The notes beneath the pieces were generated by a model. It had not been told where the DNA came from, made no database searches, and worked only from the letters and a program-made list of their open reading frames with translations. DNA of 25,419 bases, taken from assembly GCA_028688535.1 (NCBI GenBank), contig JAQTXY010000002.1:1-25419 (forward strand), read 5' to 3'. This DNA comes from Methanothrix sp. Its GTDB lineage: Archaea; Halobacteriota; Methanosarcinia; Methanotrichales; Methanotrichaceae. This document shows positions 1 through 25,419 of this stretch, piece after piece (within the stretch, counting starts at the first letter, position 1; every line of letters begins with the position of its first letter). A program made the translations under genes and the position numbers.

Positions 1-1
1 C

Positions 2-118
2 ACACTACGAAATGACAAAGGAACTTCGATTCATGAGCGAATCATGACGACACTGGCAACATGGGGACAGAAAGGGTTGAATAGTCTCCAAATGCTAACC
101 GAGATGCTGGCCAGCTAA
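2..118 (+). pseudogene. C-terminal remnant of a transposase-like protein
   Basis: One open frame runs in from the left edge and stops at TAA 116-118. The 38 visible residues include the stretches LRNDKGTSIHERIMTTLATW and QKGLNSLQMLTEML. The pattern of a basic/Gly turn, IHE, a helix with TW and then GLN resembles the extreme C terminus of IS66-type transposases. The assignment rests on pattern only, and the upstream part is outside the window, so an intact gene ending here cannot be excluded. The surrounding decayed fragments make a mobile-element relic the likelier reading. Confidence 0.35.
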
Positions 119-299
119 ACACATACGCCCTTGATGAGCGAGAGGCAGAGGTTATTGGCGATGTGTACTAACTTTTAAATTATGATCTCGGATGCGTGAG
201 GCCGCTTTAGGAAACCTTGATATCGTATTGGGCACCCATCAGCCCTGTTGTGATTCGACAGATGGATATAGGAGATCACAGATTTTTGGGAATGGAAAT

Positions 300-388
300 A
301 TGAACACACTGGTTACAGGCGGCGCGGGATTTATCAGCTCCAATCTGGTCGAGGAACTCTTGAAAGCTGGCAAAGATGTAAGGGTTCC
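300..388 (+). pseudogene. N-terminal fragment of an NAD-dependent sugar epimerase
   Basis: The ATG at 300 opens MNTLVTGGAGFISSNLVEEL, the Rossmann GxxGxxG start of extended short-chain dehydrogenases such as UDP-glucose 4-epimerase. A weak purine-rich site (ggaatgga) precedes it. About 30 residues fit the family. After GKDVRV the frame loses any resemblance and ends at a stop at 450-452, whereas intact members have about 300 residues. It is therefore a 5' fragment whose remainder has been deleted or replaced. The next fragment (466-798) belongs to a related but different member of the same superfamily. Confidence 0.6.
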
Positions 389-465
389 ATACGAAATGCA
401 CACGGAGAAAGGCCCACACCTTCAACCAAACAGAATAAATTTTAATCATTGAGGTGATGGGATCC

Positions 466-798
466 TTGGATTTGTTAGATAAAAATATTTTGATCACAGG
501 AATTAGCGGGTTCGTCGGATCACGAATGGCTAAACGGCTGGTTGAGGAAGGCGCAAACGTTTTTGACCTGCTGCGCCGCCGGGGTGGTGGCAAAGTGCCG
601 CATAACATGCTGCGTCTGGGCCTGGAAAAAGAAGTCCGCCTGGCGGAAGACGACCTGTAGAGCATATCGAGCAGAGGAAGCGCCATCACCGCCAGCGAGC
701 CTGACATTATTTTCCATCTGGCAGCCTAATCGTTTGTTCCTCGATCTTTCGAGGACCCCAATGAGACCATGCTCTGCAACTGCTGGGGATCATATTGA
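466..798 (+). pseudogene. Broken GDP-mannose 4,6-dehydratase-like gene
   Basis: The frame starts after a strong GAGGTGAT ribosome binding site (451-458), with TTG 466, ATG 457 or GTG 454 as possible starts. It reads KNILITGISGFVGSRMAKRL, the NAD(P)-binding start of GDP-mannose dehydratase/epimerase proteins. It then carries TAG at 658-660 and TAA at 727-729, but the same frame continues with SEPDIIFHLAA, stop, SFVPRSFEDPNETM. That block is HLAAQSFVPRSFEDP in the family, so the TAA stands where a Gln codon is expected. Similarity ends near the third stop at 796-798, about one third of the way into the family. This is an inactivated and truncated gene with its translation signal intact. Confidence 0.75.
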
Positions 799-838
799 AA
801 GCAGCCATCTTCCTGGACTACATCGGAGCTATTGGTGT

Positions 839-928
839 GGACGAAGGGGTGGCGCAGTCTCCGAAGAAGAGTTGATGCAGCTGTACGAAGAGATCAAGAG
901 AAAGGGCTGGTGGCAATTCTGGAAATGA
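839..928 (+). pseudogene. Possible C-terminal tail fragment, unknown gene
   Basis: A short frame ends in VSEEELMQLYEEIKRKGWWQFW plus Lys and a TGA stop at 926-928. The acidic/basic helix followed by an aromatic tail looks like a real cytoplasmic C terminus rather than chance. It has no start, no ribosome binding site and no recognisable upstream part, and a minus-strand open frame overlaps it. I do not recognise the family. It may be the end of a deleted neighbour. Confidence 0.2.
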
Positions 929-1189
929 TCGAATGATAGAAGTGAGAACAACCACGACCAAGCCAGCCAGAACTCCACCGACCATAGACCGCGCACTTTT
1001 AGTGCCCATATCAGCAACTTGAAAGCGGTTCTGGATCATCTCATCAACCTTCGACAGTCTGACCCCAAAGACCTCAGCCAGGATCTCACTGGCAGCTTCC
1101 AGCTCTATAGAAGAAGCTGGCCAGTGAATGCCGACTGCGAACCTAACGCAATGCGATAAGCTGCTAAAAACCGTGTCGGGTGCCTCTTC
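921..1189 (-). pseudogene. Decayed minus-strand frame with helix and membrane segment
   Basis: Reading leftward from a TAA at 1190-1192, the frame gives a helical block (SSIELEAASEILAEVFGVRL, then SKVDEMIQNRF) and then a hydrophobic segment (SMVGGVLAGLVVVVLTSIIR) that could span a membrane. The amphipathic helix looks like genuine coding sequence. There is no start codon with a ribosome binding site at the right end. The left end runs into sequence antisense to another fragment, so both ends look broken. I cannot name the family. Confidence 0.3.
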
Positions 1190-1203
1190 TTATGTAACGG
1201 CCC

Positions 1204-1518
1204 TTATAAGACTGGGAGCAGCTCAAGGTCGCGGTATATAATAATATTCGCAGCCTTACCGCATTCTCGGACAGGATACTGATCATCTACGGCAAATGCG
1301 GCAACGCTCTGGCCGGTTAGGTCGCAGACGCAGGACATCTCGTCGCAGGAATGGGCACCATAGTCGTGCTCGCAATCGTTATATTTATCTATGGTGAAGG
1401 GCAGACCAGCTTCATTCGCCACGGCGGACATCGCCTCGATGCTTTAGGAGTACGTGGCATCCTTTTCGAGGTGCTTTTCCAGGATTGCCAATCGTTTAGA
1501 CTCAGGAGAATTGTACAT
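1204..1518 (-). pseudogene. Decayed minus-strand gene with one internal stop
   Basis: From ATG at 1518 the minus strand reads MYNSPESKRLAILEKHLEKD and continues to DATYS, then TAA (1444-1446), then SIEAMSAVANEAGLPFTID in the same frame, ending at a stop near 1204. Both halves have plausible protein composition, and the second half has several Cys (CEHDYGAHSCDEMSCVCDL), possibly metal-binding. One substitution would rejoin them into a protein of about 104 residues. A GTGA motif lies about seven bases before the ATG. The family is not recognised. The plus strand here contains a chance YGKCGNAL motif. Confidence 0.4.
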
Positions 1519-1563
1519 TGAGACTTCACATGAGATACTCAAAGACCTCATATGATCTTTACC

Positions 1564-1575
1564 TTCATATATCTC
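1564..1575 (+). promoter_or_regulatory. Probable TATA box for the repeat-protein gene
   Basis: An AT-rich tcatatatct element lies about 65 bases before the ATG at 1636. It would place transcription start near 1595 and leave a leader long enough for the GGGTGAT ribosome binding site at 1625-1631. A second AT-rich stretch (ttatatta, 1601-1608) is closer but would cut into that site. Confidence 0.4.
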
Positions 1576-1635
1576 TGATAATGTAATTGTAGATATCAAG
1601 TTATATTACAGATGGTAGGAGAATGGGTGATAAAA

Positions 1636-2217
1636 ATGACATTTAATGCGGTATCGGGATTCCTATCCACCAAGTTTTGCATTTCGGCCTTACTCATCGC
1701 GCTATTGCTTGGCACGGGTGCTGGGCAGAGTTACGACAGCCTTTATAAAAGCAGCGCACCTCAAACCGCGCTGGAGCGAGCAGCATTGTTCAACGAGATG
1801 CTGAATGTGGATGAGACTAACAACCATCAAACCGCCTTGATAGGAGCCAATCTATATAAATCGCTTCAGAATCCCTATATATTCAATGATCCACAAGCGG
1901 CATTGGAGAACGCAAATATATATAAGCAACTTCAAAAATATAATGCTATTTACTCCAGTTCTCAGGTCGAAGATAACTGGCACTATTGGACCAACATGTG
2001 GCTGAACGGGCCTCAGGATTCCAGTGCGGCTCAGGATGGGTCAAATATCTATGCAGCATTGTCTAACCCTTATGCGTACAACGATCCACAAGGGGCACTG
2101 GAGCAGGCCAACACATATAAAGCACTTCAAAAGTACAATGGCATTTACTCCAGCTCTCGTATTGGTGATAACTGGTATTATTGGACCAACATGTGGCTGA
2201 ATGAACCCTCAACTTGA
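1636..2217 (+). CDS. Secreted protein with two 54-residue repeats
   Basis: The product has 193 residues if it starts at ATG 1636, chosen because GGGTGAT lies five bases upstream; an in-frame ATG at 1612 has no such site. Residues 1-35 form a signal peptide: a hydrophobic core (ISALLIALLLGTGAG) followed by a likely cleavage before QSYDSLY. The mature part contains two copies of one unit, residues 71-124 and 136-189, each running from (A/S)NxY through an NDPQ(A/G)ALE block to TNMWLN. A shorter, degenerate version of the unit may precede them. The repeat is rich in Tyr, Asn, Gln and Trp. No enzyme motif or Cys is present, so a structural or surface-binding role is the simplest guess. The family is not recognised. 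The gene stands alone, with decayed genes to its left. Confidence 0.75.
   Translation: MTFNAVSGFLSTKFCISALLIALLLGTGAGQSYDSLYKSSAPQTALERAALFNEMLNVDETNNHQTALIGANLYKSLQNPYIFNDPQAALENANIYKQLQKYNAIYSSSQVEDNWHYWTNMWLNGPQDSSAAQDGSNIYAALSNPYAYNDPQGALEQANTYKALQKYNGIYSSSRIGDNWYYWTNMWLNEPST
1846..2007 (+). repeat. Intragenic repeat copy 1 (54 codons)
   Basis: First of two in-phase 162-bp units in the secreted protein gene. It encodes the segment from ANLYKSLQNPY to WTNMWLN. It has the same length as copy 2, with no insertions or deletions, and many synonymous differences, so the duplication is not recent. Confidence 0.85.
2041..2202 (+). repeat. Intragenic repeat copy 2 (54 codons)
   Basis: Second 162-bp unit, encoding the segment from SNIYAALSNPY to WTNMWLN. 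It is separated from copy 1 by 33 bases encoding an 11-residue linker (GPQDSSAAQDG). The C-terminal half (LQKYN.IYSSS....NW.YWTNMWLN) is the best conserved part. Confidence 0.85.
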
Positions 2218-2630
2218 AAAAGGCTGGATCAAACTTTCTTTTTTTCAATTATTGCAAAACGCCGCGTGCTTGGATACTTTGCACGCAGCTTGCGGTTCAT
2301 ATCCTTTGATAATATTATAGGCATATGCAAAGCGCACCGGATACGAGCACATGGCTCAATGAACCGGATCTATGTATCTCTCGCATCATCTGCGCTACTA
2401 ACTGGACCCAAGTTAGCTTGGGGTCTCGCGCAAGGATAGTATGGCCGCCGGGCGGATCTGTTCAAACCAAATACATCTTGAAGTAGCCCACCTGCCAGAG
2501 CCGTTGCTGCATCCATACTGCACATCCCATCGATGATTCATGTGACTTTGAGACGAGATCTACATAAAAAAAATCCTAATATATGCACAAGGATTGTATT
2601 TAATAGGAAGCCTTAATAGGAGGATTTGAA
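2218..2630. other. Intergenic region without a credible gene
   Basis: The 413 bases hold no convincing gene. A near-hairpin, GACCCAAG-ttag-CTTGGGGTC, lies at 2405-2425. Near 2347-2370 the string acatggctcaatgaacc resembles the end of the preceding repeat-protein gene (acatgtggctgaatgaaccc), perhaps a decayed extra repeat. A promoter for the next gene is likely in cctaatatatgc (2575-2586). Confidence 0.5.
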
Positions 2631-2888
2631 ATGAGAAGAACTAAAATTGCGTTGGCCATTCTGGCCTTTGGCATGCTCTGTTTCATGAGCAGTGCATCGG
2701 CAATTCCAAATCACGACGGACATTCACATCACGGAATTGGAGATTCACACCATTCCGGCTGGTGGCAACCTGTGACCTACCACTGGTACACTCCTTCCTA
2801 CTACTACAATTACTTCGATCCGTGGTGGAATGCCAATATCTATGGCCCACTGAGAAGCACATATTACTGGTATGGTTGGGGATGGTAA
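2631..2888 (+). CDS. Small secreted His/Tyr/Trp-rich protein
   Basis: The product has 85 residues. A strong AGGAGG site (2618-2623) lies seven bases before the ATG. Residues 1-24 are a signal peptide (ALAILAFGMLCFMSSASA) with a likely cleavage after ASA. The mature 61 residues carry seven His early (NHDGHSHHGIGDSHH), then a run dominated by Tyr and Trp, ending in YYWYGWGW. There is no Cys. The His cluster could bind metal ions such as Zn, Ni or Cu outside the cell, and the aromatic tail could mediate adhesion or assembly; both ideas are inference. I do not recognise a family. It has its own promoter region and is followed by a T-run. Confidence 0.8.
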   Translation: MRRTKIALAILAFGMLCFMSSASAIPNHDGHSHHGIGDSHHSGWWQPVTYHWYTPSYYYNYFDPWWNANIYGPLRSTYYWYGWGW

Positions 2889-2901
2889 GACTACACTACT
2901 C

Positions 2902-2937
2902 GATTTCAATCGAAATATCACTTTTTTTTGTTTCTCA
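2902..2937 (+). terminator. Terminator after the His/Tyr/Trp-rich gene
   Basis: A weak stem (gatttc-aatc-gaaat) is followed by a run of eight T. Oligo-T is the main archaeal termination signal. The site lies just beyond the stop codon and before the convergent nre gene. Confidence 0.5.
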
Positions 2938-2978
2938 TTGAATCAATTATAGATCGGCGGCGATACTGTGCAGCTCAA

Positions 2979-4160
2979 CTAAAATTCCAGCAGACTCCTC
3001 TGCACCGGCGCTGCCAGGAGCTCTGCCTCCTTGCGCCACTCTCCGGGCGGCGTTCTGATCCGCCTTTCCATCTCCGCCAGCGCCTCCGTCTGGCTAGCAA
3101 AGCGCACGGGAGACGAGTGCATGGCAGCTCTGGCAACCTCCCGCACTACCCATACACCCAGAGGGGCCCAGTAGCTCTCCGAGATCTCACGCACCGCCAG
3201 CACGCCAGCCTGCCGGCCCAGTTGAGCTAGGTGCTCCAGGACTGCCAGGCGCGCTGCGTAGTAACCACCAGCCAGTGAGCTGTACGCCTTGCGGGGACGC
3301 GCATCCTCTCTGTCTGCGCCGATGAAGCCCTCTTTTGCCCACACGGATCGAGCCATCCAGATCTCTACCAGCTCAAAGCTGAATGGCTGTGGCAAGAGAA
3401 GGATCTCGAAGTGATTTCCCAGCTCTTCGCCAGAGAAGAGGTAGTAGTCTTTAACCTGGCTGCAGTCCAGGACCGTCTCCTTGAGCAGCTTTCCGATCAT
3501 ATCGTCTGAGGCAGTGATCGACCAACGCGTCGGAACGAGCTTTCTCTTCTTGCCCAAAAGACCCAGGGATAGCATGCGAGAAATATGATCCGTACCAATT
3601 CCTCCGGCATAAAGCTCACCCACGGCTGCGACTGCGCCCGCGTCCCTGTCCTCAACCATCTGGTCCACCTTCCTGGGAATGAGCGGATTGGTGGTGATCT
3701 GCATTCCTAGCATTTCGCCTGAAGGCCCGGAAGGGGAAAGCACACCATCAAACTGCAGACGGCCCTGAGGTGGCCGGCAAAAGATGACCTCTGTGCCCAC
3801 GGGAGACGAAGATAGAGCTATCTGCTGTATGGCTTCCAGCAACCTTCCCGGCGTCTCCGCTTCTTTTACCATAATTTTGCTTTCGGAGCGGACCATGGCC
3901 GAGCGCGCGGCTATGATCTCACCGATGTCCATGGACAGATTGGGCGGCTCTGCAAGAGCGTCGGAGTTGCCGCCAGCGGGAAGCATGGGTCCGGCCCTCA
4001 CCAGAGGATAGCCGTGCCTGCCCACGAAGACCTCGGGCGGGGACATGCCCTCCAGGCTCTTGCCAATGCGGGGCAGTGCCGCCGTCTCCTCCAACCGGCG
4101 CAGTATGGGGCATACGGGCCGCCCACACAGCCCACGGCCTTTGCAGCTAATGCATTTCAT
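2979..4160 (-). CDS. nreA: Nre family DNA repair protein
   Basis: The product is 393 residues, the usual length for archaeal Nre proteins (DUF650/DUF651). The N terminus has a Cys cluster (C3, C6, C12, C17 in MKCISCKGRGLCGRPVC) that fits a small zinc site. The next block (PPEVFVGRHGYPLVRAGPM) and the later LVPTRWSITASDD are family signatures. The last seven residues, QRSLLEF, match a PCNA-interacting (PIP) motif, as expected for NreA. In Haloferax volcanii NreA takes part in repair of DNA damage caused by mitomycin C and acts with PCNA. The catalytic role is unknown. The ATG at 4160 directly precedes the Cys cluster and has AGGT upstream. The gene is divergent from hisI, 66 bases away, so the two promoters share that gap. 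Whether this is NreA or the paralogue NreB cannot be settled by eye; the PIP motif favours NreA. Confidence 0.85.
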   Translation of the reverse strand: MKCISCKGRGLCGRPVCPILRRLEETAALPRIGKSLEGMSPPEVFVGRHGYPLVRAGPMLPAGGNSDALAEPPNLSMDIGEIIAARSAMVRSESKIMVKEAETPGRLLEAIQQIALSSSPVGTEVIFCRPPQGRLQFDGVLSPSGPSGEMLGMQITTNPLIPRKVDQMVEDRDAGAVAAVGELYAGGIGTDHISRMLSLGLLGKKRKLVPTRWSITASDDMIGKLLKETVLDCSQVKDYYLFSGEELGNHFEILLLPQPFSFELVEIWMARSVWAKEGFIGADREDARPRKAYSSLAGGYYAARLAVLEHLAQLGRQAGVLAVREISESYWAPLGVWVVREVARAAMHSSPVRFASQTEALAEMERRIRTPPGEWRKEAELLAAPVQRSLLEF

Positions 4161-4195
4161 ATTGGTTTTACCTTTTACCTCAAAGCAGCAAGGCC

Positions 4196-4209
4196 CTTAT
4201 AGGTTATAT
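4196..4209 (+). promoter_or_regulatory. TATA region of hisI, leaderless
   Basis: The ttataggttata stretch is centred 20-27 bases before the hisI ATG at 4227, and no ribosome binding site is visible between them. This spacing fits a leaderless transcript starting at or near the ATG. Confidence 0.5.
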
Positions 4210-4226
4210 CACTATTATTCTCTTCG

Positions 4227-4565
4227 ATGACAGACAGGTTGATACCGGCAATTGCCCAGGACGCCAAGACAAGAGAGGTTCTCATGCTGGCCTACATGAA
4301 TGATGAGGCGCTGGCCAAGACCCGCGAAACGGGCAAGGCCCACTACTGGTCCCGCTCGCGAAAGAAGCTCTGGCTTAAGGGCGAATCATCCGGCCATTTT
4401 CAGCGGGTTCTGGAGATCAGAATCGACTGCGATGAGGATGCCGTCCTCCTGTTGATTGAGCAAGAAGGCGGAGCATGCCATACTGGCTACAGATCCTGCT
4501 TCTATCGCACTCTGGACGGCACTATCGTGGGCGAGAAGGTCTTTGATCCTCAGGATGTCTATTAG
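4227..4565 (+). CDS. hisI: Phosphoribosyl-AMP cyclohydrolase
   Basis: HisI opens the adenine ring of phosphoribosyl-AMP, the third step of histidine synthesis, in the cytoplasm. The 112-residue protein is the stand-alone archaeal form, without the pyrophosphohydrolase (HisE) domain. Signature blocks are [17 protein letters not shown] (residues 41-57) and [12 protein letters not shown] (65-76). Asp67, Asp69 and Asp71 fit the magnesium site, and Cys68, Cys84 and Cys91 fit the zinc site, as known for the Methanothermobacter enzyme. No other his gene is in the window. A radical SAM gene follows 41 bases later on the same strand, probably in one transcript. Confidence 0.96.
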
Positions 4566-4606
4566 ATGAGCAAGTCCAGGGCAGGAGATAAAGGCGGAGA
4601 TGGGAA

Positions 4607-5734
4607 ATGAGTGAAGAGAGAAAAAAATATTATCCGCTTTATGATAGCCCGCTGCTCAAAGCCCAGGCCAGGCTGGTGGAGGGCCAGGCACAGGGAACAA
4701 AGGTGCTGGTCGATGCCCACGGCCCTCTGGCCCATCTGCCCCTCATTCAGTCTGCACTGCAGATGTTTGACGGGCAGATCGCCGCCTGTGCAGACCGTGA
4801 GAAGCTCTGCCTATCTACCTGGATTCCGCCCATTCCCTGCCGGGCCTTTTCCCGGTTGGCTGACAGCCGGCTGCGAGCCCTGCTGGGCAGACGCACCCCG
4901 GACCAGGTGACAATCTCCATCACTGAAGAGTGCCCCAATCGCTGCGCCCACTGCGCTCTGCCCAATTCCGGAAATAAGCTTTGCCTCTCTCCCCAGACAG
5001 TCAAAGACATCATCAGCCAGATTCTTGACATGGGAACCACACTGGTCATATTCGACGGGGGAGAGCCGGCCCTCTACCGGGAGCTGCCTGAGCTGGTGGC
5101 ATCGGTGGATGACCGGGCCATCTCTACCCTATTCACCTCCGGGGCTGGCTTTACAGCCCCGCTGGCGCATAAGCTGAAGGAGGCAGGCCTATATGCCGTC
5201 AACGTCAGCCTGGACAGTCCTATCGAGGCTGAGCATGATGGCATGCGCGGCCGGTTGGGAGTCTTCTCAGAGGCTATGCAGGCCATAGAAAATGCCCTGG
5301 CAGCCGGCCTGTTGGTGGATCTCTATGTGGTCTTGCGCCGGGAGAATATGCCTCATCTGCAAAGGTTTCATGATTTGGCTCGTCGCGTGGGCGCGCACGA
5401 GCTGACCTTCTTTGAGGTGGTCTCGACAGGCCGCTGGTTGGAGAGACAGAATATCGCCCTTCTGCCCGGCGATCACGCCCTTTTGGATGACTTTGTGGAG
5501 CGGGCAGGCGACACCGGAGCGCCCCGCATATTTTCCGTTCCCGAGGCCTACCGGCGTTTCGGCTGCTTTGCCGCCAGCAGCTGGATGCACATAACGCCTG
5601 CCGGAGAGGTTTATCCCTGTTCCTGCTATCCACAGTCCTGGGGCAGCATATTCGATGAGCCAATCAAAAAAATCTGGCAGCGGATGAGCGCTTTTCCCTA
5701 CAAAAAGAGCAAAGTATGTCCTATGAGAAAATAA
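4607..5734 (+). CDS. Radical SAM protein with SPASM-like C terminus
   Basis: The product has 375 residues. The motif C109-x3-C113-x2-C116 (EECPNRCAHCALP) binds the [4Fe-4S] cluster that cleaves S-adenosylmethionine, and IFDGGEPALYRELPEL is the glycine-rich SAM-binding strand. C-terminal Cys320, Cys338, Cys340 and Cys371 resemble a SPASM/twitch auxiliary cluster (HITPAGEVYPCSCYP). The chain stops at CPMRK, only four residues after the last Cys; related proteins usually carry further residues, and often another Cys, after CPMR, so the C terminus may be shortened. The substrate is unknown. Residues 1-100 form a family-specific domain. The start ATG has GGAG seven bases upstream. It probably shares an operon with hisI, but histidine synthesis needs no radical SAM enzyme, so the link may be only transcriptional. 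Confidence 0.85.
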   Translation: MSEERKKYYPLYDSPLLKAQARLVEGQAQGTKVLVDAHGPLAHLPLIQSALQMFDGQIAACADREKLCLSTWIPPIPCRAFSRLADSRLRALLGRRTPDQVTISITEECPNRCAHCALPNSGNKLCLSPQTVKDIISQILDMGTTLVIFDGGEPALYRELPELVASVDDRAISTLFTSGAGFTAPLAHKLKEAGLYAVNVSLDSPIEAEHDGMRGRLGVFSEAMQAIENALAAGLLVDLYVVLRRENMPHLQRFHDLARRVGAHELTFFEVVSTGRWLERQNIALLPGDHALLDDFVERAGDTGAPRIFSVPEAYRRFGCFAASSWMHITPAGEVYPCSCYPQSWGSIFDEPIKKIWQRMSAFPYKKSKVCPMRK

Positions 5735-5833
5735 GGCGTTTTAATATCCATTTTAAGCAAAATTGCCCTGCCATGAAGCGTTCAAAATCCGATTCAAGTT
5801 AAACCAAATTATTCAGGTGGCGTTTCAATCAAT

Positions 5834-5846
5834 AAATCTATATAGG
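5834..5846 (+). promoter_or_regulatory. TATA box of the HTH-CBS regulator gene
   Basis: The aaatctatatagg element is centred near 5841. The usual 25-27 base distance puts transcription start near 5866, after the ATG at 5856 but before an in-frame ATG at 5877. This argues for translation from the second ATG on a short-leader transcript. Confidence 0.5.
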
Positions 5847-5855
5847 ACATTAATC

Positions 5856-6743
5856 ATGAACAATGTCGATCGAATTATGGATTTGACACCTGTTCAAAGA
5901 GACATCTTAACCGCATTGATCAACATTCATCGTGTTGAAGGGCGAGCAGTGAAGGGCGAGGAGATTGCCGAGCTGATCGACAGAAATCCCGGCACCATCC
6001 GAAATCAGATGCAGTCCCTCAAAGCATTGAACCTGGTAGAAGGCGTGCCCGGTCCCAAGGGCGGGTACAGAGCTACGGGCTCAGCTTTCGAGGCGCTCAA
6101 TATCGAGGCCACGGGTGATGTTGTAACCGTTCCCGTAATCCGCAATGGAGTGATGATGGAGGGGACCACCGCCAGCGAGATCATCTTCAACAAGGTCATG
6201 CACTCCCAGCTTTGCGACGGCGTGGTGCGCATCATCGGCAATATACGAGAATTCAATGTAGGAGATGGAATTGAAGTAGGGCCAACTCCCGTAAACAAGC
6301 TCTACATCAAGGGAACTGTCACCGGCAGGGACGACACCATGAGCCGCCTCATCTTCCATATCGAGGAGATGATATCCGTGCCCAAAGTAGCAGTTAAGGG
6401 AATCGCGAGGCGGGCCATACACATACCGCCCACCGCCTCATTGCAGGAGGCATCGCGCATACTGGTGCACAATGGCGTCTCCGAGGCTCTGGTGGACGAC
6501 AGTTCACCGGGATTGATCAATCTGGCAGACATCACTCGCGCCGTGGCGGACGGCAGGACCAATCAGGAAGCTAGGGAGATCATGAACCGCAGCTTTTTGA
6601 CCATCGACTCTGAGGAGCCCATCTACGAGGCCATCAAGATGCTGGGCCGGACAGCCGCCAGCCAGTTGGTGGTCACCGAGCAAGGAGCCATGTGGGGCAT
6701 TGCCTCGCCCGGCGACCTGGTCAAGACGCTTACTCCGATCTGA
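5856..6743 (+). CDS. Transcriptional regulator, winged HTH plus CBS pair
   Basis: The product is 295 residues from ATG 5856, or 288 from ATG 5877, which gives the family-like start MDLTPVQRDILTALINIH and fits the TATA position better. Residues about 8-70 form a winged helix-turn-helix (EEIAELIDRNPGTIRNQMQS, then LVEGVPGPKGGY). A middle domain (about 80-175) follows, and two CBS motifs fill the C-terminal 120 residues (HIPPTASLQEASRILVHNGV; IDSEEPIYEAIKMLGRTAAS). CBS pairs usually sense adenine nucleotides or S-adenosylmethionine, so this looks like an energy- or SAM-responsive DNA-binding protein of the COG2524 type. The target genes are unknown. The 3' end overlaps pyrH by 14 bases, tail to tail. 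Confidence 0.85.
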   Translation: MNNVDRIMDLTPVQRDILTALINIHRVEGRAVKGEEIAELIDRNPGTIRNQMQSLKALNLVEGVPGPKGGYRATGSAFEALNIEATGDVVTVPVIRNGVMMEGTTASEIIFNKVMHSQLCDGVVRIIGNIREFNVGDGIEVGPTPVNKLYIKGTVTGRDDTMSRLIFHIEEMISVPKVAVKGIARRAIHIPPTASLQEASRILVHNGVSEALVDDSSPGLINLADITRAVADGRTNQEAREIMNRSFLTIDSEEPIYEAIKMLGRTAASQLVVTEQGAMWGIASPGDLVKTLTPI

Positions 6744-7404
6744 TCTCGGTTCCTGTGTGCCCGCCCAGGGCACCTTTTCTCAAGTTTTCGATTTTGCTGC
6801 CTAAAACGATAGCAATGGGAATAGAGCTTCTCTCGATGATCTTGGCGGCCAGAGGATCGACGGGCGAGCGCGAACCGGCCTTCATCTCTGTGTCGGAAGC
6901 CATCCGGGCCAGGGCGCGGTGGGTCATGCGGGAGAGCTTTTGAGCAGCCGGGTCCTTCTCTGGGTCGGCGGTGTAGACGCCGTCCACTGAGGTAGCCACG
7001 ATGATCTTGTCGGCATGCACGTACTCCGCCAAGAGGGCAGAGACGGCGTCGGTGGTCTGGCCGACGGCCACCCCGCCCATTACTACCACCCTGCCGGGCT
7101 GGGCCAGGCGGGCTGCGCCAGCGTAGCTATCCGGGATCTCCTGGGGTGCGGCGTCGCCTAAGGCGGCCACGAGCAGCGCCGAGTTGAGCTTGGTAGCGCC
7201 AATGCCAATGGTATCGCAAAACATCTCGCTGGCGCCCAAGGCTCGCGCTTTCTCGATGTACTCGCGGGCGATCCTGCCGCCACCGACGACGACGAAGATC
7301 TGGTGCTCTTGAGCGAGTTCCTTGAGGGCCTGGGCGTACTCACGCAGGCTCGCTGCGTCGCGGCCTGCCAGGACGGAGCCGCCTAAAGAATAAACGAATA
7401 TCAT
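6730..7404 (-). CDS. pyrH: UMP kinase (archaeal type)
   Basis: UMP kinase phosphorylates UMP to UDP with ATP in pyrimidine nucleotide synthesis. The 224-residue protein is an amino acid kinase fold member of normal archaeal length. It starts MIFVYSLGGSVLAG (the phosphate-binding SxGGS strand), continues with IFVVVGGGRIAREYIEKARA and VVMGGVAVGQTTDAV (UMP contacts), and has the ATP-side block ATSVDGVYTADPEKDP. All main motifs are present. A TATA-like ggataaaagg (7428-7437) lies about 28 bases before the ATG and no ribosome binding site is seen, so the mRNA is probably leaderless. It converges with the HTH-CBS regulator gene. Confidence 0.95.
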   Translation of the reverse strand: MIFVYSLGGSVLAGRDAASLREYAQALKELAQEHQIFVVVGGGRIAREYIEKARALGASEMFCDTIGIGATKLNSALLVAALGDAAPQEIPDSYAGAARLAQPGRVVVMGGVAVGQTTDAVSALLAEYVHADKIIVATSVDGVYTADPEKDPAAQKLSRMTHRALARMASDTEMKAGSRSPVDPLAAKIIERSSIPIAIVLGSKIENLRKGALGGHTGTEIRSE

Positions 7405-7427
7405 GAGGGAGGGCTAGTGGGGGGAGG

Positions 7428-7437
7428 GGATAAAAGG
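7428..7437 (-). promoter_or_regulatory. TATA box of pyrH
   Basis: On the minus strand this reads ccttttatcc, centred about 28 bases before the pyrH ATG at 7404, a spacing typical of a leaderless archaeal promoter. Confidence 0.5.
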
Positions 7438-7497
7438 ATTGCTTGTGGTTGCTCTATTCGATCCCATTTTTCACTTTGATTCGTCTAGTGGATTGCA

Positions 7498-7527
7498 TTA
7501 TGCGCCTCATTGGTAGTAAGCGCATAA
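7498..7527. repeat. Inverted repeat TTATGCGC-N14-GCGCATAA
   Basis: Perfect 8-bp arms (7498-7505 and 7520-7527) flank a 14-base spacer. The right arm includes TAAGCGCAT, which recurs at 8231-8239 on the other side of the GC-rich island. It could be a regulator site for pyrH (about 95-120 bases upstream) or one border of the island. Confidence 0.5.
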
Positions 7528-7862
7528 ATGGATAAACCTTTCGCTGATAGGCCGATTAGGAGTTGTTTTTCAAAATAGGTGCTTTATAATTGAGATTGAC
7601 CAGTTAATGCTCCTACTTGGTCCGGGGGAGGTAGGTTATAATCATCATCTGCAAATAATAATAGTGAACAACTGCTGCCTCCAAAATCCTGCGCCCGGAA
7701 AACTGCCCTTACCAGAAGCTGGCACACCTGGCACGAGCGTTTGCCTGCCAGTCGGGCCCGCCTGGCGGACGACGGCTTTCGCCCCGGATGGCCTTTGCCG
7801 AGAACCGTCTCCACCGGCGCGGTCCTATGGCTATGGCGAAAAATTGTCCTTCTCTCATCGTA

Positions 7863-7890
7863 TCTTTGCGGCTTCGCGCCTTCGTGTGAA
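7863..7890 (-). repeat. Short tandem ACGAAGGC-like motif cluster
   Basis: On the minus strand this reads ttcacACGAAGGC, GCGAAGCC, GCAAAGA: three degenerate units of about nine bases. Clusters of this type (cACGAAGGCAC-AAAG) are found dispersed in intergenic DNA of many prokaryotes. Confidence 0.45.
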
Positions 7891-8143
7891 ATCCGTGATC
7901 TCGGCCCGACCGGCCTCACGAACCCTCAGGCCGACTACCTCACGCATGCCCGCGCACCCATGCGGGAACCCACATGAGCACTCGCCCGGAAGACGACAGC
8001 GCAGCCAGCCAGGACGGTCCCGCCCACGGGCGGCGGACCAAGGAGCGAGCCGTGGACCCGAGGCGAGGATGCGGCATGCAGGCTGCCGGACGCGGATAGC
8101 CCACAGCCCGCAAAGATCGACAAACAGGAGGACCGCCACGAAC

Positions 8144-8177
8144 CTCTTTGGGCTTCCTTTGTGCCTTCGTGGTTGAA
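8144..8177 (-). repeat. Second ACGAAGGC-like motif cluster
   Basis: On the minus strand this reads ttcaacCACGAAGGC, ACAAAGGAAGC, CCAAAGAGG. It has the same orientation and motif as the cluster at 7863-7890, about 280 bases away, marking the right side of the GC-rich island. Confidence 0.45.
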
Positions 8178-8269
8178 CGTAGCTGCTTTGTTATGATAAT
8201 CATGCGACAATGCAGACTATTGAGCGATAATAAGCGCATTTATTTAGAATGTGATGTGGTTATGCGTTA

Positions 8270-8286
8270 TTCATAACTAGTATGAA
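8270..8286 (+). promoter_or_regulatory. Putative operator TTCATA-N5-TATGAA before amt1
   Basis: TTCATA (8270-8275), spacer ACTAG, TATGAA (8281-8286): perfect 6-bp arms. The same 17-bp architecture stands before amt2 (twice) and before the secreted protein gene at 10386. It lies just upstream of AT-rich TATA candidates (aaaatatttt at 8284-8293 and tttttatag at 8302-8310), a position suited to repression. Confidence 0.6.
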
Positions 8287-8353
8287 AATATTTTAACAAA
8301 GTTTTTATAGCATCTACAGCTCGTTGATCTTCCATCGAGGATCGTGATTGAGC

Positions 8354-9781
8354 ATGAAAATTACAAAGTATGCAACTATTGCAGCAAGTTCTTTCGTATT
8401 ACTGCTGCTATTAACAACTATGGCGATGGCAGGCGATCCGAACGGCTCTGGTACCTATACAGATGATGTAGCTGGGCTGAAGATCGCCACCAACTTCGCA
8501 TGGACACTCGTGGCGGCCTTCCTGGTCTTCTTCATGCAGGCCGGGTTTGCCCTGCTGGGTGCCGGTGCTCTAAGAGTGAAAAACACAGTCAACTACTTCA
8601 CTAAAAGCTACATGGACTTCTCCATAGGTGCCCTAGCCTACTGGGCGGTAGGATTTGCCCTCATGTTCGGAGGCTCCAAGCTATTTGCGGGCCTAGAAGA
8701 GGGCAACAGCATCATTGGATGGAGCGGGTGGTTTCTCACAGGAGATGCCTATGACGTCTCAACGATGATGTTCTGGATGTTCCAGGTCGTCTTCGCAGCT
8801 ACAGCCGCCACCATAGTCGCCGGTGCCTGCGCAGAGAGACTCAAGCTTCAGACCTATCTCATCTACAGCGGAATTGTCACCGCTATCATCTACAGCATCT
8901 ACGGCCATTGGGTTTGGGGCGGAGGCTGGCTATCAACTCTACCCTACGGGGTGGGCGCCAGGGACTTTGCCGGCTCAGGCGTGGTGCATGCCATCGGCGG
9001 CCTTGTCGCTCTTGCTGCCATAATGCTCCTTGGGCCTAGGATCGGCAAATTCAACAAAGACGGTACACCAAACGCCATACCGGGTCACGACGTGGGCTAC
9101 ATTGTTCTGGGCACATTTGTGCTCTTCTTCGGATGGTTTGGATTCAATCCGGGATCGACTCTGGCAGCCACGGATCTTCGCATATCAGTGATAGCGGTCA
9201 ATACCTTCCTGGCAGGATCCGCCGGAGCGGTGCTGGTTTGCTACTGGACATTCCTCAAGACGAAAAAGGTGGACATTGCCCTGACCTGCAACGGCGCTCT
9301 GGCTGGCCTTGTAGGAGTTACTGCGCCCTGTGCCTACATCCCCACCTGGGCGGCAGTGGTAATTGGATTGGTGTCGGGTTTAATAGTGATGTACGGCATA
9401 AGGTTCAATGAATGGGTGCTCAAAGTAGACGACCCTGTAGGTGCTGTAGCAGTGCATGGTTATAACGGCCTTTGGGGTCTGCTGGCAGTGGGAATCTTCG
9501 CAGACGGCACCTACGGTGGAGTAAGCGGCCTTATCGTCGGCAATACCGGCCAGATGATGGCCCAGCTCATTGACGTGGCAACAGTCGCCGTTTGGGCATT
9601 TGGAAAAGGCTATATACTGTTTGCCCTGCTAAAGCACACCGTCGGCCTGAGAGCATCAAGAGAAGAAGAGCTGGCAGGAATGGATATCAGCGAACATGGA
9701 TACTCCGCCTACCCAGAGTTCATTACTCAAGAGACAGGCGAAGGCCTTGCAGTAAAATCTTCTGAATTGGTGAGAACATGA
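8354..9781 (+). CDS. amt: Ammonium transporter, Amt family (copy 1)
   Basis: Amt proteins carry ammonium/ammonia across the cytoplasmic membrane as trimers. The 475-residue chain starts at ATG 8354; GTGAT lies five bases upstream, and an in-frame TTG at 8348 falls inside that spacing. A signal-like N terminus (SFVLLLLLTTMAMAG) is followed by 11 expected membrane segments. Family marks are FMQAGFALLGAGALRVKN, ACAERLK, the GHWVWGGGWL block and the two pore histidines in VVHAIGGL and VAVHGYNGLWG. The C-terminal tail (GLRASREEELAGMDISEHGY) is the regulatory helix that interacts with PII. Its TGA overlaps the glnK start by four bases (ATGA), so translation is probably coupled. A putative nitrogen operator precedes it. 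The copy at 12333-13634 is clearly diverged, not a recent duplicate. Confidence 0.96.
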   Translation: MKITKYATIAASSFVLLLLLTTMAMAGDPNGSGTYTDDVAGLKIATNFAWTLVAAFLVFFMQAGFALLGAGALRVKNTVNYFTKSYMDFSIGALAYWAVGFALMFGGSKLFAGLEEGNSIIGWSGWFLTGDAYDVSTMMFWMFQVVFAATAATIVAGACAERLKLQTYLIYSGIVTAIIYSIYGHWVWGGGWLSTLPYGVGARDFAGSGVVHAIGGLVALAAIMLLGPRIGKFNKDGTPNAIPGHDVGYIVLGTFVLFFGWFGFNPGSTLAATDLRISVIAVNTFLAGSAGAVLVCYWTFLKTKKVDIALTCNGALAGLVGVTAPCAYIPTWAAVVIGLVSGLIVMYGIRFNEWVLKVDDPVGAVAVHGYNGLWGLLAVGIFADGTYGGVSGLIVGNTGQMMAQLIDVATVAVWAFGKGYILFALLKHTVGLRASREEELAGMDISEHGYSAYPEFITQETGEGLAVKSSELVRT

Positions 9782-10116
9782 AAATGATACAGGCGATAAT
9801 CAGACCTTCCAAGGTAGAAGATGTAAAGAATGCCCTTGACGAAGCCGGCTACGTAAGCCTGACCTCCATCGAGGTAAAGGGACGAGGTCGACAGAAAGGC
9901 ATAACACAGATGTGGCGTGGCGAAGAATACAAAGTGGACATGCTCCCCAAGGTGAAGGTGGAGATTGTTGTCCCGGATGATAAAGAAGACGAGGCTGTTG
10001 AGCTGATAAGGAAAGCAGCACATACCGGGAACATCGGCGATGGAAAGATCTTCGTTTTGCCTGTGGAAAAGACCATCCGGATCAGGACGGGTGAGACGAA
10101 CGGCAAGGCTCTCTAG
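9778..10116 (+). CDS. glnK: Nitrogen regulatory protein PII (copy 1)
   Basis: PII/GlnK senses 2-oxoglutarate and ATP/ADP and plugs the Amt channel when nitrogen is sufficient. The 112-residue length is normal. It begins MKMIQAIIRPSKVEDVKNAL. The T-loop block GRGRQKGITQMWRGEEY has Tyr51 at the position uridylylated in bacteria, although archaea generally do not modify it. The C-terminal signature TGNIGDGKIFVLPVE shapes the nucleotide site. Start ATG 9778 overlaps the amt stop; a second in-frame ATG at 9784 is better spaced from GGTGAG (9770-9775). The gene is co-transcribed with amt1. A T-run (10128-10133) follows the stop. Confidence 0.96.
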   Translation: MKMIQAIIRPSKVEDVKNALDEAGYVSLTSIEVKGRGRQKGITQMWRGEEYKVDMLPKVKVEIVVPDDKEDEAVELIRKAAHTGNIGDGKIFVLPVEKTIRIRTGETNGKAL

Positions 10117-10122
10117 CCTGCC

Positions 10123-10135
10123 GTGATTTTTTACT
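10123..10135 (+). terminator. T-run after glnK1
   Basis: The gtgattttttact stretch contains six consecutive T, just beyond the glnK1 stop codon, and fits archaeal oligo-T termination. No strong stem is seen. Confidence 0.4.
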
Positions 10136-10240
10136 GCCTCGGCGCTTCCTATGAGCAGACATTATTTATTTTTATCCAAACGCTCCGTTATTCATCGGGC
10201 GGCGAAGCTGTTTTTATATGTCGAGATAGTATTGAATGCC

Positions 10241-10282
10241 AATTCATAACTGTTATGAGAAATACTGTAATCGTTATGAATT
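10241..10282 (+). promoter_or_regulatory. Putative operator cluster before the secreted protein gene
   Basis: TTCATA-ACTGT-TATGAG (10243-10259) matches the amt operators with one mismatch. In addition AATTCATAAC (10241-10250) and GTTATGAATT (10273-10282) form a perfect 10-bp inverted repeat with a 22-base spacer, about three helical turns centre to centre. TATA candidates lie on both sides: tttttatatg (10211-10220) and aatatcatatac (10292-10303). Confidence 0.6.
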
Positions 10283-10385
10283 TTCATCCAATAATATCAT
10301 ATACGTGATCAGTAAGTAGCATTAATTGACCTTCGTAGATGGCAATTCTGGTGAAGGTCAAGCGCAATTCACAGGAGGGATAGAT

Positions 10386-11324
10386 ACGAAGAAGTTAGGG
10401 ATAATACTATTATTAATGGCCTTCTTGACCAGTATTGCATCTGCAGAATATACCCTTCAGAACAACCTCACTCTGGAGATGAAACAGAGCGTGACCGGCT
10501 CGGGCTACTTCATGAATTACAAGTATGCGAAGATGCCCAATACCCTGGGACTCTCTGGAACAGGCAACAATGGTGTTGAAGTTCTGGACTACAGCCACGG
10601 CAGCGGCTCGATCGATACGGAATCGATACTGTCCACCGAAAGTTCCGATTATACTAATTACGGAGTCGACCAGAGCGACGACTACGAACCGGATCATGCC
10701 GAGGCGCTAAGCTGCATCCAACTCAAAGAAGACAACGCCATGGTGTATAGTCCAATGGTCATTTCCGTTGGCACGGGATTTTACGCAGCCAGTCCGCTGC
10801 AGTTTAACTCCCTGATAAAGGAGAAGAGCTGGCTTAAAAATCGCGGATCAGCCACATTGATGCACCATGAGGTAGAATATGCCCATGCCCTGGACAAGGA
10901 ACTGGAAATCCTGGCCAAGGACTTCATCTCTGAGGATGATCCCAGCGTGAGCATGATGAACATCTCGGAGGATATGACGGACGGACGTGCGCATATCGGG
11001 ATGTTGCAGGGAGATCCTGATATCGTATCCGAAGAAGATGAAGATGAAAATACATTCATAGCAAACACTGCCTGGAAGAAGCCGCTGGTGGATGTGGATG
11101 AAGACTACTGGGGAACTTACCACATTGAGAAGCTCATGAACCTCACAGCATCGGTGGATGAGACTGAGGAAGATGATGACTGGTTGCCCTGTTGTTCCGG
11201 TGGATATCTGACCATGCCAGAAACATACCAGAAGGGAAGCAAAGGATTTGGCTCAGATGTGACGGGCATCTTTGATTGTACCTGCTTCAAGGCTCCAGCT
11301 GTTGCCGAGTTTCCAAGGTTATGA
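10386..11324 (+). CDS. Secreted acidic protein, apparent ACG start
   Basis: The product has 312 residues. A strong AGGAGGG site (10373-10379) lies six bases before ACG AAG AAG TTA, which would read MKKLGIILLLMAFLTSIASA, a textbook signal peptide, if ACG were a start codon. The only in-frame upstream candidate is TTG 10326, which places 20 hydrophilic residues before the signal peptide and ignores the ribosome binding site. So either ACG initiates, or an ATG has mutated. The mature chain is acidic (runs such as EEDEDE and ETEEDDD) with N-x-S/T sequons (NLT, NIS, NLT) and a C-terminal Cys cluster (CC, then CTC). I recognise no catalytic domain. It lies between two amt-glnK pairs and has amt-like operators upstream, which suggests nitrogen-linked control. 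A hairpin terminator overlaps its stop codon. Confidence 0.75.
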   Translation, partial: TKKLGIILLLMAFLTSIASAEYTLQNNLTLEMKQSVTGSGYFMNYKYAKMPNTLGLSGTGNNGVEVLDYSHGSGSIDTESILSTESSDYTNYGVDQSDDYEPDHAEALSCIQLKEDNAMVYSPMVISVGTGFYAASPLQFNSLIKEKSWLKNRGSATLMHHEVEYAHALDKELEILAKDFISEDDPSVSMMNISEDMTDGRAHIGMLQGDPDIVSEEDEDENTFIANTAWKKPLVDVDEDYWGTYHIEKLMNLTASVDETEEDDDWLPCCSGGYLTMPETYQKGSKGFGSDVTGIFDCTCFKAPAVAEFPRL

Positions 11325-11346
11325 GGATACCTTGGTCTCTTTTTTC
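11313..11346 (+). terminator. Hairpin and T-run after the secreted protein gene
   Basis: CCAAGGT (11313-11319) and ACCTTGG (11329-11335) form a perfect 7-bp stem around a 9-base loop containing the TGA stop, followed by tctcTTTTTT. Confidence 0.7.
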
Positions 11347-11509
11347 GCGGCTGGACAATTATCTAAAGAAAGTGTGATCATCTGCAATGCACTTGGCTTT
11401 GGCTGGATAACGAGAGAGATCGTCCACGGTGATTCTCACCCCCCTGGGCAAATGAAGTTAGAATCGACACATTCAAGGGCAAGCAACAAGACAGGCTGCC
11501 CATTTTGGA

Positions 11510-11642
11510 TCATAGGTCTTTCTTGACCTTATTCTCCAGCCTTTGCCGATCCTCTCGGGCCTGGGCCGCCATTGGACTGCCTAATTCCATGAAGGCTGAC
11601 TCTGCCTGGCGGATCAACTACAGAGCTTTATCAAAATGTCCT
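11510..11642 (-). pseudogene. C-terminal remnant of a TPR-like protein
   Basis: The minus strand reads HFDKAL, stop (TAG), LIRQAESAFMELGSPMAAQA, then REDRQRLENKVKKDL and TGA at 11510-11512. This matches the last helix pair of tetratricopeptide proteins (KALELYRQAE...ELG...A). An in-frame TAG sits where a Glu/Gln codon is usual, and a further TAA lies upstream near 11645. The rest of the gene is gone, and an IS200/IS605-like hairpin begins 35 bases beyond. It is a dead fragment. Confidence 0.5.
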
Positions 11643-11679
11643 TCTTACTCTTGTAAAAAATCAAACTGCGCGCTGCCAT

Positions 11680-11698
11680 CCCACCCTAAAGGGATGGG
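11680..11698. mobile_element. IS200/IS605-like end hairpin, copy 1
   Basis: CCCA-CCC-TAAA-GGG-a-TGGG folds into a stem with a TAAA loop and one bulged A. This subterminal palindrome shape (CCCAC..CTAAAG..GTGGG) is typical of IS200/IS605-family ends. No tnpA or tnpB is present nearby. Confidence 0.5.
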
Positions 11699-11733
11699 TT
11701 ATGCTTCGGGCCGCGCGCCCAGGTTGACCGGAT

Positions 11734-11765
11734 TTCAGGAACATCCGAACCTTTAGTTTCCTGAA
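11734..11765. repeat. Inverted repeat TTCAGGAA-N16-TTCCTGAA
   Basis: Perfect 8-bp arms at 11734-11741 and 11758-11765. It lies between the two IS-like hairpins and far from any start codon, so it is more likely part of the mobile remnant than an operator. Confidence 0.45.
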
Positions 11766-11861
11766 TATGCTCATCAGAATAATTGCATATTTGCGTTCGG
11801 CTGCATGATAGACTTGTTAATCAATCTCAAGAAAACATGAAATCCTGGAGAGGGTTCACTT

Positions 11862-11898
11862 CATCCCCAACCTAAAGGATGGGGAATTCGTGACCCTC
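11862..11898. mobile_element. IS200/IS605-like end hairpin, copy 2
   Basis: The segment CCCCA-a-CC-TAAA-GG-a-TGGGG (11865-11884) has the same loop and bulge layout as the hairpin at 11680. The flanks (ttcact before; gaattcgtgaccc after) resemble the right end of tnpB-carrying IS605 relatives. The transposase body is absent. Confidence 0.55.
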
Positions 11899-11982
11899 CG
11901 TACACCCGTTGTATTAAAATAATAATATAAGTAAAAGATTAAAATAATGAACGTATCGATCAGGGCCTTTGCAAGCGCGAGG

Positions 11983-12321
11983 CTATACTGCCCCGCACCC
12001 CCGCTCCTTCGTGCGCACACGCACCACATCATCTACCGGGTAGATGAAGATCTTGCCGTCTCCAGCTTCACCAGTTTGGGCAAACTCGCAGATGAGGTCG
12101 ATGACGGCTTCTGCATCCCTGTCATCCACCACCATCTCCAGCTTCATCTTCGGCAAAAACTCCACCCGGTAATCACCGGCCCGCCACTGCAAGGTGACGC
12201 CCTTCTGGCGGCCCCGGCCCTTGACCTCGCTCACCGTCATTCCCGAAAAGCCCTTACTGTCCAGCTTGCCACGCAGCAGGTGCAGCTTCTCAGGCCGAAT
12301 TATGGCTTCAATCTTCTTCAT
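11983..12321 (-). CDS. glnK: Nitrogen regulatory protein PII (copy 2)
   Basis: This 112-residue PII protein begins MKKIEAIIRPEKLHLLRGKL. It has the T-loop block GRGRQKGVTLQWRAGDY with Tyr51, and the C-terminal signature TGEAGDGKIFIYPVDD. It differs from copy 1 mainly in the N-terminal helix and the T-loop tip (LQWRAGD against TQMWRGEE), the part that contacts Amt, so each PII is probably matched to its own transporter. It lies 11 bases after amt2 in the same transcript. Its ATG is preceded by GGGGG-type purines inside the short gap. Confidence 0.96.
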   Translation of the reverse strand: MKKIEAIIRPEKLHLLRGKLDSKGFSGMTVSEVKGRGRQKGVTLQWRAGDYRVEFLPKMKLEMVVDDRDAEAVIDLICEFAQTGEAGDGKIFIYPVDDVVRVRTKERGCGAV

Positions 12322-12332
12322 ATTCCCCCACG

Positions 12333-13634
12333 TTACATGTAAGCGCCTTCGCCATGCTGGCTGATGTCCAATCCCACCGATTCTTCATCTTCCCGCACCC
12401 GCAGTCCCATGACTGCATCGATGACTCTGGCCAGGCCGAAGGTGACAATAAATGAGTAGACCCAGGTTACAGCTATGGCCAAGAGCTGCACCATTACCTG
12501 ATGAGAATTTCCGGAGAGCAGACCAGTAGCTCCGATGGTGGCAAAGATGCCCGTAGCCAGTACGCCCCAGGTGCTGCCTATGCCATGACAGGCCAAAACG
12601 TCCAGCGAATCGTCCACCCTGGCGCTTCCTCGGATCAGGACGATAGCATAGTAGCCAACAATGGCAGCTACAATGCCTATAGGTATCGCTGCCAGAGGTG
12701 TCACATAGCCTGCTGCGGGCGTTATTGCCGCAAGACCAGCCACAGCTCCCGTCACCATGCCCAAGGCGGATGGCGCCCTCTGTCGCCAGGAGAGGAGCAT
12801 CCAGGTGGTGGCAGCAGCCGCAGCGGAGGTATTGGTAGTAACGAAAGCATTGGCTGCAATGCCATTTGCCGCCAGAGCCGAGCCAGCGTTAAAGCCGAAC
12901 CATCCGAACCAGAGCAAAGCCGCGCCGATGACGGTAGTGGGAATGTTGTGCGGCTCCATCGGATCAGTGCCAAAGCCCTTACGAACACCGATAACCATAG
13001 CTACTGCCATTGCCGAGACGCCTGCCGTGATGTGCACCACTATGCCGCCGGCAAAGTCCAGGGCGCCCATCTGCTGCAACCACCCCCCGCCCCAAACCCA
13101 GTGAGCCACAGGATCGTAAACCAGAGTAGCCCAGGCCAAAGAGAAGACGAGAAACGAGCTGAACTTGATCCTCTCCACATAGGAGCCAGTGATCAGAGAG
13201 ACGGTGATGATGGCGAACATGGCCTGAAAGATCATAAAGGTAAGCGAGGGAATAGTCAGCCCCTCTTTCACGCCCATGCCAACACCCGCTAGGCCCAGGA
13301 AGTCCAGGCCGCCTATGAGACCGCCTATATCTTTTCCGAAGACCAGGGTATAGCCGTACAAGATCCATTGCAGGCTTATGATGCCCATAACGGCAAAGCT
13401 GAAGATGATCGTGGAGATGGCATTCTTCTTTCTAACCATGCCTCCGTAGAAGAGGCCCACGCCGGGAATCATAATCAGAACCAGAGCAGAACTGATCAGC
13501 ACCCAGGCGTTATCAGCGCCATTGATGGCAGAATCTTCAGCCGAAGCTGCACCTGCCAACAGTGTTGATATTAGTAAACATAATAATAGTAGTGACCGGA
13601 TGGAGAGCAACATTACCACCAATAAGTAAGACAT
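12333..13634 (-). CDS. amt: Ammonium transporter, Amt family (copy 2)
   Basis: The product has 433 residues. A cleavable signal peptide (LLLLCLLISTLLAGAASA) precedes 11 expected membrane helices. Marks are MIPGVGLFYGGMVRKKN, the canonical AmtB-type entry block; YVERIKF; AHWVWGGGWL; the pore histidines in VVHITAGVSAM and LACHGIGSTWG; and the C-terminal GLRVREDEESVGLDISQHGE helix that binds PII. Copy 1 instead has FMQAGFALLGAGALRVKN in the entry block, so the two belong to different Amt subgroups. Start ATG 13634 follows a probable TATA near 13672 with a short leader; an in-frame ATG at 13610 would also leave a signal peptide. Two putative operators lie immediately upstream. Confidence 0.96.
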   Translation of the reverse strand: MSYLLVVMLLSIRSLLLLCLLISTLLAGAASAEDSAINGADNAWVLISSALVLIMIPGVGLFYGGMVRKKNAISTIIFSFAVMGIISLQWILYGYTLVFGKDIGGLIGGLDFLGLAGVGMGVKEGLTIPSLTFMIFQAMFAIITVSLITGSYVERIKFSSFLVFSLAWATLVYDPVAHWVWGGGWLQQMGALDFAGGIVVHITAGVSAMAVAMVIGVRKGFGTDPMEPHNIPTTVIGAALLWFGWFGFNAGSALAANGIAANAFVTTNTSAAAAATTWMLLSWRQRAPSALGMVTGAVAGLAAITPAAGYVTPLAAIPIGIVAAIVGYYAIVLIRGSARVDDSLDVLACHGIGSTWGVLATGIFATIGATGLLSGNSHQVMVQLLAIAVTWVYSFIVTFGLARVIDAVMGLRVREDEESVGLDISQHGEGAYM

Positions 13635-13675
13635 AATCCTATCTAATAAGCATATTTAGGAGAAATTAAGTATAA

Positions 13676-13692
13676 TTCACAAGGTGTATGAA
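13676..13692 (-). promoter_or_regulatory. Putative operator 1 before amt2
   Basis: TTCACA-AGGTG-TATGAA matches the TTCATA-N5-TATGAA consensus with one mismatch. On the minus strand it overlaps the likely TATA element (gaattatac, 13669-13678), so a bound protein would block TBP. Confidence 0.6.
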
Positions 13693-13709
13693 AGGATCTT
13701 AAGTCAGGG

Positions 13710-13726
13710 TTCATAAAGTGTATGAA
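13710..13726 (-). promoter_or_regulatory. Putative operator 2 before amt2
   Basis: TTCATA-AAGTG-TATGAA has perfect 6-bp arms. It is a direct copy of operator 1 shifted by 34 bp (about three helical turns). The resemblance extends to the right over about ten more bases (AAGATCATAA against AGGATCTTAA). Confidence 0.65.
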
Positions 13727-13748
13727 AAGATCATAAAATGATCCGTTC

Positions 13749-15770
13749 TCAATTCACAGAGCCAGGAGGGCCTCGGGCAAGCTTTTGTTTTCGCTTCTCC
13801 TCCTTCTTTCTCTCCACCCGATACTCCTGGAAAAGGCTCTCCAGCCTCTCTGCCTGCTGCCTGGCCAGGCGATCCTTCATCTCCTCCTCCCAGGCAGTGA
13901 TGGCAGCAGCCACATCTTCCTGTCGCACAAAGGGCATGTTATTGATCATCTGCACAGGCAAGCTACTACGAGAGAAGATGGCAATGCCATTTTGCAAGAA
14001 GTGCTCACGCATGGCAGGGCTGGGCTCGCCCCCAGCCACCACACCCGAAATCTCCAGATCATGCAGAAGCTCTACCGTGCTCCTGCCGCCGCCGCTGGCA
14101 TCTTCCAAAAAGACCCAATCGCCCTTTCCCAAACGATGCTGCTCGATCGATTGCTGAATCGACTCGCGGGTAAAGGCGGCCAGCGGCTTGAGCCTTTGCA
14201 GGCCGTATGTATCCTCGATAATCTCCGCCTTCCGCTGGCGCTCCAATATTTTCTTCAGTTTCTTGATATGTTTTCTCTCAGAGCGCAGCACCGACCGGAG
14301 GCGTTCTATCTCTTTGTCTCGAATCTTGATCTCATGCTGCCGTTTTATCTCGCGAGCTGTTTTATCCCTCAGGCGATCCAGTTTTCCATTGGCAATATTG
14401 AGTTCAACCTCTTTTTCAGCTAAACGAGAGCGCAGCTCATCCGCATAAGAGCGCAATGTTCTTACCTGCTCGGCAAGCTGCTGGCTGTGCTGGCGCAAGG
14501 CTGCGATATCAGGAGAGGCATCAAGCGACGAATCAAGAACGTCCACCGCCTCCACCCTCTGGTCCTGCTGCCCCCCCTTTTGAACTGAGGTAGCTGAAGT
14601 TGGCACAAATTCGGCGATGGCATTTTCAATGGAAAAGCCTCGTACTACCAGAGCTTTCACCTCATCAGGATCGATCTCGGGAGGTGATTTCTTCTCTACC
14701 AATAGGAATTTATTTTTATATTTTTTAAAAGCGCTGACGGCTGCAGCCAGAGCATCGCGCTCATGATCGTTCCTGTAGCCAAATTCCTTTCCTAAAGCGA
14801 TCTTCTCTTCCGCCGGGATGTCTCCTCCCGGTGAGTAGAGAACGGCATTAAAAGCGCGCTTGACCTTCTCGACTCCGCCGGGCGTGGGAAATACGTCAGT
14901 TGCGACCAGCAGAGATCTGCCCCGAGCTGCAATCCATTCAATCACATCTGAGGAGGACAGGCCCCTGGAGCTGGTCAGGTCCACCAGCTCACCGGATAGG
15001 TTCAACACGGCGATGCCCGTCGTCGTTCCCGGGTCCAGCCCCACGATGATATATCCGCGCCTTTGCAGAAGCGGTTTGTACTGCAGCTCGGGCCGCTCCA
15101 TGCTCTGCACCAGGAGCTGGGCATCGCTATAGTAGCCGGGATTGATGCGCACCTTCTCGCGGGGCGCTTCTACCACAAACTCGGCCCTGGTATATCCGCC
15201 CAGGCCCTCCACGGCCCGTGAGGTGTACTGCAGTCCCGCTTCACGAAGCTGCTTTTCCACCTCTCGTGCCAGACCCATCACGGCGCCATGGATCTTGCGA
15301 GTATAGCGGTTCTGACTCCAGCCGCCCCTGCCTAAAGAACGCCTCCGGCTGACCTTGATCCAGGTCCTCTCCTGGAAGGCGGATAGAACCACACCTACTC
15401 CTTTAGCAGCCAGCCGGGCGCAGACCTCAGCCTCTTGCAGTGGATTGGTGCGATCGAAGGTGATGCCGTGATAGCGAGCCAGCTTGATGAGGGACTGCGG
15501 CCTCTCTGCGCCCGTTACCTGCACCATTTTTGTAGTAGGAGGCATCCGGCGCAAGATATCGATGAGCTCTCTTCGATCCGCGGCCAGCTCGTGCAGATTG
15601 TCCATGGCCACTATCTCCGGTTGGCGCTCCCTGATGAGCCGGATCAGCTTATGCCGGCTGATCATGTGAAAACCGGCCACGTTTCCCTCGTCCAGGATCA
15701 CCAGAGAGTAGAAGGGCATCCTTCTAGCGGATGGCGAGCCGCTGGCAATGTCCACCCCAAATATGCTCAA
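13749..15770 (-). CDS. DUF460 protein, RNase H-like fold with coiled coil
   Basis: The product has 673 residues, typical of the archaeal DUF460/COG2433 family. Residues 1-230 include MSIFGVDIASG and IVAMDNLHEL. Near residues 240-256 is a second RNase H-like strand, IIVGLDPGTTTGIAVLNL, with Asp246, related to RuvC/YqgF-type nucleases. Around residues 410-520 a long charged segment (EVELNIANGKLDRLRD, RDKEIERLRSVLRSERKHIK) should form a coiled coil. The substrate is unknown; a nucleic acid role is expected. The start is TTG 15770, whose TTGA overlaps the rio2 stop by four bases, so the two are translationally coupled. Coupling with rio2 makes a part in ribosome or RNA processing plausible (inference). 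Confidence 0.88.
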   Translation of the reverse strand: MSIFGVDIASGSPSARRMPFYSLVILDEGNVAGFHMISRHKLIRLIRERQPEIVAMDNLHELAADRRELIDILRRMPPTTKMVQVTGAERPQSLIKLARYHGITFDRTNPLQEAEVCARLAAKGVGVVLSAFQERTWIKVSRRRSLGRGGWSQNRYTRKIHGAVMGLAREVEKQLREAGLQYTSRAVEGLGGYTRAEFVVEAPREKVRINPGYYSDAQLLVQSMERPELQYKPLLQRRGYIIVGLDPGTTTGIAVLNLSGELVDLTSSRGLSSSDVIEWIAARGRSLLVATDVFPTPGGVEKVKRAFNAVLYSPGGDIPAEEKIALGKEFGYRNDHERDALAAAVSAFKKYKNKFLLVEKKSPPEIDPDEVKALVVRGFSIENAIAEFVPTSATSVQKGGQQDQRVEAVDVLDSSLDASPDIAALRQHSQQLAEQVRTLRSYADELRSRLAEKEVELNIANGKLDRLRDKTAREIKRQHEIKIRDKEIERLRSVLRSERKHIKKLKKILERQRKAEIIEDTYGLQRLKPLAAFTRESIQQSIEQHRLGKGDWVFLEDASGGGRSTVELLHDLEISGVVAGGEPSPAMREHFLQNGIAIFSRSSLPVQMINNMPFVRQEDVAAAITAWEEEMKDRLARQQAERLESLFQEYRVERKKEEKRKQKLARGPPGSVN

Positions 15771-16636
15771 TGGTTCTCTGCCTCCCGGACGCGCGAGAGC
15801 GCCCTTTCCAGTGGCATTTCTATCCGGTATTTTCGCTCGAAGAAGCGCAAGACGTTGACCAGGTCCCTCTCTAATAGCTCTTCTGCATGGGGATGGTTAA
15901 CCTCTACCGCCTGAGGCCAGTCGATGATCTTGGGGCCGGAGTCATCGACCATTATGTTGAACTCGGAGAGGTCGGCGTGAATGATGCCCAGCCCCAGAGC
16001 GGCAGCCACCTCGCCTAAGATCATGTTCAGTCCGTTCTCGGGATCGGAGAGCGTGATGCGATTGAGGGCGGGCCCCTCTACAAATTCCATAGCCAGAGCA
16101 TGACGGCTGCATGCGACTGGCCTGGGAATGGATACCTTTGGATAGAGCTTCTGCATGACGGCAAACTCGTGGCGAGCGGCCAGGGCGGCGGCATAAAGCC
16201 AGGGGACCTTGGGCTTGTCGGTGAGATGATCGCGCAGGCGGCGAATATGTTTGAAGCTGGTTCTTCCCTGGCGGTGAAATTTAACTGCCAGGTGCATCTC
16301 ACCAACGGCTTCGTAGACCACCGACTCTTTGCCAACTCCAATTCGCTCACCAAAGGCCGACAAATTCCCCCGTTTCACAAAATCGGATAGCGCCAGAAGA
16401 TCATAGGCATCAAAATCTATGCGGTAGCCGAGATAATGCATGCTCTCCCGCTCTACCAGCTTCTTTTCAAAAAGTTGGCCCAGCCGAAACTCCACTTTGC
16501 GAACCGGCAGGCCGGATAGCTCTGAGATCACAAAGGATGGGACCCATTCGTGAGTCTTCATCCCGGTTTCAATAGCACTGAGCAGGGAGCGGTCGTCCTT
16601 GCTCAGGCCCAATAATGCTTCAGCCAGATTTTCCAC
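15767..16636 (-). CDS. rio2: RIO2 serine/threonine kinase
   Basis: RIO2 is an atypical kinase/ATPase needed for late maturation of the small ribosomal subunit. The 289-residue protein has the full archaeal layout: an N-terminal winged helix (residues about 8-80, with SELSGLPVRKVEFRLGQL), the glycine-rich loop IGVGKESVVYEA (99-110), Lys119 in LAVKF, the catalytic loop HADLSEFNIMV with Asp222 and Asn227, and the metal-binding IIDWPQ with Asp239. All key residues are present. The start is GTG 16636, with AT-rich sequence about 25 bases upstream and no ribosome binding site, so it is probably leaderless. The DUF460 gene follows with a four-base overlap. Confidence 0.96.
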   Translation of the reverse strand: MENLAEALLGLSKDDRSLLSAIETGMKTHEWVPSFVISELSGLPVRKVEFRLGQLFEKKLVERESMHYLGYRIDFDAYDLLALSDFVKRGNLSAFGERIGVGKESVVYEAVGEMHLAVKFHRQGRTSFKHIRRLRDHLTDKPKVPWLYAAALAARHEFAVMQKLYPKVSIPRPVACSRHALAMEFVEGPALNRITLSDPENGLNMILGEVAAALGLGIIHADLSEFNIMVDDSGPKIIDWPQAVEVNHPHAEELLERDLVNVLRFFERKYRIEMPLERALSRVREAENH

Positions 16637-16689
16637 AGATGCTATTATGTTATTATTTTAGCTAAAGCTTGCCCTCCCCGGCGCCGCTC

Positions 16690-17862
16690 TCAAGGTTTTA
16701 GGTCCTGAAGGGTCCGCAGGACATAGTCGGCAAACTGGGCACCTGTTGCCCCATCGGATCTGCCGGTAAGGACGACCTTTCTCTCCAGCTGGCCGCAGAT
16801 ATCGAGTGCCTTCTCCATTCTAGCCGCATGGCTGACAAAGCCGATATGGCGCAGCAGCATGACGCTGGCTCGCATCATACTGGCCGGGTCGGCATAGATG
16901 GCTCTGCCTTCCTCTACCATGCGCGGAGCCGAGCCGTGAATGGCCTCAAACATGGCATAGCGCTTGCCGATGTTGGCGCTTCCTGCGGTGCCTACGCCTC
17001 CCTGAAACTCGGCGGCCTCATCGGTGAGGATGTCGCCGTAGAGGTTGGGCAGCACTATGACTTTGAAGTCCTTCCTGCGCTTCTCATCCACCAGCTTGGC
17101 GGCCATGATGTCCACAAACCAGTCATCGAAGACGATGTCCGGGTACTCCTTGGCCACACGCCGAGCCGTCTCCAGGAATTTGCCGTCCGTGGCCTTGATG
17201 ACATTGGCCTTGGTGACCGCCGAGACCTTTTTGATGCCGTTCTTTTTGGCATACTCAAAGGCCAGGCGCACAATCCTCTCTGCGCCGGGAGTGGTTATGA
17301 CCTTGAAGTCCACTGCCAGATCGTCTGTGACATTGTAGCCCTTGCTGCCCAGGACGTACTCGCCCTCGGTGTTCTCCCTGTAGAAGATCCAATCGATGCC
17401 CTTCTCAGGAACCTTGACGGGCCGGACATTGGCAAAGAGGTCCAACTCGCGGCGCATGGAGACATTGGCGCTCTCCAGGTTGGGCCAACGATCGCCCTTC
17501 TTGGGGGTGGTGAGAGGGCCCTTGAGGATGACATGGCACTCCTTTAGCGCCGCCAGAACGTCCTCGGGCAGGGCCTTCATGACCTTTACCCGCGATTCGA
17601 TATCCAGTCCGGGAATATCGCGCAGCTCCACCAATCCTGCGGCTATCTCATCGGCCAGTATATATCTCAGAACGCGCACGGCCTGCTCTGTGATGTAGGG
17701 GCCGATGCCGTCGCCGCCCACCACGCCGATGATGAGGGGGTGGAGCTTGCTGTAATCAACCCAGGTATCTCCCGCCTTTATCTGATCAACACGCAAGAGC
17801 TGCTCCTGCAGCAGCTTGGCGAAGTGATCCTTCGCCTTTTCTATGGCCTCGGTATGAATCAT
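16690..17862 (-). CDS. icd: Isocitrate dehydrogenase
   Basis: The enzyme oxidises isocitrate to 2-oxoglutarate. The 390-residue chain starts at ATG 17862; AGGTG lies six bases upstream, and the in-frame GTG at 17871 is part of that site. Family blocks are GVVGGDGIGPYITEQAVRVL, NLESANVSMRRELDLFANVR, YRENTEGEY, DILTDEAAEFQGGVGTAGSANIG and IHGSAP. Ser131-x-Asn133 together with Arg137 matches the isocitrate-binding SxN..R of isocitrate dehydrogenase rather than the pattern of 3-isopropylmalate dehydrogenase. HGSAP rather than HGTAP hints at NAD use, but the coenzyme is not certain. The product 2-oxoglutarate is the carbon skeleton for ammonium assimilation and the PII ligand, so it fits metabolically with the amt-glnK loci. 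Isopropylmalate or homoisocitrate dehydrogenase remain possible alternatives. Confidence 0.85.
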   Translation of the reverse strand: MIHTEAIEKAKDHFAKLLQEQLLRVDQIKAGDTWVDYSKLHPLIIGVVGGDGIGPYITEQAVRVLRYILADEIAAGLVELRDIPGLDIESRVKVMKALPEDVLAALKECHVILKGPLTTPKKGDRWPNLESANVSMRRELDLFANVRPVKVPEKGIDWIFYRENTEGEYVLGSKGYNVTDDLAVDFKVITTPGAERIVRLAFEYAKKNGIKKVSAVTKANVIKATDGKFLETARRVAKEYPDIVFDDWFVDIMAAKLVDEKRRKDFKVIVLPNLYGDILTDEAAEFQGGVGTAGSANIGKRYAMFEAIHGSAPRMVEEGRAIYADPASMMRASVMLLRHIGFVSHAARMEKALDICGQLERKVVLTGRSDGATGAQFADYVLRTLQDLKP

Positions 17863-17968
17863 GAATCGCACCTGTTCCTCAGGTGTAGGAGCGGTTCTGG
17901 GAGATCAATCTTTTGCATTTTGGAGGGGTTAATCACAACTAGAAGCACTTCAATGACTTGCAGTCAAA

Positions 17969-17977
17969 TCTATAAAC
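17969..17977 (+). promoter_or_regulatory. TATA box of the 30-residue membrane peptide gene
   Basis: The tctataaac element is centred at about 17973, 27 bases before ATG 18000. No ribosome binding site lies between, as expected for a leaderless transcript. Confidence 0.55.
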
Positions 17978-17999
17978 CAAGAGCAACCTGCATCTTCCC

Positions 18000-18092
18000 A
18001 TGGACATAATGAGCATAGCCTTCTACGTCATCCTCTTCCTCATCGCCTTTATGATCGCCCGCATCATCATAAAAATAATGCGCGGCTACTAA
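18000..18092 (+). CDS. Thirty-residue single-pass membrane peptide
   Basis: The frame ATG-TAA encodes 30 residues: MDIMSIAFYVILFLIAFMIA followed by RIIIKIMRGY. It is one hydrophobic helix of about 20 residues with a positively charged end (R, K, R), expected to sit in the cytoplasmic membrane with the C terminus inside. It is below the length that gene finders normally accept. Support comes from the TATA box placed exactly for a leaderless start and from the coherent membrane topology. An in-frame ATG at 18009 is a weaker alternative. It lies between divergent icd and the nucleotidyltransferase gene. The family is not recognised; small membrane peptides often tune a larger membrane complex. 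Confidence 0.55.
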   Translation: MDIMSIAFYVILFLIAFMIARIIIKIMRGY

Positions 18093-18124
18093 CAACGCGA
18101 GGCCAAAGTAAACCAATGCTTCCA

Positions 18125-18144
18125 TTTCGCGCCCTGGCGCGAAA
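18125..18144. repeat. Perfect palindrome, 9-bp arms
   Basis: TTTCGCGCC-CT-GGCGCGAAA lies 33 bases after the membrane peptide stop and about 90 bases before the nucleotidyltransferase start. It could fold as a tight hairpin (RNA processing or termination of the small gene) or serve as a dimeric regulator site. Confidence 0.6.
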
Positions 18145-18203
18145 ACGCACCTGGGTTGAATATCACACCGAGTAGTGAAGAAGACAACCGGCTAAGCGAC
18201 AGG

Positions 18204-18213
18204 CTTAATATTT
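18204..18213 (+). promoter_or_regulatory. TATA box of the nucleotidyltransferase gene
   Basis: The cttaatattt element is centred 26-27 bases before ATG 18235, with no ribosome binding site between: a leaderless promoter. This spacing also supports ATG 18235 as the real start. Confidence 0.6.
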
Positions 18214-18234
18214 GCGGATACCAAAGCCGTCGCC

Positions 18235-19512
18235 ATGTTTCCCCAGGTCTTAGCCACAGTGGGCGGCTCAGGAACGCGTTTGTATCCGCTCACTCTAGAC
18301 CAGCCCAAGCCGCTGGTGGAGCTATGCGACACTGCCATAATCGCCAACTTATTCCGGGTTTTAGCCAGTCAAGGCTGCAGAAGGTTCATCCTGGGCAGCA
18401 AAGGTGCCAGCAACACCCTCAACCTGAGCAATTACTTCAAAGCCGGCGAGGGCTTTTTTAAGCGGTTGGGCATCACTGACCACCAGGACTTCAGCTATCA
18501 GCCTCTTTACGACGACAAAGGAAGCGCCGATTCCCTGCGCTATTGCATGAACTACTATGATATCAACGATGACCTGCTGGTGGTCTCGGGAGACAATCTG
18601 ATCGACGTGGACCTGGCAAGCATCGTCGAATTTCATCGAAAGCACAAGCCACTGCTCACCGTGGCCCTGAAAGAGCTGGGACCTCTGGAGAACATCTCCC
18701 AATACGGCGTGGCCCGTGTGGACGATGATATGCGCATCTTGGGATTCGTAGAAAAGCCAAAAAGGGGGAGCGAGCCCAGCCGCATGATAAACACCGCTTT
18801 CTACCTCTTCTCGCCCCAGATTCGCGAAGTTCTGGCCAAGATGGGAGACAAAGGCCGAGACATCGGCGGCGACCTGATTCCCTACTTAACGGAGAGAGGT
18901 TATCCCGTTTACGGCTTTCCCATCACAGGCTACTGGATAGATATCGGCACTCCGGAACGACTGCACCAGGCGTCCATGGACTGCCTCTCCGGAGCTGTCC
19001 GCCATTTTGACCGCAAGTACCATTATAAGCCCAATCAGTGGATTCATCCCAGCACATTAGCTAAAATAGAGCCTGCTCTCGCCTCCGGCGATATACAGCT
19101 TTTAGGCAACGTCTCCATCGGCAGAAACTGCCATATCGAAAAAGGTGTGACCATTGAGAACTCTCACATTGGTCATACCAGCCTCATTGAACGCAATGTA
19201 GAGATCAAAGAGAGCATGATCATGAGCTTCGCCCAAATCCAGCATACGGTCAATATCCATCGCACCATCATAGGCCGGCACACTACAATAGAGGAGCACA
19301 GCGCTATCGGAGGAGAAAATGGTATAGGAGAGAACCTTATTGCGGTCATCGGCGAGAATGTGACTCTGCCGCCCGAATCAGTGGTGCCCGCGGGGGTGAG
19401 GGTAGCCCCGCTTAAACACAGCCACAGAATTCTGGCCACAGGCAGATTCGTGGAGTTGGGAATTGATGAAAGAAATATTTACTTTGCAGAAAAAAGTTCG
19501 ATGAAACGCTAG
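18235..19512 (+). CDS. Sugar-phosphate nucleotidyltransferase
   Basis: The enzyme activates a sugar 1-phosphate with NTP to a nucleotide sugar, releasing pyrophosphate. The 425-residue chain has an N-terminal NTP-transferase domain (residues about 3-250). It starts QVLATVGGSGTRLYPLT; the usual motif is GGxGTRLxPLT, followed by the conserved KP in DQPKPLVEL. VVSGDNLIDVDL carries the metal-binding Asp, and FVEKP and GYWIDIGTPERL close the domain. Residues about 290-400 form a left-handed beta-helix of hexapeptide repeats (IGRNCHIEKGVTIENSHIG). The exact sugar (glucose, mannose or GlcNAc) cannot be read from the sequence. The likely use is surface polysaccharide or the lipid-linked glycan transferred by AglB, encoded 1.4 kb downstream. 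Confidence 0.9.
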   Translation: MFPQVLATVGGSGTRLYPLTLDQPKPLVELCDTAIIANLFRVLASQGCRRFILGSKGASNTLNLSNYFKAGEGFFKRLGITDHQDFSYQPLYDDKGSADSLRYCMNYYDINDDLLVVSGDNLIDVDLASIVEFHRKHKPLLTVALKELGPLENISQYGVARVDDDMRILGFVEKPKRGSEPSRMINTAFYLFSPQIREVLAKMGDKGRDIGGDLIPYLTERGYPVYGFPITGYWIDIGTPERLHQASMDCLSGAVRHFDRKYHYKPNQWIHPSTLAKIEPALASGDIQLLGNVSIGRNCHIEKGVTIENSHIGHTSLIERNVEIKESMIMSFAQIQHTVNIHRTIIGRHTTIEEHSAIGGENGIGENLIAVIGENVTLPPESVVPAGVRVAPLKHSHRILATGRFVELGIDERNIYFAEKSSMKR

Positions 19513-19528
19513 TTCCTAATTTATATAA

Positions 19529-19765
19529 CTAGTAATAGCGCTCCCAGGTTCCTTCGATCTTTCTTATTTTATATTTTGCCCCGCTGTTCAACAGGTATCG
19601 GTTCAGGTCCTGAGCATCCTGGAAAAAGCGCTTATCTCTCAGGTTATTATAGATGTCTTCCGTGGTGAACCCCTTTAGCTCACCCTTGCCGTAAACGATC
19701 CTCTCAATGGCATAATAGATGTCGTCAAACTTCCTCAAGGGATAAGTCCACTCTGCAAACTGCAT
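19529..19765 (-). CDS. Small conserved-looking protein, possible winged helix
   Basis: The product has 78 residues. A strong GAGGAGGG ribosome binding site lies six bases before ATG 19765, which makes it a real gene. The chain (MQFAEWTYPLRKFDDIYYAI, then FTTEDIYNNL and LNRYLLNSGAKYKIRKI) alternates two or three helices with a C-terminal beta-like end WERYY. This is compatible with a small winged helix-turn-helix, but no motif is decisive. It has no Cys, signal peptide or membrane segment. It is divergent from the uracil-DNA glycosylase gene, about 100 bases away, and convergent with the nucleotidyltransferase. Function unknown. Confidence 0.75.
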   Translation of the reverse strand: MQFAEWTYPLRKFDDIYYAIERIVYGKGELKGFTTEDIYNNLRDKRFFQDAQDLNRYLLNSGAKYKIRKIEGTWERYY

Positions 19766-19867
19766 CTCGTGCCCTCCTCATTTGGCTACAGGTTTTGAGC
19801 AAATAAGAACCTTTCGTTTTCCATGAAGAAAAAGATTATCAATAACGGAGATAAATGGGTCATATTC

Positions 19868-20416
19868 ATGAATTCAATTGATCTTCCCCATCTTGACCGG
19901 CTAATCTGCGCCTGCCACCTCTGCCCCCTCTTTTTGGAAAGGAATCTCGCCGTGCCGGGCAGCGGCCCTGCTCCTGCCGACATAATGCTGGTGGGAGAAG
20001 CCCCCGGCAAAGAAGAAGACCTAACCGGAAAGCCATTCGTGGGCAGAGCGGGAAGACTGCTGGATGCCGCTCTAGAGCGGGCCGGTCTGGAGAGATCAAA
20101 GGTGTTTATAACCAGCGTCATAAAATGCCGCCCCCCGCAAAATAGAAAGCCGAAAAAAAAGGAGATCGATCGATGTCGTCCCTATTTGCAGTCCCAAATT
20201 GAGATTCTCCATCCCAAAATCATCTGCCTGATGGGAAATACGGCAGCGCAGGCCGTCTTAGGCAGACAGGGCATTGCAGATTTGCGCGGGCGGATCTTGG
20301 AGAATCGTTATCTTGTCACCTTCCATCCTGCCGCCGTCTTGAGAAATAGGAATCTCATGAATGATTTCGTCTCAGATCTTAAAATGTTGAATACCGGGAG
20401 TTATAGACTTGTTTAG
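19868..20416 (+). CDS. Uracil-DNA glycosylase, family 4
   Basis: The enzyme removes uracil from DNA, starting base excision repair of deaminated cytosine. From ATG 19868 it has 182 residues. An in-frame ATG at 19823 would add 15 poorly conserved residues; neither has a clear ribosome binding site, and 19868 fits family starts better. Motif A is MLVGEAPGKEEDLTGKPFVG, followed by GRAGRLLD. FITSVIKCRPPQNRKP is the central block, and TFHPAAVLRN carries the catalytic-site His. Cys16, Cys19, Cys87 and Cys103 match the four ligands of the family [4Fe-4S] cluster. The next gene overlaps its end by eight bases. Confidence 0.92.
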   Translation: MNSIDLPHLDRLICACHLCPLFLERNLAVPGSGPAPADIMLVGEAPGKEEDLTGKPFVGRAGRLLDAALERAGLERSKVFITSVIKCRPPQNRKPKKKEIDRCRPYLQSQIEILHPKIICLMGNTAAQAVLGRQGIADLRGRILENRYLVTFHPAAVLRNRNLMNDFVSDLKMLNTGSYRLV

Positions 20417-20909
20417 CCTCACCTACGATCTTTGGAAGGAGATCATTGAGGTTATTGCTCATGCCCATGATTCACTTTTTGCTGCCATGCACCAGACAGC
20501 TGAAGAGCTCCAGCTCTCCGCGGCTCTGATTGATGATCTGAAGAAGAAAAGAGAATTGACGATCACAAATGATCCTTGGGAATTACAGCTTACAATCGAA
20601 TTTATCGAGGATGAAATCAATGGTTTCACAATCTTCCTTGTCGCGAAAGAGCCACTGGAAATTTTAGAAGAGATCAAGGCAAATGTAGCATCAGACCAGG
20701 GTTTTTCTCTAGAAGATATTGAAGGCTTTGAGCTCGAACACGGCCTGGATATACAAGAAGAAATATTTGTAGAGATTGAGGAGAGTTACGGGGTCACGGC
20801 TGAGGTAAGAGAAAATGTTGTCATCTATGAACTGGTGATCTTTGACAGCCAGGACATTGATAATAGCCTGTCCCAAGATCTGAGTGCGCAGGAAGATTAC
20901 GAAAATTGA
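20409..20909 (+). CDS. Acidic protein of unknown function
   Basis: The product has 166 residues. The start is probably TTG 20409, since GGGAG lies about eight bases upstream and an in-frame TGA bars extension; the next in-frame ATG (20487) would lose a good helix. It overlaps the uracil-DNA glycosylase stop by eight bases, so the two are likely translated from one mRNA. The chain is very acidic, with a helical N-terminal half (AEELQLSAALIDDLKKKREL) and alternating strands later (EIFVEIEESYGVTAEVRENV). No Cys, signal peptide, membrane segment or known catalytic motif is visible. The overlap might point to a DNA repair partner, but that is inference. Confidence 0.75.
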   Translation: MFSLTYDLWKEIIEVIAHAHDSLFAAMHQTAEELQLSAALIDDLKKKRELTITNDPWELQLTIEFIEDEINGFTIFLVAKEPLEILEEIKANVASDQGFSLEDIEGFELEHGLDIQEEIFVEIEESYGVTAEVRENVVIYELVIFDSQDIDNSLSQDLSAQEDYEN

Positions 20910-20924
20910 AGATCAGGTGAAACT

Positions 20925-20933
20925 TTTATATAT
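20925..20933 (+). promoter_or_regulatory. TATA box of aglB
   Basis: The tttatatat element is centred 26 bases before ATG 20955 with no ribosome binding site, a clear leaderless archaeal promoter. Confidence 0.7.
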
Positions 20934-20954
20934 TCCACACCTATATCGAGAACC

Positions 20955-23174
20955 ATGGATCGAGGGAGAAGAAGCGAACCGGCGGAGCTAGTTGCAGTTT
21001 TGGTACTGGGCCTCTTGTTGAGGCTATTTGCAGGGAGAAACTCATTAACAGAGAATGGCATTGTGCTGCCTGGCTATGATGAATATTATCATATGCGCAG
21101 AATTTTGTACACAGTAATCCATTTTCCCGATACGCTCTGGTTTGATTCTTACCTGAACTATCCTCATGGATTAGAGATTACCTGGCCCCCTCTCTTCGAT
21201 CAGATCTCTGCCGCACTCTGCGTGGCTTTGGGCCAGCACAGCAAACCCGGAATCGAGCTGGCGGCCTGCTTTGCACCACTTATCATCGGCTTAATCGCCA
21301 TAGTAGTAGTCTATTACATAGTCAGAGAGCTCTTCGATCATAAAGTGGCACTTCTTGCCGCATTCATGACCGCTCTGGCGCCATATTATCTCCTTTATAC
21401 CATGTTTGCCGCCCTGGATCACCACTGCCTGGAGGTACTGTTCTCACTCACTATACTCCTCTTCATGATCATGTGTATCAGCCGAAAGGAGAAGAGACAC
21501 CTCTACACCTTTGCGTGTGGTGTTGCCATGGCCGCCCTGGCATATACCTGGCAAGGGGCAGATATCTACCTGGCAATATTCCTGCTTTACGCAGCCGTCC
21601 AGATAACATTGGACCTTAAAGAGGGCAAATCATCTAAAGAGATCGCGACAATCCTCATAACTTCGTATGCTATCGCTTTCATCCTGGTTCTGCCATTTGG
21701 CAATACAGCTTGGCTCTCTGCATCGTTCTATGGAATCGGAGCAATGATTATTGCCCTTTGCATTATGTTAGGCCTTGCCTACATCATGGCCAAGAGGAAA
21801 ATATCCTGGAAGGCGTTTCCTTTGAGCATCCTGATAGTCTCAGCCTTATTTGCCATTATCATCTCAACGGATGCTAGTGGATTTTTCGGTGTGGGGACAC
21901 TGATTCGGTCAGGGGTGGAATACATATGGGGCGGAGAGATGATCGGAAAGATCAGCGAGGCCGAGCCGCTCATCTATGATGCAGAGACCTTTTCTCTTGT
22001 GGCCTTCTCTATGCTGGGATTGAATCTTCTCTTCTCTCTAGGTGGATTGGTCGCATCCTTAATTTACATCCGCCGCAGCACAGGTCCCAAGAGACAGGGC
22101 CAGATACTGCTCTTGCTATGGATAGCAGCCACACTCATTCTTACACTGGGGCAGTCGCGGTTCCTTTATGTATCTACGATCACCATGGGTATTTTGACAA
22201 GTATACTATTATTCTTTTTATTAGATATGATCGCTAAGAGGCACCAGGAAGCTGAACCTGCACCGTCTGCAAGATATTCAAGACTATTGGCGGGATTTTT
22301 ATTCCTGCTTCTTGTCCTGCCCACCGCCTGGGATGCGGCCTCCTTTGCCGAGAGTTCTCCCCCGACAGTCGCTGGTGACTGGCAGGAGTCACTTGCCTGG
22401 CTAAAAGAAAACAGCAATACAACCAGCTTCTTTGATTCCCCTCAAGAAGTGGCCGAATACAGCGTCATGAGCTGGTGGGACTATGGCAACTGGGTCCTCT
22501 ACTTGGCAGAACGACCGGTAGTAGCCAACAATTTCCAGGCAGGAGTGGAGGATGCGGCCAAATTCTATCTATCGGAAAATGAAGAGGAAGCCACAGCAGT
22601 TCTGGACGCAAGAGGATCGAGATACATCCTTGCGGATAATAAATTGATCTATGGCAAACTTGCCGCTCTCACCGCCTGGGCCAATGAGGATCTGAGCAGT
22701 TACATAAGAACAGAAGACTACGGCTCGGAATATGTAGCCATACCACAAGATAGGCTCTTTAACACGACATTAGGAAAGCTCTATTTATTCGATGGAGCAG
22801 GAACAGGTCACTTCCGTCTGATCTATGAATCGAAGACATTTGTAGGATCAAGCCCAGCCAAGAGCGAGGTCAAGATCTTCGAGTATGTTCCTGGAGCGGT
22901 GATAAAGGTAAGAACCGGGTCGGACCAGAAGGTAGGCGCCCTGCTTAACATGACCTCTAATCAGGGGAGGGAATTTATCTACCTCAATGAGGGCACTTTA
23001 AACGGTGACTCATTTGAGATAAGAGTTCCTTACTCCACACAGGGCGGGCAAGGATGCCACGCAATAAGCCCGTATTTGATCTACTCAGGAAATGAAGCCG
23101 GTGTAACGGTGAAAAATCTTGATGTGAGCGAAGAAGACGTTATGTTAGGCAGAACTGTCGAACTGACCGTTTAA
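20955..23174 (+). CDS. aglB: Oligosaccharyltransferase AglB (STT3 family)
   Basis: AglB transfers a lipid-linked glycan to Asn in N-x-S/T sequons of secreted proteins at the outer face of the membrane. The 739-residue chain has about 13 membrane segments in residues 10-465, then a large external C-terminal domain. The first metal-binding motif is GYDEYYHMR (Asp42), the second is LDHHCLE, and an acidic external-loop element, ISEAEP, corresponds to the SVSE/TIxE motif. WWDYG at residues 507-511 (SVMSWWDYGNWVLYLAERP) binds the acceptor sequon. All motifs are intact. The length is somewhat shorter than many archaeal AglB proteins. The acidic secreted protein encoded at 10386-11324 carries three sequons and is a possible substrate. 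The gene is preceded by its own TATA box and followed by a terminator. Confidence 0.94.
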   Translation: MDRGRRSEPAELVAVLVLGLLLRLFAGRNSLTENGIVLPGYDEYYHMRRILYTVIHFPDTLWFDSYLNYPHGLEITWPPLFDQISAALCVALGQHSKPGIELAACFAPLIIGLIAIVVVYYIVRELFDHKVALLAAFMTALAPYYLLYTMFAALDHHCLEVLFSLTILLFMIMCISRKEKRHLYTFACGVAMAALAYTWQGADIYLAIFLLYAAVQITLDLKEGKSSKEIATILITSYAIAFILVLPFGNTAWLSASFYGIGAMIIALCIMLGLAYIMAKRKISWKAFPLSILIVSALFAIIISTDASGFFGVGTLIRSGVEYIWGGEMIGKISEAEPLIYDAETFSLVAFSMLGLNLLFSLGGLVASLIYIRRSTGPKRQGQILLLLWIAATLILTLGQSRFLYVSTITMGILTSILLFFLLDMIAKRHQEAEPAPSARYSRLLAGFLFLLLVLPTAWDAASFAESSPPTVAGDWQESLAWLKENSNTTSFFDSPQEVAEYSVMSWWDYGNWVLYLAERPVVANNFQAGVEDAAKFYLSENEEEATAVLDARGSRYILADNKLIYGKLAALTAWANEDLSSYIRTEDYGSEYVAIPQDRLFNTTLGKLYLFDGAGTGHFRLIYESKTFVGSSPAKSEVKIFEYVPGAVIKVRTGSDQKVGALLNMTSNQGREFIYLNEGTLNGDSFEIRVPYSTQGGQGCHAISPYLIYSGNEAGVTVKNLDVSEEDVMLGRTVELTV

Positions 23175-23182
23175 CTTAGCGA

Positions 23183-23217
23183 AAGGATGGGAGGCAGCGA
23201 ACTTCCTCCTCCTTTTT
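23183..23217 (+). terminator. Terminator after aglB
   Basis: GGAGG (23190-23194) and CCTCC (23205-23209) can pair, with extra AAAGG/CCTTT pairing outside, followed by five T. It lies between the aglB stop and the convergent hemB gene. Confidence 0.5.
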
Positions 23218-23241
23218 CAGTGGATATGAAATTTTTTGCCG

Positions 23242-24195
23242 CTAAAGTCCGAGCTTGGCATACTCCTTGGCCCAGTAGGTGATTATCATATCAGCGCCTG
23301 CCCTCTTGATGCAGGTTAACGATTCCAGGAAGGCAGACATTTCATCCAGCCAGCCCTGCTTTGCCGCAGCTGCAATCATAGAATACTCGCCCGAGACCTG
23401 ATAAGCGGCCGTAGGCATGGCAAACATGTCCTTAACAGCACGCACAACATCGAGGTAGGGCATGGCCGGCTTGACCATGACCATATCCGCACCTTCTTCG
23501 ACATCCAATTGTACCTCCCAAAGCGCCTCGGAAAAGTTGGCGGGATTCATCTGGTACCCTTTGCGATCCCCCCAGGCAAAGCCTGACTCAGCCGCCTCGC
23601 GAAATGGGCCGTAAAAGGTGGATGCGTACTTGGCGGAATAGGATAGAATAGACGTGTCTTTGTATCCGTCCAGATCCAGAGCAGTGCGTATGGCCTGCAC
23701 CATATGATCCATCATGCCGCTGGGAGCTACAATATCTGCGCCTGCCTGGGCATGGCTCACAGCCGTCTCTCCTAAGATGGGCAGCGTCTCATCATTGAGG
23801 ATCTTCTCACCCCGGACGAGGCCGCAGTGTCCGTGGCTGGTATACTCACACAGGCACAAATCGGTTATTACTATCAGGTTAGTGGTCTCCTTGATGGCGG
23901 CTACCGCTTTTTGAATAATGCCATGCGGATCGTAGGCTGCAGAGCCCATCTCATCCTTAAGAGCCGGCAGGCCGAATAAAAGAACAGCAGGCACGCCTAA
24001 ATCCTCCAGAGCTTGCGCCTGCGCCGCCACACTCTCCAGACTCTCTCGGAACTGGCCGGGCATAGCCTCAATTGCCCTAGGCTCGGATATTCTCTCATCC
24101 ACAAATATGGGCTGCACCAGATCATTGCAGGATAGCCTTGTTTCAGCTACCATTTCTCTAATTCTTGGCGCTCTTAGCCGCCTCATTCTCCTCAT
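23242..24195 (-). CDS. hemB: Porphobilinogen synthase (ALA dehydratase)
   Basis: HemB condenses two 5-aminolevulinate molecules to porphobilinogen, the common precursor of haem, sirohaem, corrinoids and factor F430. ATG 24195 is chosen because GGAGG lies six bases upstream; this gives 317 residues, and the longer frame to 24252 has an unlikely extension. Blocks include PIFVDERI and DLCLCEYTSHGHC, with Cys114, Cys116 and Cys124 of the zinc-type active site. YSAKYASTFYGPFRE contains Lys189, and VMVKPAMPYLDV contains the Schiff-base Lys242. The start lies inside the end of hemA (38-base overlap), so the two are co-transcribed and probably coupled. Confidence 0.97.
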   Translation of the reverse strand: MRRMRRLRAPRIREMVAETRLSCNDLVQPIFVDERISEPRAIEAMPGQFRESLESVAAQAQALEDLGVPAVLLFGLPALKDEMGSAAYDPHGIIQKAVAAIKETTNLIVITDLCLCEYTSHGHCGLVRGEKILNDETLPILGETAVSHAQAGADIVAPSGMMDHMVQAIRTALDLDGYKDTSILSYSAKYASTFYGPFREAAESGFAWGDRKGYQMNPANFSEALWEVQLDVEEGADMVMVKPAMPYLDVVRAVKDMFAMPTAAYQVSGEYSMIAAAAKQGWLDEMSAFLESLTCIKRAGADMIITYWAKEYAKLGL

Positions 24196-25419
24196 ATATT
24201 TCCTCCAGCCGGAATAGTTCAACGACTGCATTAAGAATATCATTGTCCCCAAGCTCCGCCGCCCTCTTTAGAGTCTTGGTGGGCTCGGAGAAGAGTTTGT
24301 TTACAATAGAATGACTCATGTCCTGCAGTACCTGCTGCTCGATCTCGCCCAGAGTGTGCCTGGCCGAGAGCTTGTTCATAGCCCGCTTGACCTCTTGATC
24401 CTTGATAATCTCGGCTTTGGAGTACAGCCTGGCCAGAAGATCCTCAGCCTGTTTTCTCTTATATTTAGCCTTTAAGAGCTGCATCTCTTCAGCGATGATG
24501 GCCTCGACCCTATTGGCCTCTTCCATCCTCTGCCTCATATTCTCGCTGCTGATATTCTTCAAGCTGTCAATGTTATGCAGCTGTACGCCTGCAACCTCTG
24601 CCGCCGCCTCGTCAACATCTCTGGGATTAGCGATATCTATTATGAGCAGTTTAGAATCTCTTCCTGCCATGGCCTTCTCGAGGTCCTCTTTGAGAAGGAT
24701 ATAATGGGGCGCTGAGGTAGCACTGATGACCACGTCAGAGGTCTTGAGACGATCTTTCATCTCTTCAAAGGGAATAGCAGAGGCACCCAAACACTCGGCC
24801 AGGCACTGGGCTGAACTGTAGGTCCTGTTGGTGACCACCAGCGAGCCGATATCCTTGGCCAAGAGAGCCCGGGATATCAGCTCTCCCGTCTCCCCGGCGC
24901 CAATCACCAGAACAGACAGACCTTTCAAATCACCCAGAATTTCCTGGGCCAGATCAACAGCAGATGATCCGACGGACACGGACCTCTCATTAATTTGGGT
25001 CTCTTTTCGCACCCTCTTTCCTACAGCTATGGCTTTTTTAAAAGCAGTATCCAGCATCCACCCTGTTGTTCCCGCCTTGGCTGCTATCTGCACCAGATCC
25101 TTCATCTGACCCAGGATTTGATCCTCGCCGATGATCATGGACTCAAGCCCCGAGGCCAGGCGCAGGAGGTGAAGCAGAGACTCATCGTGATCATGAAAAT
25201 CGATTATGCGAGAAGAGACACGCGCCTTTTTAGCCAGGTCGAAGAGGACCTTCTCGCCACGCGTACTGACTATATAAATCTCGACGCGATTGCAGGTCTT
25301 AAGCACAGCACACTCTTCCACCCTCTCTAATGAGCCCACCCATTTGAGAAGAGTCTGTACATCTCCGTGCCAGGCCCGCTCAATCTCATCAATGGAGGCC
25401 TTGCGGTGTGTCACCAGCA
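24158..25419 (-). CDS. hemA: Glutamyl-tRNA reductase, 5' end cut by window
   Basis: HemA reduces Glu-tRNA to glutamate-1-semialdehyde, the first step of C5 tetrapyrrole synthesis. At least 419 residues are visible. The frame is open to the window edge and reads LVTHRKASIDEIERA; members usually have several more N-terminal residues, so the start lies outside and the GTG at 25414 is probably internal. The catalytic Cys is in ECAVLKTCNRVEIYI. GLESMIIGEDQILGQMK and the NADPH-binding VLVIGAGETGELISRALL are intact, and the C-terminal dimerisation helices (RAMNKLSARHTLGEIEQQVL) are present. It overlaps hemB downstream; hemL, hemC or sirohaem genes may lie outside. Confidence 0.97.
   Translation of the reverse strand, partial: LVTHRKASIDEIERAWHGDVQTLLKWVGSLERVEECAVLKTCNRVEIYIVSTRGEKVLFDLAKKARVSSRIIDFHDHDESLLHLLRLASGLESMIIGEDQILGQMKDLVQIAAKAGTTGWMLDTAFKKAIAVGKRVRKETQINERSVSVGSSAVDLAQEILGDLKGLSVLVIGAGETGELISRALLAKDIGSLVVTNRTYSSAQCLAECLGASAIPFEEMKDRLKTSDVVISATSAPHYILLKEDLEKAMAGRDSKLLIIDIANPRDVDEAAAEVAGVQLHNIDSLKNISSENMRQRMEEANRVEAIIAEEMQLLKAKYKRKQAEDLLARLYSKAEIIKDQEVKRAMNKLSARHTLGEIEQQVLQDMSHSIVNKLFSEPTKTLKRAAELGDNDILNAVVELFRLEEIYEENEAAKSAKN

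What the first reader, a model, noticed from the sequence alone, without database searches (positions are those of the whole stretch)
8270..13726. One 17-bp inverted repeat marks three promoters of an amt-glnK region
TTCATA-N5-TATGAA occurs perfectly before amt1 (8270-8286) and amt2 (13710-13726). With one mismatch it occurs again before amt2 (13676-13692) and before the secreted protein gene (10243-10259). Spacer length is identical in all four while spacer sequence differs, as expected for a dimeric regulator site. The NrpR operators described in Methanococcus (GGAA-N6-TTCC) and Methanosarcina (GGTA-centred) look different, so this may be the site of a divergent NrpR or of another nitrogen regulator.
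Basis: partly seen in the sequence, partly recalled or inferred. Interest (0 to 1): 0.8.

Follow-up and report, generated by a model that had tools for sequence, protein, structure and literature searches.

The report
Nitrogen control site in Methanothrix
A short mirror-image DNA sequence sits at a fixed place just ahead of the promoters of ammonium-uptake and glutamine-making genes in Methanothrix, a methane-producing microbe, and it looks like a nitrogen switch built differently from the one known in related methanogens.

Summary
It is far above chance: 52 exact copies against 2 of a reversed control in 25 same-genus genomes, 14 against 13 in 16 genomes outside the family. By my reading 39 of the 52 lie at amt-glnK, glnA, glutamate-synthase or hisHF promoters. 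It is the control site of an ammonium-assimilation regulon of Methanotrichaceae.

This is activator geometry, not NrpR-repressor geometry. (2) G041 and G015 show no NrpR and G044 only a decayed remnant, yet sites persist.

Against: nifH lacks clear sites, some lineages have few, and incomplete assemblies may explain G041 and G015. The binding protein is unidentified; re-specified NrpRI and another regulator are about equally likely. Everything is computational.

The parts
8270..8286 (+). operator, exact palindrome TTCATAACTAGTATGAA, before amt1-glnK
   Evidence: orthologous site in 11 of 12 genus amt1 promoters with <=1 mismatch within 250 bp
8290..8308 (+). predicted BRE/TATA element of amt1, starting 3 bp after the operator
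8354..9781 (+). amt1, ammonium transporter
   Evidence: PF00909, E 1.5e-120
9778..10116 (+). glnK-type P-II protein
   Evidence: PF00543, E 2.2e-32
10243..10259 (+). operator with one mismatch before the secreted-protein gene
   Evidence: kept in the 5 orthologous promoters compared
10326..11324 (+). secreted protein of unknown family
   Evidence: ORF; no Pfam family; relatives in several genomes
11983..12321 (-). glnK-type P-II protein
   Evidence: PF00543, E 6.7e-33
12333..13634 (-). amt2, ammonium transporter
   Evidence: PF00909, E 5.3e-121
13644..13662 (-). predicted BRE/TATA element of amt2, starting 13 bp after the proximal operator
13676..13692 (-). proximal amt2 operator, one mismatch
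13710..13726 (-). distal amt2 operator, exact palindrome, 34 bp upstream of the proximal one

Best explanation
The palindrome is the operator of the ammonium-assimilation regulon of Methanotrichaceae: amt-glnK operons, glnA, archaeal glutamate synthase, the divergon between an FMN glutamate-synthase-like gene and hisHF, and some lineage-specific genes. A dimeric regulator binds it just upstream of the BRE and, because the distance to BRE/TATA varies in steps of one helical turn, touches TFB/TBP on one face of the DNA. Most likely this recruits TFB/TBP and switches the genes on when nitrogen is short, so it works like an archaeal activator site and not like the NrpR repressor operators, which lie downstream of TATA. 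Shown by computation: conservation, gene set, position, phasing. Inferred: protein binding, response to nitrogen, sign of control, TFB/TBP contact. Not settled: which protein.
For: Enrichment 52 against 2 in the genus, 31 against 6 in 24 other family genomes, 14 against 13 outside the family (my sums). Sites with <=2 mismatches within 200 bp in the genus: amt 45 of 55 (1.8 expected), glnA 14 of 18 (0.8), gltB1 14 of 15 (0.2). Phasing: 114 of 118 strong BRE/TATA matches at 3, 13 or 23 bp; unseeded motif search: 37 of 39 at 3 or 13 bp. Orthologous gltB1 promoters shift from 3 to 13 to 23 bp between genera. Opposite geometry of GGTA-N6-TACC in the Methanosarcina-type family. Precedents, passages only: TrmBL1 activates from upstream and represses from downstream (PMC4706686); archaeal activators typically bind upstream of the BRE (PMC5512572).
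Against: No expression or binding data. No activator protein identified and no regulator gene with its own operator found among the hits inspected. nifH promoters have no clear site. The most complete genus genome, G004, keeps a good site only at one amt promoter (1 mismatch). Genus g16 has the site at glnA (1 mismatch, 3 of 3) but not at amt (0 of 4). Orthologous promoters are not independent samples. A repressor reaching TBP/TFB from upstream would give the same phasing.
Confidence: 0.5

Rival explanations
1. Re-specified NrpRI: the known archaeal nitrogen repressor, with its DNA-reading helix changed so that it reads TTCATA-N5-TATGAA instead of GGTA-N6-TACC, still repressing under nitrogen excess but now from upstream of the BRE, with NrpRII reaching TBP/TFB.
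For: The gene set matches the M. mazei NrpR targets glnA and glnK-amtB (PMC11456600, passage). NrpR (PF01995) is found in 40 of 41 and 18 of 19 genomes searched. In 34 of 34 family NrpRI sequences compared the presumed recognition helix has Asn where 12 of 12 in the Methanosarcina-type family have His. GGTA-N6-TACC is at chance level in genus amt, glnA and gltB1 promoters (1 of 55, 0 of 18, 0 of 15), so no other NrpR site is apparent there. NrpRII contact with TBP/TFB in M. mazei is known from a paper title only (Weidenbach 2010, reference list).
Against: Position upstream of BRE, opposite to the NrpR operators seen in relatives and described for M. maripaludis (PMC5512572, passage). Odd spacer (N5) against even (N6). 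G044 (99% complete) has only an NrpR remnant but keeps glnA (1 mismatch) and gltB1 (2) sites, although its amt2 site is degraded (3 mismatches). G041 (93% complete) has no NrpR match and 5 exact sites; G015 (78%) none and 3 exact. The helix change may be ordinary divergence.
Confidence: 0.4
2. The binder is the MreA-family winged-helix paralogue encoded next to hisHF (a special case of the best explanation).
For: Member of NCBIfam NF053756 (161.5 bits, cut-off 100). It lies within about 2.1 kb of hisH in 30 of 80 loci of the family scan, all 30 among the 34 loci with >=76% identity. It also occurs in the fetched neighbourhoods of G041 and G051.
Against: The other 46 of 80 loci, further paralogues and homologues, lie near none of the nitrogen genes searched for. 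No operator before its own gene in the family promoters examined. MreA of M. acetivorans is described as a regulator of fpo and acetate genes (PMC12918732, passages). Some proximity reflects that windows were fetched around nitrogen genes.
Confidence: 0.05
3. A strong upstream basal-promoter element rather than a regulated operator.
For: AT-rich and fixed relative to BRE/TATA.
Against: 39 of 52 exact genus sites are at nitrogen-assimilation promoters; the palindrome has a spacer of fixed length and often an extra half-site one turn upstream.
Confidence: 0.04

Closest known systems
NrpRI operator of Methanosarcina (GGTA-N6-TACC)
   Same: Palindrome at promoters of amt, glnA and gltB1 orthologues; NrpRI and NrpRII genes are present in most genomes of both families.
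   Different: Other sequence, odd spacer, and upstream of BRE instead of downstream of TATA.
TrmBL1 site of Pyrococcus (TATCAC-N5-GTGATA; PMC4706686, passages)
   Same: 6-N5-6 architecture, 17 bp; upstream placement goes with activation there.
   Different: Other half-site sequence and sugar-metabolism targets; no TrmB-family protein was tested here.
EarA boxes of Methanococcus (PMC5512572, passages)
   Different: Four 6-bp boxes at the archaellum operon, not a palindrome of nitrogen genes.

Membership tests
NrpR operator, Methanosarcina type | sequence GGTA-N6-TACC | tested here: not met
   <=1 mismatch in genus promoters: amt 1 of 55 (1.2 expected), glnA 0 of 18, gltB1 0 of 15; Methanosarcina-type family glnA 8 of 13 (0.8 expected)
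NrpR operator, Methanosarcina type | lies downstream of the TATA box | tested here: not met
   114 of 118 strong cases have the BRE/TATA element after the palindrome; in the Methanosarcina-type family 13 of 15 operators have a clear TATA before them and 0 after
NrpR operator, Methanosarcina type | bound by NrpRI, released by 2-oxoglutarate | not testable with these tools
   needs purified protein
NrpR operator, Methanosarcina type | nrpR gene in the same genome | tested here: inconclusive
   present in most; no match in G041 and G015, remnant in G044, all three with sites
NrpR operator, Methanococcus type | sequence GGAA-N6-TTCC (recalled) | tested here: not met
   <=1 mismatch: amt 3 of 55 (5.0 expected), glnA 1 of 18 (1.6), gltB1 0 of 15 (1.1); but 8 of 10 hisH promoters (1.1) and 11 of 21 promoters of the second glnA-type gene (1.8) do carry it
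archaeal activator site upstream of BRE | position just upstream of BRE with constant helical register | tested here: met
   3, 13 or 23 bp in 114 of 118
archaeal activator site upstream of BRE | transcription stimulated by the bound protein | not testable with these tools
   needs in vitro transcription or a reporter

The most novel reading that the evidence does not exclude
Methanotrichaceae control ammonium assimilation by a nitrogen regulator other than NrpR, an activator that docks on TFB/TBP from a helically phased site upstream of BRE. It took over the NrpR targets, and NrpR could then decay in some lineages (G044, perhaps G041).
Probability: 0.45. Interest if true: 0.82.

Novelty: new variant of a known kind. 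Interest (0 to 1): 0.68.

Why it matters
Methanothrix is held to be a leading acetate-using methane producer (general knowledge) and is described as slow-growing and genetically intractable (PMC12918732, passage); my searches listed no paper on its nitrogen operators. The result gives a defined site, a target list and a spacing rule. It suggests that within one archaeal class the operator of a core regulon was replaced and moved from the repressor side to the activator side of the promoter. The gltB1 promoters with 3, 13 and 23 bp spacing are natural spacing mutants that can be tested in vitro.

Tried and rejected
A fully symmetric 37-bp operator, my first reading of the flank logo (note), was dropped: only 1 of 99 sites has both outer half-sites, and the right one overlaps the BRE in the 3-bp class. 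Known RNA element near the hisH promoters: no match at gathering score in six sources. NrpR autoregulation: 0 of 19 genus nrpRI promoters with <=2 mismatches. The CBS-HTH gene of the window (5856-6743): its only match among the loci then held was the window itself, so no linkage seen. A transcription factor next to glnA: none recognised by eye in the neighbourhoods printed. The extended regulon at one mismatch in G012, G019 and G041: of the 19 stretches fetched, most hits lie inside genes or beside unrelated genes. I expected NrpR and operator to be lost together in G044; glnA and gltB1 keep theirs. Absence of NrpRI in five genus genomes (G007, G013, G015, G016, G056) is about what draft incompleteness predicts (about 3.9 expected, my arithmetic), so I use only G015, which lacks both NrpRs.
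Full report
WHAT IS THERE. They lie before amt1-glnK, before a secreted-protein gene and, as a pair 34 bp apart, before amt2-glnK.

IS IT MORE THAN CHANCE. The exact pattern occurs 52 times against 2 for the reversed control in 25 genomes of the same genus (g1, own included), and 14 against 13 in 16 genomes outside the family (my sums). In 24 other genomes of the same family it is 31 against 6 (my sums). At one mismatch the own genome has 20 against 9, so isolated one-mismatch hits mean little. Calling the outgroup family f3 'Methanosarcina-type' rests on kinship and on its GGTA-N6-TACC operators, not on a name in a call.

REGULON. Of the 52 exact genus sites, 39 lie at amt-glnK, glnA, archaeal glutamate synthase (gltB1) or the divergon between an FMN glutamate-synthase-like gene (gltB2) and hisHF (hisH is 'gltB3' in my scripts) (my reading; Pfam and NCBIfam for GlnA, the synthase parts and HisH; HisF by eye). 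Two of the 39 (G008:C68, G023:C225) sit after glnA at a contig end and are counted by position. The other 13, named by eye: a sugar-nucleotidyltransferase/glycosyltransferase divergon in 4 genomes, a formate/nitrite-transporter-like gene in 2, a gltA/fdh-like divergon and a YaaH-like transporter in G006, and 5 inside or beside other genes. Best mismatch 0/1/2/3/4+ within 250 bp in the genus: amt1 5/6/0/0/1 of 12; amt2 12/5/2/0/0 of 19; other amt 3/3/10/7/0 of 23; glnA 1/8/5/4/0 of 18; gltB1 9/4/1/0/1 of 15; gltB2 6/2/1/0/0 of 9; hisH 8/0/0/0/2 of 10. Shuffles gave at most 0.12 per group at one mismatch. Not carrying it: nrpRI (0/0/0/1/18 of 19) and nifH (0/0/0/8/7 of 15, where 3 mismatches is above the 1.6 expected). 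A second glnA-type gene is intermediate (0/0/4/7/10 of 21; 0.26 expected at 2). glnA was not found in the own, 78% complete genome. In G041 three sites lie 0.7-1.1 kb ahead of kdpABC, which an amt gene follows (KdpA).

POSITION AND PHASING. An unseeded motif search of the 60 bp after the gene-proximal site in 39 genus promoters found one element, ATCTTAAATAGGTAT, at 3 bp in amt1 (11 of 11), glnA (8 of 9, the ninth at 13) and gltB1 (10 of 10), and at 13 bp in amt2 (7 of 8; one at 17); the single amt3 gave 33. I then scanned all family promoters with a 19-position matrix seeded by hand with one example per promoter type; this second scan is not blind. Of 143 promoters with a site of <=2 mismatches, 118 had a strong match, and 114 of these start 3, 13 or 23 bp after the palindrome: amt1 3 in 12; amt2 13 in 27; other amt 3 in 21; glnA 3 in 25, 13 in 1; gltB1 3 in 21, 13 in 4, 23 in 1; gltB2 3 in 2. 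Exceptions: gltB2 at 2 bp (3) and the second glnA-type gene at 7 bp (1). None of the 10 hisH-side sites had a strong match. Orthologous promoters are not independent, but amt1, other amt, glnA and gltB1 are different promoters with one spacing, amt2 adds one turn, and gltB1 of genus g15 adds one or two. This is what contact between the bound protein and TFB/TBP predicts.

EXTRA HALF-SITES. An inverted half-site (TTATGA, at least 5 of 6) lies one turn upstream in amt1 10 of 15, amt2 18 of 25 and hisH 6 of 15 sites; a direct one in glnA 8 of 9 and hisH 8 of 15. Chance is about 1.3% per site for the inverted form; it was not computed for the direct form, which was allowed three registers. gltB1 has neither (0 of 13). 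nifH promoters share a conserved TCATA...TCACA pair about 10 bp apart, which may be a diverged version.

COMPARISON WITH NrpR. M. mazei uses GGTA-N6-TACC (PMC3177094, passages). In f3 this operator (<=1 mismatch, 200 bp) is at glnA 8 of 13, amt 4 of 13, gltB1 3 of 11 and nifH 2 of 4, while TTCATA-N5-TATGAA (<=2) is at none of these; in g1 the reverse holds: amt 45 of 55, glnA 14 of 18, gltB1 14 of 15 against GGTA 1, 0 and 0. In f3, 13 of 15 such operators have a clear TATA box 9-19 bp before them and 0 after. In M. maripaludis the operators are described as downstream of TATA just after the start site (PMC5512572, passages). So the same genes appear to have swapped both operator and side.

WHO BINDS. 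NrpR occurs in nearly all genomes (40 of 41; 18 of 19). All 34 family NrpRI sequences compared have Asn where 12 of 12 in f3 have His in the presumed recognition helix; the two f2 sequences have Tyr. That fits a re-specified NrpRI. Against it: G044 (99% complete) has only an NrpR remnant with frame breaks (35% identity to the own NrpRI over 197 residues) and no HTH_12 match over the cut-off, yet keeps glnA (1 mismatch) and gltB1 (2) sites in register, though amt2 has decayed to 3. G041 (93% complete) has no NrpR and five exact sites; G015 (78%) none and three; missing contigs could explain both. An MreA-family protein beside hisHF is a weak candidate. I put NrpRI at about 0.4 and another regulator at about 0.5.

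RESULTS THAT DO NOT FIT WELL. Genus genomes G002, G003, G010 and G013 have no exact copy. G004, the most contiguous, has one exact copy, not at a nitrogen gene, and only one amt promoter with a one-mismatch site. Genus g16 has no site at amt (0 of 4) but one-mismatch sites at glnA (3 of 3). Two g18 genomes have NrpRI with the Asn helix but no exact copy.

LITERATURE. Searches pairing Methanosaeta or Methanothrix with NrpR, nitrogen regulation, or ammonium transporter plus promoter listed no paper on this site by title or abstract (listings only). Most subscription papers, among them the main NrpR papers, are not held. Of the papers cited I read passages only.

VERDICT. A real, family-wide nitrogen operator with activator-type geometry, new as far as these searches reach; the regulator is unidentified and the sign of control untested.

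Noticed in passing
hisH promoters of genus g1, e.g. L058, L047, L070: A second palindrome, GGAAAAGCTTTTCC, fits the Methanococcus-type GGAA-N6-TTCC; 8 of 10 hisH promoters carry GGAA-N6-TTCC with <=1 mismatch against 1.1 expected. It could be an NrpR site or an RNA hairpin; no Rfam match.
   Followed up: partly
promoters of the second glnA-type gene, genus g1: GGAA-N6-TTCC with <=1 mismatch in 11 of 21 promoters against 1.8 expected.
   Followed up: no
L336 (G044:C93): Decayed NrpR remnant with frame breaks in a 99% complete genome; no other NrpR match there.
   Followed up: partly
L323:3658-10504 (G041:C96): Three sites ahead of kdpABC followed by an amt gene, a possible link between potassium and ammonium uptake.
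   Followed up: no
nifH promoters, e.g. L175, L171: Strongly conserved block with TCATA and TCACA about 10 bp apart ahead of BRE/TATA and a conserved leader.
   Followed up: partly
L061, L067, L055, L031, L422: A sugar-nucleotidyltransferase/glycosyltransferase divergon carries the site in five genomes (exact in four, one mismatch in G019).
   Followed up: no
L080:1320-1336 and L052:1770-1786: A YaaH-like transporter gene (by eye) lies near the site in G000 (one mismatch, upstream) and G006 (exact).
   Followed up: no
L435-L467, L498: An MreA-family regulator gene is a close neighbour of hisH in 30 of these 34 loci.
   Followed up: partly
window 13749-15770 (-): DUF460-domain gene just upstream of amt2, ending at 13749 next to the distal operator.
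   Followed up: no
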